NCBI RefSeq assembly: GCF_015680705.1
Contig: NZ_JADNYP010000004.1
Span: forward strand, 62,001 to 126,000
Length of the DNA stretch: 64,000 nucleotides
Source of the DNA: Pseudomonas fulva
GTDB lineage: Bacteria; Pseudomonadota; Gammaproteobacteria; Pseudomonadales; Pseudomonadaceae
Direction of reading: 5' to 3'
The notes under the pieces were generated by a model, which was not told the DNA's origin, ran no database searches, and saw only the letters and a list, made by a program, of their open reading frames with translations. Position numbers and translations under genes: made by a program. Positions 1-64,000 of this stretch are shown here, piece after piece (the first letter of the stretch is position 1; each line of letters opens with the position of its first letter).

Positions 1-2071
1 CCAGTCCGTACGCCTCGACGTCCTTCTGGGCCACCTTGTCGTAGCTCTGCTGGGTACGGTAGTTGTAGGTCGGCGACTCCTGCTTGCCGTAGTAGGTGCC
101 TGCCAGTTGGAACGACAGCTTGTCGGTGGCGCGCCAGTCCAGGGTGGTATTGAGCGTGTACTCGGGAATCACGCTCAGCGGCTCGCCAGTCTCGCGGCTG
201 TCGTTGTCCAGCATCCAGGTCAGGTTGGTGTTCCAGTCGAGGTTCGGGGAGAGCTCGATGAAGAAGTTGCCTTCGATCCCCTCGACGCGCGCCTTGCCTG
301 CGTTCTCCCATTGGGTCACGCGACGCCCCCCATTGATCGCGTAGCGCACGTCGGTGCCACCGATGATCTTGTTCTGGTAGTCGTTGCGGAAGTAGGTCGC
401 GCTGGTACGCCAGGTACCGCGATCATAGAGCAGGCCGATTTCCTTGTTGACGCTGATTTCCGGATCGAGATCGGCGTTGCCTTGCAGGTAGCAGCCGTTG
501 AAGTTGGTCTGCTGCACGCTGCAGCCGTTACCACGGCTATACAGCAGGTAGTTGGAATTGTACTGGTACAGGTTCGGGGTCTTGTAGGCGCGGGCGATGC
601 CGCCCTTGATCGTCAGGTCATCGGTCAGCTTGTGCGAGACGTTCAGGCTCGGGCTGAGGTTGTCGCCGAACTGCTCGTGATGGTCCAGGCGCAGGCCTGG
701 CGTGACGGTGGTGGCCCCGACCACGATGTTGTCCTCGGCGAACAGCGCGTAGCTCCTGGCATCGATCTTCGACTGGCCCGGCTGGAAGCCAGGGATCGCA
801 TCGCCGGGGCCACCCGAGGGGTTGAAGCTCTGGGCACTGAACGATCCCTGGTCGTTGAGCGTTTCATACAGGTATTCGCCACCCAGGGTCAGTACATGCT
901 CGGTGGCGCCCATGGCAAACGGCAGGTTCACCTCGCTGGCCAGGCGCGTGTTGCGCAGCCGCGACATCGACAAGCCGCTGCCCTGCGGGGCGCCCTCGGT
1001 GCGCCCGGCCAGCCCCTCGTTCATGCGGAAGTTGCGCACGTACTCGTAGGCCAGGCTGGTCTTGCTGGTGCCCCAGTCGAAGTCGCCCAGGTGGGTCAGG
1101 TCGAAGGTGCTGCGCTGCATGAGGTTGGTTTCGTGGCCGTACAGGCTGGACACGAAGTCAGGATTGCCGCCGCCGTTGCTGTTCATGGTATCGCCAGCGA
1201 AGATGTTGCCCTGGCGACTGTAGCCGGCACTGAGGTCGAAGCGATGCTGGTCGTTGAGCTTCCAGCTCAGCAAGCCATTGATGTCCTTGTTGCGCACGCC
1301 TTCGCGCCCGGCGACCAGGTCGCTGTTGGCGTGTCCGGCGTTGATGTCCAGGTCGTCGGCATCGGTCTTGGCCAGGCCACCGTACAGACGAAAACCGAGG
1401 TGCTCGCTCAGGCCGCCGCTGAGGTTGAAGTTGGCGCGGCGGCTGGCGCCCTCTGCCTTGTCCTCGGGCAGCTGGGTATAGAGGCTGACGCTGCCCTTGA
1501 ACTCGTCGGTTGGCCGCTTGGTGATGATGTTGATCACGCCCCCCATCGCCCCCGATCCGTACCGCGCTGCCGCCGGGCCGCGCAGGATCTCGATGCGCTC
1601 GACCGCCTCGGCCGGCACCCAGTTGGTTTCGCCGCGGGTATCGCGATCGCCGGTCCAGCCATAGCGCACTGCGTTGCGAGCGCTGGCAGGCTTGCCATCG
1701 ATCAGGATCAAGGTGTTTTCCGGGCCCATGCCCCGCAGGTCGATCTGGCGGTTGTTGCCGCGCGCGCCGCTGGCACTGTTGCCGGTCAGGTTGACGCCCG
1801 GCTCGCGACGGATGATGTCGGACAGGTCGTTGGCGGGGGGCCGGCGCTTGATGTCCTCCTCGGTGATGATCGACGTACCCAGCGCCTGACGCGCCTCCTG
1901 CTCGGCGGTGACCATGGTGTTCTCGATCACCAGCGCATTGTCGCTGAGCGGAACTTCCAGCACCTCACCGGAAAGGGTCTCCTCGGCCTGGGCCGAGGTG
2001 GCGAGCACGGCAGGCGAAGCCAGCGCGACGAAGGCCAAGGCCAGGCCATGGGGTGAGGTTCTGGATTGCAT
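1..2071 (-). CDS. fepA: TonB-dependent ferric enterobactin-type receptor, 3' end outside window
   Basis: Outer-membrane receptor that imports ferric siderophore using TonB energy. About 690 codons are visible from an ATG at 2071, which follows a GGAGATG stretch; the C-terminus lies beyond position 1. The protein starts with a signal-peptide-like hydrophobic stretch. A plug domain follows (DIIRREPGVNLTG, then RGMGPENTLILIDGKP and EILRGPAAARYGSGAMGGVI), then a long barrel with alternating aromatic strands. Late segments such as GGTDVRYAINGGRRVTQWEN followed by KARVEGIEGN resemble FepA/PfeA rather than pyoverdine receptors. The plug has no extra N-terminal FecA-like signalling domain, so sigma/anti-sigma control is not expected. 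A Fur-box-like sequence lies upstream. The frame is open throughout the visible part. Receptor identity is firm; the exact siderophore is inferred. Confidence 0.9.
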   Translation of the reverse strand, partial: MQSRTSPHGLALAFVALASPAVLATSAQAEETLSGEVLEVPLSDNALVIENTMVTAEQEARQALGTSIITEEDIKRRPPANDLSDIIRREPGVNLTGNSASGARGNNRQIDLRGMGPENTLILIDGKPASARNAVRYGWTGDRDTRGETNWVPAEAVERIEILRGPAAARYGSGAMGGVINIITKRPTDEFKGSVSLYTQLPEDKAEGASRRANFNLSGGLSEHLGFRLYGGLAKTDADDLDINAGHANSDLVAGREGVRNKDINGLLSWKLNDQHRFDLSAGYSRQGNIFAGDTMNSNGGGNPDFVSSLYGHETNLMQRSTFDLTHLGDFDWGTSKTSLAYEYVRNFRMNEGLAGRTEGAPQGSGLSMSRLRNTRLASEVNLPFAMGATEHVLTLGGEYLYETLNDQGSFSAQSFNPSGGPGDAIPGFQPGQSKIDARSYALFAEDNIVVGATTVTPGLRLDHHEQFGDNLSPSLNVSHKLTDDLTIKGGIARAYKTPNLYQYNSNYLLYSRGNGCSVQQTNFNGCYLQGNADLDPEISVNKEIGLLYDRGTWRTSATYFRNDYQNKIIGGTDVRYAINGGRRVTQWENAGKARVEGIEGNFFIELSPNLDWNTNLTWMLDNDSRETGEPLSVIPEYTLNTTLDWRATDKLSFQLAGTYYGKQESPTYNYRTQQSYDKVAQKDVEAYGL

Positions 2072-2179
2072 CGACACATCTCCTGGTGTTCATGAGCGAA
2101 AGGCCCGTCCCGTCCAGGACATCGAACGGTTGCCCCGCCGATATCCCGCACGAATGCTTGGGTAGCCACTAGGGATGGT

Positions 2180-2200
2180 GAATATAAGGATTCTCAAATG
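2180..2200. promoter_or_regulatory. Candidate Fur box upstream of the siderophore receptor
   Basis: ATAAGGATTCTCAA (2184-2197) matches the core of the Fur consensus (ATAATGATTATCAT) at 11 of 14 positions. It lies about 110 bp upstream of the receptor start, in an A/T-rich patch between the divergent receptor and MaoC genes. Iron repression is expected for this receptor family. The match was judged by eye only. Confidence 0.5.
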
Positions 2201-2347
2201 TGTTTAAATCTTATTTACGAAATTTACACCTTGACCGGGAACTTGGACGCACCGCCCCTGATTCTGCTACAACCATCGGCAGGCAGCGACACCCGCCTAC
2301 CTGCAAGCTGTCGTCGCTGCGTCCAGACCCGCCACGGAGCCAGCAGC

Positions 2348-2851
2348 ATGAGTTCGTCACCCGCAAAGCAGCCCCTGCATTTAGAAGACATCGCCGTCGG
2401 TGACCGCTTCGAAAGCGCAAGCCACGAAATGACCGAGGAGCGTATCCTTGCCTTCGCCCGCGAGTTCGATCCACAGCCCTTCCACACCGATCCGCAGGCC
2501 GCCACCGAGACGTTCTTCGAAGGCCTTGCCGCCAGTGGTTGGCACACTGCCGCGGTGGTGATGAAGCTGCTGGTCGCGAGCATTCCCGTCGCTGGGGGGC
2601 TGATCGGCGCAGGCAGCGAGGTCAGCTGGCCCCGGGCGACCCGGCCGGGCGACCGGCTGCGAGTGGTCAGCACGATCAAGGAGATCATCCCGTCCCGCTC
2701 GAAACCGGACCGGGGCATCGTGCTGGTGGAAAGCCTGGCCCTGAACCAGGACGACCAGGTGTGCCAACGCTCGGTGGCACGTGTGCTGATGTTCCGGCGC
2801 GACGCGCACCGATTCGATGCGGCCCTGCAGCCGGACTTTGCCAGGGAATGA
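2348..2851 (+). CDS. MaoC-like hot-dog dehydratase
   Basis: A 167-aa single hot-dog-fold protein. The segment AREFDPQPFHTDPQAA followed by a G-rich turn (GLAASGWHTAA) is the MaoC/R-specific enoyl-CoA hydratase signature with the catalytic Asp/His pair. It is therefore a likely hydratase of a 2-enoyl-CoA or similar thioester; the substrate cannot be read from sequence. The ATG at 2348 was chosen because the family starts there (MSSSPAKQ); the frame stays open further upstream without a comparable start. It stands alone, divergent from the receptor and convergent with the next gene. The family is clear, the physiological role unknown. Confidence 0.85.
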   Translation: MSSSPAKQPLHLEDIAVGDRFESASHEMTEERILAFAREFDPQPFHTDPQAATETFFEGLAASGWHTAAVVMKLLVASIPVAGGLIGAGSEVSWPRATRPGDRLRVVSTIKEIIPSRSKPDRGIVLVESLALNQDDQVCQRSVARVLMFRRDAHRFDAALQPDFARE

Positions 2852-3161
2852 GCCGGCCAGGCGCAAGGCAAGCCCTGCATAGGCGCTCGGGACGGCCCTG
2901 CCCGCTCGCCCGGCGCCGTCTGCACCAGCGACGGTCTTTCAGAGCCTGCTAGGTCTTGAGGCCGCTGCGCGCTCTATCGCGGCACTGCGGCCGCCCCCAC
3001 AGTTTGGCCGTGCTTGCAGGACCCATCATGGAACTGCAGCTCGGTGTCGATGCCGTGGAATTTGACTGCTGTGACGCTTCCAGATCTGGCGCTGGGATCT
3101 GGTGTGCCATGTAAGGCACACCACATTCATTTGCAGATCAGGCGCGGCTGCGCCATGCCCC
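2852..3161. other. 310-bp convergent intergenic region
   Basis: Lies between the MaoC gene and the convergent membrane-protein gene. Apart from the hairpin described separately I see no credible gene; short open frames here lack family resemblance and ribosome-binding sites. Confidence 0.6.
3100..3123. terminator. Hairpin in convergent intergenic region, possible bidirectional terminator
   Basis: TGGTGTGCC and GGCACACCA form a perfect 9-bp stem around the loop ATGTAA. It sits between two converging genes, where a shared terminator is expected. Neither side has a strong T-tract, so intrinsic termination is uncertain. Confidence 0.45.
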
Positions 3162-3815
3162 TCAGCGCAGAATATCGAGCTGCTGCTGGGCGCAGGCGGC
3201 ATCCCGGTAGGCCGTGAGCAGATCGATGATCTCTGCGCAGCTCAGTTTCCGGCCGTCGGTCATCAGGCCGGCAGAGTGGATGCAGATGTGCGGCTGGGGT
3301 TTCTTCAGCGCCATGGCCTGGTTGCCGAACAGCTGCAGCCTGGCGCGGTGGGTCGGCAGCGTGGCGGTCGGAGTGAGCATCAGCTTCTGCTGGGTCACCA
3401 GACCTTCGTCCTTGACCTGGATGGCCATGATATCGGCCAGTTCCACCGGCGCGCTCAGCGAGTCGACGATCAACTGGCGACGAGTCAGGCGCATGAACAC
3501 ATGCTGGCCGGCCTCGCGGTGCTGCCAGGTCATCAGCGCGAACACCAGCACCATCACCGCGCCACATACCGTCAGGCCGGTCGAGCCCTGGTACAGGCCA
3601 GCCACACACAGGCCGAGCGAAAACAGCGTCAGCACCGGCCCCCAGACCTTGAAGCGGCGGCTGTTGGTGAATTCGGTCTGCTCGGGCACGCGTGCGATCA
3701 CTTCGTCGAGTTCGCCGAGTATCCGCTCGCGCTGGGCGTCGCGGGACTGGTCATACTCGCTGCCAAGCGCTTCGGACAGGCGCTGGAGCGGATCAGGTTG
3801 CTGGGATGTGCTCAT
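3162..3815 (-). CDS. Unknown inner-membrane protein with two transmembrane segments
   Basis: A 217-aa protein I do not recognise. The N-terminal ~50 residues are polar and charged. Two adjacent hydrophobic segments follow around residues 58-80 and 82-98, joined by a very short turn, and then a ~115-residue soluble C-terminal part. That arrangement puts both ends on the cytoplasmic side. The upstream gene on the same strand, a small periplasmic protein, ends about 49 bp before this start, so the two are probably co-transcribed. Nothing indicates an enzymatic activity. It is probably real, given normal codon structure, defined start and partner gene. Confidence 0.7.
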   Translation of the reverse strand: MSTSQQPDPLQRLSEALGSEYDQSRDAQRERILGELDEVIARVPEQTEFTNSRRFKVWGPVLTLFSLGLCVAGLYQGSTGLTVCGAVMVLVFALMTWQHREAGQHVFMRLTRRQLIVDSLSAPVELADIMAIQVKDEGLVTQQKLMLTPTATLPTHRARLQLFGNQAMALKKPQPHICIHSAGLMTDGRKLSCAEIIDLLTAYRDAACAQQQLDILR

Positions 3816-3864
3816 GAAAGAATCCTTTGCTGTCTATCGATCTACGCTGCTCGCCCGGTGCCAG

Positions 3865-4299
3865 TCATGGCTTGGCGTTCAGGTAATCGGTCAGAAACGC
3901 TTGGGCATTGCCCTGCTCGGACAGGTATTGGTCATAACGCACGTGCAGGGGCTGTGCTTCACCGGGCAGGTACAGTTCGCCCCAGTTGCCCTGCACGAGC
4001 AAGGTGACGAACTTCTGGCCGTCCACTTCGGTGGAATAGCGGGTGTCCTTGCTGGTCTTGGCGACATCCATCTTCTGGATACGCATGTCCCAGTCGTGAT
4101 CCACGCCTTCGATCTGTACCAGGGCCTTGTGCTCGCTGCGCTCGCCGATGCGCAAGGTCCAGACCTTGATGCCCTGCTCGGCGGCGTAGGCCACTACCTT
4201 GTCCGCCACCGCTGGGCGCTCGTCGGCCTGTGCCTGCATGCCCAGCAAGGCCAGGATCATGACGGCCAGCACCATCCATACGCGAGAAATCTGCATCAT
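3865..4299 (-). CDS. Unknown small secreted/periplasmic protein
   Basis: A 144-aa protein with a clear signal peptide: MMQISR, hydrophobic core, cleavage probably after AQA near residue 25. The start is a double ATG (4299/4296) preceded by AAGGAAG at good spacing; a longer in-frame extension upstream lacks such a site. The mature part is mixed charged/aromatic with no motif I recognise (for example WTLRIGERSEHKALVQ and YLPGEAQPLHVRYDQYL). It is the first gene of a likely two-gene unit with the downstream membrane protein. No function is proposed. Confidence 0.7.
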   Translation of the reverse strand: MMQISRVWMVLAVMILALLGMQAQADERPAVADKVVAYAAEQGIKVWTLRIGERSEHKALVQIEGVDHDWDMRIQKMDVAKTSKDTRYSTEVDGQKFVTLLVQGNWGELYLPGEAQPLHVRYDQYLSEQGNAQAFLTDYLNAKP

Positions 4300-4473
4300 T
4301 TGTCTTCCTTCAAGGCAGGGGGCATCCATTGAAGTCGGCATCGGCCCTCCTGCCAAGCGTGGCGAGCCCCGCGCACAATAGAAAGGCCACCGGTCACAAT
4401 CGCTGACGCCAACAAGGTGATCGCGTTAACATCCCGGGTCGTGCCACTGTGTACCCACGGATATCTTCTGTAG

Positions 4474-5421
4474 ATGGAACGCTGGAACCCTTACCTGGAC
4501 ACCGATTTTTCCTTCGACGAACCCCAGGCGCTGTCGCGCGCGAGCGTGCTCGACCATGCCGCCGGGCGCGTGCTGGGCAGCGCTACCGGGCATTACCGCG
4601 CACGTAGCGTGCGTCACCAGGTGCAATATTTCGATTGTGACCTGCGCTTTGCCGAACCCCTGCACATCCAGAAAGTGCTGCCCGCCGGGCTGTGCATCGT
4701 CCAGGTGCTCGAGGGTCATTGGCAGCATCGGATCGACGGTGCCCTCAATCGCTACACACCAGGCATGCCCAGCGTGCTTGGCCTGGCCGAGAGCATGGAG
4801 ACGGTGGACCGGCTGCCGGCTGGCAGCCATGCGCGCATGGCCGGGCTGCGCATCGCCGCGCACTACCTGCAAGAGCTCGTCGAGCAGGACCCGCAACTCG
4901 AGCCACTGCTCGGCCTGCTCGACGATGGCATGCGCCTGACGGCGCTTCGTCATTGCCGGGTGCTGGGCGGACTGCTGGAGCGGCTCTATCATTCGCCATA
5001 CCACGGCGTGCTCGAGCGCCTGCACCAGGAAAGCCTGAGCCTGGCGGTGCTGGTCGAACTGGCCGCGCACCTGCGCGGTCACGCCAAAGTCGCGCAAGTG
5101 CCGGTACGCGGACAGCGAGACCTGGCCCAGGAAGCGCGCAGGCTGCTCGATGCGGACCTCGCCCAGCCACCGGGCAGCCAGGCGCTGGCCCGGCAGCTGG
5201 GCGTCGGCGAATCGACCCTGCGCCGCGCGTTCAACCAGGTGTTCGGACAGTCGATGCTGCAGTACATTCGCCAACAGCGCATGGAAGTGGCACGCGACCT
5301 GCTGCGTCAACAGAAATGGCAGGCGGCGCAGATCGCCTATCGCCTGGGCTACGCCAACCCGGCGAATTTCAGCAATGCCTACAAGCGCCATTTCGGCCAC
5401 CCGCCCGGAGCCGAGCGCTGA
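4474..5421 (+). CDS. AraC-family transcriptional regulator
   Basis: A 315-aa regulator. The C-terminal ~95 residues carry the two AraC helix-turn-helix units: LARQLGVGESTLRRAF near 236-252 and IAYRLGYANPANFSNAYKRH near 287-306. The N-terminal ~200 residues form an effector domain without a recognisable cupin signature. This size and DNA-binding domain resemble PchR-like regulators that control siderophore receptors, and an iron receptor lies 2.4 kb away on the other strand. The target is therefore plausibly iron-related, but that is inference. It is a single gene; the start ATG at 4474 has only a weak ribosome-binding site. Confidence 0.85.
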   Translation: MERWNPYLDTDFSFDEPQALSRASVLDHAAGRVLGSATGHYRARSVRHQVQYFDCDLRFAEPLHIQKVLPAGLCIVQVLEGHWQHRIDGALNRYTPGMPSVLGLAESMETVDRLPAGSHARMAGLRIAAHYLQELVEQDPQLEPLLGLLDDGMRLTALRHCRVLGGLLERLYHSPYHGVLERLHQESLSLAVLVELAAHLRGHAKVAQVPVRGQRDLAQEARRLLDADLAQPPGSQALARQLGVGESTLRRAFNQVFGQSMLQYIRQQRMEVARDLLRQQKWQAAQIAYRLGYANPANFSNAYKRHFGHPPGAER

Positions 5422-5483
5422 CGGCTGGCCGAAGCACCCCATTGCTCGCGTACTGTCGCACCGGAGGAATCGCCAATTCCGCG

Positions 5484-5489
5484 TATAAT
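5484..5489 (+). promoter_or_regulatory. Candidate -10 element of the nuclease gene
   Basis: A perfect TATAAT lies 33 bp upstream of the nuclease ATG. No good -35 hexamer is visible 16-18 bp further upstream, so this is a partial promoter call. Confidence 0.4.
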
Positions 5490-5521
5490 GCGCGCTTTCT
5501 CCTATAGCGATTCATCTAGCC

Positions 5522-6487
5522 ATGACAAGACTGCTGTACGCCCTGCTGGTTTCCCTCTCGTTTTTCAGCCTCGCTCACGCCTCGCCCCCCTCGACCTTCA
5601 GCGAAGCCAAGGTCGTCGCCAAGCAGAAGATCTACCTGGACCAGGCCAGCAGCGACATGGGCGAACTCTACTGCGGTTGCAAATGGACCTGGGTAGGGAA
5701 GTCGGGCGGGCGGGTAGACGCCAAGTCCTGTGGTTATGAAACACGCAAGCAGCAGAACAGGGCCGAACGGACCGAATGGGAGCATATCGTGCCGGCCTGG
5801 ACCTTCGGTCACCAGCGCCAATGCTGGCAGAACGGCGGACGCAAGCATTGCGTCGATACCGACCCGGTCTTTCGCGCCATGGAAGCCGACCTGTTCAACC
5901 TCTATCCCTCGGTCGGCGAGGTGAACGGCGACCGCAGCAACTTCAACTACGGCATGGTGAGCGGCGTCGCCCCCCAGTACGGGCAGTGCAGGACCAAGGT
6001 GGACTTCCAGCAACGCACCGCCGAGCCGCGCGACGAGGTCAAGGGCCTGATCGCACGGACCTTGTTCTACATGTTCGATCGCTACAAACTCAACATGTCA
6101 CGCCAGCAGCAACAGCTGATGATGGCTTGGGACAAGCAGCACCCGGTAACCGCGTGGGAACGCCAACGCAACCAGCGCATCGCCACGGTCATGGGCCACG
6201 CCAATCCATTCGTGACCGGCGAGCGCCACTGGACCTTGGGTTACAAGCCGGTGGGCGACGGCCTGGCCAGCGTCCCAGCCAGCCAACCCGCGAGCAAGGC
6301 CACCAAGCCAAGCGCGGCCCAGGCCGTGGCCGAAGGTGCGATCCGTGGCAACCGCGCCAGCCATGTCTATCACTTGGCCAACGGTTGCCCAGGCTACTCG
6401 CGGATCGCCGAGAAGAACCAGGTCATCTTCGACTCCGAAAACCAGGCCAAGGCTGCCGGGTATCGCAAGGCCGGCAACTGCAAGTAG
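5522..6487 (+). CDS. endA: Secreted endonuclease I (EndA/Dns family) with C-terminal small metal-binding-like tail
   Basis: A 321-aa extracytoplasmic non-specific DNase. The signal peptide covers residues 1-20 (cleavage after AHA). The nuclease core has ERTEWEHIVPAW with the catalytic His at 88, then the FNLYPSVGEVNGDRSNFNY motif that binds the catalytic metal. Cysteine pairs are as expected for a disulfide-stabilised periplasmic/secreted enzyme. After the EndA domain (to about residue 240) comes an Ala/Ser/Pro-rich linker. A ~45-residue C-terminal module (HVYHLANGCPGYSRI to AGYRKAGNCK) resembles Ada-type small zinc-binding modules. This makes the protein longer than classical ~230-aa EndA. 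It may serve nutrient scavenging from DNA. Convergent with the MBL gene, 30 bp apart. Confidence 0.88.
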   Translation: MTRLLYALLVSLSFFSLAHASPPSTFSEAKVVAKQKIYLDQASSDMGELYCGCKWTWVGKSGGRVDAKSCGYETRKQQNRAERTEWEHIVPAWTFGHQRQCWQNGGRKHCVDTDPVFRAMEADLFNLYPSVGEVNGDRSNFNYGMVSGVAPQYGQCRTKVDFQQRTAEPRDEVKGLIARTLFYMFDRYKLNMSRQQQQLMMAWDKQHPVTAWERQRNQRIATVMGHANPFVTGERHWTLGYKPVGDGLASVPASQPASKATKPSAAQAVAEGAIRGNRASHVYHLANGCPGYSRIAEKNQVIFDSENQAKAAGYRKAGNCK

Positions 6488-6517
6488 CCAGCGGCCCGAA
6501 CGCAGGGCGCCAGCGGA

Positions 6518-7972
6518 TCACGGGATGCTGATCCGCACCGACCTTGCGCGCTCGCGATAGCACGCCTGCAACTGCTCGGCCAGGCATTGCTTGGCCTGCT
6601 GCTCGCCGTGGATGAGGCGAATCTCGCCCGGCCACTCCTTCATCCGCGTCACGAAACCGACCAGGTCCGCCTGGTCGGCATGCGCCGAGTAACCGCCTAC
6701 GCTGTCGATGCCCGCGCGAATCTCGACGCGCGTACCCTCGAGCATGACGAAGCCGCCTTGCCGGCCGTGCGTCTGGATATCCCGTCCGGGCGTGCCCTCG
6801 CCCTGATAGCCGACGAACACCACGTTGTGGCGCGGGTCGCCCAGCATGGCCTTGAGGTAGTTGACGATGCGCCCACCCGAGCACATGCCATTGCCGGCAA
6901 TGACGATCGCCGGGCGCGCGGTCTGTGTCAGGTGCTCGACGATGCGCAGATGTTCCTCATGGCTGTCGACGGTGATCAGCTGCTTGAAGGACAGCGGCTT
7001 GCGGCCTTCTTCCAGCCGCTGCCGGGCATCTTCGTCCCAGAACCCCTGTAGTTCTTTGTAGGCTTGGGTGAAGCGGCTGGCCAGGGGAGAGTCGAGGATG
7101 ATCGGTAGCCGTGGCCAGTCGACGTCGGGTGCGCCGTTGCGGGTCGACTGCGCGGGCTCTTCCTGGGCCGGCGTATCCGTCGCCTCGCTTTTCTCGTGCA
7201 GGATCTGCTCCAGCTCATACAGCAGATCCTGGGTCCGCCCGATGCTGAACGACGGAATCAGCACGCTGCCCTGGTCCGCCAGGGCGCGCTCGATGGTCGC
7301 CTGCAAGCGCTCGCGACGGTGCGCGCGGTCTGCATGGCGGCGATCACCGTAAGTGCTTTCCAGGATCAGCAGGTCGGCGCGCTCCGGCGGGACGAGGTCG
7401 GGCAGGATCGGCGAATGAGGCGCGCCCAGGTCGCCACTGAAGACCACGCGCCTGCCATGCGGGCCGAAAGCGCCAAGCTGCAGCTCGACGTAGGCCGACC
7501 CCAGCACATGCCCCGCCGGCTGCAGGCGAACCTGACAGGCGCCGTCTGCGGCATCCTGCAGGGTGAACCAGGTACCGTACGGCAAGGCGATCAGACGCTG
7601 TTCCAGCACCTTGAGGTAGCGCTCGAGCTGCGCCTGGTCCCGGCTGATGGACAGCCGGAACGCATCCTCGAGCACGATCGGCAGCAGCCGGGCGGACGGC
7701 TCGCTGCACAGGATCGGCCCCTCGAACCCGGCTGCCAGCAAGTTCGGTATGCGTCCGACATGGTCGAGATGCACATGCGTGACGATCAGCGCCTTGATGC
7801 CATCGACCGGAAAGTCGAGAGCAAGCTCATCGGTCTCGCCCTCCTGCTCGTCCATCCCCTGGAACTGACCGCAGTCGATCAGCAGGCTGTGATCATCGTC
7901 CATCCAGAACTGGTGGCAGGACCCGGTGACACCCTCGTGTCCCCCCCGGTGAACGAGCTTTGGCTGTTTCAT
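6518..7972 (-). CDS. MBL-fold beta-CASP metallohydrolase (RNA-processing exonuclease family)
   Basis: A 484-aa cytoplasmic metallo-beta-lactamase-fold hydrolase of the CPSF/RNase J-like beta-CASP group. The zinc motif HVHLDH is at residues 66-71. FSGDLGAPHSPI and ESTYGDR follow, then the beta-CASP insert and the C-terminal RNA-specificity segment (GNGMCSGGRIVNYLK; IDSVGGYSAHADQADL). Known relatives process or degrade RNA; the substrate here is unknown. ATG at 7972 follows AAGGAAG with 5-6 nt spacing. A longer frame running upstream to about 8095 has no such site and is not family-like. An acidic low-complexity insertion is visible around residues 270-295. Confidence 0.85.
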   Translation of the reverse strand: MKQPKLVHRGGHEGVTGSCHQFWMDDDHSLLIDCGQFQGMDEQEGETDELALDFPVDGIKALIVTHVHLDHVGRIPNLLAAGFEGPILCSEPSARLLPIVLEDAFRLSISRDQAQLERYLKVLEQRLIALPYGTWFTLQDAADGACQVRLQPAGHVLGSAYVELQLGAFGPHGRRVVFSGDLGAPHSPILPDLVPPERADLLILESTYGDRRHADRAHRRERLQATIERALADQGSVLIPSFSIGRTQDLLYELEQILHEKSEATDTPAQEEPAQSTRNGAPDVDWPRLPIILDSPLASRFTQAYKELQGFWDEDARQRLEEGRKPLSFKQLITVDSHEEHLRIVEHLTQTARPAIVIAGNGMCSGGRIVNYLKAMLGDPRHNVVFVGYQGEGTPGRDIQTHGRQGGFVMLEGTRVEIRAGIDSVGGYSAHADQADLVGFVTRMKEWPGEIRLIHGEQQAKQCLAEQLQACYRERARSVRISIP

Positions 7973-8229
7973 CTGGCTTCCTTGACTGAGCAACGCTGCG
8001 CTGGCGCAGGTCCGGACCGGGGAGCGCGCTGGCATTGGCGCGCTGAAGCTTCTTTGGCAACGGGTTGCACGGCGAGGTTCAGCGTTTGCGCACAAGCTGG
8101 CCGAGCGTGTCTCTGCCGGCTGTCATGCAGGACACGCGAAAAGCTCGCGAACGAGGCCTGCGCATTCCCTGGAGAACGGAGCCATGGCCTGGCGGCTACA
8201 GGAGAGCTGGGCAGGCCCCGGCCCTGCGC

Positions 8230-8856
8230 TCAGCGGGAGAACATGATCTTCAAGCCCAGGCCGATGAACACCGTGCCAGCGACCCGATCGAGGAGCTTCC
8301 CTGCGCTCGGCCGGGTGCGCAGCCATTGCCCGATGGCGCCGCAGAAGTAGCCCAGCAACCCGAACAGCAGCGCTGCCTGCAGCGTGAAGACCAGGCCCAG
8401 GCTGGCCATCTGCATTGCCACATGGCCGTTGGCCGGCATCACGAACTGGGGCAGGAAGGACAGGAAGAACAGCACCACCTTGGGGTTGATGGCATTGGCC
8501 AGGCAGCCCTTGAGGAACAGCCTGCCAAGTGAAGTTTCCACAAGCCGCATGCTGGCCAGGTCGATCGAGCCTGAGCTGCGCCAGGCATTGTAGCCCAGCC
8601 AGACCAGGTACAGCCCGCCGACGATCTTGAGCAGTGTGAAGGCCATCGGTGACGCGGCGATCAATGCACTGACCCCGATCACTGCCAGCAGCGTATGGCT
8701 GAGGCAGCCGAACGCGCAGCCCAGTCCAAAGGCAATGCCTTGGCGCCGCCCCTTGGACACGCCCATGCCCAGGACCATCAGGTTGTCCGGGCCGGGCGTG
8801 GCGGTGATCACCAGTGCCGCGGCAAGAAATCCAAGCAGTTGATGCAGTGTCAGCAT
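8230..8856 (-). CDS. LysE/RhtB-family amino-acid exporter
   Basis: A 208-aa inner-membrane protein with about six hydrophobic segments. The N-terminal ITATPGPDNLMVLGMGVSKG and FGLGCAFGC segments are the LysE/RhtB signature, and the family length matches. It probably exports an amino acid or analogue; the substrate is not deducible. It is a single gene, with ~257 bp of apparently non-coding DNA between its end and the start of the MBL gene. Confidence 0.88.
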   Translation of the reverse strand: MLTLHQLLGFLAAALVITATPGPDNLMVLGMGVSKGRRQGIAFGLGCAFGCLSHTLLAVIGVSALIAASPMAFTLLKIVGGLYLVWLGYNAWRSSGSIDLASMRLVETSLGRLFLKGCLANAINPKVVLFFLSFLPQFVMPANGHVAMQMASLGLVFTLQAALLFGLLGYFCGAIGQWLRTRPSAGKLLDRVAGTVFIGLGLKIMFSR

Positions 8857-8985
8857 TGTAGTCGTCCGTCCTTGAGCCGGCTTGAAGTGGAGGTCGGCCA
8901 GTGTAATGAGGGCGTGACGGTGCGTATACCTTGCCGTCGCGACGCCTAACCTATCCGCGACCCGCCGCGACCATGGCCAAGTCCA

Positions 8986-9108
8986 TGTAGGAGCCGCAGT
9001 GCCGCGATGGCCGCACGGCGGCCCCGAAATCCCAGCGAAAGCGCACAGCTGCCTTTCCTCGGGGCCGCCTTGCGACCCATGGCGGCACCAGGGTCGTCCC
9101 TACGCCAG
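8986..9108. repeat. REP/BIME-type imperfect palindrome
   Basis: The two halves fold on each other. GGCGGCCCC (9017-9025) pairs with GGGGCCGCC (9061-9069). Pairing continues outward (GCCGCGATGGCCGC against GCGACCCATGGCGGC) and ends near GTAGGAGC / GTCCCTAC. The GTAGGAGC...GCGATGGCCGC pattern is typical of Pseudomonas REP elements. It lies between the divergent LysE and SDR genes and does not code. Confidence 0.7.
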
Positions 9109-9168
9109 GGCTGAACATTCGCCCCAACCCGTCGGTCATAGCAGCAATCACCCAGACGAGATACGCCC

Positions 9169-9939
9169 ATGGGCCTTATTCCCGGACTGCCTGGCAAAGC
9201 CAACGTGCTGGTCTGCGGCGCCAGCCAGGGCATCGGCCTGGCGCTGTGCGCGGCCTTGCTTGCCCGCGACGACGTCGCTCGCCTATGCGCCGTCTCGCGC
9301 CAGGCTCGCGGCAGCCCGGCGCTCGCCACCCTGGCCAGCCAGCACGGCGAACGTCTGCTCAGGGTCGATTGCGACGCGCGTGACGAACGCGCGCTGGCGG
9401 CGCTGGGACGCCAGGTCGGGCACCTTTGCCAACATCTGCATCTGGTGATCAGCAGCGTGGGCGCGCTGCATCACGATGGCACCCGCCCGGAAAAGAGCCT
9501 GGCCCAGCTGGACCTGGCCAGCCTGCAGGCCAGCTTCCTCAGCAATGCGGTCGCACCGGTACTGCTACTCAAGCACCTGTTGCCGTTCCTGCGCACGCAC
9601 CCTGCCACCTTCGCGGCGCTGTCCGCCCGGGTCGGCTCGATCGGCGACAATCGCCTCGGTGGCTGGTACGGCTATCGGGCCAGCAAGGCGGCGCTCAACC
9701 AGTTGCTGCGTACCGCCAGCATCGAGCTCAGGCGCCTGAACCCCGCTTCGACGGTGCTGGCGCTGCACCCAGGGACCACCGCGACCAGGCTGTCCGAACC
9801 CTTCCAAGGCAACGTGCCGGCCGGGCGGCTGTTCGAACCAGCCCATGCCGCCCAGCGTCTGCTGCAACTGGTCGAGCAGCGCGGCCCGGCGCACAGTGGG
9901 ACATTCTGGGGCTGGGACGGCGAGCCGATCGTCTGGTGA
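9169..9939 (+). CDS. Short-chain dehydrogenase/reductase
   Basis: A 256-aa Rossmann-fold oxidoreductase of the SDR superfamily. The cofactor loop GASQGIG is at residues 18-24. A Ser-containing segment (ALSARVGSIGDNRLGGWYG) leads into the active-site YRASK, and LHPGTTATRLS follows, as in CsgA-like SDRs. NAD(P)(H)-dependent; substrate unknown. A single gene downstream of a REP element. The ATG at 9169 gives the full family N-terminus. Confidence 0.88.
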   Translation: MGLIPGLPGKANVLVCGASQGIGLALCAALLARDDVARLCAVSRQARGSPALATLASQHGERLLRVDCDARDERALAALGRQVGHLCQHLHLVISSVGALHHDGTRPEKSLAQLDLASLQASFLSNAVAPVLLLKHLLPFLRTHPATFAALSARVGSIGDNRLGGWYGYRASKAALNQLLRTASIELRRLNPASTVLALHPGTTATRLSEPFQGNVPAGRLFEPAHAAQRLLQLVEQRGPAHSGTFWGWDGEPIVW

Positions 9940-10152
9940 TCGGCCCAGGACCCGGTCAGCAGTATCACAAGGGGACACCTCGGCCAGCACGCTTGCCGGC
10001 TCGAGCGATCATCACGCTTTGTCGTCGGGCAGGGCCGACAAGACCACAGCTCGCTTCGCAGACGCATTGACCGGTTGTGCACATGCGCATTGACCCGCCC
10101 CCACCGGCCATCGACGATACGCAGCCGGATCGATCATGGAGACCGCCTGCTG

Positions 10153-11079
10153 ATGTGGAGCGAACAAGCCGTACTTAAGCTTTCCCTGGTACTCACCCTC
10201 CTGCTGGCAGTGTTCGGCATCGTGTTCGGCTTGCTGTCAGGTTCCTTCTCGATCGTCTTCGATGGATTCTATTCCCTGATCGATGCGGGCATGAGCGGCC
10301 TGGCGCTTGCCGTCACCGTGCTGATCAAGCGCCATACCAGCAGCGAAGAGGCCAGCCGGAAACTGGCCGAGCGCTTCAACATGGGCTTCTGGCACCTGGA
10401 ACCGATGGTGCTGCTGCTCAACGGCACCCTGCTGTGCGCGGTGTCGTGCTATGCCTTGGTCAATGCCGTGGCCAGCCTGCTCGCGGGCGGCAAGCCGCTG
10501 CAGTTCGACTACGCCATTCTCTACGCGGTAGTCGCCGTGCTGGTGTGCTCGGGCATGGCTGTGTACGCCTCCAAAGCCAACCGGCGGCTACGCTCGGATT
10601 TCGTCGCCCTGGACATCCGCACCTGGATCATGTCCGGGAGCATATCCGCCGCCTTGCTGGTGGCCTTCGGCATCGGCCTGTTGATCGAGCACACTGCGCT
10701 GGCCTGGCTGCTGCCCTATATCGATCCCGCGGTCCTGCTGGTGATCTGTATCTGCCTGATCCCGCTGCCGCTCAGGACGCTTCGCCAGGCCTTCGCCGAC
10801 GTGCTGCTGCTCACGCCGGCGGACCTCAAGCGACATGTCGGCCAGATCGCCGCCCGGGTCGTTGCCGAGGAAGGTTTTCTGGGCTACCAGGCCTACGTGG
10901 CGAAGGTCGGCCGCGCGCGGCAGATCGAAATCTACTTCATCATCCCCAGCGGCTGGCCGGCCCGTACGCTGGAACAATGGGACGCGCTGCGCGACCGGAT
11001 CGGCGAGGCCATTGGCGACGACAATCCCGATCGATGGCTGACCATCGCCTTCACCACCGATCCGGCCTGGACCCGCTGA
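10153..11079 (+). CDS. Cation-diffusion-facilitator family transporter
   Basis: A 308-aa inner-membrane protein with roughly six hydrophobic segments and a ~90-residue cytoplasmic C-terminal domain, as in CDF metal/proton antiporters. DGFYSLIDAGMSG in the second helix and RFNMGFWHLEPM correspond to the family's D-containing helix and G-x-x-R/H-x-E-P motif. It likely exports a divalent metal ion. ATG at 10153 was chosen because hydrophobic segment 1 follows directly; an upstream in-frame ATG would add 26 unrelated residues. No metal-responsive regulator is adjacent. Confidence 0.8.
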   Translation: MWSEQAVLKLSLVLTLLLAVFGIVFGLLSGSFSIVFDGFYSLIDAGMSGLALAVTVLIKRHTSSEEASRKLAERFNMGFWHLEPMVLLLNGTLLCAVSCYALVNAVASLLAGGKPLQFDYAILYAVVAVLVCSGMAVYASKANRRLRSDFVALDIRTWIMSGSISAALLVAFGIGLLIEHTALAWLLPYIDPAVLLVICICLIPLPLRTLRQAFADVLLLTPADLKRHVGQIAARVVAEEGFLGYQAYVAKVGRARQIEIYFIIPSGWPARTLEQWDALRDRIGEAIGDDNPDRWLTIAFTTDPAWTR

Positions 11080-11242
11080 GCGGCGCGGGCGACGGCCCAA
11101 GGCTCTCGTTGCAGTGAGACAATCGGCCCTTGCCGCGGTGCAACCCCAATCGCGTCCATGCCGTGGCTGCATGGTGTTAACCTGCGCGGGCCGCCTGCTG
11201 GCAGGCAGCACCTATAACAACAACACGGATCAGGTGACTCTG

Positions 11243-12604
11243 ATGATCGACAGCCGCAACGCCCCCCGCGATGGCGAAGAACAACTTCGTCGCGTCCTCA
11301 AGCTGCCAGCATTGATTTTCTTCGGGCTGGTGTACATGGTTCCGCTGACCATCTTCACCACCTACGGCATCGTCACCGAGACCACCGGCGGACGTACCGC
11401 CGGCGCCTACCTGGTGACCCTGGCGGCCATGCTGTTCACCGCGGCTTCCTATGGGATCATGGTACGTCGGTTCCCGGTGGCAGGTTCGGCCTACTCGTAC
11501 ACCAACATCGCCTTCGGCACCCATGCCGGTTTCCTGGCGGGCTGGTCGCTGCTGCTCGACTACCTGTTCATTCCAATGATCAACTACCTGTTGATCGGGC
11601 TGTTCCTCCACATCGCCTTCCCTGCCATTCCCGCCTGGGTCTTCATTCTGGCGTCCATCGCCCTGGTCACCTTCCTGAACATTGGCGGGATCGGTTCGGT
11701 GAGCAAGGCCAGCAACCTCATCGTGGGCGGACAGTTCGTCTTCATCGCGGTATTCGTCGCCTTGTCCTGCGTCTCGGCAGGCACCGACGGCCCCTTGGAC
11801 TACATCGGCCCGCTGGTTGGCGACGGTAGCAAGCCAGGCTTGGCCCCGCTGATGGCCGGAGCGGCGATACTGTGCCTGTCGTTCCTGGGGTTCGACGCGG
11901 TCTCCACGCTGGCCGAGGAAACCCGCGAGCCACGCCGCGACGTGCCCAGGGCGATCATCCTGACCACCTTGATCGCGGGTATCCTCTTCGCCTTGCTGGC
12001 CTACCTCAGCCAGCTGGTCATGCCTGGCAGCCATTTCGAGAATGCCGATGCGGCAGCGAACGAAGTGATGCTAAAGGCTGGCGGACAACTGTTGGCCAAC
12101 TTCTTCATCACCGCCTATGTGGTCGGCAACCTCGGTTCTGCCCTGGCCTCGCAAGCGGCCGTCTCGCGGATCATCTACAGCATGGGGCGGGACAAGCTGC
12201 TGCCGGCGCGTCTGTTCGGCACCCTGTCGCCGCGTTTCGGCACGCCGGTCAACGCAACGCTGGTGGTCTCGGGCGTCTCGTTGATGGCGCTGGTCATCGA
12301 CCTGTCCACCCTCGCCTCGCTGATCAGCTTCGGCGCGCTGGTGGCCTTTTCCGCGGTCAACCTGGCCGTGCTGCGCACCCATCTGCTAAGCACGACCACG
12401 CCCGCGCAGCCACGGAGCCTGCTGTTGCACGGCCTGGTCCCGCTGACCGGGCTTACCCTGACGCTATGGCTATGGACCAGCCTGTCGAGCCTGACGTTGC
12501 TCATCGGCCTGGCCTGGTTCGTCGCGGGCGTGGTCTACCTGTCGGTGCTGACCGGCGGCTTCAGGCGCTCCGTGCAGGTCACGAGCTTTCCCGAGTCTGG
12601 CTGA
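11243..12604 (+). CDS. APC-family permease, PuuP-like (putrescine/amino-acid importer)
   Basis: A 453-aa inner-membrane transporter with about twelve transmembrane segments. The N-terminal pattern RRVLKLPALIFFGLVYMVP, then FTTYGIVTE and FPVAGSAYSYT, matches the PuuP branch of the APC superfamily. The FLGFDAVSTLAEE segment in the sixth helix region is also typical. It probably imports putrescine or an amino acid by proton symport. The start ATG at 11243 follows AGGTG. It is convergent with the methyltransferase gene, 64 bp apart. Confidence 0.82.
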   Translation: MIDSRNAPRDGEEQLRRVLKLPALIFFGLVYMVPLTIFTTYGIVTETTGGRTAGAYLVTLAAMLFTAASYGIMVRRFPVAGSAYSYTNIAFGTHAGFLAGWSLLLDYLFIPMINYLLIGLFLHIAFPAIPAWVFILASIALVTFLNIGGIGSVSKASNLIVGGQFVFIAVFVALSCVSAGTDGPLDYIGPLVGDGSKPGLAPLMAGAAILCLSFLGFDAVSTLAEETREPRRDVPRAIILTTLIAGILFALLAYLSQLVMPGSHFENADAAANEVMLKAGGQLLANFFITAYVVGNLGSALASQAAVSRIIYSMGRDKLLPARLFGTLSPRFGTPVNATLVVSGVSLMALVIDLSTLASLISFGALVAFSAVNLAVLRTHLLSTTTPAQPRSLLLHGLVPLTGLTLTLWLWTSLSSLTLLIGLAWFVAGVVYLSVLTGGFRRSVQVTSFPESG

Positions 12605-12668
12605 GCAGGCCGGCCGGCCGACCGGCGAGGACGAACGCGGCTGATGAGCTGGCATGGCACCGTGCCGT

Positions 12669-13364
12669 TCAGGCCAGCAGTTCGATGATCCACCTGGCCT
12701 GGCGAGCGATGTCCCGCACCTTTTCCTCCGGCACGGCCTGTCTGGCCTGGGTGAAGTTGGCCAGGGTCTGTTGCTTCTGGCCGAGCATGCGGCGCCACTT
12801 GTGCAGAAACGCGGCGCTGCGCGTCTGTAGCTGCAGAGGTCCGAAATACAGCTCTCGGGGGCTGTAGAACACTGGCCCGGAGCGCTCGGCGACGATGATC
12901 TCGTAGTCGAAACGGTTCTCCCGCAGCACTTCCTCGGCAACGATGCGGTAGCCCTGCTGCATCAGCCATTGCCGCAGCGGGCGCTCGCCGCCGTTGGGCT
13001 GCAGCACCAGACGCTCCTGCCCGCTCAGACGCGCCTTGCCAGCCTCGAGGATGTCGCGGATCGTCTCGCCGCCCATGCCGCAAACGGTGATCGCAGTGAT
13101 CGCATCCTGCGCCTCGATCGCCGCCAGGCCATTGGCCAGGCGCACGCTGATGCGCCCTTCCAGGCCGCTTTCACGCACCGTGCGGACGGCCGAACGATAG
13201 GGCGTGGATGCCACTTCGCCAGCGATTGCAATGCTGATGGCGCCGCGCCGCATCAACGCTACCGGCAGATAGCCATGATCCGAGCCGATATCGGCCAGCC
13301 GTGCCCCGGCTGGCACATGCGCCGCCACGCGCTCCAGGCGCATGGACAATGTCTGTTCGTTCAA
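12669..13364 (-). CDS. trmK: tRNA (adenine(22)-N1)-methyltransferase family protein
   Basis: A 231-aa class I SAM-dependent methyltransferase of the TrmK/DUF633 family. Motif I is ADIGSDHGYLPVALM near residues 24-38, followed by AITVCGMGGETIRDIL and VLQPNGG. Known members methylate A22 of tRNA in Gram-positives; the role in Pseudomonas is less settled. A TTG start at 13364 is preferred: it gives the conserved NEQTLSMRLERV N-terminus and follows an AGGGG. The alternative is ATG at 13343. A longer open frame further upstream is not family-like. Confidence 0.8.
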   Translation of the reverse strand: MNEQTLSMRLERVAAHVPAGARLADIGSDHGYLPVALMRRGAISIAIAGEVASTPYRSAVRTVRESGLEGRISVRLANGLAAIEAQDAITAITVCGMGGETIRDILEAGKARLSGQERLVLQPNGGERPLRQWLMQQGYRIVAEEVLRENRFDYEIIVAERSGPVFYSPRELYFGPLQLQTRSAAFLHKWRRMLGQKQQTLANFTQARQAVPEEKVRDIARQARWIIELLA

Positions 13365-13686
13365 CTGCAACCCCTGCTTCCCGAGTGCCCGGCACTTTCG
13401 GCCGAACCAGGGCGCGATTCTGCTCTCCCGCGCGACCGACTTCAAATGCCGACTCGCTCCGGTAAGTCCGGGCCATTGCGAACCCGGCGCAGATCGCCGG
13501 CCCATGGTCTCCCATCCCACCGCCAGCACTGGCGCCAGGACGTTCCCAGTTTTTTTAAGGTGCTTGGGCACATATTTACTAATTTCCCGATCCAGGCGCG
13601 CCACGCATCATCGCGGCAACAACAACGCGTGCCCCTTGTCGGCCGCAGTCGGGCGCCAACGCGCCCTATTCGCCTTGGAGTCAGCC
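13365..13686. other. 322-bp divergent intergenic region
   Basis: Holds the promoters of the divergent methyltransferase and permease genes. There is a T-run at 13550-13557 and a small palindrome CTGGCGCCAG at 13529-13538 but no gene that I can support. Confidence 0.6.
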
Positions 13687-15099
13687 ATGACCAATGCAGT
13701 CGCACCGGCACCGCTCGTCGAGAAACACACCATCGGCTACGTGCCACCGCAGGACCGCCATGGAAAGGTAAGGGACCTGTTCACCCTGTGGTTCGGCGGC
13801 AACATCGCGCCCTTGCCGATCGTCACAGGGGCGCTGGGTGTGCAATTGTTCCACCTGAACCTGATGTGGAGTGTGATCGCCATCCTGGTCGGCCACCTGC
13901 TCGGCGGCGTGCTGATGGCGCTGCATTCCGCCCAAGGCCCGCAGATGGGGATTCCACAGATGATCCAGAGCAGAGCCCAGTTCGGCTCGCTCGGCGCCCT
14001 GCTGGTGGTGGTGATAGCCGGTGTCATGTACATCGGCTTCTTCGCTTCGAACATCGTGCTGGCCGGCAAGTCGCTGCACGGTGTGGCCGAGAGCGTACCG
14101 GTGTCCGTGGGCATCGTCATCGGCGCGCTCGGCTCGGGCATCATCGGCATCATCGGCTACCGCTTCATCCATGTGCTCAACCGCATCGGTACCTGGGTAC
14201 TGGGCATCGGCATCGTGCTGGGCCTGGGCTATATCCTGACCCATGTCCAGAGCGATGACTTTCTGACACGCGGCGGCTTCAACCTGGCCGGCTGGCTGGC
14301 CACGGTATCGCTTGCCGCGCTCTGGCAGATTGCCTTCGCCCCCTACGTCTCGGACTATTCACGCTACCTGCCGACGCACGTCAACGTCTCATCCACCTTC
14401 TGGGCGACCTATCTGGGCTCCACGCTGGGCTCGAGCCTGTCGTTCATCTTCGGCGCGGTCGCGGTCCTGGCGATTCCCGCCGGCATGGAAACCATGGACG
14501 CAGTGAAGGTGGCCACCGGTTCGCTCGGCCCGTTGATGCTCGTGCTGTTCCTGCTCAGCGTGATCAGCCACAACGCACTCAACCTGTACGGTGCGGTCCT
14601 CTCGATCATCACCTTGGTACAGACGTTCGCCCACCGCTGGATCCCGACAGCCATGAGCCGGGCCGTGCTGTCGCTACTCGTCCTGGCGGCCTGCTGCCTG
14701 GTGGCGGTATTCGCTTCGGCTGATTTCATTGGCCATTTCGTCGACATGGTGCTGGTGCTGCTGGTGGTGCTGGTGCCTTGGACTGCCATCAACCTGATCG
14801 ACTTCTACGTGATCCACAAGGGCGACTATCACATCGCCTCGATCTTTCAGGTCGATGGTGGCATCTATGGTCGCTACAACCCCCAGGCGTTGCTGGCCTA
14901 TGCCGTCGGCATCGTCGTGCAGATACCGTTCATGAACACGCCACTGTATGTCGGGCCCGTCTCGGCATACATAGAGGGCGCCGACCTGTCCTGGCTGGTC
15001 GGGCTGGCGATCACCTCGCCGCTGTATGCCTGGCTGGCCAGTCGGGACAGTGCCTATCGCCGCCGGCAGAACGAAGCCTTGCTGGCCTCGCAAGCCTGA
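13687..15099 (+). CDS. NCS1-family purine-cytosine permease
   Basis: A 470-aa inner-membrane transporter with about twelve helices. The opening DLFTLWFGGNIAPLPIVTGA, then MGIPQMIQSRAQFGSLGA and the helix-8 region APYVSDYSRYLP, are classic NCS1 (CodB/FUI-like) motifs. A soluble-loop INLIDFYVIHKGDY also fits. It likely imports a nucleobase or a related heterocycle by cation symport. No catabolic partner is adjacent, so the substrate stays open. The ATG at 13687 follows a TTGGAGTC. Confidence 0.88.
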   Translation: MTNAVAPAPLVEKHTIGYVPPQDRHGKVRDLFTLWFGGNIAPLPIVTGALGVQLFHLNLMWSVIAILVGHLLGGVLMALHSAQGPQMGIPQMIQSRAQFGSLGALLVVVIAGVMYIGFFASNIVLAGKSLHGVAESVPVSVGIVIGALGSGIIGIIGYRFIHVLNRIGTWVLGIGIVLGLGYILTHVQSDDFLTRGGFNLAGWLATVSLAALWQIAFAPYVSDYSRYLPTHVNVSSTFWATYLGSTLGSSLSFIFGAVAVLAIPAGMETMDAVKVATGSLGPLMLVLFLLSVISHNALNLYGAVLSIITLVQTFAHRWIPTAMSRAVLSLLVLAACCLVAVFASADFIGHFVDMVLVLLVVLVPWTAINLIDFYVIHKGDYHIASIFQVDGGIYGRYNPQALLAYAVGIVVQIPFMNTPLYVGPVSAYIEGADLSWLVGLAITSPLYAWLASRDSAYRRRQNEALLASQA

Positions 15100-15205
15100 G
15101 ACGCCCGCTCGCCAGGCCACTGCGCTCATCAAAGGCCGAGCATTTGCTCACTGGGCGCAGCGGCTCGCCCGCAAGCGCGCCGGCGAGCATCGGCGAAACG
15201 GAGGA

Positions 15206-17302
15206 CTAGGTGGTTCGCATATCCTGCGCTCGGGCCTTGAGGTCCAGGCTCGCCACACACTGGATCAGCCCTTCCAACGCGAACGGCTTGGTCAGTACCA
15301 GCATGCCGGGCTCCAGGGGCTGATCGTCGAGCACTTGCGGCTGGACATACCCGGTCATCAGCAAGATCGGCAGGCCGGGCCTGGCGGCGCGCGCTGCCGC
15401 TGCCATTTGCCTGCCATCCATCCCGCCGGGCAGGCCGACATCCGTCACCAGCAGGTCGATGCGCGTGTCCGAGCGCAGCAGTTGCAGCCCGGCAAGGCTG
15501 TCGGCGGCCTGAACGACGACGTAGCCGAGGTTGCCCAGCGCCTCGCTGACGAACATGCGCACCGACGGCTCGTCATCGACCACCAGCACCGTCTCGCCCG
15601 AGACGACCGGGCGCAACCGGGGCGCGACCTCACGGCGCACCGGCGCCTGCGCCTGGCTGACGTGACTCGGCAACTGCAAGTACACCTGGGTGCCCTTGCC
15701 CTCTTCGGAGTGGATCCGCACCTGGCCACCCGACTGCCTGGCAAAGCCGTAGATCATGGAAAGCCCGAGTCCGGTGCCCGCGCCCACGGGCTTGGTGGTG
15801 AAGAACGGTTCGAAGGCGCGGGACAAGGTCTGCGGGCTCATCCCCACGCCATCGTCGCTGACGCAGACGGTCAGGTACGCGCCGGGTGTCAGCTCCGGAT
15901 CGAGGTCCGGGCCGTGCTCGAGCCTGCGATCAGAGGTACCGATGGTCAGGCTGCCACCGTTGGGCAGGGCGTCGCGGGCGTTGATGCACAAGTTCAGCAG
16001 GGCGTTTTCCATCTGTGCTGGATCGACCAGGCAAGTACCGGACTGGGCCAGCAACTCGATCTTGAACGTGATGGCAGGCCCTACCGTGCGCCGGACCAGC
16101 TCTTCCATGTCTTCGATCAGGGCGTTCACGTCGGTGGGTACCGGAAGGAGAGTCTGGCGACGCGAAAACGCCAGCAATCGGTGGGTCAGCGCGGCGGCCT
16201 TGCGCGCCGCGCCATGCGCGACCTCAAGGTAGCGCTCAAGGTCCGCGGTACGCCCCTGGCTCAGGCGCAGCCTGATCAGTTCCAGGCTGCCGGTGATGCC
16301 GGCCAGCAGGTTGTTGAAGTCGTGGGCAATGCCGCCGGTCAATTGTCCGACCGCCTCCATCTTCTGCGACTGACGAAGTGCGGCCTGGGCCGCCTCGCTT
16401 TCAGCGATGGCGCTACTGATGCGGGCTTCGAGCGTGCGGTTGAGTTCCACCAGCGCGGATTCGGTATTCTTCCTGTCGGTCACGTCGATGGACGAGCCGA
16501 TCAGCCCGATGACCTCGCCATGGTCATCGCGTAACGGCGCCTTGACCGACAGCCAGATGGCCGCCGAGCCATCCGGCATGTCGACCTGCTCCTCGATCTG
16601 CTCGACCTGGCCCGCCTGCATGATCCGCTGGTCCGTCTCCATCACCCGGCGGGCCTGGGCCTTGTCCTCGAGAAATTCCAGGTCAGTCTTGCCCAGGTAG
16701 AATGCCGGCGGCTTGCCAATCAGCCGGGTGGTGCCCTCGTTGGCCACCAACATGCGGCCCTCGCGGTCCTTGGCGTAGACGACCCCCGGCACGGCCGCGG
16801 CGAAAGTGCGCAGCAAGGCCGACATCCTGTCGCGCTCGGCTTCGGCCGCGCGGCGTGACTCGATGTCCATGAGTATTCCCGGAAAACGCACGGCCCGACC
16901 GTCGACATCCAGTTCGGCGCGCCCGCTCGCCTCGACCCAGCGATAGCAGCCGTCGGCCTGGCGCACGCGATACTCGCAGCGATAGGCACCGCCACGAGCC
17001 ATGGCTTGGCCGATATCGCTCGACACGCGCTGGCGGTCATCCGGGTGAATCGAGGAAAACGCCTGCTCGATCGGCATCCCGACCAGGCACTGCTGCAGCG
17101 GCAGGCTGAACGACCGGGAGAAGCGTTCGTCGGCCCTGACGCAGTCGTTGGGTATGTCCCACACCCAGGTACCGATGATGGCGCCGGCATCCAGTGCCAG
17201 TTGCAAGCGCTCGACGGCATCGGCCGGAAACGTCTGTGCATGCAGCGGGAGGGAATCAGTGGCCGTGCCGTGGGCCGGGAAGTCGGGCGTGTCTCGATCC
17301 AT
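15206..17302 (-). CDS. PAS-PAS hybrid sensor histidine kinase/response regulator
   Basis: A 698-aa cytoplasmic hybrid kinase; no transmembrane segment is visible. Order: PAS (about 45-165), second PAS/PAC (about 180-300), coiled linker, phosphoacceptor H-box GGIAHDFNNLL with His near 327, ATPase domain (NLCINARDALPNGG; DDGVGMSPQTLSRAFEPFFT; GTGLGLSMIYG), and a C-terminal receiver with phospho-Asp near 621 in LLVTDVGLPGGMDG. The H-box and N/G boxes match the HisKA/NtrB-like blue-light or PAS hybrid kinases. The start ATG at 17302 has a GAGAG ahead; the alternative 17356 would lie inside a palindrome and lacks a site. No cognate output regulator is adjacent. Confidence 0.87.
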   Translation of the reverse strand: MDRDTPDFPAHGTATDSLPLHAQTFPADAVERLQLALDAGAIIGTWVWDIPNDCVRADERFSRSFSLPLQQCLVGMPIEQAFSSIHPDDRQRVSSDIGQAMARGGAYRCEYRVRQADGCYRWVEASGRAELDVDGRAVRFPGILMDIESRRAAEAERDRMSALLRTFAAAVPGVVYAKDREGRMLVANEGTTRLIGKPPAFYLGKTDLEFLEDKAQARRVMETDQRIMQAGQVEQIEEQVDMPDGSAAIWLSVKAPLRDDHGEVIGLIGSSIDVTDRKNTESALVELNRTLEARISSAIAESEAAQAALRQSQKMEAVGQLTGGIAHDFNNLLAGITGSLELIRLRLSQGRTADLERYLEVAHGAARKAAALTHRLLAFSRRQTLLPVPTDVNALIEDMEELVRRTVGPAITFKIELLAQSGTCLVDPAQMENALLNLCINARDALPNGGSLTIGTSDRRLEHGPDLDPELTPGAYLTVCVSDDGVGMSPQTLSRAFEPFFTTKPVGAGTGLGLSMIYGFARQSGGQVRIHSEEGKGTQVYLQLPSHVSQAQAPVRREVAPRLRPVVSGETVLVVDDEPSVRMFVSEALGNLGYVVVQAADSLAGLQLLRSDTRIDLLVTDVGLPGGMDGRQMAAAARAARPGLPILLMTGYVQPQVLDDQPLEPGMLVLTKPFALEGLIQCVASLDLKARAQDMRTT

Positions 17303-17354
17303 TGATGCTCTCGGGGGTCCTGGCAATCTTCTCGTACGCAGCCATGCGATGGCC

Positions 17355-17371
17355 ATCCATAGTGTATGGAT
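17355..17371. promoter_or_regulatory. Perfect inverted repeat upstream of the hybrid kinase
   Basis: ATCCATA-GTG-TATGGAT is a perfect 7-bp inverted repeat with a 3-bp spacer, 53 bp upstream of the preferred kinase start. Its size suits a dimeric regulator's operator; the protein is unknown. Confidence 0.4.
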
Positions 17372-17530
17372 AGGGAAAGCCGGCAGAGTTCAGTGCACGG
17401 TATCACGTACCTGACGGAGGCATTCTGGACGCGATCGGGCGCGGGCGAAAGCACTCGCCTCCCGCAAGCGTTCGACCACCGCGCCGCAAGCTGGGCATTC
17501 CACAGCGTGAGGCATCGTACTCCTCGGTCG

Positions 17531-18348
17531 TCACGCCCGAGCCTGCTGCCCGCTTTCCCGCCTGAACGTATCGAAGAACGCCACGCTGGTTTCGACCGCC
17601 TCGATGAGCGTCGTCTTGTCGCCCCACAGCGACCGGCATAGCCGGACTCGGCCACTTGGCTGAGCAATGCCGGCAAGGGGATCGCACCCTGCCCCAGGGG
17701 CCGCCGATCATGCAGTGAACGTGGCCGACGCCAATCCGCCAGTTGCACCAGAAACAGCTTTTCGGCCGAAATCGACGCGCTCAGCCCTGGGTCCTGCCAG
17801 CTGTTGTACAGGTCCAGGCACAGGCCGAAGCTGTCCCTGGCTACCTGCTCGACCATCTCGTGCGCCTGATCGAAGGCGAACAGGATGGAGTTCCTGTTCA
17901 TCAGCGACGGCCCGAGCGCTTCGAGCGCGATCTTCATCCCACGCGCCTGGGCATGCTCGGCCAGCGTCTGGTAATGCATCAGGCAAGCGTCCCAGACGCG
18001 CGCCTCGTTGCCTTGGGGATCGGCACCGGTATTGGTCAGCAGTGGCAGGCCCGGCCAGTATTCGCTGAACAGGTCGACGGAGGCTGCCAGCTCGGCCAGG
18101 CGCGCCTGCGGGTCCCGTGGATCCGGTGCAGAGGCCGAAGGAAAGAGGGTCAACGTGGCCGGCTGGATGGAGCAGATGCGTACGCCGCTCTGCTGGATGC
18201 GAGCCAGTTGCTCGCGAACCTGGCCCGGGTCGCTGGACAGCTTGCTCTGAGCGATTTCCAGAGCGCACCCCAGCCGCTGGCACAGTAGCAGGTCCTCTTC
18301 GAGGGTGAGCGGTCGGGTGGTGACCTGACTGATGGCCAATCTCTGCAT
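17531..18348 (-). pseudogene. Frameshifted sugar-phosphate isomerase/epimerase (xylose-isomerase-like TIM barrel)
   Basis: The first ~240 codons encode a normal TIM-barrel isomerase N-terminus. They include ALEALGPSLMNRNS with a metal-ligand Glu, LCLDLYNSWQDPGL, and FLVQLADWRRPRSLHDRRPL with GQGAIPL. After VAESGYAGR (codon 240, near 17629) the frame enters nonsense and runs on antisense through the kinase gene. The -1 frame at the same point reads SLWGDKTTLIEAVETSVAFF and continues to a stop at 17531, a typical family C-terminus. The last strand, which normally carries a metal-binding Glu right after GYxG, is missing. The simplest explanation is a small deletion that also shifted the frame. 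The gene is probably inactive; it may once have worked on a sugar or inositol-like substrate. Confidence 0.75.
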
Positions 18349-18525
18349 GGTGATCCCTGCGATGGAGTGAGGAGGAGCTGTCTGGCTCTGAGAACCGAAG
18401 GCGTCAAGGGAAGTTCAAGTGCCGGTGAAGCGCCGCCCGGCTCTTCGTGGCGCAATGCACCGCGGTACCGATAGCGCCTGGAACCGTACTGAACGTCTGT
18501 CCTGGCCTGCCCTCTGACATTAGAC

Positions 18526-18577
18526 CTTGTACGAAAAGTGCCTGCGCGACGAACAGGCTGCGTTGAAACCAGGCTTG
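18526..18577. repeat. 52-bp dispersed repeat, copy A (possible IS-end remnant)
   Basis: This stretch (beginning CTTGTACGAAAA, ending AAACCAGGCTTG) is identical at 42 of 52 positions to 29973-30024. Both copies are in intergenic DNA with no open frame of their own. It is probably a decayed mobile-element terminus or small non-autonomous element. Confidence 0.5.
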
Positions 18578-18636
18578 TACACACCTGCCGCAGGACGACC
18601 CGCGCACGGCCCTTTCACCCTGGAGGAGAGGCTCAC

Positions 18637-19329
18637 ATGAAGATTCTGATGGTGCTGACATCCCACGATCAGCTGGGCAATACCGGCAAGCAGACCGGCT
18701 TCTGGCTGGAAGAGTTTGCCTCGCCCTATTACGCTTTCATCGACGCTGGCGCGCAGGTCACCCTCGCCTCGCCCAAGGGTGGCCAACCGCCGCTGGACCC
18801 CAAGAGCGACGAGGACGATGCCCAGACCGAAGCGACTCGCCGCTTCCGGGCCGACGACAAGGCCAGGCAGGCTCTGGCCACTACCCTGCCGCTGGGTGAA
18901 ATCGATCCCTACAATTTCGACGCGGTGTTCTATCCAGGTGGCCACGGCCCGCTGTGGGACCTGGCCGAGGATGTGGATTCGAAGACCTTGCTCGAGTCCT
19001 TCTATGCTTCCAACAAGCCCATCGCCTTGGTTTGCCACGCCCCTGGCGTACTGAAGCATGTCGATGCGCCCGACGGCCATCCGGTGGTGAAGGACAAGCA
19101 GGTGACCGGCTTCAGCAATGCCGAAGAGCAGGCCGTGGGTTTGTCCGAGGTGGTGCCGTTCCTGGTGGAAGACATGCTCAAGGCCAAGGGCGCGCGGTAT
19201 TCCAAGGGCGAGGACTGGGCCAGCCATGTGGTCGAGGATGGGCACCTGATCAGCGGACAGAACCCGGCCTCGTCCGAGGCGACGGCCGAGGCGCTGATCA
19301 GGCGTCTGCGGCAGGACCCTTCCTTCTGA
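18637..19329 (+). CDS. DJ-1/PfpI (Hsp31-like) class I glutamine-amidotransferase-like protein
   Basis: A 230-aa cytoplasmic protein of the DJ-1/PfpI superfamily. The nucleophile elbow ALVCHAPGVL puts Cys at 133; Glu25 sits in the FWLEEF segment; the glycine-rich PGGHGPLWDLA loop is near 100-110. These are the Hsp31/glyoxalase-III-like features, so chaperone, deglycase or glyoxalase activity is plausible. The ATG at 18637 follows GGAGGAGAG. It is divergent from the isomerase pseudogene and convergent with the next small gene. Confidence 0.87.
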   Translation: MKILMVLTSHDQLGNTGKQTGFWLEEFASPYYAFIDAGAQVTLASPKGGQPPLDPKSDEDDAQTEATRRFRADDKARQALATTLPLGEIDPYNFDAVFYPGGHGPLWDLAEDVDSKTLLESFYASNKPIALVCHAPGVLKHVDAPDGHPVVKDKQVTGFSNAEEQAVGLSEVVPFLVEDMLKAKGARYSKGEDWASHVVEDGHLISGQNPASSEATAEALIRRLRQDPSF

Positions 19330-19349
19330 ACGTGCGGCAGGCAAGGCGC

Positions 19350-19727
19350 TCAGCGACGAACCGCCTTGCCTGCGCGTGGGGCCAGGCGCGCGGCCCAGTT
19401 GCCGCCATGCGTCGAGGCGCAGCGCTCTTCGCAGTCGAACCGCAGGTGCTTGGCGATATCGTCGACGACGATACCGATGGCCTCGAACGCCGCCAGCGTC
19501 AGTGCCTGCATTCTTGCGTTGCCCGAGCCGGCGGCCGCGGCCTGCATGTTGCGCTCGTTGTCGAAGATCCAGGTGACGATCAGCGTGTCGGGAAAACGCG
19601 TATGGTCCACCCGATGGGTCAGCCATTCGAAGCCTGTGATTTCATGCTTGGCCAGCTCGCAGGCCCAGGTGAGCGCGCGGGCCAGCTCACGCTCGATGTT
19701 CGAATGCTTGCTTTTGGACGAAGCCAT
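19350..19727 (-). CDS. Small conserved-looking protein of unknown function
   Basis: A 125-aa protein I do not recognise. It has a basic N-terminus (MASSKSKHSN), a mixed helical middle (LARALTWACELAKHEI; HRVDHTRFPDTLIVTWIFDN) and a cysteine-containing C-terminus (HLRFDCEERCAS). It has no signal peptide or membrane segment. ATG at 19727 follows AAAGGAACC. An in-frame ATG at 19778 also follows an AGGA and would add 17 residues (MFALIEGTIFQSRKGTT). Codon structure is good for the real frame only from one of these starts onward. No function is proposed. Confidence 0.6.
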   Translation of the reverse strand: MASSKSKHSNIERELARALTWACELAKHEITGFEWLTHRVDHTRFPDTLIVTWIFDNERNMQAAAAGSGNARMQALTLAAFEAIGIVVDDIAKHLRFDCEERCASTHGGNWAARLAPRAGKAVRR

Positions 19728-20064
19728 CGTGGTTCCTTTACGGGATTGAAAAATGGTCCCCTCGATCAGGGCGAACATGATGGGTTTCCTAAGGGACGGC
19801 ATCAACCCCGGCAAGCCGGATCTTGAACGGCCGCGGCCGGCGCGCCGGACCTGCCGCGATAGAGCGCGCAGCTCAGTTTCAGGATTTGCCAGGCTCCAGA
19901 GACAGTTGCCCCTACGCGCGGGCCGTGCCAGTGAAGCGAGAGCGATGGTCGCCTGGCAGACCCTGGCCCCATGTTGCCGGCCATCGCGGCCGGTCCGGCA
20001 CCGCCGCAGCGGCGCTTCCACGAGCTGGAGGCACGACCAGGCCCTGCCTTCACACCGGGCCCAT
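19728..20064. other. 337-bp intergenic region
   Basis: Lies between the small protein and the Ldh2-type reductase, both on the minus strand. It is GC-rich with a palindromic patch (GGCCGCGGCC near 19829) but I see no gene or recognised repeat. Confidence 0.5.
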
Positions 20065-21081
20065 TCACAACAGCCGGCGTATGTCCTCGACGACCTGCCG
20101 GTTCACCCATACCCCTTCGGCCAGCGAGCGCCGGCGCGCGTCGAAGCGACGCTGCGAAGGCAGGCGCGCGCCTTGGTCGGTGATCGCGTCGAACAAACGT
20201 TCGGCCCGCTGCATGCCAGCTTCGACCTCTTCGCCCAGAAATGCCTTCGGATCGAAGGCCAGCAGCAGTTCCCCATGGCATGGCGTCGCCCCTGCCCCGC
20301 CGTCGAAGGCCATGGACTCGACGCTGGTCAGGTCGCCGATCAGCGCCCCGGCCAGCAACTCGATCATCGCTGCCAAGGCTGAACCCTTGTGCCCGCCGAA
20401 GGTTTGCATGGCGCCTGCCAGGGCTGCCGAGGCATCGTTGGTCGGCAAGCCGGCGCTGTCCAGCGCCCAGCCGTCGGGGATCGGCTTGCCCTGGCGGGCA
20501 TGCAGCTCGATGTCGCCGCGGGCGATCGCGCTGGTGGCGAAATCGAACACGAACGGCTCGCTGTCCGGGCGGGGCCAGGCGAATGCCAATGGGTTGGTAC
20601 CGAACACCCCCTTCTTGCCACCGGCCGGAGCCACCCAGCTATGGCTGGGCGTCATCGCCATGCCGACCAGCCCATGCCCAGCGATGGCTTCGACTTCGGG
20701 CCAGAGCGCCGAGAAGTGGAAGCAGTTGCGGATCACCAGCGCGGCGATGCCCTGGCTGCGCGCCTTGTCGACCAGCATCGGCAGGCCGGTCCGCAAGGCC
20801 AGGAGTGAATAGCCATGATGCGCATCGACCTGGACGATCGCCGGCCCCTTGTCATGGACGCTAGGCAGGACACTTGGATCGACCTTGCCCGAGCGCAGCG
20901 AGCGCACGCAAACCAGCACTCGGTACAAACCATGCGAGTGGCACTCGTCGCGCTGCCCTTGGGTGATCACCTCGGCGATGGCCTGGGCATGCGCCTGGGA
21001 CATGCCATTGGCGAGCAGCGCCTGGGTCGCCAGCTCGTGAACCTGTTCGAGGCTCATGTGGATCGAATCGTTCGTGTTCAT
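20065..21081 (-). CDS. lhpD: Ldh2/MDH-family reductase, probable delta1-pyrroline-2-carboxylate reductase
   Basis: A 338-aa NAD(P)H-dependent reductase of the malate/L-lactate dehydrogenase-2 family. Signatures are DECHSHGLYRV near 45-56, RNCFHFSALWPEVEAI, the GVFGTNPLAFAWP loop, and FGGHKGSALAAMIELLAGAL. Family members in proline/hydroxyproline and lysine pathways reduce cyclic imines such as delta1-pyrroline-2-carboxylate or delta1-piperideine-2-carboxylate. Placement beside the 4-hydroxyproline genes matches the P. aeruginosa lhp cluster, where such a gene is called lhpD. The start at 21081 follows GGGAG; an ATG nine codons upstream is an alternative. It follows the permease gene by 90 bp and is probably co-transcribed with it. 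Confidence 0.8.
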   Translation of the reverse strand: MNTNDSIHMSLEQVHELATQALLANGMSQAHAQAIAEVITQGQRDECHSHGLYRVLVCVRSLRSGKVDPSVLPSVHDKGPAIVQVDAHHGYSLLALRTGLPMLVDKARSQGIAALVIRNCFHFSALWPEVEAIAGHGLVGMAMTPSHSWVAPAGGKKGVFGTNPLAFAWPRPDSEPFVFDFATSAIARGDIELHARQGKPIPDGWALDSAGLPTNDASAALAGAMQTFGGHKGSALAAMIELLAGALIGDLTSVESMAFDGGAGATPCHGELLLAFDPKAFLGEEVEAGMQRAERLFDAITDQGARLPSQRRFDARRRSLAEGVWVNRQVVEDIRRLL

Positions 21082-21171
21082 GTCGGCTTGCTCCCTGGAT
21101 GAAACCACGGCAGCCCAGGGCTGCCGCGATGGATAGGCAAGTAGCGGGTTGCTGTCGAGTCGAGCGGCGAC

Positions 21172-22797
21172 TCAGCCAGCGTGGGCGGGGGCCAGGTGAG
21201 TGGCGCTGGAGTGCGCGCTGGCCGGTTCCTGTTCTTCGTCGCCATCCAGACGAACCAGGTGCGCCGGCACACCGGTACGCGCGCCCCAATAATAGATCCC
21301 CAGCGAACAGACGATGACGATGACGTTGTCCAGCGGATGGGCAAGCACGCCCAGGCCACCGAAGCTGCCGAGCCAGGAGAGCACGATGATCATCGCGTAG
21401 AAGCCCACCAGCCAGAGCGACGAGCGCACTTGCTGCTTGAGCGACAGATGTTCGGTAGGGACGAAGCGACCGCACGCCAGGTACACCAGGAACATCAGGA
21501 TCTGCAGGCTCAGCAGCCAGGACACGGTGCTCCACCCCGACCAGTAGACGATCAGCGAAGCGATGATGAACGATACCGGGCCGAGCAGGCCCATGGCCTT
21601 GACTCGGAATGGCCGAACCAGGTCCGGCGCGCTGCGGCGCAGGGCGGCGACCGAGACCGGCGCGACCGCATAGCTGAGCACCAGCGCAGCGGATACCACG
21701 TTGATCAACGCCTCCCAGGAGGGGAACGGCAAGGTCCAGAAGATCGACATGGCGAAGGTCAGCCACAGCGCCGGACGGGGAATGCCGGACTGTTCGTCGA
21801 TGCGCGTGAATACCTTGAAGAAGGTCCCGGTGCGGGCCCAGCCGTAGATCACTCGCGGTGTGGCGTTCATGTAGATGTTGCCGCAGCCGCTTGGCGAGAC
21901 CACCGCATCGGCCACCACCAGGTAGGCCAGCCAGCCCACGCCCAGGGCGATGGCGATGTCACGGTAGGGCAGGGAGAATGCCTGGCTGATCTGCCCCCAG
22001 CCGTCGACCAGCATGTCGGTCGGCACGCTACCTAGGAACGCCAGCTGCAACAGCACATAGATGGCGGTGGAGAGCAATACCGACAGAATCAGGGCGATCG
22101 GGATGGTGCGTTGCGGGTTGCGCACCTCGCTGGCGACCGAGATGATCGGGGTCAGCCCCAGATAGGCGAAGATGATCCCGCCACCGGACACCGCCATTTC
22201 GATACCGGACATGCCGAATGGCGCAAAGCCCTGGACCTGGAGGTTCTGCGGCTGGAAGAAGCTGTACAGCACGACGATGACCAGCAGCGGCACGATGAAC
22301 TTGAAGGTACTGATCAGGTTGTTGGTCTTGGCGAAGGTCTTGACGCTGCGGTAGTTGACCACGAAGAACAGGCACAACAGGGCGAACTGCACCAGCCAGC
22401 CGGCCAGCGTCGCGTCGTTGCTGCCCGGCTGAGTCAACTGGGGAAACCAGGCCGCGGCGTACTGGCGCGAAGCCACGACTTCGATCGCCACCAAGCTGGA
22501 GAAGGCGATGATGGTGATGAACCCCATCAGGTAACCCAGCAGTGGACCATGGGAAAACACCGGGTAGCGGACCACACCGCCCGCCCGAGGCAGCGCGGCA
22601 CCCAGCTCGCAATAGACGATGCCCAGCAGCAGCACGGCGAAACCGCCGATTAGCCAGGACACGATGCCGGCAGGTCCGGCGATGGCCGAGACGTGACTGG
22701 CGGCGAATAGCCAGCCGGAGCCGAAGATCGCGCCCAAGCCGATGAACGTCAAGTCCATCAGGGAAAGTTGTTTCTTGAATTTGCCTTGGCCTGACAT
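21172..22797 (-). CDS. APC-family amino-acid permease (probable hydroxyproline uptake)
   Basis: A 541-aa inner-membrane transporter with about twelve helices. The N-terminal LSLMDLTFIGLGAIFGSGWL is the APC signature loop, and GGGIIFAYLGLTPIISVASE corresponds to the sixth-helix region. The C-terminal ~25 residues are polar. It is divergent from the PAS-AraC regulator and in a unit with the imine reductase, so it most likely imports 4-hydroxyproline or its epimer. That would replace the ABC transporter found in the P. aeruginosa lhp cluster. The transported substrate is inferred from context. Confidence 0.85.
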   Translation of the reverse strand: MSGQGKFKKQLSLMDLTFIGLGAIFGSGWLFAASHVSAIAGPAGIVSWLIGGFAVLLLGIVYCELGAALPRAGGVVRYPVFSHGPLLGYLMGFITIIAFSSLVAIEVVASRQYAAAWFPQLTQPGSNDATLAGWLVQFALLCLFFVVNYRSVKTFAKTNNLISTFKFIVPLLVIVVLYSFFQPQNLQVQGFAPFGMSGIEMAVSGGGIIFAYLGLTPIISVASEVRNPQRTIPIALILSVLLSTAIYVLLQLAFLGSVPTDMLVDGWGQISQAFSLPYRDIAIALGVGWLAYLVVADAVVSPSGCGNIYMNATPRVIYGWARTGTFFKVFTRIDEQSGIPRPALWLTFAMSIFWTLPFPSWEALINVVSAALVLSYAVAPVSVAALRRSAPDLVRPFRVKAMGLLGPVSFIIASLIVYWSGWSTVSWLLSLQILMFLVYLACGRFVPTEHLSLKQQVRSSLWLVGFYAMIIVLSWLGSFGGLGVLAHPLDNVIVIVCSLGIYYWGARTGVPAHLVRLDGDEEQEPASAHSSATHLAPAHAG

Positions 22798-23206
22798 AGC
22801 TAAGCCCTATTTTTGTGGATTATTGAAACTAGGCAGCACTGTGTTGGAGATGGTCTTTGCAGGGAAAGCAGGAGCCTCCCATGCTCGAGGACGCAGGCTC
22901 AGCGCAGCGCGGTGGGCGGTCCTCGCGGTTTTCGACAGTCCTCGACGCTCCGTGCCAACCCGCCAAGGAACACTGGCGCATTACCTCCAGGTGGTCCGCT
23001 GGCGTGTCTGGCACGCGGGGTCTTTTTCTAGGTTGAACCGATCCCGACGCCGAATGCTTGATGCTTTTCGCCAGTCTCGATGACGAATTCAGCACAATTC
23101 CCCCTGGACGCTTGACGTTTGCCCCACGCCCGGAGGCATCCTGCCATCCCTGCGCGCACCTCCCCGGACGCCGCTAAATACCTTTTCACCAAGCAGGATC
23201 CCCAGC
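22798..23206. other. 409-bp divergent intergenic region
   Basis: Holds the promoters of the permease and the PAS-AraC regulator. I see an A/T-rich stretch just upstream of the permease but no gene, and no copy of the ATTGTAT operator seen at the other catabolic genes of this cluster. Confidence 0.55.
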
Positions 23207-23980
23207 ATGGCTGCACAGAACTTGTCCCACGTGAGTGAAGGCCTCGCCACTCATCGCCCCAGGAACATGCAAGAGCTCATGGGTTGCATCTCGCTGATGC
23301 AGCCCATGCTCGACGCCATTCCCAATGCCGTGGTGTTCGTCAAGGACGCGCAGGCTCGCTACCTGATGGCCAACCGAACCCTGGTGGAGCGTTGCGGCTT
23401 GAAATCGCTCGCCCCCCTGTTGGGACGTACCAGCGCCGAAGTCTTCCCGGCGCAACTGGGGCCTGGTTACACCGAACAGGATCGCCGCGTGCTGGAGAAC
23501 GGGCTGGTGCTGCAGGACCAGCTGGAGGTGCACCTCTACGGCAGCCAGGAACCCGGCTGGTGCCTGACCCACAAACGGCCGATCCTCGACCGGCGCGGCG
23601 AGGTCATGGGGCTGATCGGCATCTCGGTGGACTTGCAGTCTGCGGCCCAAGCCCATCCGGCCTACCAGCGACTGTCGGCGGTCGACCTCTACATACGCCA
23701 GCACTACCACCTGCCGATCACGCTCGAAGACCTGACCCAGGTCGCCGGCCTCTCGGTCGCCCAACTGGAACGCTACTGCAAGCGCATCTTCCACTTGACG
23801 CCTCGCCAGATGATCCACAAGGCCAGGCTGGAACAGGCCCATCTGCTGCTGCGCACGCAGCTGCCGATCACCGAGGTGGCGCTGCGCTGCGGCTATTCCG
23901 ACCACAGCGCTTTCTCGCGCCAGTTCAAGACCATGACCGGCTTCACGCCGCGCCAGTATCGCCAGGCCACGCGGGCCTGA
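23207..23980 (+). CDS. lhpR: PAS-domain AraC-family regulator of hydroxyproline genes
   Basis: A 257-aa regulator. The N-terminal PAS-like sensor covers about residues 30-145 ([35 protein letters not shown]). A C-terminal AraC DNA-binding domain (about 160-257) carries [20 protein letters not shown] and [19 protein letters not shown]. Its position directly upstream of the epimerase and divergent from the permease fits the LhpR-type activator of 4-hydroxyproline catabolism. The effector-sensing role of the PAS domain is inferred. Confidence 0.82.
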
Positions 23981-24031
23981 AAACGCTGACAGCCGACCTG
24001 GGCGAATCGCTGACAACGCACGGAGGACTTG

Positions 24032-24061
24032 ATTGTATAAAATCTACATTGTATAAAATCT
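24032..24061. promoter_or_regulatory. Tandem 14-bp operator candidates upstream of the epimerase
   Basis: ATTGTATAAAATCT occurs exactly at 24032-24045 and again at 24048-24061, a 16-bp period. The same 14-mer occurs a third time before the D-hydroxyproline dehydrogenase (28656). The ATTGTAT half resembles FCD/GntR-family half-sites, and a GntR gene lies in the cluster. A/T-rich sites stand out in this GC-rich DNA. Confidence 0.65.
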
Positions 24062-24135
24062 TCAATCCGCCCGGACGAAGCCCTGCCGGCTCGTACCGCC
24101 AGGGCTGCCCATGCCATCGAAGGACCACGATTACA

Positions 24136-25068
24136 ATGAAAAGCATTCACGTCATCGACTCCCATACCGGCGGCGAACCCACCCGCCTGGTCATGGGTGG
24201 CTTCCCTGCCCTTGCCGGCCAGACCATGGCCCAGAAACGCGATGCCTTGCGCAGCGACCATGATCGATGGCGTCGCGCCGCCCTGCTCGAGCCACGCGGC
24301 AACGATGTGCTGGTAGGCGCCCTGTACTGCGAGCCGGTATCTCCAGACGCCACGTGCGGCGTGATCTTCTTCAACAACACCGGTTACCTGGGCATGTGCG
24401 GGCACGGCACCATCGGGCTGGTGGCCTCGCTGCATCACCTTGGGCTGATCTCGCCAGGCGAGCACAAGATCGATACCCCGGTCGGCCCGGTCAGTGCCCT
24501 TCTGCGCGAGGACGGCTCGGTAACCGTGCGCAATGTCCCGGCCTATCGCTATCGCCAGAACGTCCCGGTCGAGGTTCCCGGCTACGGTGAGGTACGTGGC
24601 GACATCGCCTGGGGCGGCAACTGGTTCTTCCTGATTTCCGAACACGACCAGCGACTGGAGCTGGACAACGTCGAGGCGCTGACCCTCTATACCTGGGCGA
24701 TCCTGCAGGCACTGGAGGCCAACGGCATCTTCGGCCAGGACGCAGGCCTGATCGACCACGTCGAACTGTTCGCCGCCGATGCACGGGCCGATAGCCGCAA
24801 CTTCGTGATGTGCCCCGGCAAGGCATACGACCGCTCGCCATGCGGCACCGGCACCAGCGCCAAGCTCGCCTGCCTGGCTGCCGACGGCAAGCTCGCCCCG
24901 GGCCAGACCTGGGTGCAGGCCAGCATCACCGGCAGCCAGTTCGAAGGCAGTTACCAAACGGAAGGCGACCGTATTCGCCCCTTCATCACCGGCCGTGCCT
25001 ATGTCACAGCCGACAGCCGCCTGCTGATCGACGAGCAGGACCCCTTCGCCTGGGGCATCTGCAAGTGA
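24136..25068 (+). CDS. hypF: 4-hydroxyproline 2-epimerase
   Basis: A 310-aa proline-racemase-fold enzyme, interconverting trans-4-hydroxy-L-proline and cis-4-hydroxy-D-proline, the first step of the pathway. Catalytic cysteines sit exactly where known epimerases have them: Cys88 in GMCGHGTIG and Cys236 in [27 protein letters not shown] opens the protein. The length equals the P. putida enzyme. It is cofactor-independent and cytoplasmic. It begins the catabolic run epimerase, deaminase, semialdehyde dehydrogenase on the plus strand, behind two copies of the 14-bp operator. Confidence 0.93.
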
Positions 25069-25124
25069 TGCCGGCCAACAAGCCTTTTCCAAGACCGACC
25101 GATAGCATGCTCAAGGAGCCTACA

Positions 25125-26072
25125 ATGACTGACAATATCTTCACCGGCTGCATTCCTGCGCTGATGACCCCCTGCACCGCAGAGCGCAAGCCTGACTTCG
25201 ACGCACTGGTGAAAAAGGGCCGCGAACTGATCGAAATCGGCATGAGCGCGGTGGTCTACTGTGGCTCGATGGGCGACTGGCCGCTGCTGACCGAGGCCGA
25301 ACGCCAGGAAGGCGTGGCGCGCCTGGTGGCTGCCGGTATCCCGACCATCGTCGGCACTGGCGCGGTCAACTCCAGGGAAGCCGTGTCGCATGCCGCCCAC
25401 GCCGCCAAGGTTGGCGCCCATGGCCTGATGGTCATTCCACGGGTGCTGTCGCGTGGCAACTCGATCCCTGCCCAGAAAGCCCACTTCAAGGCGATCCTGC
25501 AAGCCGCCGCGAACCTGCCGGCCGTGATCTACAACAGCCCTCACTACGGTTTCGCCACCCGTGCCGACCTGTTCTTCGAACTGCGCCAGGAGCACCCGAA
25601 CCTGATCGGCTTCAAGGAATTCGGCGGCGCCGCGGCGATGAGCTATGCCGCCGAATTCATCACCTCCAAGGACGACCAGGTGACCCTGATGGCAGGTGTC
25701 GACACCCAGGTCTATCACGGCTTCGTCAAATGCAACGCCACTGGCGCCATCACCGGCATCGGCAATGCCCTGCCACGCGAGGTGCTGCTGCTGATCAGGC
25801 TGTGCCGGCAGGCCGCCGCAGGCGACGCCAAGGCCCGCCGTCTGGCCAAGGAGCTGGAAGAGGCCTTGGCGATCCTGTCCTCGTTCGACGAAGGCGTGGA
25901 CCTGGTGCTGTACTACAAGCACCTGATGGTCCTCAACGGCGACACCGAATACACCCTGCACTTCAATGAAACCGACGCCTTGAGCGAGTCCCAGCGACGC
26001 TACGCGGAAGATCAGTACGACCAGTTCCGCAAGTGGTACGCCAGCTGGTCGAGCGAGAACAACCTGGTCTGA
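25125..26072 (+). CDS. lhpC: DHDPS-family deaminase, delta1-pyrroline-4-hydroxy-2-carboxylate deaminase
   Basis: A 315-aa TIM-barrel lyase of the dihydrodipicolinate-synthase/NAL family. Schiff-base Lys164 is in IGFKEFGG; Tyr136 is in VIYNSPHYG; GSMGDWPLLT is the substrate loop. In hydroxyproline pathways this family converts delta1-pyrroline-4-hydroxy-2-carboxylate to 2-oxoglutarate semialdehyde plus ammonia. Position between the epimerase and the semialdehyde dehydrogenase strongly supports that reaction. ATG at 25125 follows AAGGAG; an earlier in-frame start would add six residues. It lies 56 bp after the epimerase, probably in the same operon. Confidence 0.9.
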   Translation: MTDNIFTGCIPALMTPCTAERKPDFDALVKKGRELIEIGMSAVVYCGSMGDWPLLTEAERQEGVARLVAAGIPTIVGTGAVNSREAVSHAAHAAKVGAHGLMVIPRVLSRGNSIPAQKAHFKAILQAAANLPAVIYNSPHYGFATRADLFFELRQEHPNLIGFKEFGGAAAMSYAAEFITSKDDQVTLMAGVDTQVYHGFVKCNATGAITGIGNALPREVLLLIRLCRQAAAGDAKARRLAKELEEALAILSSFDEGVDLVLYYKHLMVLNGDTEYTLHFNETDALSESQRRYAEDQYDQFRKWYASWSSENNLV

Positions 26073-26183
26073 TAGACCGGCCTTGCCTCTGCGCGACGGC
26101 ATGCCGCCAGCGTGCCGTCGCCCCTCAAGGCCCAGACCGCCACGGCGGACCGGGCCCATGCTTTCTCGACTCCAGGAGAGCCC

Positions 26184-27761
26184 ATGAATCTTTCAGGTCA
26201 CATGCTGATCGGCCAACGTGCCGTCATCGGCACCCAGTCCCCCATCCGTGCCATCGACCCTGCCACCAACGAGCCACTCGAACCGGCCTACCCTGGCGGC
26301 AACCGCGAGCACGTCGAACGCGCCTGCGGCCTGGCCTGGGCGGCATTCGACCCGTATCGCGAAACTTCGCTGCCAACCCGCGCTGCCTTTCTAGAACGTA
26401 TCGCCAACAACGTCGAAGCGCTGGGCGATACCCTGATCGACCGCGCCGCGCGAGAAACCGGGCTGCCTCGCGCGCGCCTGCAGGGCGAACTGGGCCGGAC
26501 CTGCCAGCAGCTGCGTAGCTTCGCCCGCACCGTGCGCGCTGGCGAATGGCTGGACGTGCGGGTCGACGAGGCGTTGCCCGAACGCCAGCCGCTGCCCCGT
26601 CCCGACCTGCGTCAACGGCATGTGGCCCTTGGCCCCGTGGCCGTCTTCGGCGCCAGCAACTTTCCCCTGGCGTTCTCGGTCGCTGGTGGCGACACCGCTT
26701 CGGCGCTGGCAGCCGGTTGCCCGGTCATCGTCAAGGCGCACAGCGCCCATCCCGGCACCAGCGAACTGGTAGGCCGGGCCGTCCAGCAGGCGGTGCAGGC
26801 GTGCGGCCTGCCGGAAGGGGTGTTCTCGCTGCTGTACGGCTCGGGTAACGAGATCGGCATCGGCCTGGTCAGTGATCCGCGCATCAAGGCGGTCGGCTTC
26901 ACCGGTTCACGCACCGGTGGCATTGCACTGACCAAGGCCGCCCAGGCACGCCCCGAACCCATCCCGGTCTACGCCGAGATGAGCTCGATCAACCCGGTGC
27001 TACTGTTCGAATCGGCGCTGTGCAGCCGTGGCGCCGCGCTGGCCGAAGGCTTCGTCGCCTCGCTCAACCAGGGCGCCGGCCAGTTCTGCACCAGCCCTGG
27101 GCTGGTCATCGCGATAAAGGGCCAGGCACTGGACACTTTCCAGCAGACTGCCAGCGCAGCCATCGCTGGCAGCGCCGCCCAGACCATGCTCACGCCCGGC
27201 ATCCACGCGGCCTACGACAAGGGTGTGCAAGCCTTGCGCGGCAACGCCAAGGCGCGCCTGCTGGCCAAGGGCATCGAGGGTGAAGGGTACAACCAGTGCC
27301 AGGCCCACCTGTTCGTCACCGCGGCCAGCGACTTCATGAGCGACCCGGCCATGCAGGAGGAAGTCTTCGGCTCGGCATCGCTGATCATCGAATGCGACGA
27401 CCTGGCCCAGCTCCGCCAGGTCACCGAGTCCCTCGAAGGCCAGCTGACCGCCACCGTGCAGATGGACGACGCCGACGCGGACGCGGTCGCCACGCTGCTG
27501 GCGACCCTGGAGCGCAAGGCCGGTCGCATCCTGGTCAATGGCTGGCCGACCGGGGTGGAAGTGTGCGACGCCATGGTGCATGGGGGCCCGTTCCCAGCGA
27601 CCTCCGACTCGCGCACCACCTCGGTGGGCACGGCGGCGATCCTGCGCTTCCTGCGTCCGGTGTGCTACCAGAACTTCCCCGACAGCCTGCTGCCAACGCC
27701 GATCAAGCGGGACAACCCGCTGGCACTCAGGCGCCTGCTCAACGGTCAGCGGGAACACTGA
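26184..27761 (+). CDS. lhpG: 2,5-dioxovalerate (alpha-ketoglutarate semialdehyde) dehydrogenase
   Basis: A 525-aa aldehyde dehydrogenase giving 2-oxoglutarate with NAD(P)+, the last step of hydroxyproline catabolism. The catalytic Cys is at 302 in [10 protein letters not shown] and the general-base Glu near 265 in VYAEMSS. The nucleotide loop is GFTGSRTGG, with [20 protein letters not shown] near 155-175. The unusual length and the DTASALAAG / GWPTGVEV motifs are typical of the ketoglutarate-semialdehyde group rather than ordinary ALDHs. ATG at 26184 follows CAGGAGAG. Third gene of the run. Confidence 0.9.
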
Positions 27762-27837
27762 CACAACGCTGTGGCGCGGCGGTCGACGCTGCGTCACGGC
27801 TTCATACCGGGCCCACCTCGGTGGCTGCCTCAGCGCC

Positions 27838-27858
27838 ATTTGCATACAATATGCAAAT
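27838..27858. promoter_or_regulatory. Perfect palindrome, candidate autoregulatory GntR operator
   Basis: ATTTGCATA and TATGCAAAT form a perfect 9-bp inverted repeat around CAA, 25 bp upstream of the GntR start. It contains ATACAAT, the reverse complement of the ATTGTAT core shared with the 14-bp sites at 24032, 24048 and 28656. An ATG inside it is not the likely gene start. Confidence 0.65.
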
Positions 27859-27883
27859 TCCAACCGGGGCCTCGAACAGTATC

Positions 27884-28552
27884 ATGGCAAGCTTCAAGAC
27901 ACGTGCGCAGCATGTCGCAGACGACCTGCGCAAACGCATCCTCAGCGGCGAATTCAAGGGCGCCACCCAGCTGCGCCAGGATGCCCTGGCACGCGACTAC
28001 GATGTGAGCAGGATTCCGGTACGCGAGGCGCTGCTGACGCTCGAAGCCGAGGGGCTGGTCGAATTCCATCCGCATCGGGGTGCCTTCACCACCGAGCTGT
28101 CCACCACCACCATCCGCGAGCTTTTCGACCTGCGCGTGCTGCTCGAATGCCGGGCCCTGGGCGAAGCGATCCCGAAGCTGACGCCCGATGAGCTGGACCG
28201 GGCCGAACGCCTGCTCGACCAGTACGACGCCGCGCTGGATTCAGGCCGCGACATCGACAACTGGAGCGACCTGAACTTCGCCTTCCATACCGCCTTGTAC
28301 GGGCCAGCCCAGTTGCCGGAAACCCTGGCGATGATCGGCCAGCTCAACACCAAGTGCGACCGCTACATCCGCATGCAGCTTCTTTATACCCAGGAAATCC
28401 AGAAAGCCGAGAAGGAACACCGCGAATTGCTCGACCTGGCACGGACCAAGGACATCGACACGGCCTGTGCCCTGCTCGCCCGGCACATCCGCGATGCCTG
28501 CGACGGTATCGTCACCGTCCTGGAAAACAGCTTGAACAGCTTGAACAGCTGA
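27884..28552 (+). CDS. GntR/FCD-family regulator of the hydroxyproline cluster
   Basis: A 222-aa FadR-type regulator. A winged helix lies at about residues 8-75 (ALARDYDVSRIPVREALLTL; LVEFHPHRGAFTTELS). A helical FCD ligand domain follows (about 85-210) with FDLRVLLECRALG, DLNFAFHTALYG and the metal/ligand His of EHRELLDLA. It ends in a short SLNSLNS repeat. It lies between the dehydrogenase and oxidase genes of the pathway, preceded by a perfect palindrome sharing half-sites with operators at both catabolic transcripts. That suggests a local repressor relieved by a pathway metabolite. Confidence 0.88.
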   Translation: MASFKTRAQHVADDLRKRILSGEFKGATQLRQDALARDYDVSRIPVREALLTLEAEGLVEFHPHRGAFTTELSTTTIRELFDLRVLLECRALGEAIPKLTPDELDRAERLLDQYDAALDSGRDIDNWSDLNFAFHTALYGPAQLPETLAMIGQLNTKCDRYIRMQLLYTQEIQKAEKEHRELLDLARTKDIDTACALLARHIRDACDGIVTVLENSLNSLNS

Positions 28553-28655
28553 CGCGCAGCGCCCTGGCCTGCGCGCAGGCCAGAGCTGCATGCAAGAAAC
28601 GACGCTGAGCACGGGCCTGGCGGCACGAGACCGAGGCCATGGACCGAACAGAACA

Positions 28656-28669
28656 ATTGTATAAAATCT
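28656..28669. promoter_or_regulatory. 14-bp operator candidate upstream of D-hydroxyproline dehydrogenase
   Basis: Exact third copy of ATTGTATAAAATCT, ending 21 bp before the dehydrogenase ATG, where a bound repressor would overlap the promoter or initiation region. Confidence 0.65.
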
Positions 28670-28690
28670 ACGATTAATGAGGTTGAGCGG

Positions 28691-29971
28691 ATGCCTTCAC
28701 ACGAACTTCATCGTTCCAGCGGTCATGCCTGCGACATCGCCGTCGTGGGAGCCGGCATCGTCGGGGTCGCCTGTGCCCTGGCGCTTTCCCGGCAAGGGCA
28801 CCAGGTGCTGGTACTGGACCGGGACGAACCGGGTCATGGCGCGTCGTTCGGCAATGCTGGCCACCTGGCCACCGAACAAGTCTTCCCGATTGCCGACAGC
28901 GCCATTCTCAAGCGCTTGCCCAGCATGCTCCTGGACCCGATGGGCCCGTTGCGCCTGGACTGGCGCTACCTGCCGCGGGCGCTGCCGTGGTTCACCCGGC
29001 TGCTGCTGAACCTGCGCCAGCGCCCCTATCAGCACAGCGTCGCCGCGCTGCGCGCCTTGAACGAAGCAAGCCTGCAAGCGTGGCGGCGTCTGCTGGCGTC
29101 GATCGACCAGCAGCGGCTGCTCAAGGAGGACGGCTCCCTGCTGGTGTTCGAGCGGCCCGAGTCCCAGGCCGCGATCGACCTGCTCAGGCAAAAGATGCAA
29201 GCCCAGGGCGTCGCCGTGGACACCTGGACGGCGCAGGCCATCCAGCGCAGCGCGCCCGAGCTGTCCGAATCGATCCAGGGCGGGCTGTTCTTTCCCGCCA
29301 CCGGGCATTTCATCGACCCCTACCTGGTGCTGGACAGCCTGGTACAGGCCGCCCGGCAAACCGGCGTGCGTTTCGTTCGCCAGCGTGTCGAGGGTGGGCA
29401 CCTGCGCGATGGCGTCGTGCTCGATACCGACCGCGGCCCGGTCGTGGCTGGCAAGGTGTTGATCGCCTGCGGCGCCCATTCGGCCGGTCTGACCCGACAG
29501 TTGACCGGCCGGGCGGTGCCGCTCGACACCGAGCGCGGTTACCACCTGATGCTGCCCCATGAGCATGATCGGCTGCCAATGGCGGTCACCTCCCTGGAGC
29601 GGCGCTTCATCATGACCCCCATGCGCGATGGCTTGAGGTTGGCAGGCACCGTCGAGTTCGCCGGCCTGGAGCGGGCCCCGGACATGCAGCGCGCCTGGCA
29701 GCTGCATCGCCTGACCCAGGGCCTGTTCAAGCGCGCCCTGAACACCGAGGCCGCGACCACCTGGATGGGCTTCAGGCCTTCGCTGCCCGACTCGTTGCCG
29801 GTGATCGACCAGGTTTGCGAGGGCCGTGTGTTGCTGGCGTTCGGCCATCAGCATCTGGGGTTGACCCAGGCTGCGGTGACCGCCGAGATGGTGGCTTCCC
29901 TGACAGGCCCGGCGCCGGCCGGCAGGCCACCCATGCCTGCCCTGGCGCCCTACCGTCTGGATCGGTTCTAG
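28691..29971 (+). CDS. FAD-dependent cis-4-hydroxy-D-proline dehydrogenase (DadA-like)
   Basis: A 426-aa DAO-fold flavoprotein. The FAD-binding GAGIVG loop lies near residues 20-26, GASFGNAGHLAT follows the acidic strand as in DadA-type enzymes, and TERGYHLMLP, MTPMRDGLRLAGTVEFAG and FGHQHLGLTQAAVTAEM form the C-terminal FAD/substrate part. Within this cluster it should oxidise cis-4-hydroxy-D-proline to delta1-pyrroline-4-hydroxy-2-carboxylate, feeding the deaminase. In P. putida the equivalent single-polypeptide enzyme sits next to the same genes. It is separately transcribed behind its own copy of the operator. Confidence 0.88.
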   Translation: MPSHELHRSSGHACDIAVVGAGIVGVACALALSRQGHQVLVLDRDEPGHGASFGNAGHLATEQVFPIADSAILKRLPSMLLDPMGPLRLDWRYLPRALPWFTRLLLNLRQRPYQHSVAALRALNEASLQAWRRLLASIDQQRLLKEDGSLLVFERPESQAAIDLLRQKMQAQGVAVDTWTAQAIQRSAPELSESIQGGLFFPATGHFIDPYLVLDSLVQAARQTGVRFVRQRVEGGHLRDGVVLDTDRGPVVAGKVLIACGAHSAGLTRQLTGRAVPLDTERGYHLMLPHEHDRLPMAVTSLERRFIMTPMRDGLRLAGTVEFAGLERAPDMQRAWQLHRLTQGLFKRALNTEAATTWMGFRPSLPDSLPVIDQVCEGRVLLAFGHQHLGLTQAAVTAEMVASLTGPAPAGRPPMPALAPYRLDRF

Positions 29972-29972
29972 G

Positions 29973-30024
29973 CTTGCACGAAAAATGCCTGTCCGATGAT
30001 CAGGTTGTGTTGAAAACAGGCTCG
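29973..30024. repeat. 52-bp dispersed repeat, copy B (possible IS-end remnant)
   Basis: Starts two bases after the dehydrogenase stop codon and matches 18526-18577 at 42 of 52 positions in the same orientation. The two copies bracket the segment that holds the hydroxyproline cluster. Confidence 0.5.
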
Positions 30025-30127
30025 GGAGGCTCGTTCACCTCCAGTCAACCGCGCTGGCCCGCCTGTTTTCGCCGGGGCTGATCGCCGCTCTGCGGGTTCT
30101 CCTGCCCTCCCGGGATGGCCCAACGCG

Positions 30128-31489
30128 TCAACGCCCGGCCAGCTCCTGGTCCACCTCGCGCAGCGACTTGCCACGGGTCTCGCGAGTCGCCGCGACGGCC
30201 ACGATCGAAATCACCGCCGAGGCCACCAGGTACCAGGCGATCGGCGTCGAGCTGTTGTATGCCTTGAGCAGACTCACGGCGATCAAGGGCGCCAGGGATC
30301 CGGCCAGGATCGGTGCCACCTGGTAGCACAGCGACAGTGCGGTGTAGCGGACATGGGTCGGGAACAGCTCGGCCATCAGGGCCGAGTATGGCGCATAGGT
30401 CATCGACTCGATGGCCAGCCCCAAGGTGATGGCCGCCATGATCAGCCAGTCGTTGCCGGTGTCCATCATCGGGAAACCGACGAAGCCCCAGAATGCCGTG
30501 AGCACTGCCCCGATCAGGTAGACCGGCTTGCGCCCGATGATGTCCGACAGGTAACCCATGGCGGGGATCATGAAAAAGTGCAGCAGATGCGCGCCGAACA
30601 TCAGCATCAGGATCTGCGAGGTGTCCTTGTGCACCACCAGCTTCAGGTAGGTGATGGAGAAGGTCACCACGGTGTAGTAGAGGATGTTCTCGGCAAAGCG
30701 GGCGCCGATGCCGACCAGCACCTGCCGCCAGTACTTGCTCAGGACCTCGACCACGCCCAGCTGGGTCTGGGCGACCTGCTGCTGGCGAGCCTGGGCTTCC
30801 TTGAAGATCGGTGCATCATCGACACGGGTGCGGATCCAGTAGCCAATCAGCACCACCACCGCGGAGAACCAGAAGGCGACCCGCCATCCCCAATCCAGGA
30901 ACTGCGCTTCGGACAGGCTGGAGGACAGAATCAGCAGGATCACCGTGGCGACCAGGTTGCCCGCCGGTACGCCCGCCTGAGGCCAACTGGCCCAGAAGCC
31001 TCGACGATCGTCCGGGCTGTGCTCGGACACCAGCAGCACCGCCCCACCCCATTCGCCACCGAAGGCGAACCCCTGGATCAGCCGCAGCACGACCAGCAAT
31101 AAAGGCGCTGCATAACCGATCTTCTCGAACGTTGGCAGGCAGCCCATCAGGAACGTGGTGATACCTACCACGATCAGGCTGATCTGCAGCAGATACTTGC
31201 GCCCCAGCTTGTCGCCATAGTGCCCGAACACCAAGCCGCCCAGGGGCCGGGCCAGGAAGCCGACGGCGTACAGGGCGAAGGCGGCGATGATGCCGTCCAT
31301 GGCGCTCCCGGTCTGGCGGAAGAACAGCTGGCCGAACACCAGCGCCGAGGCTGTCCCGTACAGGAAGAACTCATACCATTCCGCTACCGCGCCGGCCATA
31401 GCCGCGGCCACCACGCGCTTGATACCGGCCGGGGCCTGTGCCGTCGTACGTCCTGCTTGCGGGGCTGTCGCAGAGGTCGTGGAAGTCAT
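30128..31489 (-). CDS. MFS transporter, metabolite:H+ symporter (MHS/ShiA-ProP type)
   Basis: A 453-aa inner-membrane protein with twelve predicted helices. [20 protein letters not shown] in helix 1, [14 protein letters not shown] in loop 2-3 and [17 protein letters not shown] are the MHS-subfamily motifs. Such proteins import organic acids, betaines or amino/imino acids with protons. ATG at 31489 (MTSTTSATA) is favoured; an open frame further upstream covers an operator palindrome. The gene follows a GntR regulator on the same strand, which with the neighbouring dsdA suggests uptake of a D-amino acid or related substrate. Confidence 0.85.
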
Positions 31490-31598
31490 CGTATCGTGCT
31501 CCGATTGCTGGATGAGGTAACCAACCAAGTGCCTGCGTGACTGTCGTGCTGCCGCTCGAGAGCCAGTCAAGACGCCTGCCTGCTTCTTATATAGTATT

Positions 31599-31608
31599 TC
31601 GTATACGA
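31599..31608. promoter_or_regulatory. Palindromic GntR-type operator candidate before the MHS transporter
   Basis: TCGTATACGA is a perfect 10-bp palindrome in an A/T-rich patch about 110 bp upstream of the transporter ATG. A near-identical sequence (TCTTATACGA) precedes the adjacent GntR gene. Confidence 0.5.
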
Positions 31609-31774
31609 TTTTGCATGAAGCAAGATGGAGGCCAGGTTCTCGATCTGCTGATCGATGCCTGTAGATCACGGCATTGGACACGAACGGGCACCTGGTCGAG
31701 TGACGCTTCGGTGCCAAGCTGTTACCTGAGGAAGCACCGCTGCCACATAACGGAGCACAGGTCAGAAGGCCTGC

Positions 31775-32440
31775 TCAGGCGCGAGGCAGGTGCTCGTACA
31801 GGCTCTGGCAGACGCCGTTGATGTGATCCTCGATCAGCTTCGCCGCCGCCTCGACATCCCTGGCGCGACAGGCCGCGACGATCTGCCGATGCTCATGATC
31901 GGCGCGATCCTTGCCTGCCGACAGACTCATCTGCATACGCAGGTAACGCTCGACCTTGTCATGGATCGACCGGATCAGCCCGACCAGGAACGGCCGCTGG
32001 GCCGGCTCGTACAGGCACGCGTGCAAGGCCCAGTTCAGCTCGGCCCAGCGACCAATGTCATCCTCACCGACGAATTCGGCACAAATGCCTTCGGCATGGC
32101 TGAAGGTCTGCTCCGTCATGTTCGGCACCGCCAGGCGAATGGCCTTGACCTCCAGCAACACTCGAACCTCGAAGAACTGCGCGAGGTCCGGCTCCGACAT
32201 CTTCGTCACCAGCGCCCCGCGGTTGCGGTGGAAAGCGACCAGCCCTTCGGCCTCCAGGCGTTTCAAGGCTTCGCGAACCGGGATCTTGCTGACGTTGAAG
32301 GCCTGGGCGATATCGTCCTGGCGCACCGGCTCGCCTTCGGCGAGATGCCCCGAAATGATCGCATCGCGCAGGTGCCTTGCAATGATCTCGGAGGTAGAAG
32401 GCGCGACCCCGAGGTTGGGCGCTTGGCTAGGGAATGGCAC
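31775..32440 (-). CDS. GntR/FCD-family transcriptional regulator
   Basis: A 221-aa FadR-type regulator. The winged helix is near residues 16-80 (DDIAQAFNVSKIPVREALKR; FHRNRGALVTKMS) and the FCD domain near 85-210 (FFEVRVLLEVKAI; ELNWALHACLYEPAQ; DHEHRQIVAAC). It resembles the other GntR of the window in layout but is not a recent duplicate. It is divergent from the D-serine ammonia-lyase gene and upstream of the MHS transporter, with similar palindromes before itself and the transporter, so it probably controls one or both. Confidence 0.87.
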   Translation of the reverse strand: MPFPSQAPNLGVAPSTSEIIARHLRDAIISGHLAEGEPVRQDDIAQAFNVSKIPVREALKRLEAEGLVAFHRNRGALVTKMSEPDLAQFFEVRVLLEVKAIRLAVPNMTEQTFSHAEGICAEFVGEDDIGRWAELNWALHACLYEPAQRPFLVGLIRSIHDKVERYLRMQMSLSAGKDRADHEHRQIVAACRARDVEAAAKLIEDHINGVCQSLYEHLPRA

Positions 32441-32471
32441 GGCTGGATCCGATGAAAGGCAGGTGCGGATA

Positions 32472-32481
32472 TCTTATACGA
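32472..32481. promoter_or_regulatory. Operator candidate between divergent gntR and dsdA
   Basis: TCTTATACGA differs by one base from the perfect palindrome TCGTATACGA at 31599. It lies 31 bp upstream of the GntR start, a usual position for autoregulation. Confidence 0.45.
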
Positions 32482-32697
32482 TAGGTGGCACGCCTCCAAA
32501 AGGCTGGACGATGCATGACATCCGTTCATCCATGGCCTGATGAATCATCAGTTGTCCGCCCCAGCCCGCTCGAATCTAATCGCAGCGAGCGGCCAGCCAG
32601 CAGGGGTCACGGTCGCTGGCGAGCACATGATGGCCAGGTAGCGCGCCGCGAGGCTCGTCTTGCGCAAAGACGCTCAGATAGCTACGGAGATGAATCG

Positions 32698-34047
32698 ATG
32701 ATCCATGGGAAAACGTTCGAGGCCTGGAAGCTGAGCCACCCGCTCTTGGCCGACCTGGTAGCGCTCAAGCCAACCACCTGGTTCAACCCAGGCATTGCCG
32801 AGGCTTCGCAAGGCCTGGCCGACGTGGGCCTGAGCGCCGAAGACGTGAAAGCTGCCAGTGCCAGGCTGCAGCGCTTCGCCCCTTATCTGGCCGCGGTGTT
32901 TCCCGACACCAGGCGCACTAGTGGCATCATCGAATCGCCGATCGTCCGGCTGGAGAAGCTGCGCCAGCAGCTCGTCGAACCGTCCTCGCTCGACCAGGCG
33001 GGAGCCTTGTGGCTCAAGGCCGACAGCGAGCTGCCGATCTCCGGCTCGATCAAGGCCAGGGGCGGCATCCACGAAGTCCTCAAGCACGCCGAGGAACTGG
33101 CGCTCGAGGCCGGCTTGATCACGCTCGCCGACGATTATGCCCACCTGGCCAGCGACGCGGCGCGGGCTTTGTTCGGCAAGTATCGGATCGCGGTAGGCTC
33201 GACCGGCAATCTCGGTCTGTCGATCGGCATCATGAGCGCCAAGCTTGGCTTCCAGGTAAGCGTGCACATGTCCGCCGATGCCCGGCAGTGGAAGAAGGAC
33301 AAGCTGCGCGCCAACGGCGTCACGGTCGTCGAGCATGCCTCGGACTACAGCGTCGCCGTCGAGCAAGGTCGCCAACAGGCAGTCGGTGACCCAAGCTGCT
33401 ACTTCGTCGACGACGAGAACTCGCCGCATCTGTTCCTCGGTTACGCCGTGGCGGCCGAGCGCCTGGCTCGCCAGTTCGACCAGGCCGGCATCCAGGTCGA
33501 TGCCGAGCACCCGCTGTTCGTCTATCTCCCCTGCGGCGTGGGCGGCGGTCCGGGAGGCGTGGCGTTCGGCCTGAAGCTGGTCTTCGGCGATGCCGTGCGC
33601 TGCATCTTCGCCGAACCTACCCATTCGCCCTGCATGCTGTTGGGTGTCTATACCGGCCTGCACGATGGCACCTGCGTGCAGGATTTCGGCATCGACAACC
33701 TGACCGCGGCCGACGGCCTGGCCGTGGGCAGGCCGTCGGGGTTCGTCGGCAGAGCCATGCAGCGGTTGATCGACGGCTACTACACGGTCAGCGACGACGA
33801 ATTGTATCGGCTGATGGCACTGGCCCACGACCAGGAAGGGGTCAAGCTCGAGCCCTCGGCGCTGGCCGGGATGCCTGGCATGGTCCGGGTGTTACAATCG
33901 CCCCACTATCTGGAACGCGTGGGCCTGACGCCGGCGCAGCTGCGCCAGGCCACTCATCTGGTGTGGGGTACCGGCGGCAGCATGGTTCCGGCCGACGAAT
34001 TCGATGCCTACCTCGCCAGGGGGCGCAGCCTGCAAGCGGTTCCGTAG
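32698..34047 (+). CDS. dsdA: D-serine ammonia-lyase
   Basis: A 449-aa PLP enzyme converting D-serine to pyruvate and ammonia. The PLP Lys is residue 119 in [12 protein letters not shown], matching Lys118 of E. coli DsdA. The phosphate-binding glycine loop is [12 protein letters not shown], and [20 protein letters not shown] is also characteristic of the family. Full family length. The ATG at 32698 follows GGAG; the longer open frame upstream has no support. It is divergent from a GntR gene and 41 bp upstream of a LysR gene on the same strand, resembling the dsdC-dsdA pairing in enterics. No DsdX-type permease is adjacent; the MHS or MFS neighbours may do uptake. Confidence 0.92.
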
Positions 34048-34088
34048 CCTGCGTACCCGAGCGCGAAGCACTTCCAAGGACTGCATGG

Positions 34089-35036
34089 ATGGACAAGCCA
34101 AGCGCCACCGCCCCGAAGCTCAGCGGCACCCACCTGGGCAGCCTGCATGTCTTCCTGGTCGCGGCGCGTCACCTGAGCTTTGCGCGCGCGGCCGAGGAGC
34201 TGTGCCTCAGCGCCAGCGCGGTCAGTCACCGGATCAACCGTCTCGAGCAGGAGCTGTCGCTGCGGCTGTTTCGGCGTATGCCGCGCAAGGTCAGCCTCAC
34301 GGAAGATGGCGAGCGCCTGTTCGAGGTCATGCAGCGGACCATGGAGGAACTCTCGGCGGCCGTACGAGCGCGCGCCCATGACCAGCTCGCCGGCCAGCTG
34401 ACACTGCACGTTCGCCCTTCGATCGCCCAGTGCTGGCTGGTCCCGCGCCTGGCGCGGTTCACCGCCAGGTATCCCGATATCCAGCTGGACATCCGGGTCG
34501 GCAACGAGAACATCGACTACCGCACCAGCAAGGTCGACTTGCTGTTGTGCTATTGCGACGGCCACCACCCGGGCCTGGTCAGCCTGCACTTGATGAACGA
34601 GCGAATGGCACCGGTCTGCTCGCCTCGCTATGCCGAGGCGCTCGGGCTTTGTGGCGACGCCGGCCAACTGGGCGCCTGCACTGCCCTGCATGACATCGCC
34701 GCCTGGAACAACGCGGCCTTCGACGCGGAATGGCAGCTATGGGCGTCGTCGACCGGAGCGGACGTGCAACTGCCGAAGCGTTTCCTGACCTTCGATCGTT
34801 CCGACCTGTGCACCCTGGCGGCGTTGAATCACGTCGGGCTGGCCATCGGCCGTGAGCGACTGGTCCGCGCGCACGTGGCGCGTGGGGAGCTGGTCCTGCC
34901 GTTCGGCGGCTTCGTCGACACGCCTGGACATGGCTATCACCTGGTGCATCGGCTGCACGACCCGATGCCAAGGCGACTGCAGGCGCTGATCGACTGGCTG
35001 CTCGAATGCGCCCGCGAAACCACCACGGCCTGCTGA
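34089..35036 (+). CDS. LysR-family regulator next to dsdA (DsdC-like)
   Basis: A 315-aa LysR regulator of the GcvA/DsdC type. HTH near residues 20-80 (FARAAEELCLSASAVSHRIN; LFRRMPRKVSLTEDG), then an effector-binding domain beginning LTLHVRPSIAQCWLVPRLAR and DLLLCYCDGHHPGLVS. DsdC, the D-serine activator of dsdA, belongs to the same LysR branch. Position just downstream of dsdA supports that role. ATG at 34089 follows AAGGA. Co-transcription with dsdA is likely, as the gap is only 41 bp. Confidence 0.82.
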   Translation: MDKPSATAPKLSGTHLGSLHVFLVAARHLSFARAAEELCLSASAVSHRINRLEQELSLRLFRRMPRKVSLTEDGERLFEVMQRTMEELSAAVRARAHDQLAGQLTLHVRPSIAQCWLVPRLARFTARYPDIQLDIRVGNENIDYRTSKVDLLLCYCDGHHPGLVSLHLMNERMAPVCSPRYAEALGLCGDAGQLGACTALHDIAAWNNAAFDAEWQLWASSTGADVQLPKRFLTFDRSDLCTLAALNHVGLAIGRERLVRAHVARGELVLPFGGFVDTPGHGYHLVHRLHDPMPRRLQALIDWLLECARETTTAC

Positions 35037-35299
35037 TTGCAAGCCCGCCTGGTTTCGAATGCGATCGCAGTCAAAAAATCCGGCCAGGCGCAATCTTCTG
35101 ACGAGCGCTTATTGCACGCTCACGTGGCACGCCGGCCATGAAACCACAGCGAAAGGTCGCTCACAAACAGTGCGCCTGCACCATGCGCGTGCCTTGCCGA
35201 ACAGGCAACTCTGCGCTCTGAATTAATCACTTGTGGTGCCCCCTGCATCTGCCCACCATAGCCCTCGGACAACCGACATCACACGCAGGGCAGATAATA

Positions 35300-36535
35300 A
35301 TGAAAATATTCAGCGCTTCCCGCACACCGTTGTTTGTATTTGTTCTTCTCTATATAGGCTACGTCATTTCCTATATCGACCGCGCCGCCATCACGCTTGC
35401 GCTCGCGCATATCGGCGAAGACTTCAATGTCGGCCCGGCGGAACTTGGCATCGTTCTGAGCGCCTTCTTTCTTGGTTATGCCTTGATGCAGATTCCGGGC
35501 GGCTGGCTGGCCGACCGTTATGGCAGCAAGGTGGTCATCGTGATCTCCGTCACGTTGTGGTCGCTGTTCACCGTCATGACCGGGCTGGCCTGGTCCTTGG
35601 CCTCGCTGCTGCTCATCCGGTTCCTGTTCGGGCTCGGTGAAGGCAGCTATCCCTCCTCGGCGATGAAAGGCGTGGCGGAAATCTACCCGCGCCAGGACCG
35701 TCCGAAGATGGTCGGGTTGATGATTTCGTCGAACTATGTCGGCAGCTTCATCGCCCCCCTGATCATCGCGCCGCTGATCCTTTGGCTCGGCTGGCGAGAC
35801 GTGTTCCTCGCCATCGGCCTTGCCGGGATCGTGTTCGCCGTCTTCTATGCCTTGAGCGTGCAACGCCCGGCGGCAGCGCTCGAGCCACGCGCCGGCACTC
35901 TCGGTGCCAAGGAGAAGGTCAGCGTCAAGGAGCTGCTGCGCATGCCGCTGATCTGGAAGATCGTCGTCGTATGGTTCTGCCTGAGCCTGGTCAACAAGGG
36001 CCTGGATGCGTGGATGCCGATGTATCTGCTCAAGGCTCGCGGGCTGGATCTGAAGACGGTCGGCATGCTCGTGCCCCTGCCCTTCATCGCCGCGAGCATC
36101 GCCTCGGCGTTCGGTGGCTGGCTGATGACCCGCTATTTCGATGGAAGGGAAAAATTCCTGATGATGGGCAGCTGCGTCCTGACCGGCATCTTCGTCTACG
36201 GCATGTACACCAGCCAGTCGACCACCCAGGTGATCGCCTTCCAGACCGCCGCCTACTTCTTCAAATCGTTCGTCTTCGCCACGGCCTTCGCCCTGCCGAC
36301 CAAGATCCTCTCGCAGCGACTGGTGGGAACGGGGATCGGGATGGTGAATTTCGGTGGACAACTGGCCGGATTCGTCTCGCCGATGGTGATCGGCTTCCTG
36401 GTCGCCTATTTCGGTACCTATGACTCGGCGTTCCTGTTCCTGCTGGGGGCCATCGCCGCTTCGATCCTGGTGAGCCTGACCATCAGCGCACGCAAGATCC
36501 GCGACGTGCAGTTGGCCAATGCGCATGAGGCCTGA
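35300..36535 (+). CDS. MFS transporter, anion:cation symporter-like
   Basis: A 411-aa inner-membrane protein with about twelve helices. GYVISYIDRAAITLALAHIG in helix 1, GWLADRYGSKVVI in loop 2-3 and RFLFGLGEGSYPSSAMKGVA are ACS-subfamily (ExuT/GudP-like) motifs. It probably imports an organic anion, sugar acid or amino-acid derivative. An extended A/T-rich upstream region (35037-35299) contains its promoter. The next gene on the same strand is a LysR regulator 76 bp away, followed by an amidase, suggesting an uptake-and-hydrolysis module. Confidence 0.84.
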   Translation: MKIFSASRTPLFVFVLLYIGYVISYIDRAAITLALAHIGEDFNVGPAELGIVLSAFFLGYALMQIPGGWLADRYGSKVVIVISVTLWSLFTVMTGLAWSLASLLLIRFLFGLGEGSYPSSAMKGVAEIYPRQDRPKMVGLMISSNYVGSFIAPLIIAPLILWLGWRDVFLAIGLAGIVFAVFYALSVQRPAAALEPRAGTLGAKEKVSVKELLRMPLIWKIVVVWFCLSLVNKGLDAWMPMYLLKARGLDLKTVGMLVPLPFIAASIASAFGGWLMTRYFDGREKFLMMGSCVLTGIFVYGMYTSQSTTQVIAFQTAAYFFKSFVFATAFALPTKILSQRLVGTGIGMVNFGGQLAGFVSPMVIGFLVAYFGTYDSAFLFLLGAIAASILVSLTISARKIRDVQLANAHEA

Positions 36536-36611
36536 GCCGGCAGGTCAATTCGGTCAGGCCCAGGCGGTTCGGCTAAGATCGACCGCTTCCCAGGCAGAGA
36601 ACCACTCGTTC

Positions 36612-37517
36612 ATGAGCGCTCGAATCCTTAGCGAAACAGCCGTTCGCTACTTTCTTCAGGTGGTCAACAGCGGCTCGATCAGTGAAGCGGCGGCCCGCCT
36701 GCATGTGGTGCCTTCGGCCGTCAGCCGGCAGATCAGCCGGCTCGAGCATGAGCTCGGTGCCCCGCTGATCGAGCGTCAGTCGCGCGGCGTGGCCTTGACC
36801 GCCGCCGGCGAACTGCTCGCCAGCTATGCACGGCGCACGCTGCTCGACGCCGAGGGGGTGACCCACGAAATCGCTGCCCTGGGGCATGCTACCGATACCC
36901 TGGTCAAGGTCGCCTGTACCCAAGGTTTCGCTCCGTACTGCCTGCCCGATGCCATTGCCGGTTTCCGCGCGGCCGGCAAGCCTGGCAGTTTCCAGGTCCA
37001 GGTCGCCGCGGCCCAGGAGGTGACCCGGCTGGTGCGCGAAGCCCAGGTCGACATCGGTTTTTCGTTCAGCCTGGGCGCGGCGCGCGACATCAACGTGGCC
37101 TACAGCCAGCCGGCGCCGCTGCTGGCGCTGGTGGCGCCGCAGCATCCACTGTCGGCCAGGCCCTGCGTATCGCTCTCGGAAATCGTCCGCCATCCGCTGG
37201 CCCTGCCAGGCCCGCAGACCACGCTACGCCAGCTGCTGGACATCTATTGCAGCCGCGAGGGCCTGGCCTACAAGAGCATCCTCGAGACCGATCACCTCGA
37301 AGCACTGGTGCAGTTCGCATGTGCCGGGACCGCGGTGACCTTCACCGGCGAACTGGTCGTCAGGCCTCGCCTGCGCGCCGGTCAGTTGGTCGCGCTGAAT
37401 GTACCGGAACTTGCCGACAGCGACAGGTCCATCGAAATCCAGACGCTGGCCGGGCGCCAACTGTCATCGACGCTGCTGAACTTCATCGAACACATGAAAC
37501 TGGCCTTGCCGGGATAA
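36612..37517 (+). CDS. LysR-family transcriptional regulator
   Basis: A 301-aa LysR regulator. The N-terminal HTH is near residues 10-68 (SGSISEAAARLHVVPSAVSR; IERQSRGVALTAAGELL). The effector domain includes VKVACTQGFAPYCLPDAIAG and ALVAPQHPLSARPCVSL. It is placed between an MFS transporter and an amidase, all on the plus strand, so it likely controls their expression in response to the amidase substrate or product. The start ATG at 36612 matches the family N-terminus. Confidence 0.85.
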   Translation: MSARILSETAVRYFLQVVNSGSISEAAARLHVVPSAVSRQISRLEHELGAPLIERQSRGVALTAAGELLASYARRTLLDAEGVTHEIAALGHATDTLVKVACTQGFAPYCLPDAIAGFRAAGKPGSFQVQVAAAQEVTRLVREAQVDIGFSFSLGAARDINVAYSQPAPLLALVAPQHPLSARPCVSLSEIVRHPLALPGPQTTLRQLLDIYCSREGLAYKSILETDHLEALVQFACAGTAVTFTGELVVRPRLRAGQLVALNVPELADSDRSIEIQTLAGRQLSSTLLNFIEHMKLALPG

Positions 37518-37638
37518 CGCACTTACAACGGATCCGGCAAGTCATTCAGTTAATGGCAAACCTCACCTCTAAATAAGTTAGTTGTTCGAGCAGGCCTGGG
37601 CTTCTACCCTTTTTTCAAATACTCAGCGGGGTTCGAAC

Positions 37639-39171
37639 ATGCACAAGAGAAATGAACTGGCGAGCCAGGGCGCGGTAGCACTCAAGGCCTTGATCGACCG
37701 TCGGGAAGTGTCGCCGGTAGAAGTCGTGGAAGCCTGCATCGCCCAGATCGAAACCTATGATCCGAAGATCAATGCGTTCTGCGCGACCTCGTTCGAGCGC
37801 GCCCGCGAAGAAGCCATCGCGGCCGAAAAAGCCCTCATGCGCGGCGAGCCTCGCGGGCTGCTCAGCGGGCTGCCGATCGGCATCAAGGACCTGGAAGAAA
37901 CCGAGGGCGTGCTGACCACCTATGGTTCGCCGCTGTACCGTGGCAACGTGCCGACCCAGGACAACGAACTGGTCAGGCGCCTGCGTCAGGCTGGCGCGAT
38001 CATCGTCGGCAAGACCAACGTTCCAGAAATGGGGGCTGGCGCCAATACCCGCAACCCGGTCTGGGGTGCTACAGGCAACCCGTTCGACCCGCGTCTCAAC
38101 GCTGGCGGTTCCTCCGGTGGCGCAGCCGCCGCGCTGGCCGCCGACATGGTGCCGCTGTGCAGCGGCTCCGATACTGGCGGTTCCCTGCGCATTCCGGCGG
38201 CCAAGTGCGGCGTGGTCGGTCTGCGCACCTCGCCGGGCCTGGTGCCCAGCGAGCGCAAGTTGCTGGGCTGGACACCGATCTCGGTGGTCGGCCCGATGGG
38301 CCGCACTGTCGCCGATACCTGGCTGCAGCTGGCCGCCACCGCTGGCGTGGCGCCGAACGATCCGCTGAGCTACCCGTTCAGCATGTCGAGCGCCATCGCT
38401 GCCGAGACGCCGACGGACTTGTCGCGCCTGCGCATCGGCTACACCGAGGACTTCGGTGTCTGCGAGGTGGACGACCAGATCCGCGCGGTGTTTCGGCAGA
38501 AGATCGCCCAGCTCAAGGGCCTGTTCGCGGTATGCGAGCACATCGAGGTGGACATGCGGCATGCCCACCGCTGCTTCGATATCGTGCGCGCCGAGGCCTT
38601 CGTGGGCAGCCTGCAGGCAGCCTACGAGAAAGACCCCGATGCGCTCGGCCCCAACCCCAGGGCCAACTACGAGATGGGCGCGCGCATGTCGCTCAAGGAC
38701 TGCGTCTGGGCCAGCGCAGAGCAGACCCGCATCTTCCGGCGCTTCCAGAAGCTGTTCGAGCGCTACGACCTGATCCTCTCGCCCACCACGCCCGTTTCGG
38801 CCTTCCCCTGGGAGCAGCCCTACCTGGCCAGCGTCAACGGTATCGCCCTGGAGAACTATTACCGCTGGCTGGCCCTTACCTATGTGGTGACGCTGGCGAC
38901 CAACCCGGCGCTGTCGATGCCCATGGGCGTCGATCATCGCGCAATGCCGTTCGGCATGCAGGTGATCGGCCGGTTCCGCGGGGATCTGGAACTGCTGCTT
39001 GCCGCCCAGGCGCTGGAGCAGCACTGCCAGCAGAGTGCTGAATTGCGTCGCCCGCTCCCGGATTTCGACGCCTTGCTGGCCAGCGATGTAGACCTGAGCA
39101 CGCCAGTGACCCACCCACCACTGGCAGCCAACGACCCCAACCTGGCGCAGGAGAGCCGACCGGCAGTGTGA
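37639..39171 (+). CDS. Amidase-signature (AS) family amidase
   Basis: A 510-aa amide hydrolase. The Ser-cisSer-Lys triad is readable: Lys83 in GLPIGIKDLEE, Ser158/159 in AGGSSGGAAAAL, and nucleophile Ser182 in SGSDTGGSLRIPA. No signal peptide, so cytoplasmic. The family covers GatA, aryl and aliphatic amidases, but the absence of gatB/gatC and the adjacent transporter and LysR gene point to catabolism of an amide. The substrate cannot be assigned. ATG at 37639 is the family start; the frame extends upstream without support. Confidence 0.88.
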   Translation: MHKRNELASQGAVALKALIDRREVSPVEVVEACIAQIETYDPKINAFCATSFERAREEAIAAEKALMRGEPRGLLSGLPIGIKDLEETEGVLTTYGSPLYRGNVPTQDNELVRRLRQAGAIIVGKTNVPEMGAGANTRNPVWGATGNPFDPRLNAGGSSGGAAAALAADMVPLCSGSDTGGSLRIPAAKCGVVGLRTSPGLVPSERKLLGWTPISVVGPMGRTVADTWLQLAATAGVAPNDPLSYPFSMSSAIAAETPTDLSRLRIGYTEDFGVCEVDDQIRAVFRQKIAQLKGLFAVCEHIEVDMRHAHRCFDIVRAEAFVGSLQAAYEKDPDALGPNPRANYEMGARMSLKDCVWASAEQTRIFRRFQKLFERYDLILSPTTPVSAFPWEQPYLASVNGIALENYYRWLALTYVVTLATNPALSMPMGVDHRAMPFGMQVIGRFRGDLELLLAAQALEQHCQQSAELRRPLPDFDALLASDVDLSTPVTHPPLAANDPNLAQESRPAV

Positions 39172-39415
39172 ACGCACCCCGGCGTGGAAGAGTGCACGGT
39201 CGATACGGGAGGCCTGCCGCAGCACCGCGTCAGGCCAGGCAGCTCCCGGAGCCGCTGCGCGCCCCGGCGGCGGCCGCTGCCCGCAGTTCCGTGAGCCATG
39301 CTTGCAGCACCATTGCCCGATGTGGCAGGGCCAATGCCACCACTGCTCGACGCCCTGCCCACCAGGCTCTAACATCACGCCTTTATCGTTTCACCATATT
39401 TCGAAAAGGCGCCCG

Positions 39416-40603
39416 ATGTCCGTTCACGAAGCACCACCCTCCACTGTCCCGAAAAGTACCGCCACCGGCATGGAAGCCTCCATGGCCGTGGGCAGCTTCG
39501 CCATTGGTACTGGTGAATTCGCCATCATGGGGCTGATGCCCGATATCGCCCACAACCTGCAACTGAGCGAGCCCCAGGTTGGGCATGCGATCAGCGCCTA
39601 TGCCCTGGGCGTCATGGTCGGCGCCCCGAGCCTGGCCATCCTGGGTGCCAAGCTGCTGCGCAAGCACATGCTGCTCTTGCTGATGGCGCTCTATGCCATC
39701 GGCAACCTGGCCACCGCCTTCGCACCGTCGTTCTCCGGCCTGGTCGTCTTCCGCTTCATCAGCGGCCTGCCCCATGGCGCCTACTTCGGCATCGCTGCCG
39801 TGGTGGCCTCGAGCATGGTGCCGAACAACTAGCGGGCCGGCGCGGTAGCGCGGGTGATGATGGGCCTTACCTTGGCCATGCTGCTGGGCAACCCCATCGC
39901 CACCTTCCTCGGCCAGTTCTTCGGCTGGCGTTCGGCTTTCGTCCTGGTCGGTCTGATCGCCCTTTGCACCATCGGCCTGGTCTGGCGTTTCGTGCCACAG
40001 CCGCAGGACGAGCCGCGCAGCAACCCGCGCAAGGAGCTACAGGCGTTCAAGCTGCCGCAAGTGTGGATGGCGCTGGCGATCGCCTCGGTCGGCTTCGCCG
40101 GGATGTTCTGCGTGTTCAGCTACCTGGCACCGACCATGCTCAAGGTGACCCAGGTCTCGCCGCAGTGGATTCCGTTCGGCCTGGCAGCCTTCGGGCTCGG
40201 CGGCATCATCGGCAACATCGCCGGCGGCAAGCTGTTCGACCGGCTGCAGTTCCGCGCCGTGGGGCTGGTACTGGTGTGGTCGATGGCCGTGCTGGTGTTC
40301 TTCTCCTTCGCCGCGCATGCATTGTGGAGCCTGCTGCTGGGCATCGGCCTGGTCGGCACCATGATCGCCCTGGCCGCACCCTTGCAGATCCGCCTGATGG
40401 ACATCGCCCACGAAGCGCCGAGCCTGGCCGCGGCGTCCAACCATGCGGCGTTCAACCTGGCCAACGCGCTCGGTCCGTGGTTCGGCGGCATGGCCATCAG
40501 CGCCGGGCTGGGCTGGACCAGCACTGGCTACATCGGGGCGGCCACTGCGTTCGTCGGCTTGGGAATCTACTTGCTGGCGCGGCGCATGAAAGGCGGCCAT
40601 TGA
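39416..40603 (+). pseudogene. AraJ-like MFS exporter split by an in-frame amber codon
   Basis: Both halves are in one frame. The first runs from MSVHEAPP through GTGEFAIMGLMPDIAHNLQL, LPHGAYFGIAAVVASSMVPN and ends at TAG (39830-39832). The frame then continues as RAGAVARVMMGLTLAMLLGN to a normal C-terminus at 40603. In relatives this loop reads VPxxKRAxAVARVM, so an AAG (Lys) or similar codon appears to have changed to TAG. It is a ~395-aa twelve-helix drug/sugar exporter family. A GTG at 39854 could restart the second half, but neither half should transport alone. Read-through by an amber suppressor would restore the whole protein. A sequencing error is possible. Confidence 0.8.
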
Positions 40604-40757
40604 CCCAGGCCTCGCCCTGTCTCGCTGAAGCTCGGCACTGGCCAGCTGGGCCAGGTTGCGGCTGCCGCAGACCAAGGCAGACACCTTGTCCCACAGCACT
40701 GCATTGAGCTGGACGGGGTAGGCGCAGCGGCCGAGGCGCCACGGCAGCACCCATGGG

Positions 40758-41660
40758 TCAACTCCTCGCGGCCAGGGCGGTGGCGACCTTCGACGCGCAG
40801 GGCCGGCCCAGCAGCCTGGATATGGCCTGGCCTGCCTGGGCCAGCCGCTGCAGGTCGATGCCTGGATCCAGACCCAGGCCGTTCAACAGGTACACCAGGT
40901 CTTCGGTGGCGACGTTGCCCGAGGCGCCTTTGGCATAAGGGCAACCGCCGAGACCGGCGACCGAGCTGTCGAAGACCGCGACACCTTCGAGCAGGCTGGC
41001 GTAGATGTTGGCCAAGGCCTGGCCATAGGTATCGTGGAAGTGGCCGGCGAGGCGCTCGCGCGGGACCTGCCGGCCGACGGTTTCGATCAGGTCGCGCGTC
41101 GCTCCGGGTGTACCGACGCCGATGGTGTCGCCCAGCGACACTTCGTAGCAGCCCATCGCGCTCAGCTCCCGTGTCACCGCCGCGACCTGCTCCGGCTCGA
41201 TGGCGCCTTCATACGGGCAACCCAGGACACAGGAGACATAGCCGCGCACGCGCATGCCGTGAGCAGTCGCGGTCTGCAGAACCGGCTCGAAGCGGGCCAG
41301 GCTTTGCGCGATGGAGCAGTTGATGTTGCGCTGCGAGAAGCTCTCGGAAGCGGCGGCGAACACCGCCACTTCCTCGATACCGGCCTGCATCGCCGCCTCC
41401 AGCCCCTGCATGTTCGGTGTCAGCGCCGAATAGGTCACGCCCGGCCGGCGCTCGATGCCTGCAAATACCTCGTGGCTGCCGGCCATCTGCGGCACCCAGC
41501 GTGGGGAAACGAAGCTGCCGACCTCGATATGCCGCAAGCCCGCGGCGCTCAGCTGGTTCACCAGGCGGATCCTGGTCGCCGTGTCGACCAGGCCCGGTTC
41601 GTTCTGCAAGCCGTCGCGCGGCCCGACTTCGAAGATCCGCACCTGTGCGGGCATGTTCAT
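40758..41660 (-). CDS. liuE: Hydroxymethylglutaryl-CoA lyase
   Basis: A 300-aa TIM-barrel lyase splitting 3-hydroxy-3-methylglutaryl-CoA into acetoacetate and acetyl-CoA, the final step of leucine degradation. The N-terminal VGPRDGLQNEP and the signature SSVAGLGGCPYAKGASGNVA, with its catalytic Cys, are diagnostic. It starts with ATG at 41660, overlapping the liuD stop by four bases (ATGA), so translation is probably coupled. A GGAGG lies eight bases upstream inside liuD. Last gene of the liu operon. Confidence 0.94.
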   Translation of the reverse strand: MNMPAQVRIFEVGPRDGLQNEPGLVDTATRIRLVNQLSAAGLRHIEVGSFVSPRWVPQMAGSHEVFAGIERRPGVTYSALTPNMQGLEAAMQAGIEEVAVFAAASESFSQRNINCSIAQSLARFEPVLQTATAHGMRVRGYVSCVLGCPYEGAIEPEQVAAVTRELSAMGCYEVSLGDTIGVGTPGATRDLIETVGRQVPRERLAGHFHDTYGQALANIYASLLEGVAVFDSSVAGLGGCPYAKGASGNVATEDLVYLLNGLGLDPGIDLQRLAQAGQAISRLLGRPCASKVATALAARS

Positions 41661-43588
41661 GATACGGCCTCCACTTCCACGAGCACGGTGCCTTCGCCAG
41701 TCAGTTCGCCTTCGCGGGCATGGATGGTCGTGACGATCCCGGCCTGCAAGGCGCGGATGGTGTGCTCCATCTTCATGGCCTCCATGACCACCAGCGCCGC
41801 GCCCGCCTCCACTGCCTGGCCTTGTTCGACCAGCACGCGCACGATGCTGCCATTCATCGGCGCGGTGAGGCCGCCGTGCTGCGCCTGCGCCGTCTCGGCT
41901 TCGGCGATCGGGTCGAAGCGGCTCACCGCGTGCCATTCGACACCCCAGCGCACATGGGCCACGCGGCCCTGGCGCACGACAGGCAAACCCGCGCGGCAGC
42001 GCAGCGCATCGCGCGGCAGCCGCACCTGGCGCCGCACGCCTTCGCACACCAGTGTCAACGACAGGTCCTGCGCCAGCCCCGCCCGCCAGGCTGTCAAGCT
42101 CGCCCAGGGCGAGCCAGGATCGTCACCACGCACCTGCGCGGTATCGGTGGCCAGCAGTGCCAGGGCGGCACCTTGCCAGAACGGCTCGGGCAACTGCGTC
42201 GCGGCAGGCAGCAGCGCCTCGTGGTGGCGCTCGATGAACCCGGTGTCCAGGCACTGCGCCGCGAACGCCTCGTGCCCGAGGATACGCTGGAGAAACGCCA
42301 GGTTGGTCCTGAATCCGGCGACCACGGTCTCGGAAAGCATCGCCAGCAGTCGTTGGCGAGCCTCTTCGCGGTCCTCGCCCCAGGCGATGAGCTTGGCGAC
42401 CATCGGGTCGTAGAACGGCGATACCTCGTCGCCTTCTTCGACCCCGCTGTCCACGCGACGCCCCGGCCCCGCGGCAGGTTCACGGTACAGCTGGAGGTGA
42501 CCGCTGGCCGGCAAGAAGCCTGCCTCGGGATGTTCCGCGTACAGGCGCACCTCGATGGCGTGGCCATGCAGCGGCACCTGCTCCTGGGTGATGGGCAGCG
42601 GTTCGCCACGCGCGACACGGATCTGCCAGGCCACCAGGTCCAGCCCAGTGATCGCCTCGGTGACCGGGTGCTCGACCTGCAGGCGAGTGTTCATCTCCAT
42701 GAAGAAGAATTCACCACGGTCGTCGAGCAGGAATTCCACCGTGCCGGCACCCACATAGCCGATCGCCTTGGCCGCGCGCACCGCCGCTTCGCCCATGGCC
42801 CGCCGCAGCGCCGGTGCCAGGCCTGGCGCGGGCGCCTCCTCGACGACCTTCTGGTGACGCCGCTGGATCGAGCAGTCGCGTTCGTGCAGGTACAGGCAGT
42901 TGCCATGCTGGTCGGCAAACACCTGGATTTCCACGTGGCGCGGCTTGAGCAGGTACTTTTCCACCAGCATGCGTGGATCACCGAAAGAGGACTGGGCCTC
43001 GCGTTGCGCCGAAGACAATGCCTCGGCTAGGTCGTCCTCGTGCTCGACCACCTTCATGCCCTTGCCCCCGCCACCCGCGGTGGCCTTGAGCAGCACCGGG
43101 TAGCCGATGCGCCCGGCCGCTTCCCTGAAGGTCTGCAGGTCCTGCGCGTCGCCATGGTAGCCTGGCACCAGCGGCACCCCGGCCTGTTCCATCAGCGCCT
43201 TGGCCGCCGACTTGCTTCCCATCGCATCGATCGCGCTGGCCGGTGGGCCGAGGAAAATCAGGCCCGCCTCGGCGAGCTTGCGGGCGAAGCTGGCGTTCTC
43301 CGACAGGAAGCCATACCCGGGGTGCACCGCTTGAGCGCCACTGGCCAGCGCGGCCTCGATGATCTTGTCCATCACCAGGTAGCTCTCGCCCGGCTTGGCG
43401 CCGCCCAGATCGACGGCCAGGTCGGCTTCGCGCACATGCCGCGCGTGGCGGTCGATCGCGCTGTGGACCGCGACCGTGGTCAGGCCCAGCGCCTTGGCGG
43501 TACGCATGATGCGGCAGGCGATTTCACCACGGTTGGCGACCAGCAGCGTGGATATCGTTGTTCTTTTCATGATTGTCTGCTCTGTCAT
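41657..43588 (-). CDS. liuD: Methylcrotonyl-CoA carboxylase biotin subunit
   Basis: A 643-aa biotin carboxylase/biotin-carrier fusion, alpha subunit of 3-methylcrotonyl-CoA carboxylase. The order is biotin carboxylase (LLVANRGEIACRIMRTAK; ATP-grasp KATAGGGGKGMKV; MEMNTRLQVEHPVTE), linker/BT domain, and a C-terminal biotinyl domain with the target Lys near 606 in EAMKMEHTI. The start at 43588 (MTEQTIMKR) follows an AGGA; ATG at 43570 is an alternative. It overlaps liuE and lies 16 bp behind liuC. A geranyl-CoA carboxylase (AtuF) is homologous, but company with liuA and liuE favours MCC. Confidence 0.92.
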   Translation of the reverse strand: MTEQTIMKRTTISTLLVANRGEIACRIMRTAKALGLTTVAVHSAIDRHARHVREADLAVDLGGAKPGESYLVMDKIIEAALASGAQAVHPGYGFLSENASFARKLAEAGLIFLGPPASAIDAMGSKSAAKALMEQAGVPLVPGYHGDAQDLQTFREAAGRIGYPVLLKATAGGGGKGMKVVEHEDDLAEALSSAQREAQSSFGDPRMLVEKYLLKPRHVEIQVFADQHGNCLYLHERDCSIQRRHQKVVEEAPAPGLAPALRRAMGEAAVRAAKAIGYVGAGTVEFLLDDRGEFFFMEMNTRLQVEHPVTEAITGLDLVAWQIRVARGEPLPITQEQVPLHGHAIEVRLYAEHPEAGFLPASGHLQLYREPAAGPGRRVDSGVEEGDEVSPFYDPMVAKLIAWGEDREEARQRLLAMLSETVVAGFRTNLAFLQRILGHEAFAAQCLDTGFIERHHEALLPAATQLPEPFWQGAALALLATDTAQVRGDDPGSPWASLTAWRAGLAQDLSLTLVCEGVRRQVRLPRDALRCRAGLPVVRQGRVAHVRWGVEWHAVSRFDPIAEAETAQAQHGGLTAPMNGSIVRVLVEQGQAVEAGAALVVMEAMKMEHTIRALQAGIVTTIHAREGELTGEGTVLVEVEAVS

Positions 43589-43604
43589 TGTCGCATCCTG
43601 TCGG

Positions 43605-44393
43605 TCACAGCCACGCGGGCTTGCGTTTTTCGAGGAAGGCGTTGAGCCCTTCCTGCCCCTCTGGGCTGACACGGATCCCGGCGATCACTTCTTCGGTCCG
43701 TGCCCTGAGCCCGTCGCTCAGGACGCCACTGCCGACCTCCTGCAACAGGCGCTTGCACACCCGCATCGCCTGGGGGCTGTTCTGCACAAGCGAGGCCGTC
43801 CAGCTCGCCACGGCATCGTCCAGCTCGTGAGCCGGGCAGGTTTCGGCGAGCAGCCCGATGCGCCGCGCCTGCTGGCCATCGAAGCGCTCACCGCTCAAGG
43901 CATAGCGGCGGCTGGCCCGTTCGCCGATGGCCTGGACCACATAGGGGCTGATGACCCCCGGCACGAGGCCGATACGCACTTCGGACAAACTGAACAGGGC
44001 ATCGCTGGCGCCGATGGCGATATCACAGCAGGCAGTCAACCCCACCGCGCCGCCGAACGCAGCACCGTGGACCACAGCGACGGTGGTGAATGGCAGGTGA
44101 TGGAGCAGGCTCATCAACTCGCCAAGCCGGTGGGCGTCGCGCAGGTTGGCGGCATGGTCGAGCGCGACGCAGGATTGCATCCAGGCCAGATCGGCGCCGG
44201 CGCAAAAATGCTTGCCACGGCCCCGCAGGAACAGAAAGCGCACGTCGTCGCGGCTGTTCAGCAGGCCAAGGACGGCGATCAGCTCGTCGATCATCTCGGC
44301 GTTGAAGGCGTTGTTCCTGGCGGGTCTGTTCAACCAGAGCGTGGCCACGCCCTTGGAATCGATATGAAGCTCGATGGTGCTGTAAGCGCTCAT
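43605..44393 (-). CDS. liuC: Methylglutaconyl-CoA hydratase
   Basis: A 262-aa crotonase-fold enzyme hydrating 3-methylglutaconyl-CoA to HMG-CoA. The CoA-binding and oxyanion-hole segments are RGKHFCAGADLAWM and VHGAAFGGAVGLTACCDIAI, and FSLSEVRIGLVPGVI carries the catalytic Glu region. Position between the two MCC subunit genes is the normal liu order. The preferred ATG is 44393; two nearby upstream ATGs would add up to five residues. The protein is cytoplasmic and presumably hexameric like its family. Confidence 0.91.
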   Translation of the reverse strand: MSAYSTIELHIDSKGVATLWLNRPARNNAFNAEMIDELIAVLGLLNSRDDVRFLFLRGRGKHFCAGADLAWMQSCVALDHAANLRDAHRLGELMSLLHHLPFTTVAVVHGAAFGGAVGLTACCDIAIGASDALFSLSEVRIGLVPGVISPYVVQAIGERASRRYALSGERFDGQQARRIGLLAETCPAHELDDAVASWTASLVQNSPQAMRVCKRLLQEVGSGVLSDGLRARTEEVIAGIRVSPEGQEGLNAFLEKRKPAWL

Positions 44394-44475
44394 GTGCATT
44401 CTCGGCAAAGGTGAATTCGGGCGCCGGTGGTTTCCTGCAAGCGCAGGTGCCAGCGCAGGGCGAGCTGACCACGGC

Positions 44476-46083
44476 CTACATGCGCAAGACGCCGAAGCGG
44501 GTCGGTTCGATGGCCGCGTTGAGGCTCGCCGACAACGCCAGCGCCAGCACCTCGCGTGTCTGCGCCGGGTCGATCACTCCGTCGTCCCACAGGCGCGCGC
44601 TCGAATAATAGGCATGGGCCTGCTGTTCGTACTGCTCGACGATCGGCTGCCTGAGACGTCGCTCGTCCTCCTCCGAGAAGTTCTGTCCCGAGCGCCGGGC
44701 CTGCTCCTGCTTGACCTGCACCAGCACGCCAGCGGCCTGCTGCGCGCCCATCACGCCGATCTTGGCATTGGGCCACATCCACAGCAGGCGAGGGTCGTAG
44801 GCCCGTCCGCACATGCCGTAGTTGCCCGCGCCAAAGCTGCCGCCGATGATCACGGTGAACTTCGGCACCTGGGCACAGGCCACGGCCGCCACGAGCTTGG
44901 CGCCGTGCTTGGCGATGCCGCCAGCCTCGTATTTCTGCCCGACCATGAAGCCGGTGATGTTCTGCAGGAACAACAACGGTATCCCTCGCTGGCAGGCCAG
45001 CTCGATGAAGTGCGCGCCCTTTTGCGCGGCTTCGGCGAACAGGATGCCGTTGTTGGCCAGGATCGCCACCGGGTAGCCATGGATGTGGGCGAAGCCACAG
45101 ACCAGCGTGGTGCCGAACAGCGCCTTGAATTCATCGAAGTGCGAACCGTCGCCGATCCTGGCGATGACTTCGCGTACGTCGAAGGGCTGCCTGGGATCGG
45201 CCGGGATCACCCCGTACAGCTCATCGGGGCAGTAGCGCGGGGCGACCGGCGCGATCGTCTGCAACTGGCCGAGCTTGCGCCAGTTGAGGTTGGCGACACA
45301 GCGGCGAGCGATGGCCAGGGCGTGACTGTCGTTCTCGGCATAGTGGTCGGCGACCCCCGAGACCTTGCAATGCACGTCGGCACCGCCCAGCTCTTCGGCA
45401 GTGACGACCTCGCCGGTGGCCGCCTTGACCAGCGGCGGCCCGGCGAGAAAGATGGTGGCTTGCTCGCGCACCATGATGGTCTCGTCGCTCATGGCTGGCA
45501 CGTAGGCGCCGCCGGCGGTACAGGATCCGAGCACCACGGCGATCTGGGGAATACCCTGGGCACTCATGTTGGCCTGGTTGAAGAAGATCCGCCCGAAATG
45601 CTCGCGGTCGGGGAACACTTCGTCCTGGCGCGGCAGGTTGGCGCCGCCGGAGTCGACCAGGTACAGACACGGCAGGCGGTTCTGCTGGGCAATGGCCTGG
45701 GCGCGCAAGTGCTTCTTCACGGTCAGGGGGTAATAGGTGCCGCCCTTCACCGTCGCGTCATTGGCGACGATCATGCATTCGACCCCCTCGACGCGTCCGA
45801 TTCCGGCGATCACTCCGGCGGCCGGAACGTCTTCGTCATACACCTGGTGCGCGGCCAACTGGCCAATCTCGAGAAAAGGCGAGCCGGGATCGAGCAATTG
45901 GTCGATCCGCTCGCGCGGCAACAGCTTGCCGCGCGCGGCATGTCGCTGCTGCGCCTGCTCGCCGCCGCCTTGGGCGACCTGGGCGAGCAGCACGCGCAGG
46001 CTTTCGACTTGCGCCAGCATCGCCTCACGGTTGGCGAGATACTCAGGCGAGCGCGTGTTGATCTGTGTAGTGAGCGTGCTCAT
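44476..46083 (-). CDS. liuB: Methylcrotonyl-CoA carboxylase carboxyltransferase subunit
   Basis: A 535-aa beta subunit transferring CO2 from biotin to methylcrotonyl-CoA. Two crotonase-like halves are recognisable: [19 protein letters not shown] with [16 protein letters not shown] in the first, and [20 protein letters not shown] and [18 protein letters not shown] in the second. The length is right for MCC beta. ATG at 46083 follows GAGGG; an upstream extension of 28 residues is not family-like. It forms the carboxylase with the liuD product. The alternative, geranyl-CoA carboxylase AtuC, is less likely given the flanking genes. Confidence 0.92.
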
Positions 46084-46163
46084 GGATCCCTCTTGTCGTT
46101 CTGTCTGCCATGGCGCGCGCAGCTGGGCCAAGCTGCGCGCCCCGGTTGCTCGAGCGCCGACCT

Positions 46164-47345
46164 TCAATGCGTCTCGTTGAACAGCTCACGGCCGATCAGC
46201 ATGCGGCGTATCTCGCTGGTGCCGGCGCCGATCTCGTAGAGCTTGGCGTCACGCCACAGCCGCCCGACCGGAAACTCGTTGATGTAGCCGTTGCCACCAA
46301 GGATCTGGATCGCCTCGCCGCATAGCCAGGTGGCCTTTTCAGCAGCATAGAGGATCACCCCGGCGCAATCCTTGCGCACTTGCCGGACATGCCCGGCGCC
46401 CAGGGCATCGAGGTGCTTGCCAACCGCGTAGAGGTAGGCGCGACAGGCCTGCAAGGTGGTGTACATGTCGGCGATTTTGCCCTGGATCAGCTGGAACTCG
46501 CCGATGCTCTGGCCGAACTGGCGGCGGTCATGGATGTACGGGATCACCACGTCCATGGCCGCCTGCATCAGGCCCAGCGGCCCACCGCTGAGCACGGCGC
46601 GCTCGTAGTCCAGGCCGCTCATCAGCACCTTGACGCCCTCGCCGACCTTGCCGAGCACGTTTTCCTCGGGGACCTCGACGTCCTGGAAGACCAGCTCGCC
46701 GGTGTGCGAACCGCGCATGCCGAGCTTGTCCAGTTTCTGCGCCACGGAGAAGCCCGGCGCGCCCTTCTCCAGGATGAAGGCCGTCATGCCCTTGGCCCCA
46801 GCGCTCGGGTCGGTCTTGGCGTAGACCACCAGCACGTCGCAGTCCGGCCCGTTGGTGATCCACATCTTGGTGCCGTTGAGAAGGTAGCGATCGCCCTGCT
46901 TCTCGGCGCGAAGCTTCATGGAAACCACGTCGGAGCCGGCATTGGGCTCGCTCATGGCCAAGGCGCCGACGTGCTCGCCACTGACCAGCCTGGGCAAAAA
47001 GCGATCCTTCTGCGCCTCGGAGCCGTTGCGGTGGATCTGGTTGACGCACAGGTTCGAATGGGCGCCATAGGACAGGCCGATGCCGCCAGCTGCCCGCGAG
47101 ATCTCCTCCATCGCGACCATGTGCGCCAGGTAACCCATGCCCGAGCCGCCATAGCGCTCGTCGACGGTCAGCCCCAGCAGCCCCATGTCGCCGAACTTGC
47201 GCCATAGGTCCATGGGGAACTGGTCGTCACGATCGGCCGCTTCGGCACGCGGGGCGATTTCCCTGGCGGCGAAGCCGGCCACCGAGGTTCTGAGCATGTC
47301 GATCTCTTCGCCCAGGAAGAAATCCAGCGTTGGCAGGTTGTTCAT
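46164..47345 (-). CDS. liuA: Isovaleryl-CoA dehydrogenase
   Basis: A 393-aa acyl-CoA dehydrogenase oxidising isovaleryl-CoA to 3-methylcrotonyl-CoA with FAD and electron-transfer flavoprotein. Signatures are [35 protein letters not shown] and the C-terminal [20 protein letters not shown]. The catalytic base Glu in the short-branched position lies near 248 in [12 protein letters not shown], diagnostic for isovaleryl-CoA dehydrogenases. First canonical liu gene, 80 bp ahead of liuB and 76 bp behind the oxidoreductase gene. A usual MerR-type liuR is not found upstream. Confidence 0.94.
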
Positions 47346-47421
47346 GTCACGTCCTCACTCTTGTGAAAGGTGCTGTTGTCCGGGCCCGCGCGGGCTCGGA
47401 AAATGGCGAGCCTGCGCCAGC

Positions 47422-50400
47422 TCACACCAGCCTGGCGGGTATCGTCGAGGGGCGTTCGGCGGCATCGGCGAACGCCGGCGCGTGCAGCCGGCTAGACAGT
47501 TCACGCAACCGCTCCCTGGCCTTGGAAAGATAGCGGTCCTTGACCGCGCCGTAGCCCCGTACCGCCTCCGGCAGGGCCGCCAGTTCCACGGCCAGCGCCT
47601 GGTGCTCTGGCGCGAACCCGTTTTCCAGGTCATCGAGCAGCGCCTCGTATTCGCGCAACCAGCCCAGCTCGACGGTGCGCTCATGGGTTCGGGCGAAAGG
47701 ATCGAGCCAGCTGTTGCGAACCCGACGCAGCCCGGCAAGCATCCTGAAGACCCGTAGCATCCAGCCGCCGTAGGTGGATTTCCTGCCGCCGCTGAACAGT
47801 GGAGGCGCCAGGTGGAACTGCAGCTTGTAGTGGCCTTCGAACTGGCTGGCGATCTTCTCGAGGAATTCCGGACGGGTGTAGAGGCGCGCCACTTCGTACT
47901 CGTCCTTGATCGCCAGGACCTTGAAATAGCCACGCGCCACCGCCTCGCTCAAGGCGCCAGGCTGGCCGAACATCCGTCGCTCCAGCGCCTCGAAGCGCAG
48001 TACCCGCTGGCGATAACGCTCGGCATAGCGGGCATCGTGATATTCGGTGAGGAACTCGACGCGCCGCTCGATGATCTGCTGCAGCGTCTCGGACAGCTTC
48101 GACGGACCTTTGGCGCCTGGCCCACTGGCGGCCTTTTCGGTGACCCTGGCCAAGTCCACCGCGGCCCGTCGTCCCCAGGTGAACGCTGTCTTGTTGGCGG
48201 CTACCGCCGTGCCGTTGAGTTCCACTGCCTGCATCAAGGCGGCGTGGCCCACTGGTAGCCAGCCCTTCTGGCAGGCGTAGCCGAGCATGAACATGTTGGT
48301 GGCGATCGAGTCGCCCATCAGCGCCGTGGCCAGATGGCTGGCTTCGATGAATTCAGCGTTGCCAGGGCCGGTCGCTTCGCGAATCTGCTCCTGGAGCTGG
48401 TCGGCGCGCAAGTCGGGCTCGGGGTGGCGTTGCAGGTCGCCGGTCTCGGCCTGGCCGGCATAGCTGCGCACGAAGGCGCTGGTAATGCTTTGCTCGAGAT
48501 TGACCAGCGCCTGGGTGACGTTCTGGCGCAGCTTGACGAGGGTCTCGCTGTTGGCGCTGACTACCAGGTCGCAGCCGAGCAGCAGCTTCGCTTCGCCTTC
48601 GGCGATGCGTGGCGCGTCGAGGTCGGCCTGCTGGCTCGCGATGCGGATGTGCGACCACACCGCCCCGCCCTTCTGGGCCATGCCGGCCATGTCGAGATTG
48701 ACCACGCCCTTGCCTTCGATGAAAGCCGCCATCCCCAGCAAAGCGCCGATGGTCACCACGCCGGTGCCGCCAACCCCGGTCACCAGGATGTCGTAAGGGT
48801 GTCGCAGCGGCTGGAGCACAGGTTCGGGCAGCAGCCAGACCTCGCTGGCCTCTGCCTGCTGGGCCGTCGGCTTGCGCAGCTTGCCACCTTCGATGGTGAC
48901 GAAGCTCGGGCAGAAGCCGTCCAGGCAGGAGAAATCCTTGTTGCAGGAAGACTGGTCGATCTGGCGCTTGTTGCCGAATTCGGTGACGAGATTGGTCACC
49001 GACATGCAGTTGGACTTGCTGCTGCAGTCCCCGCAGCCTTCGCACACGGCCTCGTCGATGACCACGCGGCGGGCCGGATCGGGAAACTTGCCGCGCTTGC
49101 GGCGCCGGCGCTTCTCCGCCGCGCAGGTCTGGTCGTAGATGATCGCCGAGACCCCGGCGAACTCACGCAGCTCGCGCTGGATGGCATCCATTTCCTTGCG
49201 ATGGCGTACCGGCACGCCTGGGGCAAGTCCCTGGACATGCTGGTAGCGGGCCGGATCGTCGGTCACCACCAGGACCCGGCCGACACCCTCGGCGAGCAGT
49301 TGCCGGCTGATCTGCGGCACGCTCAAGGTGCCGTCCACCGGTTGCCCGCCAGTCATCGCCACGGCATCGTTGTAGAGAATCTTGTAGGTGATCGAGACCT
49401 TGGCGGCGACCGCGGCGCGAATGGCCAGGATACCGGAGTGGAAATAGGTGCCATCGCCCAGGTTGACGAACACATGCGCGGTGTCGGTGAACGGTGCCTG
49501 GCCGATCCAGGCCACGCCCTCGCCACCCATCTGGCTGAAGGTGGCCGTCTGCGGGTAGATCCATTTGGCCATGTAGTGACAGCCGATGCCCGCCAGGGCC
49601 CGACTGCCTTGCGGGACCTTGGTGGAGGTGTTGTGCGGGCAGCCCGAGCAGAAATGCGGCAGCCGCTCGACCAGGTTGGCGAATGCGCCGCGCGCGGCAG
49701 CCTGACCTTCGAGCAGCGCCAGGCTGACCTGCAACTGGGCATCGGGCAGGTGCTTGAGAATGCGCGTGGCGAGGGCCCGGGCGATCATCGCCGGGGTCAA
49801 CTCCCCAATCGCTGGCAGCAGCCAGTCGGAATGCGGCAGGGTCCACTCGCCTTTGTCGGCGAACTTGCCGACGATCCGCGGCCTGGCGGTTTCGCGCCAG
49901 TTGTAGAGCTCTTCCTTGAGCTGGTATTCGATCAGGTGGCGCTTTTCCTCGACCACCACGATCTCTTCCAGCCCTTCGGCGAACTGACGTACGCCCTCGG
50001 CGTCCAGCGGCCAGACCAGCCCGACCTTGTAGACCCGCAGGCCCAGCTGCTCGGCGCGCGCCTGGTCGATGCCCAGCAGCTTCAGCGCCTGGCAGACGTC
50101 GAGATAGGATTTGCCCGAGGTGATGATGCCGATCCTGGCCTTGCTGGAGTCGACCGTCAAACGGTCGATACCGTTCTTGCGGGCGTAGGCCACGGCGGCG
50201 TACAGCTTGTGCTCGAACAGACGTTTTTCCTGGGCCAGGGGCGGGTCGGGCCAGCGGATATTCAGGCCACCGGGCGGCAAGGGAAAGTCTGGCAGGAGCG
50301 TTTGCACACGGTCGTGGCCGACATCGACGATCGCGCCGCTTTCCACCGTATCGGCCACCGCTTTCAAGGCGACCCAGCAGCCGCTGAAGCGTGACAGGGC

Positions 50401-50961
50401 GAAGCCATGGATCCCGAAATCGAGGTATTCCTGCACGCCCGAGGGCGCCAGGACCGGCATCATCACGGCCTTGAAGATATGCTCGGTCTGGTGTGGCAGG
50501 GAGGAGGACTTGGCCCCGTGGTCGTCCCCGGCGATGACCAATACGCCGCCATGCGGCGAAGTGCCCGCAGCGTTGGCATGCCTGAAGACATCGCCGCAGC
50601 GGTCGACACCCGGGCCCTTGCCGTACCAGATGCCGAATACGCCATCGTAGCGCGCGCCGTCGAACATGTTCACCTGCTGCGTGCCCCACAGGGAGGTCGC
50701 GGCAAGGTCCTCGTTCAGCCCCGGCTGGAACTTGACGTGGTGCTTGCCCAGGTGCTCCCTCGCTTTCCAGAGGGCTTGGTCGTAGGTCCCCAGCGGTGAG
50801 CCGCGGTATCCGGAAATGAAGCCTGCCGTGTCGAGCCCCGCGGCCTGGTCGCGCTGGCGCTGCATCAGCGGCAGGCGCACCAGTGCCTGGACACCCGTCA
50901 TCAGCACCTGGCCCGAGGTCTGGACGTACTTGTCCTGCAACGACGGAAGCGACGTGGTCAT
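47422..50961 (-). CDS. Fused indolepyruvate:ferredoxin-oxidoreductase-type 2-oxoacid oxidoreductase
   Basis: A 1179-aa fusion of the alpha (TPP) and beta/gamma parts of an IOR-type enzyme. N-terminal pyrimidine domain (GFISGYRGSPLGTYDQAL; FGIWYGKGPGVDRCGD). TPP diphosphate domain around 445-560 with FCSGCPHNTST and FVNLGDGTYFHSG. Fe-S region near 637-690 with CEGCGDC, SNC, and CNKDFSCLDGFCPSF. Then the gamma domain from about 720 (VTGVGGTGVVTIGALLG; AGMAQKGGAVWSHIRIA) and a ~300-residue helical C-terminus. Such enzymes decarboxylate aryl- or branched-chain 2-oxoacids to acyl-CoA with ferredoxin. The start at 50961 follows GAGGA. Co-directional with liuABCDE, so it may make isovaleryl-CoA or arylacetyl-CoA; that is inference. 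Confidence 0.88.
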   Translation of the reverse strand: MTTSLPSLQDKYVQTSGQVLMTGVQALVRLPLMQRQRDQAAGLDTAGFISGYRGSPLGTYDQALWKAREHLGKHHVKFQPGLNEDLAATSLWGTQQVNMFDGARYDGVFGIWYGKGPGVDRCGDVFRHANAAGTSPHGGVLVIAGDDHGAKSSSLPHQTEHIFKAVMMPVLAPSGVQEYLDFGIHGFALSRFSGCWVALKAVADTVESGAIVDVGHDRVQTLLPDFPLPPGGLNIRWPDPPLAQEKRLFEHKLYAAVAYARKNGIDRLTVDSSKARIGIITSGKSYLDVCQALKLLGIDQARAEQLGLRVYKVGLVWPLDAEGVRQFAEGLEEIVVVEEKRHLIEYQLKEELYNWRETARPRIVGKFADKGEWTLPHSDWLLPAIGELTPAMIARALATRILKHLPDAQLQVSLALLEGQAAARGAFANLVERLPHFCSGCPHNTSTKVPQGSRALAGIGCHYMAKWIYPQTATFSQMGGEGVAWIGQAPFTDTAHVFVNLGDGTYFHSGILAIRAAVAAKVSITYKILYNDAVAMTGGQPVDGTLSVPQISRQLLAEGVGRVLVVTDDPARYQHVQGLAPGVPVRHRKEMDAIQRELREFAGVSAIIYDQTCAAEKRRRRKRGKFPDPARRVVIDEAVCEGCGDCSSKSNCMSVTNLVTEFGNKRQIDQSSCNKDFSCLDGFCPSFVTIEGGKLRKPTAQQAEASEVWLLPEPVLQPLRHPYDILVTGVGGTGVVTIGALLGMAAFIEGKGVVNLDMAGMAQKGGAVWSHIRIASQQADLDAPRIAEGEAKLLLGCDLVVSANSETLVKLRQNVTQALVNLEQSITSAFVRSYAGQAETGDLQRHPEPDLRADQLQEQIREATGPGNAEFIEASHLATALMGDSIATNMFMLGYACQKGWLPVGHAALMQAVELNGTAVAANKTAFTWGRRAAVDLARVTEKAASGPGAKGPSKLSETLQQIIERRVEFLTEYHDARYAERYRQRVLRFEALERRMFGQPGALSEAVARGYFKVLAIKDEYEVARLYTRPEFLEKIASQFEGHYKLQFHLAPPLFSGGRKSTYGGWMLRVFRMLAGLRRVRNSWLDPFARTHERTVELGWLREYEALLDDLENGFAPEHQALAVELAALPEAVRGYGAVKDRYLSKARERLRELSSRLHAPAFADAAERPSTIPARLV

Positions 50962-51090
50962 GGCTAATCCTCGCGTCTTGTTCTTATGTTCGAGGGCCGA
51001 AGCGATCGGCCGGCGATGTGCCAAGAGAGTATTCAGAGACAGCTGGTATCGTATATTTATAAAAACAGAGACCAGGTATAAGAAAAACAG

Positions 51091-52005
51091 ATGCCAAATC
51101 CACGTGATCTGTCCCTGCGCCAGTTGCGCTACTTCGCCGCGGCTGCCGAGACCGGCCAGTTTTCCCAGGCCGCGCTGAACAACCATGTTTCCCAATCGGC
51201 CATCACCAATGCCATCGGCCAGCTCGAGTCGACGCTTGGCGTGAGCCTGTTCGAGCGGGTGCCCCACGGCGTGCGCTTGACGCTTGAAGGCCATCGTTTC
51301 CTGGAGCGTACGCAAGCCATCCTGCACGCGGTCCAGGATGCGGTGAGCGAGCCATTGGCAACCACCCGGGCGCTCGAAGGCACGGTGAAGATCGGGGCGA
51401 GCTACACGGTGCTGGGTTACTACCTGCCGACCCTGCTGGCGAGGTTTCGCCGCACCCATCCGGCCATCGTCTTCGACCTGCATGACCTGGATCGCGAGGC
51501 GATCGAGACGGGCGTTCTGGCTGGCCAGCTGGACCTGGGGATCATCATCAGCTCGAACTCGGCCAGCGACCTGGCGCTGGAGAAGGCCGTGCTGATGCGC
51601 TCACGCCGCCAGGCCTGGCTGTCGGCCGACCATCCGCTGATGGGCAAGGCGTCGATCAGCCTGCAGGATCTGTGTGCCTATCCGTACCTGCTGTTGACCA
51701 TCGACGAAGGCGAAAGCTCGACGCTGCGCTACTGGCAGGAGTCCGGCCTGTGCCCGCCGATCGCCTTTCGCACCGGCTCGATGGAAGCGCTGCGCGGCCT
51801 GGTGGCCAACGGCTTCGGCGTCACCATCCTCTCGGAGATGGTGTTTCGTGCCTGGTCGCTGGAAGGTCGGCGCCTGGAAACCCGTCCGGTGGTCGATCCG
51901 ATTCCGGACCTGGAGCTTGGGCTGGTCTGGAACAAGACCACGCTGACAGCGGCCCCAGCCAGGGCGCTGCAGCAGTTCCTGCTGTATGCCAGCCACGCAT
52001 GCTAG
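51091..52005 (+). CDS. LysR-family regulator divergent from the oxidoreductase/liu genes
   Basis: A 304-aa LysR regulator. The HTH is near residues 10-68 (AAETGQFSQAALNNHVSQSA; LFERVPHGVRLTLEGHRFL) and the effector domain starts VKIGASYTVLGYYLPTLLAR. The intergenic space to the oxidoreductase is 129 bp and A/T-rich (for example GGTATCGTATATTTATA near 51045), suiting LysR control of a divergent promoter. It is the best candidate regulator for the oxidoreductase and perhaps the whole liu run. Confidence 0.87.
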   Translation: MPNPRDLSLRQLRYFAAAAETGQFSQAALNNHVSQSAITNAIGQLESTLGVSLFERVPHGVRLTLEGHRFLERTQAILHAVQDAVSEPLATTRALEGTVKIGASYTVLGYYLPTLLARFRRTHPAIVFDLHDLDREAIETGVLAGQLDLGIIISSNSASDLALEKAVLMRSRRQAWLSADHPLMGKASISLQDLCAYPYLLLTIDEGESSTLRYWQESGLCPPIAFRTGSMEALRGLVANGFGVTILSEMVFRAWSLEGRRLETRPVVDPIPDLELGLVWNKTTLTAAPARALQQFLLYASHAC

Positions 52006-52081
52006 CCGTGGCGCCGCTCGGCCCTGGCCCGGGCAAGGCGATGCAGCGGGTATCCTCGATGCCCTGGCGCCCCATGCAGCT

Positions 52082-53914
52082 TCAATCGGGCGCTACGCTG
52101 TAGCCGTTGCGCCCTTTGCGCTTGACCTCGTACATGGCCTTGTCCGCGCGGGCCAGGACATCGGCGCCGGCCATGGCGGCATGGCCGGCGTGACTGACAT
52201 GCACGCCGACGCTGGCGCCGATGTTCACGCAACGCCCCTCCAGCTCGAAAGGCGCCGCCAGCGCTTCGCACAGCTTGCGGGCGATGTCTCTGGCCGCGGC
52301 CTGGCTCGCCACCGCCTGGGCGATGACGACGAATTCGTCCCCGGCCAGCCGGGCCACCGTATCGTCGGTGCGCATGACGGCAAGCATGCGCCCGGCCGCG
52401 GCTTGCAGCAGCAGGTCGCCGAGCTCGTGGCCATGCGCGTCGTTGACCTGCTTGAAGCCATCCAGGTCGATGAAGTACAGCGCGAACGCCTGTCGCTGGC
52501 GCAGCAGGCGTTCGAGTTCACGGTGCAAGGCCGCACGATTGGGCAGGCCGGTCAGCGGGTCCAGGGTAGCCTGGTCCAGCAGGATCTTTTCCCTCTGCTT
52601 GCGCTCGGTGACGTCCAGCGACATCACGAAGAACCCTTCCACCTTGCCGTGACGGATGTCCGGTACATAGCTGGCGTGCCAGAGGCGGGGGTCGGCCGTG
52701 CTGTAGCGCACGTTGTCGGCCTCCACGCGCTTGCCCGCCAGTGCCGCCTGGAAGTAGGGCAGCAGCTTTTCGAAGACCTGCGCCGGTAGCACATCGGCGA
52801 CCTTGCGGCCCTTCAGCTCGGCAGGCGCGAGCCCGAAGATCTGCTGATAGACGGCATTGTTGAAGCGGTACTCGAGCTCGGTACCGATATGGGCGATCAG
52901 CACCGGCAGGTTGTCGGCGATCGCCTGCAAGGTCTCCTGGCTGCGTGCGAGCTCTTCGGTGCGCTGGGCCACCTGGCGTTCCAGCGTCGCCTGATAGCGC
53001 TCGAGCTGCGACTGCCGACGCTTGCGTTCGCTGATGTCGCGGGCCGATGCCAGCACCTGGACGAGCGAGCCGCGTTCGTCACGTTGCGCGGCCAGGTTGA
53101 GTTCGACCCATAGCGTGCCTCCGACTTGACGAAGACGCACCTGCACGACCTCGGCTTCGCGTGCCCCGTCGAGCAGAGTCTGCCAGGAGCGTTCGAGCGT
53201 TTCCCGGTCGGCGGGGTCGACGAGCTGCGGCAGGTGAACCAGCACTGCGGCCTCGTGCTGCAGACCGGACAGCTGGCAGAACTCGCGGTTGGCTTCGAGG
53301 ATCCGCCCGTCCGGGGCCAGCAGTGCCTCGCTCAGCAGGCGCTGCTTGAACAGCTTGCGATAGCGCGCCTCCGACGATTCCAGGGCCGCGCGTTCGGCCT
53401 GGCGAGTGGCATGGGCATCGATGGCCAGGCTGCGATGCAACATCTCCCGCTCGACGATGCGCGCCAGGTCGCGCAGGCTGCCCAGCTCGGCCGGGGAAAG
53501 CGTCCGAGGTCTGACGTCGAGCACGCACAGGGTACCGACGGACAGGTCGCCGACGAAACGCAGCGGCACCCCCGCATAGAAACGCACGTGCGGCTCGTTG
53601 ACTACCAGCGGATTGCCGGCGAAACGCGGATCGGCCTTGGCATCGGGAATCACCAGGACATCCTCTGCATGCAGTGCATGTGCGCAGAACGCCACGTCCC
53701 GCGAGGTCTGGGTGATCTGCAGGCCGTGCCGCGACTTGAACCACTGGCGGTTCATGTCAACCAGCGAGACCAGGGCGATTGGCACTTGCAGCAGTGCGCT
53801 GGCCAGCCGGGTAACCCGGTCGAAGGCTTCTTCGGGGGGCGTATCGAGGATGTTGAGACTCTCCAGGAAACAGAGTCGCGCGGCTTCGTTGAGTGGTGAG
53901 GGTGCGGTCTGCAT
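52082..53914 (-). CDS. GAF-PAS-PAS diguanylate cyclase
   Basis: A 610-aa cytoplasmic c-di-GMP synthase. An N-terminal GAF domain (about 25-165; DVAFCAHALHAEDVLVIPDA, FYAGVPL), PAS near 185-305, a second PAS near 335-445 and a C-terminal GGDEF domain near 450-605. The active-site motif reads AGDEF (524-528), an active variant in other cyclases. The inhibitory I-site RxxD (RTDD) lies five residues ahead and is intact; no EAL domain. The start at 53914 (MQTAPSPL) fits the GAF N-terminus. It lies convergent with the LysR gene and is probably a single-gene unit. Confidence 0.88.
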   Translation of the reverse strand: MQTAPSPLNEAARLCFLESLNILDTPPEEAFDRVTRLASALLQVPIALVSLVDMNRQWFKSRHGLQITQTSRDVAFCAHALHAEDVLVIPDAKADPRFAGNPLVVNEPHVRFYAGVPLRFVGDLSVGTLCVLDVRPRTLSPAELGSLRDLARIVEREMLHRSLAIDAHATRQAERAALESSEARYRKLFKQRLLSEALLAPDGRILEANREFCQLSGLQHEAAVLVHLPQLVDPADRETLERSWQTLLDGAREAEVVQVRLRQVGGTLWVELNLAAQRDERGSLVQVLASARDISERKRRQSQLERYQATLERQVAQRTEELARSQETLQAIADNLPVLIAHIGTELEYRFNNAVYQQIFGLAPAELKGRKVADVLPAQVFEKLLPYFQAALAGKRVEADNVRYSTADPRLWHASYVPDIRHGKVEGFFVMSLDVTERKQREKILLDQATLDPLTGLPNRAALHRELERLLRQRQAFALYFIDLDGFKQVNDAHGHELGDLLLQAAAGRMLAVMRTDDTVARLAGDEFVVIAQAVASQAAARDIARKLCEALAAPFELEGRCVNIGASVGVHVSHAGHAAMAGADVLARADKAMYEVKRKGRNGYSVAPD

Positions 53915-54112
53915 GACTACTCGCTCTGGAGGACCTTGATCTGCGACTGAGGAAGCACGTGCCGTGTTCCCCGACGCCACGACCCAGACTCCCTGCCCGG
54001 GCCCGGTACACGGCTTCGCGCTGCAATTCTCATGGTTTGCGAGCGGGCCGTCCAGGCCGCCGCGAGGCGCCGCGACCAGCTGTCGCGACCTTTGCCTGCG
54101 CTGGCCAGGCGC

Positions 54113-55018
54113 TCAGACGGCGTCTCGCACCTGTTGTTCGAACCAGCGCAGCACGGCCGCACAGCCAGGATGGGCCGCCCCGCTGTCGCGCAGCCACAAA
54201 GCGTAACGCGCCCCGGTAGGTTGCGCCGTACCGAAGGGGACTACCAGATCGCCTCGGACGAGCGCATCGTGCGCCAGGATCCGGTCCGTCACGGCGATGC
54301 CCAGGCCCCTGGTCGCAGCATCCAGGGCGAGGTCGTCGAGATTGAACAGAATATGGTTGATATCTCCAGGCGCGGTCTCGCCCTGAGCCTGGAGCCACTG
54401 CATCCATTCGGTGCGGCCCGGTGAACCATGCACCAGAGCGTGCCCACGCATCTCGGCCACCGAGCTGGGCAGCGGGCCGCCATAGTTCAGGGTCGGGGCA
54501 CAGACCGGAAGCAGGTATTCATCGAACAAGGCGGTCAGCGGCCACGCCTGGCGCTCGTCGCCCTTGGGCAGGTAGAGCACATAGGCATCGCAGTCGCCAC
54601 CATCATCCACCACCTCGCCGCCAACGCTCTCGATCGACAGGCACAGGCCTGGATTGGCACTGTAGAAGGTGCCCAGCCTAGGTAACAGCCAGCGGATGGC
54701 GAGCGAGACGAAGATCCGGATGCGAAACGGGCGCTCCAGGGGAACCGGGGCCAGGCGGGCATCGAGCGCGCTCATCTGTTCGAGCACGCTGCTCGCCACG
54801 GCCCTGACCTCATGGCCCGCCGCCGTCAGCAGCGTCTTGCGGCTGGTGCGCTCGAACAGCGCCTGGCCATAGTGCTCTTCCAGTTGCTGGATCTGCCGGC
54901 TGATCGCGCTCTGGGTCAGGTGCAAGGCCCGGGCCGCTTCGGTGAAGCTGCCGGTCCTGGCCACCTGCACCAGCGCTTGCAAGGCTTGGAACGGGGGAAG
55001 CCTCAACAGTTTGTCCAT
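54113..55018 (-). CDS. LysR-family regulator (GcvA type) divergent from the FAD oxidoreductase operon
   Basis: A 301-aa LysR regulator of the GcvA branch. The opening PPFQALQALVQVARTGSFTE, then ALHLTQSAISRQIQQLEE and FERTSRKTLLTAAGHEVR, form the HTH; the effector domain carries IRIFVSLAIRWLLPRLGTF. It is divergent from the three-gene amine/amino-acid oxidation unit with a 129-bp shared regulatory region, so it most likely controls that unit. The effector is unknown. Confidence 0.86.
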   Translation of the reverse strand: MDKLLRLPPFQALQALVQVARTGSFTEAARALHLTQSAISRQIQQLEEHYGQALFERTSRKTLLTAAGHEVRAVASSVLEQMSALDARLAPVPLERPFRIRIFVSLAIRWLLPRLGTFYSANPGLCLSIESVGGEVVDDGGDCDAYVLYLPKGDERQAWPLTALFDEYLLPVCAPTLNYGGPLPSSVAEMRGHALVHGSPGRTEWMQWLQAQGETAPGDINHILFNLDDLALDAATRGLGIAVTDRILAHDALVRGDLVVPFGTAQPTGARYALWLRDSGAAHPGCAAVLRWFEQQVRDAV

Positions 55019-55147
55019 GCGAATCCGGAATGGCTGGATGAAAAATGAGCGTTCGAAATTCCGTGCCGATGACCGTAACTTGAACCGCGACAGACCAGCA
55101 CAGGGCTACCAATACCCCTGGCCGACAGAGAGTTCAAGGAGGGTCGC

Positions 55148-56446
55148 TTGATCAACCGATGTGGCTGGATCGAAATGACCGGACAAGCGCCCCGCTACCC
55201 TCGGATGAGTGGCGCGCATGGGGCCGACTGGGTGGTGATAGGTGCGGGCATCACTGGCCTGGCCGCCGCGCATGCCATCCACGAGCGGTTCCCCGGACAC
55301 AAGGTCGTGGTTCTGGAGCGCCAGCGCGCCGCGCAAGGCGCATCCGCCAGGAACTCCGGCTTCGTGGTGGCCCATGAATTCCCCACGCTTGGCCAACGGC
55401 TGGGCCAACCAGGCTACGCGGCCTATGCCCAGGCCGCCAGCATCAGCATCGCCGCAGCCCATGAGCTAAGACACCGGGTAGAACGCCATCGGATCGCCTG
55501 CGAGCTGGACTGGAGCGGCTATTACCTGGCGGCCCGTCGCCCCGAACGCCTGGGCGACACCCAGCTGCTGGCGCAGACGCTCGAATCGGTCGGCGCCAAG
55601 GCTCGGGTCCTCGACCGGCAGGCTGCAGCGAACCGCCTGGGCACCGACTATTACCAGGCGGCCCTGCACTGCGCGGGCGGCAATGGGCTGCTGCAGCCAG
55701 CCCGCTATGTACGCGGCCTGGCTGACGCGCTGGCGGCCTCGGTAGCGGTCTACGAACACACGCCGGTGGTCCAGCTGCGTCGCGAAGGACGAAGCTGGGT
55801 CGTGTACACGGCCAACGGCGAGGTCCGCTCGCCCCAGGTGCTGGTGTGCCTGGGCGCGTTCCTGCGACGGGTTGGCATCGACGACAGCGGCGCGTTCGCG
55901 CTCGAGCTGAGCGCGAGCCTCACCCGGCCGCTGACCCAAGCCCGCTGGCGCCACCTCGCTGCGCTCCAGCCCTGGGGCGTGCTCGCGCCCTTGCCTGGGG
56001 GCGCGACGCTGCGCCTGCTGCCGGGGCGCCGGCTGTTGATCCGCAATACGCTCGAGTATCGACTGCAGGATATTGGCGCGCGTGCGCTGGCCGTGAGACG
56101 GCGTCGCCATGTCCAGGGCCTGCTCAAGCGGTTTGCGATGCTTGGCGAAGACGACATCGAGTACAGCTGGACCGGGCACCTGAGCGCCACCCGCTCTGGC
56201 GAGCCCTTCTTCGCGCGCCTGGATCAAGGCCTGCATGCCGTTTCCGGGTGCAATGGCGCAGGCGTTGCACGCGCGACCTTGTGGGGCCGCCTGCTGGTCG
56301 AGCTGGCCAGCTCGCAAGACTCGCCGCTGCTGGCCCAGGTCATGCGCCAGGCGGTACCCGGTGCCTTGCCGCCCAGGCCGTTCTTCGACCTCGGCGCGGC
56401 GTTGCGCCTGCGTTGGGAGACGTTGCGCGCAGCTACCGAAAACTGA
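55148..56446 (+). CDS. FAD-dependent oxidoreductase, PuuB/gamma-glutamylputrescine-oxidase-like
   Basis: A 432-aa DAO-fold flavoprotein. The FAD loop GAGITGLAAAHAI is near residues 32-44, and AAQGASARNSGFV corresponds to the GASGRNGG motif of gamma-glutamylputrescine and related amine oxidases. The C-terminus has VSGCNGAGVARATLWGRLL, again PuuB-like. It likely oxidises an amine or N-substituted amino acid. A TTG start at 55148 is chosen because AAGGAGGG lies exactly five bases upstream; ATG at 55175 lacks a site. First gene of a unit with the binding protein (38 bp gap). Confidence 0.83.
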   Translation: MINRCGWIEMTGQAPRYPRMSGAHGADWVVIGAGITGLAAAHAIHERFPGHKVVVLERQRAAQGASARNSGFVVAHEFPTLGQRLGQPGYAAYAQAASISIAAAHELRHRVERHRIACELDWSGYYLAARRPERLGDTQLLAQTLESVGAKARVLDRQAAANRLGTDYYQAALHCAGGNGLLQPARYVRGLADALAASVAVYEHTPVVQLRREGRSWVVYTANGEVRSPQVLVCLGAFLRRVGIDDSGAFALELSASLTRPLTQARWRHLAALQPWGVLAPLPGGATLRLLPGRRLLIRNTLEYRLQDIGARALAVRRRRHVQGLLKRFAMLGEDDIEYSWTGHLSATRSGEPFFARLDQGLHAVSGCNGAGVARATLWGRLLVELASSQDSPLLAQVMRQAVPGALPPRPFFDLGAALRLRWETLRAATEN

Positions 56447-56484
56447 ACGACCAGCCCATCCACTTCCCTATCGGTGAGAACACA

Positions 56485-57573
56485 ATGAGAAGAACAATCT
56501 GCGCCGCTGGCCTGTCACTGGCAGCGATGATCGGGGCCGCCCAAGCCGACCAGAGCGTGACCATCGCCAACTGGAACCACTACATCGCTTCCGACACCCT
56601 GGCCAACTTCACCAGACAGACCGGCATCCAGACCACCTATGACCTGATCGACAGCAACGAGACCACCGAGGCGAAGCTCATGACCGGCGCGAGCGGCTAT
56701 GACCTGGCCAGCCCGTCCAACCACTTCCTGCCGCGCCTGATCCGGGCCAACGCCATCCAGCCGCTGGACAAGTCCAAGCTGCCCAACTGGCAGAATCTCG
56801 ACCCCAAGCTGATGAAGATGCTCGAGACCAGCGACCCCGGCAACCAGTACGCGGTGCCTTATCTGTGGATGACCGTCGGCGTGGGTTTCAACAAGCAGAA
56901 GATCGAGGCACTGTTCGGTAGCGACGAAGTCACCCGCAGCTGGGCGACCCTGTTCAAGCCAGAAAACCTGGAAAAGCTCCAGCAATGCGGCATCAGCATG
57001 ATCGACAATGCCACCCAGATGGTTCCGATCATGCTCAACGCCCTCGGGCTGGACCCGCACAGCGAGCGCCCGGAAGACTTCAAGCAGGCCGAGCAAGCCC
57101 TGCTCGCCGTGCGTCCCTACGTGCGCTACTTCGACCAGTCCAAGTACGTCATCGACCTGGCCAACGGCGATATCTGCCTGGCCATAGGGTTCAGTGGCGA
57201 TGTCCTGCAGGCGATGACCTCCGCGAGCGAGGCCGGCAACGGCATCCAGATCCAGTACAGCATTCCCGTCGAAGGCACGACCTTGGCCGTCGACACGGTG
57301 GTCATTCCCAAGAACGCGCCGCACCTGGACAACGCCTACCGCTATCTGAACTACCTGCTCGAGCCCCAGGTGATGGCCAACATCAGCAACGCGGTGAACT
57401 ACCCCAACGGCAACCTGGCCGCACGGCAGTACCTCGCGCCGGAAGTTCGCGACAACCCGGCGGTCTATCCACCGCAGCAGGTGCTCGACAGCCTGTTCAC
57501 CATCAAGACGCTTTCCCCCTCGGCCATGCGCGCCAGCACGCGGCTGTGGACCCGAATGAAGAGCGGCGTATGA
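56485..57573 (+). CDS. PotD/PotF-type polyamine-binding periplasmic protein
   Basis: A 362-aa extracytoplasmic solute-binding protein. The signal peptide covers residues 1-21 (cleavage after AQA), followed by the characteristic TIANWNHYIASDTLANF strand and a two-lobe binding fold (SGYDLASPSNHFLPRLI; YAVPYLWMTVGVGFNK; GDICLAIGFSGDVLQAM). Known relatives bind putrescine or spermidine. No ABC permease or ATPase gene is adjacent, so it is an orphan; it may serve a transporter elsewhere or as a sensor. It overlaps the next gene by four bases. Confidence 0.87.
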   Translation: MRRTICAAGLSLAAMIGAAQADQSVTIANWNHYIASDTLANFTRQTGIQTTYDLIDSNETTEAKLMTGASGYDLASPSNHFLPRLIRANAIQPLDKSKLPNWQNLDPKLMKMLETSDPGNQYAVPYLWMTVGVGFNKQKIEALFGSDEVTRSWATLFKPENLEKLQQCGISMIDNATQMVPIMLNALGLDPHSERPEDFKQAEQALLAVRPYVRYFDQSKYVIDLANGDICLAIGFSGDVLQAMTSASEAGNGIQIQYSIPVEGTTLAVDTVVIPKNAPHLDNAYRYLNYLLEPQVMANISNAVNYPNGNLAARQYLAPEVRDNPAVYPPQQVLDSLFTIKTLSPSAMRASTRLWTRMKSGV

Positions 57574-58856
57574 GCAATCGACACGCCAGTACGACAAATG
57601 CCGTGGTGGTCGGTGCCGGGGTGGTCGGCCTCTCCACCGCCCTGTACCTGCAGCGCCACGGCTGGCGCGTCACGCTGCTGGACCGCAACCCGCCCGGCCT
57701 GGGCACCTCGTTCGGCAACGCCTGCACCTTCGCTACTTACGCGGTGGAGCCGATCGCCACGCCCGGCATCTGGCGGCAGGCGCCGGGCATGCTCTTGCGC
57801 CGCGACAGCCCGCTGTCGATCCGCCCGTCCTACTTGCCCGCGCTGGCCCCTTGGCTGATCCGCTTTCTGGGCGCATCGGCCAGCGCGCGCGTGGCCACCA
57901 TCAGCCGCGACCTGAAGACCTTGCTGGCGCCGTGCATGCAAGCCTGGACGACCCTGCTCGATGACGCCCAGGCCCATGACCTGGTACGGCACGACGGTTC
58001 GCTGTACATCTTCGAGGCCCATCGCCGCCAGCAAGCCCTGGCGATGATCGACTATCACCACCGGTTCGAGGTGCCGATGCGCCTGGTCGAGGAGCCGGAG
58101 CTGCGTATCCTGGAACCGGCTCTGAACCGGCGCGCGGCGTGCGCCGTGGAGTTGCCCGAAGTCAGCCGTACGCTCGACCCCTATGCCTTGAGCCTGCGCC
58201 TGTACGACAGGTTCATCGCGGCCGGTGGCGTGTTCCGTCGCGGCGAACTCACGCGCCTGGGCGTCTCGCAGAACGATTCGGTGACGGCCATGCTCTCGGG
58301 CGGCGAGCGGTTGCAGGCTTCGCGACTGGTACTGTGTACTGGCGCCTGGTCGCGCGACCTGGCGAGGCAGCTAGGTGACGACATCCCCCAGGATACCGAG
58401 CGCGGCTATCATGTGCTGTTCGACCAGGCAGGGGCGGCGCTGCACAGGCCGGTCTGCTGGCCCGACGGCGGCTTCTACATGACACCCATGGCCCAGGGCC
58501 TGCGCGTCGCCGGTACGGTGGAACTGGCAGGCCTGCACGCGCCGCCCAGGCCAGCGCGCTACGACTACCTGGCCCAGGGCGCCCGCCGTTTCCTGCACCT
58601 GCTGCACGAGCCCTCCTCGCGCTGGATGGGCTATCGCTCCTCGATCCCCGACAGCATGCCTGTGCTGGGCCCATCCCGGCACTTTGCGCAGGTCTTCTAC
58701 AACTTTGGCCATGGACATATCGGGCTGACCCTGGGTGCCATGACTGGCCTGCTCACGGCCCAGGCGATGTCGGGCCTGGCACCACAGGTGAACATCGAGC
58801 CGTTCCGCGCCTCGCGGTTCGACCGGCGCCGGCCTGCGCGCGGCCCGGCAACGTGA
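57570..58856 (+). CDS. FAD-dependent D-amino-acid dehydrogenase-like oxidoreductase
   Basis: A 428-aa DadA-like flavoprotein. The FAD loop GAGVVG is near residues 15-20, PGLGTSFGNACTFATYA follows the acidic end of the second strand, then DTERGYHVLFDQAG, MTPMAQGLRVAGTVELAG and FGHGHIGLTLGAMTGLL. It resembles the D-hydroxyproline dehydrogenase at 28.7 kb in architecture. ATG at 57570 overlaps the binding-protein stop (ATGA), so translation is coupled. With the PuuB-like enzyme and polyamine-type binding protein it forms one catabolic unit of unknown substrate. Confidence 0.86.
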   Translation: MSNRHASTTNAVVVGAGVVGLSTALYLQRHGWRVTLLDRNPPGLGTSFGNACTFATYAVEPIATPGIWRQAPGMLLRRDSPLSIRPSYLPALAPWLIRFLGASASARVATISRDLKTLLAPCMQAWTTLLDDAQAHDLVRHDGSLYIFEAHRRQQALAMIDYHHRFEVPMRLVEEPELRILEPALNRRAACAVELPEVSRTLDPYALSLRLYDRFIAAGGVFRRGELTRLGVSQNDSVTAMLSGGERLQASRLVLCTGAWSRDLARQLGDDIPQDTERGYHVLFDQAGAALHRPVCWPDGGFYMTPMAQGLRVAGTVELAGLHAPPRPARYDYLAQGARRFLHLLHEPSSRWMGYRSSIPDSMPVLGPSRHFAQVFYNFGHGHIGLTLGAMTGLLTAQAMSGLAPQVNIEPFRASRFDRRRPARGPAT

Positions 58857-59513
58857 TGCGAGCACAGCACGGCCAGGAGCTGTATGCGCGGCCGTGCCAG
58901 TACGTTGCAAGCGGCAGCGCAACGAAGACGGGCAAGCGATCAAGAGGCTCGTCCGTGGCTTGCCACTTCGGTCCATGGCGCAGGATGTAAACGCCAGGCC
59001 CATTCCTGGAGGCGCTTCGCTGCACACACACCGAAGGCAAGCTCATGGTGGGGTTGTGCCTGACCGCAAGATGTTCTGCCAGGACCGCACGACTCACGCG
59101 CAAGGCACGCGCCAGGACAAGACATGCCTGACCAGCACCAGCGACTGAGACAGACGAACCACCCGCGCAGCCACGCTCGTCAGCCATCCCAGTCTGCCGC
59201 CAGCAATCAAGCCCAACGCCGCATGTTCGAGCCCAGCGGCAGTCGCCGCCATGGGCTTGCTTGCGTGACCTTCGAGACAGCGCGGTTCAACGCATCCCGA
59301 GCGTCGCCAGGTACGATCCATACAAAGCCAGGATGATCAGTAACTAAGCGGCTGGCCCACCCCACTATCGAGGCGATAGCCGCGCTCGACTGGCTCGGTC
59401 GGCGCTTGCATGGCACAGTGCCATTTCCAGAATTGTACAAATAACACTAATGTGTACAACATTTCTGCCGATTCATAGTCATCCCTCTCCTAGCCTCCGT
59501 CCTGGTGCGCGAT
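58857..59513. other. 657-bp region without a recognisable gene
   Basis: Lies between the oxidoreductase operon and the chemoreceptor. Short open frames exist on both strands but none shows family resemblance or a convincing ribosome-binding site. The last ~100 bp become A/T-rich and contain an inverted repeat and a short palindrome TGGCACAGTGCCA (59411-59423). Confidence 0.55.
59433..59459. promoter_or_regulatory. Inverted repeat upstream of the chemoreceptor
   Basis: TTGTACA (59433-59439) and TGTACAA (59453-59459) face each other across 13 bp, 54 bp upstream of the chemoreceptor start. The form suits a regulator binding site; the protein is unknown. Confidence 0.45.
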
Positions 59514-60833
59514 ATGTTCTTCAACAGGCAAGACAAAACCGAATTGGCCGCCCTACGCGATAAGCTCGCTTCCATCGAGCAGATTCGCCAGGGCCTGGAT
59601 AACGACATGCTGGTCATGCATCTCGCTCCTGACGGCCAGGTGGCGTACGTGAACGCTAACTTCGAACGGGAAATGCGCTATGCCATCGGCGAGGTTCGAG
59701 GCCGCTTCCTGGTCGATCTGGTACCCGAAGATGCACGCCAGGACCCGTTCCACCGCCGGATCTGGGCATCGCTGCGTGCAGGTGAAAACTTCAGCGGTAC
59801 GCTGCGCATGTTGCGCAAGGATGGTAACGAAGCCTGGCTCCGGGTGCTGCTGCATCCCATTCATGCCTGTGATCGGACAGTGACTTCGTTCGTGATCTAC
59901 GCCAGCGACCTGACCCGCACCATCGAGGCCTCGCGCGAACATGAAGCCTTGCTCAAGGCCTTGTCACGCTCCACCGCGGTGATCGAGTTCGATCTGCAAG
60001 GCCATGTGCTCACCGCCAACGAACGTTTCCTCGAGGCGATGGGTTTTCGGCTCGAACAGATCAAGGGCAAGCATCATCGCCAGTTCTGCACCGCCGAGGA
60101 GGCCAGCTCGCAGGCGTACCACGACTTCTGGGAGCGCCTGCGCCGCGGCGAATTCATGGCCAGCCGGTTCAAGCGCCTGGATGCCTTGGGCCGTACCGTC
60201 TGGCTGGAGGCGTCCTACAATCCGGTCTTCGATGCGCGCGACCGGCTGGTGAAGGTCGTCAAGTTCGCCACCGTCATCACGGATCAGGTCAACCAGGAGC
60301 TGGCCGTCGCCGAAGCCGCGACCATGGCCTACTCCACTTCGGTAGCGACAGACGCTACTGCCCGGCGTGGCGCGGACGTCCTGCAGCAGACCGTTGCGGT
60401 CATGCGTGACCTCGCCCGCCATATGCAGGACGCCGTCGACGGCATCGAGGCGCTGGATCAGCAGAGCCAGGTCATCGGCAACATCATCAAGACCATCAGC
60501 GGCATCGCCGAGCAGACCAACCTGCTCGCCTTGAACGCCGCCATCGAGGCGGCCCGTGCCGGCGAGCAGGGACGCGGTTTCGCGGTGGTGGCCGATGAGG
60601 TACGCCAGTTGGCCTCGCGTACCACCCAGGCGACCGTCGAAATCGCCGCGGTGGTGCAACAGAACCAGCGCCTGGCCTGCGACGCCGTGGGTATGATCGG
60701 TAACGGCCGGCGCCAGGCCGAGCAAGGACTCGACCTGGCCAACCAGGCCGGCTCGGTGATCGTGCAGATCCAGGACGGCGCTCAGAAGGTGGTGAGCGCG
60801 GTGGGACAGTTCGCCACCCGGCTCAACCCGTGA
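59514..60833 (+). CDS. Soluble PAS-PAS methyl-accepting chemotaxis protein (BdlA-like)
   Basis: A 439-aa cytoplasmic receptor without transmembrane helices. The PAS domains are at about 20-135 and 140-255 ([40 protein letters not shown]). The MCP signalling domain has its hairpin tip near 335-365 ([32 protein letters not shown]). This arrangement matches BdlA, the P. aeruginosa biofilm-dispersion protein, and Aer-like sensors. ATG at 59514 (MFFNRQDK) is preferred to a GTG nine bases earlier because relatives start with MFFNR. It should signal through CheA/CheW; the PAS ligand is unknown. Confidence 0.86.
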
Positions 60834-60989
60834 GGCTAGCGCAGCCGCGCGGCTGACCGACCGGGACCAGCGCAGGCAGCAAAGGAAGGCCGCCGCTATC
60901 CGCCGACGCTGTTCAGGGGTGGTATATGATCTCCCCTCTGGCGGCGCCTTTCAGGGAATGCTCGGTCTGCGCTCATGTGGCGCCGAGCC

Positions 60990-61310
60990 CTAGCGGCACA
61001 CCTGCATTCGCAACAACGCTGTTCCCAGGGACTTGCCATGGGCATCCAGCGCCACCGACCGGGTCACCCCGCCGCGCAGCAGCCCAGGCAGCACGAAGTT
61101 CAGCGCGTGCAACTGCGGTAGTTCGTATCGTCGTACCGGCCCGGCATCGACATCGCGCAAGTGGGCAAACCAGGCCTCGACCTTTTCCTCCGTCACTTCA
61201 CGTACCAGGATCGGGTAATCCTCGGGCCTGAACGCGATCAGCGAGATATTCGAGGTGTCGCCCTTGTCTCCGGTGCGAGTGTGGGCCAGCTGATGCAGGG
61301 CAATGCTCAT
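60990..61310 (-). CDS. Small AtuA-like ferredoxin-fold protein
   Basis: A 106-aa protein. The opening HQLAHTRTGDKGDTSNISLI, followed by RRYELPQLHALNFVLPGLL, is the signature of the small AtuA-related proteins usually encoded next to, or fused to, AtuA-family (DUF1446) proteins. Its ATG overlaps the AtuA stop by four bases, so the two are translationally coupled and probably form a complex. The function of the family is not established. Third gene of the operon. Confidence 0.84.
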   Translation of the reverse strand: MSIALHQLAHTRTGDKGDTSNISLIAFRPEDYPILVREVTEEKVEAWFAHLRDVDAGPVRRYELPQLHALNFVLPGLLRGGVTRSVALDAHGKSLGTALLRMQVCR

Positions 61311-62653
61311 GGGCAGATCTCCAGATGGACACGGGGCACGGCCAGTTCGCGGGGCAGGTACAGGCTGGCCACCGCCAACACTTCGCGGACCTGCCGGGTG
61401 GCACCGCCACCGCCAGCAGGGCCATTGGTGTACAGCGTCTCGACTTCATTGGCCAGGGCCTGGGCAAACTCGCGTGTCACGCAGCGTCCGGCGACTCGCA
61501 AACGCACTTCCCAAGGCTCGCCGGGCTGCGCGAAGCTGCTGCCGTGCAGCGAGTCGACCCCCATCAGTTCGCAGCGCAGTTCCTCCACCGCAATGCCCGT
61601 GAGGGCCAGCCGCTGCTCGACCACTTGCCCGGCGAGGCGCGCACGCGCCACGGCGTTGGGACCACCGTAGGAGATCTGCCCTTCGCCGATCCAGCCATCG
61701 CGGTAACCCACCGTGACCTTCAACTGGTCGGGACGCTGGGTGCCACTTGCACCGCTGACCAAGACCCGATCCTGCCCCTGCTGCTCGAAGCGCACCGCGG
61801 AAAAATCCGCCACCACGTCCGGCGTCAGGTAACAACGCGGGTCATGCACTTCGTAGAGCAACTGCTCGGTACAGGTCGCCACGTCGATACGGCCACCACT
61901 GCCAGAAACCTTGGTGATCAGTGCCAGTCCCTCGGCATCGATCTGCGCCAATGGGAAGCCGAGCCGCGCCAGGTCAGGCACTTCCTTCAGGCCAGGGTCG
62001 GCGAAATAGCCACCACTGACCTGCCCGGCACACTCGAGCAAGTGCCCAGTCAGGGTGCCCCGGCCACGTCGCAGCCAGTCATCCGCCGCCCAGCCGAAGG
62101 CATGCAACTGTGGGGCAAGAAACAGCGAAGGATCGGCCACCCGCCCGGTGATCACCACGTCGGCATCCAGGGCCAGTGCTTCGACGATACCCTCCACGCC
62201 CAGATAGGCGTTGGCCGACACCAGGCGCTCGCCCAGCGCGGCGATATCCAGGCCATTGTCCAGCCTCCATTCGGGATGCTGACGCAGCACCTCCAGCACA
62301 TCGTCACCCTCAACGGCCGCCACCTTGAGCCCATGCAGACCCAGTTCGGCGGCGATAGCCAGCACCTGGCGCGCTGCCCCGCGCGGGTTGGCCGCGCCCA
62401 TGTTGCTGATGATGCGCAGGCGCCGCCCCCCTTGACGGACATAAGGCAGCACGGCTCGCATGCGTTTGCCCAGCAGTGGGTCGAAGCCGGCCAGCGGCTC
62501 GGCCAGGCGCGCCTGCTGGGCCAAAGCGATGGTGCGTTCGGCCAGGCATTCGAAGATCAGGTAGTCCAGCTGGCCATCACGAGCGAGCTCCACGGCGGGT
62601 TCCAGGCGGTCACCGGAGTAGCCGGCGCCAGCGCCGATGCGCAAGGTATTCAT
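61307..62653 (-). CDS. AtuA-family (DUF1446) protein
   Basis: A 448-aa protein of the acyclic-terpene-utilisation AtuA family. Features are RIGAGAGYSGDRLEPAVELA at the N-terminus, LDYLIFECLAERTIALAQQ, IISNMGAANPRGAARQVLAI and VVITGRVADPSLFLAPQLHA. In P. aeruginosa/P. citronellolis, AtuA is encoded with the citronellol/geraniol carboxylase genes, but its activity is unclear and most homologues sit elsewhere. Here the neighbours are a CitMHS transporter and the small AtuA-like protein, and no carboxylase or acyl-CoA dehydrogenase is adjacent. ATG at 62653 lies two bases after the transporter stop codon, with GGAG inside the transporter's last codons. Confidence 0.85.
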   Translation of the reverse strand: MNTLRIGAGAGYSGDRLEPAVELARDGQLDYLIFECLAERTIALAQQARLAEPLAGFDPLLGKRMRAVLPYVRQGGRRLRIISNMGAANPRGAARQVLAIAAELGLHGLKVAAVEGDDVLEVLRQHPEWRLDNGLDIAALGERLVSANAYLGVEGIVEALALDADVVITGRVADPSLFLAPQLHAFGWAADDWLRRGRGTLTGHLLECAGQVSGGYFADPGLKEVPDLARLGFPLAQIDAEGLALITKVSGSGGRIDVATCTEQLLYEVHDPRCYLTPDVVADFSAVRFEQQGQDRVLVSGASGTQRPDQLKVTVGYRDGWIGEGQISYGGPNAVARARLAGQVVEQRLALTGIAVEELRCELMGVDSLHGSSFAQPGEPWEVRLRVAGRCVTREFAQALANEVETLYTNGPAGGGGATRQVREVLAVASLYLPRELAVPRVHLEICP

Positions 62654-62655
62654 GT

Positions 62656-63945
62656 TCAGAAAACTCCCAATGCCAGCGCGGCCAGGGTCATCAGCACCGA
62701 CGCGGCGAATAGAAATGGCAAGGTGAAGCGCTGGTGGTCGGCAAGGTCCAGTTTGCATAGCCCGACAAGCAGGAAGGTCGCCGGGGTCAATGGGCTGACC
62801 GGGAAACCCGTGGTGTGCACGCCCAGCAGCGAGGCCTGCGCCACCCGCACCGGGTCGACGCCCAGCGAGCGGCCGACCTCGGCGATCACCGGCATGACCC
62901 CGAAGTAGAACGAGTCCGGGTCGAACAGCAAGCTCAGCGGCATCGACATCAGGCCCACCAGTGCGGGTATCAGCTTGCCGTGGCCCGGCGGGATCTGTTG
63001 CACGGCCACCTCGGCCATGGCCCTGAGCATGCCCGTGCCTTGCATGATGCCGGTGAACACCCCCGCGGCGAGGAGGATGCTGGCCATGGTCAGCGCCGTC
63101 TTGGCGTGGGCATCGATGCGCTGTCGCTGTTGATCGACACGCGGATAGTTCAAGCACAGCGCGGCGACCGTGCCGAGCATGAACATCACCACCGGATCCA
63201 CCCAGCCAGCGATCATCACCGCCATCACCAGCACGGTCAGCAGCAGGTTCGGCCAGAACATCCCTGGCCGGCGCAGGGCCTGCTCTTCGGGCGTGAGGAT
63301 GCGCTCTGGCGCGGCGATATCAGTGCCTGCCACCAACCCCAGGCGTTTCTCTTCGCGGCGCCCCAGCCACCAGGCGCAACTGAAGACGAACGCCAGCCCA
63401 ACCAGCTGCACTGGAATCAGCGGCTGGAACAGCTGGGCCACCGGGACATGCAAGGCTGCCGAAGAACGCAGCACAGGCCCGGTCCACGGCAGGAAATTGA
63501 CCCCGGCAGCCAGCGCCGCCACGCAGGCCAGGACTCGCCGGTCGATGCCCAGCCGCGTGTATAACGGCAGCATGGCTGGCACCGTGACCAAGAAAGTCAC
63601 CGCACCTGAGCCATCCAGATGTACCAGCAGGGCCAGCAGCGCAGTGCCGCAGACGATGCGCGTCGGTCGAGTACCGACGGTGCGCAGGATGCGATCGATG
63701 ATCGGATCGAGCATGCCGGCATCGGTCATCACGCCGAAGAACAGAATGGCAAAGATGAACATGCCCACCACCGGGGCGACGTTCTTGATACCGACGAGGA
63801 TGAAGCCGCTGGTCTGCAGGCCAAAGCCCGCCAGCAAAGCAGCAGCCACAGGCAAGGCGATCAGCGCCACCAAGGGCGAGATACGCTTGCTCATCACCGC
63901 AACCAGCAGAGACACGATGGTAAGGACGCCGTAGAGGGCGAGCAT
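62656..63945 (-). CDS. CitMHS-family citrate/hydroxy-acid transporter
   Basis: A 429-aa inner-membrane protein with about eleven to twelve hydrophobic segments. FAILFFGVMTDAGMLDPIID, LVHLDGSGAVTFLVTVPAM and LLFDPDSFYFGVMPVIAEVG are characteristic of CitM-type metal-citrate:proton symporters. It probably takes up a di- or tricarboxylate or hydroxy acid for use by the downstream AtuA pair. First gene of the three-gene operon; its promoter lies in the last ~55 bp of the window or beyond. Confidence 0.87.
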   Translation of the reverse strand: MLALYGVLTIVSLLVAVMSKRISPLVALIALPVAAALLAGFGLQTSGFILVGIKNVAPVVGMFIFAILFFGVMTDAGMLDPIIDRILRTVGTRPTRIVCGTALLALLVHLDGSGAVTFLVTVPAMLPLYTRLGIDRRVLACVAALAAGVNFLPWTGPVLRSSAALHVPVAQLFQPLIPVQLVGLAFVFSCAWWLGRREEKRLGLVAGTDIAAPERILTPEEQALRRPGMFWPNLLLTVLVMAVMIAGWVDPVVMFMLGTVAALCLNYPRVDQQRQRIDAHAKTALTMASILLAAGVFTGIMQGTGMLRAMAEVAVQQIPPGHGKLIPALVGLMSMPLSLLFDPDSFYFGVMPVIAEVGRSLGVDPVRVAQASLLGVHTTGFPVSPLTPATFLLVGLCKLDLADHQRFTLPFLFAASVLMTLAALALGVF

Positions 63946-64000
63946 GAAGAGACTCCGACTTGTTTTTGTTGTTGTCCCGAGTATCGGAGCGGCTAATCGC

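Follow-up and report, generated by a model that had tools for sequence, protein, structure and literature searches.

Probable HypR-type GntR operators before the hydroxyproline breakdown genes of Pseudomonas fulva and a separate LhpR-type box beside the permease gene

Regulators of hydroxyproline use have been described from both the GntR and the AraC families. The HypR regulon of Proteobacteria belongs to the GntR/FadR subfamily, as PMC5343134 describes for HypR of S. meliloti, and in Alteromonadales it includes collagenase, proline peptidases, a peptide permease and, in some, ornithine cyclodeaminase (PMC5343134). The HypR operator is given as a palindrome in which GT and AC are 2 nt apart, and operators of the GntR family can be flanked, on one side or on both, by a weaker extra half-site at 7-12 nt from their centre (PMC4494728). 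HypR of Streptomyces coelicolor is an autoregulated GntR-type repressor of hydroxyproline use (PMC6608401), and LhpR of P. aeruginosa (PA1261) is an AraC activator (PMC6608401, PMC8694187).

The window analysed here, a stretch of 64,000 nucleotides from Pseudomonas fulva with a G+C content of 65.1%, contains a hydroxyproline cluster with a regulator gene of each family. By domain and family matches, its forward strand encodes an LhpR-type regulator of 257 aa with PAS_4 and AraC-type HTH domains (23207..23980), a 4-hydroxyproline epimerase (24136..25068, NF010577 above its cut-off), a DHDPS-family protein (25125..26072) that we take from the pathway to be the pyrroline-4-hydroxy-2-carboxylate deaminase, an aldehyde dehydrogenase (26184..27761), presumably the alpha-ketoglutarate semialdehyde dehydrogenase, the 222-aa protein GntR1 (27884..28552), and a DAO-family FAD oxidoreductase (28691..29971), presumably the D-hydroxyproline dehydrogenase. 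An amino acid permease gene (AA_permease_2, 21172..22797, reverse strand) lies divergent from araC. As in the P. aeruginosa LhpR system, a PAS-AraC regulator stands together with a permease, an epimerase and a conserved 42-bp box.

An earlier note on this DNA had reported an exact 14-mer in three copies upstream of catabolic genes, and a whole-window search confirmed ATTGTATAAAATCT at 24032-24045, 24048-24061 and 28656-28669, all on the forward strand; the first two copies form one promoter, before the epimerase gene, and the third precedes the oxidoreductase gene. When up to three mismatches were allowed, seven matches were found in the window (two being the first two exact sites on the opposite strand), against a mean of 0.39 and a largest count of 2 in 100 dinucleotide shuffles. 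A longer, 18-bp operator, A-TTGYAT-AMAAT-MTRCAA, has the 14-mer as its left part, and its second arm MTRCAA comes after the 14-mer. The perfect inverted repeat that the note had seen before gntR, ATTTGCATACAATATGCAAAT, is likewise exact (21 bp, 27838-27858, with gntR starting 25 bp further on, at 27884), and it matches the 14-mers as a fourth copy of the same 17/18-bp element. The copies, all on the forward strand, are O1 (TTGTAT-AAAAT-CTACAT, 24033..24049) and O2 (TTGTAT-AAAAT-CTTCAA, 24049..24065, a tandem copy shifted by 16 bp), with the first and second 14-mers before the epimerase gene, O3 (TTGTAT-AAAAT-CTACGA, 28657..28673), with the third 14-mer before the oxidoreductase gene, and O4 (TTGCAT-ACAAT-ATGCAA, 27840..27856), within the inverted repeat. 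In the draft genome (4,505,983 bases, 59 contigs) there are three copies of the 12-bp core ATTGTATAMAAT, all of them in the hydroxyproline cluster.

An operator matrix was built from 18 sites, all outside Pseudomonas; the choice of the training sites before gntR itself and the strand of three Halomonadaceae sites were guided by the motif, and the strand of the L067, L069 and L070 training sites is arbitrary because these sites allow an arm on either side of the core. O1-O4 were exactly the top four matches in the window (26.5-28.7 bits), the next independent match scoring 11.3 bits, and the maximum elsewhere, in 27 other Pseudomonas loci, was 14.1 bits. In the 400 bp scored before the epimerase gene, the best match reached 27.7-32.9 bits in all ten clusters with GntR1 (six of which had supplied training sites, while the window, both P. 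guariconensis loci and L072 were outside training), whereas no operator was found there in any of the 28 clusters without GntR1 (27 of Pseudomonas and one of Acinetobacter; best score at most 3.6 bits). The conservation that the note had proposed as a check was found where GntR1 is present and was missing where it is not. This tracking of the gntR1 gene by the operator supports GntR binding; the local GntR1, and not the AraC protein, is the likely binder of the 14-mer sites, and their assignment to the local GntR protein very probably stands. It is extremely unlikely that the 14-mers are sites of the neighbouring PAS-AraC activator LhpR, even though araC is the gene immediately ahead of the double site O1/O2 and direct repeats are often used by AraC proteins. 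An AraC match is present in all 28 clusters without GntR1, yet every one of them lacks the site upstream of the epimerase; the Halomonadaceae clusters carry the operator, but neither an AraC match nor an LhpR box was detected in 12 loci of this type; and it is a different 42-bp box that goes with the AraC gene. With co-occurrence failing in both directions, the 14-mer was rejected as an AraC site.

Before the oxidoreductase gene, the operator was present in 11 of 12 loci with GntR1 (three of the 11 being a divergent site common to the epimerase gene) versus none of 10 without it; L065, which has GntR1, carried no operator in this position. The Halomonas loci L070-L072 have a rearranged gene order and carry the operator before the deaminase gene as well, and counterparts of O4 precede gntR in Halomonadaceae. 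No strong operator was found in the stretch examined of L073, L075, L077 and L078, which have a close GntR1 and whose enzyme genes lie outside that stretch; a weak operator precedes gntR in L073 and L075. Within Pseudomonas, ATTGTATAMAAT is present in 82 of 298 genomes; own genome and G193 aside, no cluster genes were found within 1.5 kb of it at L004-L022 and L024-L032. Among 11 genomes picked for the asymmetric form by unequal strand counts of ATTGTATAMAAT, a choice that some could escape, G193 alone has it in the cluster; the listed cluster genes of G122, G179, G180, G211 and G073 are on contigs other than that of ATTGTATAMAAT, and G069, G187, G208, G222 and G224 gave no epimerase match. 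No site within one mismatch of the core was found at 28 epimerase loci (L145-L172).

Information content over 21 sites was 0.70-1.90 bits at the 18 positions and, one column excepted, at most 0.39 outside them. The pair counts favour neither a compact 12-bp palindrome nor a 17-bp inverted repeat; a compact core with an additional half-site, an architecture described for the GntR family (PMC4494728), is preferred here because the paralogue GntR2 goes with a compact ATCGTATACGAT. The arm MTRCAA has its centre at a distance of 9 nt from the compact one, as such half-sites may, but unlike the weaker ones described in that source it is conserved nearly at core level (0.70-1.62 bits per position). 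A compact A/T-rich palindrome is common to these sites and to HypR of Proteobacteria. Against the palindromic TKGT/ACMA form with GT-N2-AC spacing expected of HypR the sites are divided, base pair 3:8 being kept in five of seven own-gene sites and lost in all 14 enzyme-gene sites; the enzyme-gene operators here break one half of the compact palindrome and add an arm. The S. coelicolor regulator resembles the protein proposed here in being an autoregulated GntR-type repressor, but its motif as given in PMC6608401, CTNTGC(A/C)ATGTCAC, is unlike O1-O4.

By eye, a possible -35 hexamer (TTGATT, 24029..24034, forward strand) is overlapped by O1 and a possible -10 hexamer (TATAAA, 24052..24057, forward strand) lies 17 bp after it inside O2; this pair was absent from the output of a stricter promoter scan. 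All the 14-mers contain TATAAA(AT), and they could be mere strong A/T-rich -10 elements conserved for RNA polymerase, but this is very unlikely. Conservation covers 18 bp including the right arm, the draft genome has no further copy of the core, the element before gntR lacks TATAAA, and in the Salinicola-type loci L066, L068 and L076 the core before the oxidoreductase gene is reversed while the arm CTACAA still comes after it. The right arm, the three loci with a reversed core and the link to GntR1 all speak against a pure promoter element.

GntR1 itself matches PF00392 and PF07729 above the cut-offs (GntR wHTH and FCD), and from its domains and sequence comparison it is proposed to be a HypR-type repressor acting at O1-O4. 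Residues N131, H135 and H179 are present in 41/41 GntR1-type rows and H201 in 40/41. Like HypR of Proteobacteria, it adjoins hydroxyproline enzyme genes (the NF010577 epimerase and its partner enzymes), and with O4 upstream of its own gene it is predicted to be autoregulated. In Alteromonadales-type loci (nine proteins of three loci, L080, L086 and L095), the neighbours of its homologues are collagenase, prolyl-oligopeptidase-family, M24 peptidase, ornithine cyclodeaminase and POT permease genes, which at the level of gene neighbourhood agrees with the HypR regulon content in PMC5343134. A perfect ATTGTATACAAT is present in several Alteromonadales-type homologue loci. The operator appears to belong to the known HypR kind, while its combination with a split towards LhpR would be new.

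A paralogue, GntR2 (31775-32440, reverse strand), has 38% identity to GntR1 and a similar recognition helix, and GntR2-type sites of Acinetobacter reach 19.9 bits with the GntR1 matrix, so some crosstalk may be possible. Binding of O1-O4 by GntR2, alone or together with GntR1, is nevertheless improbable. In a loose count of 8-mers anywhere in the locus, made with no shuffle control, 35 of the 38 GntR2-type loci had a TCGTATAC-type 8-mer and one the TTGTATA type, and within flanks of 7 kb the GntR2 label was absent from the site-bearing Halomonadaceae loci. The rhizobial loci found were labelled as GntR2 type. Position 43 is Arg in 41/41 GntR1-type rows and Lys in 39/39 GntR2-type rows, which is only a hint, since one ancient change may explain it.

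The LhpR-type box (TTGATGnTTT-N12-ATGACGAAwTCrGCACA, 42 bp, 23058..23099, forward strand), presumably the binding site of the LhpR-type AraC protein, occurs once in the window, between the permease and araC genes, with 53.1 bits against -7.0 for the second-best match; none precedes the enzyme genes in the window. It scored 45-62 bits in 11/11 class-1 clusters, which are its training set; outside training, the window and the two P. guariconensis loci each gave 53 bits. The 33 other Pseudomonas clusters surveyed have the box upstream of enzyme genes, in contrast to its place here at permease and araC only. The permease gene has no O-type site upstream and, as a difference from the HypR regulon, lies outside the predicted GntR1 regulon and under the LhpR-type box. 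Since the only box in the window faces permease and araC, control is probably split, with an activator for uptake and a repressor for breakdown, and the permease without an operator points the same way, as the earlier note had supposed. Its further idea of two layers over one pathway is not supported in that form by this position of the box, by which the regulators seem to divide the pathway. Layered control, with GntR1 on its sites and LhpR also driving the enzymes, is unlikely on balance, although it deserves more weight than the other alternatives: araC and epimerase genes are on the same strand with a gap of 155 bp in which the scan listed no terminator-like site, so that read-through from araC, or a site that escaped recognition, could put the enzymes under LhpR, but no LhpR box precedes any enzyme gene.

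The sequences themselves show the four sites and how their form is conserved, that they co-occur with GntR1, and where the AraC box lies. From these we infer GntR1 binding, repression and release by a hydroxyproline compound, action of the AraC protein at its box, and the split of control. We regard it as probable that O1-O4 are GntR1 operators for ligand-released repression of breakdown, with the LhpR-type AraC protein serving uptake at a separate box. When hydroxyproline is absent, GntR1 would occupy O1/O2, which span the likely promoter for the epimerase, deaminase and dehydrogenase genes, and also O3 and O4 at the oxidoreductase promoter and its own. A hydroxyproline-derived ligand in the FCD domain would release GntR1 and turn breakdown on, and the PAS-AraC protein would act at its 42-bp box to govern uptake and itself. 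The enzymes stand behind the proposed GntR1 operators in this genome and P. guariconensis, and behind the LhpR box in related Pseudomonas.

The origin of this arrangement is more tentative. It is possible, though we lean slightly against it, that in the P. guariconensis lineage the breakdown operon left LhpR, which kept the permease, for a HypR repressor with gene and operators otherwise known mainly from Halomonadaceae, and that a 16-bp tandem duplication of the operator set the 17-bp spacing between -35 and -10. Among the matches listed from 298 Pseudomonas genomes, gntR1 was found at 90% or more only in the own genome and G193 (other listed rows at most 43%), and at 1e-80 the own genome alone passed among 38 relatives; from this distribution, a gain of gntR1 in the lineage is suggested. 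Transfer from Halomonadaceae was examined by quick gene trees with constrained groupings. The epimerase falls among those of other Pseudomonas (support 90, not starred; p 0.011 for the Halomonadaceae grouping), and the deaminase has Acinetobacter as its nearest group (p 0.0004 for the class-1 Pseudomonas constraint, 0.113 for Halomonadaceae), while the oxidoreductase (p 0.40 and 0.34) and aldehyde dehydrogenase (p 0.18 and 0.15) trees are undecided. The cluster is likely a mosaic.

Regulators of one pathway often replace each other between lineages, and here both seem to have been kept and to share the pathway. If the hand-over is true, the result would be a hybrid switch, with uptake by activation and breakdown by derepression through two separate sensors. 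The paralogous pair (GntR1 with TTGTAT, GntR2 with TCGTAT), differing at few recognition residues, comes with a defined operator, and the DNA sites of both regulators of the pathway are readable and unique in the draft genome, which makes the locus a natural experiment on an operon changing hands.

The 14-mer ATTGTATAAAATCT occurs in exact form at 24032, 24048 and 28656 of the window, as the earlier note had stated, and its 12-bp core ATTGTATAMAAT has three copies in the 4.5-Mb draft genome, every one in the same gene cluster. This cluster comprises genes for a divergent amino acid permease (21172-22797), a PAS-AraC regulator (23207-23980), a 4-hydroxyproline epimerase (24136-25068; above the cut-off of NCBIfam NF010577), the GntR-FCD regulator GntR1 (27884-28552), a DAO-family oxidoreductase (28691-29971), a DHDPS-family protein and an aldehyde dehydrogenase, the last three with reactions that we presume from pathway knowledge. 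The 14-mer is real but is not the whole element, since the common form of the aligned sites extends to A-TTGYAT-AMAAT-MTRCAA; across 21 sites, 18 positions carry 0.70-1.90 bits of information, and no position beyond them exceeds 0.39 bits except for one column. That column (38, 21 bp downstream of the operator; 1.03 bits, 15 C and 6 A of 21) is perhaps conserved by chance or relatedness. ATTGTATAAAAT or its reverse complement precedes the epimerase, oxidoreductase or deaminase gene in many of the closer GntR1 clusters. Doubling of the operator with a 16-bp shift was seen only in the lineage of the window (24032-24061) and P. guariconensis (L063, 3185-3212; L064, 3154-3181); in the Halomonadaceae loci displayed, the exact core stands only once before the epimerase gene. 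Before the oxidoreductase gene of the Salinicola-type loci L066, L068 and L076, the core has the opposite orientation (ATTTTATACAAT) but is still followed by CTACAA; in L067, L069 and L070, the core has readable arms on either side. The arm thus resembles an independent half-site.

The palindrome before gntR, TTGCAT-ACAAT-ATGCAA, proposed previously as a matching site, is by its sequence the same element as the enzyme-gene operators, and corresponding sites precede the gntR genes of close GntR1 relatives, although such sites were picked for training with the motif already in mind. Four of the five pairs of the compact palindrome are formed by 13 of 14 enzyme-gene sites, the L071 site forming three; pair 3:8 is broken in all 14 and kept in five of seven gntR-own sites. 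This pattern could reasonably, if speculatively, be read as weaker operators at the enzyme genes and tighter binding at the autoregulatory site.

With a matrix built from 18 sites, all outside Pseudomonas, the sites before the epimerase gene (O1, O2), the oxidoreductase gene (O3) and gntR (O4) scored 28.6, 28.0, 28.7 and 26.5 bits, respectively. The next score in the window was 11.3 bits, disregarding overlapping or opposite-strand readings of the same sites (19.9, 12.7), and no site exceeded 14.1 bits in 27 further Pseudomonas loci, each 15-19 kb long. A degenerate pattern, partly shaped by O1-O4 themselves, matched these four in the genome with 0-1 mismatch and no others below two; at up to three mismatches there were 55 matches per strand vs 28-29 for the reversed control.

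The sites follow GntR1, with or without AraC. Within 400 bp before the epimerase gene, the matrix gave 27.7-32.9 bits in 10 of 10 clusters with GntR1 and at most 3.6 bits in 28 of 28 without it, so that the conservation before orthologues expected in the earlier note held for the former clusters and failed in the latter. All 28 siteless clusters, a sample of 25 drawn from 221 genomes with an epimerase match plus three others, had an AraC match, which argues that the sites go with GntR1 and not with AraC. An operator preceded the oxidoreductase gene in 11 of 12 clusters with GntR1 (the exception being L065) and in none of 10 without; in L071, L072 and L079 this site is common to the divergent epimerase gene. 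These counts cover rows at least 55% identical to the window protein with matches spanning at least three quarters of the query, leaving out six distant epimerase rows (30-37%; L083, L093-L095, L097, L099), all from GntR1-type loci. Training sites came from six of the 10 epimerase loci, none being from the window, either P. guariconensis locus or L072.

The DNA before araC has a conserved block of its own when the window, P. guariconensis and 11 class-1 Pseudomonas clusters (L203-L213) are aligned. Scored with a matrix of the 11 class-1 boxes, the window has a single 42-bp LhpR-type box (53.1 bits at 23058-23099; next score -7.0). Two P. guariconensis loci likewise have one apiece (53 bits), as do 14 further Pseudomonas clusters (L214-L225, L227, L228; 33-55 bits), apart from a second one in L214 at 31.9 bits. 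The box was also present in eight of eight named Pseudomonas loci (30-44 bits) and two of three Acinetobacter loci, and with this matrix it was absent from L226, L229 and 12 Halomonadaceae-type loci (best score 0.4). Every AraC-bearing Pseudomonas hydroxyproline cluster scored had the box. Judging from this tie to the araC gene, LhpR, the PAS-AraC type, would bind it. The box lies before permease-epimerase in eight class-1 clusters and before the epimerase itself in three, and directly before the epimerase in 22 other Pseudomonas clusters. In the window lineage the permease points away from the enzymes, the box is between permease and araC, and the box-matrix scan found none before any enzyme gene.

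A second regulator of the window, GntR2 (31775-32440, - strand), is of a type that goes with TCGTATACGA. By loose patterns counted anywhere in the locus, as raw counts without shuffle control, TCGTATAC-type 8-mers occurred in 35 of 38 GntR2-type and 10 of 40 GntR1-type loci, and the TTGTATA type in 1 of 38 and 28 of 40. Candidate GntR2 sites are TTCGTATACGAT (31598-31609), before an MFS transporter gene, and ATCTTATACGAT (32471-32482), between gntR2 and a D-serine ammonia-lyase gene; elsewhere ATCGTATACGAT is often near epimerase or proline-racemase homologues in GntR2-type loci. Between the operators of the two types, a single symmetric position differs, being T in the GntR1 type and C in the GntR2 type. 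Within residues 41-50 of GntR1, position 43 is Arg in the GntR1 type and Lys in the GntR2 type (VSRI/M vs VSKI), and a wing residue is H vs N. Perfect ATTGTATACAAT outside the cluster in many Pseudomonas genomes (G007, G015, G057 and others) perhaps represents sites of other GntR proteins. In many Pseudomonas clusters a GntR2-type gene accompanies AraC and the box, either adjacent to the epimerase gene or no more than ~12 kb from it (L101-L104, L106, L108, L109, L121, L215-L225, L227, L228), and pairing of AraC with a GntR, but a different one, may thus be common in the genus.

Near GntR1 homologues in Alteromonadales-type loci (nine proteins, three loci) there are genes for M9 collagenase, prolyl-oligopeptidase-family and M24 peptidases, ornithine cyclodeaminase, POT permease, proline racemase and DHDPS. 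The HypR regulon is reported to contain collagenases and proline peptidases together with a peptide permease; ornithine cyclodeaminase belongs to it in some species, and HypR is autoregulated in 32 of 46 genomes (PMC5343134). For HypR, GT and AC are described as separated by 2 nt, and additional half-sites are reported beside GntR-family operators at 7-12 nt from the centre, these half-sites having a counterpart in the GntR1 operators (PMC4494728). GntR1 is thus provisionally filed as HypR-type. The name 'HypR' is also given to an L-hydroxyproline set in a P. aeruginosa iModulon paper (PMC9023270). In a search mostly confined to open-access literature, neither a P. guariconensis operator of the HypR type nor combined control by LhpR and HypR came up.

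Most likely, GntR1 would repress the enzyme genes and its own gene by covering their promoters. O1 and O2 overlap a candidate promoter read by eye, TTGATT-17-TATAAA; this pair was not among the results of the promoter scan. Of 298 Pseudomonas genomes, only this one and G193 had GntR1 at 90% identity or more, the others among the matches listed reaching at most 43%. Among the best 80 of 158 relatives, identity was 90% in P. guariconensis, 69-75% in Halomonadaceae and one unclassified neighbour, 60-63% in Oceanisphaera/Zobellella and 44-50% in Alteromonadales-type or unclassified gammaproteobacteria. Epimerase trees grouped the window with other Pseudomonas, and trees of the other cluster genes were undecided or pointed elsewhere. 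The distribution of GntR1 suggests its gain from outside the genus, after which its operator would have come to stand before a Pseudomonas-type epimerase gene.
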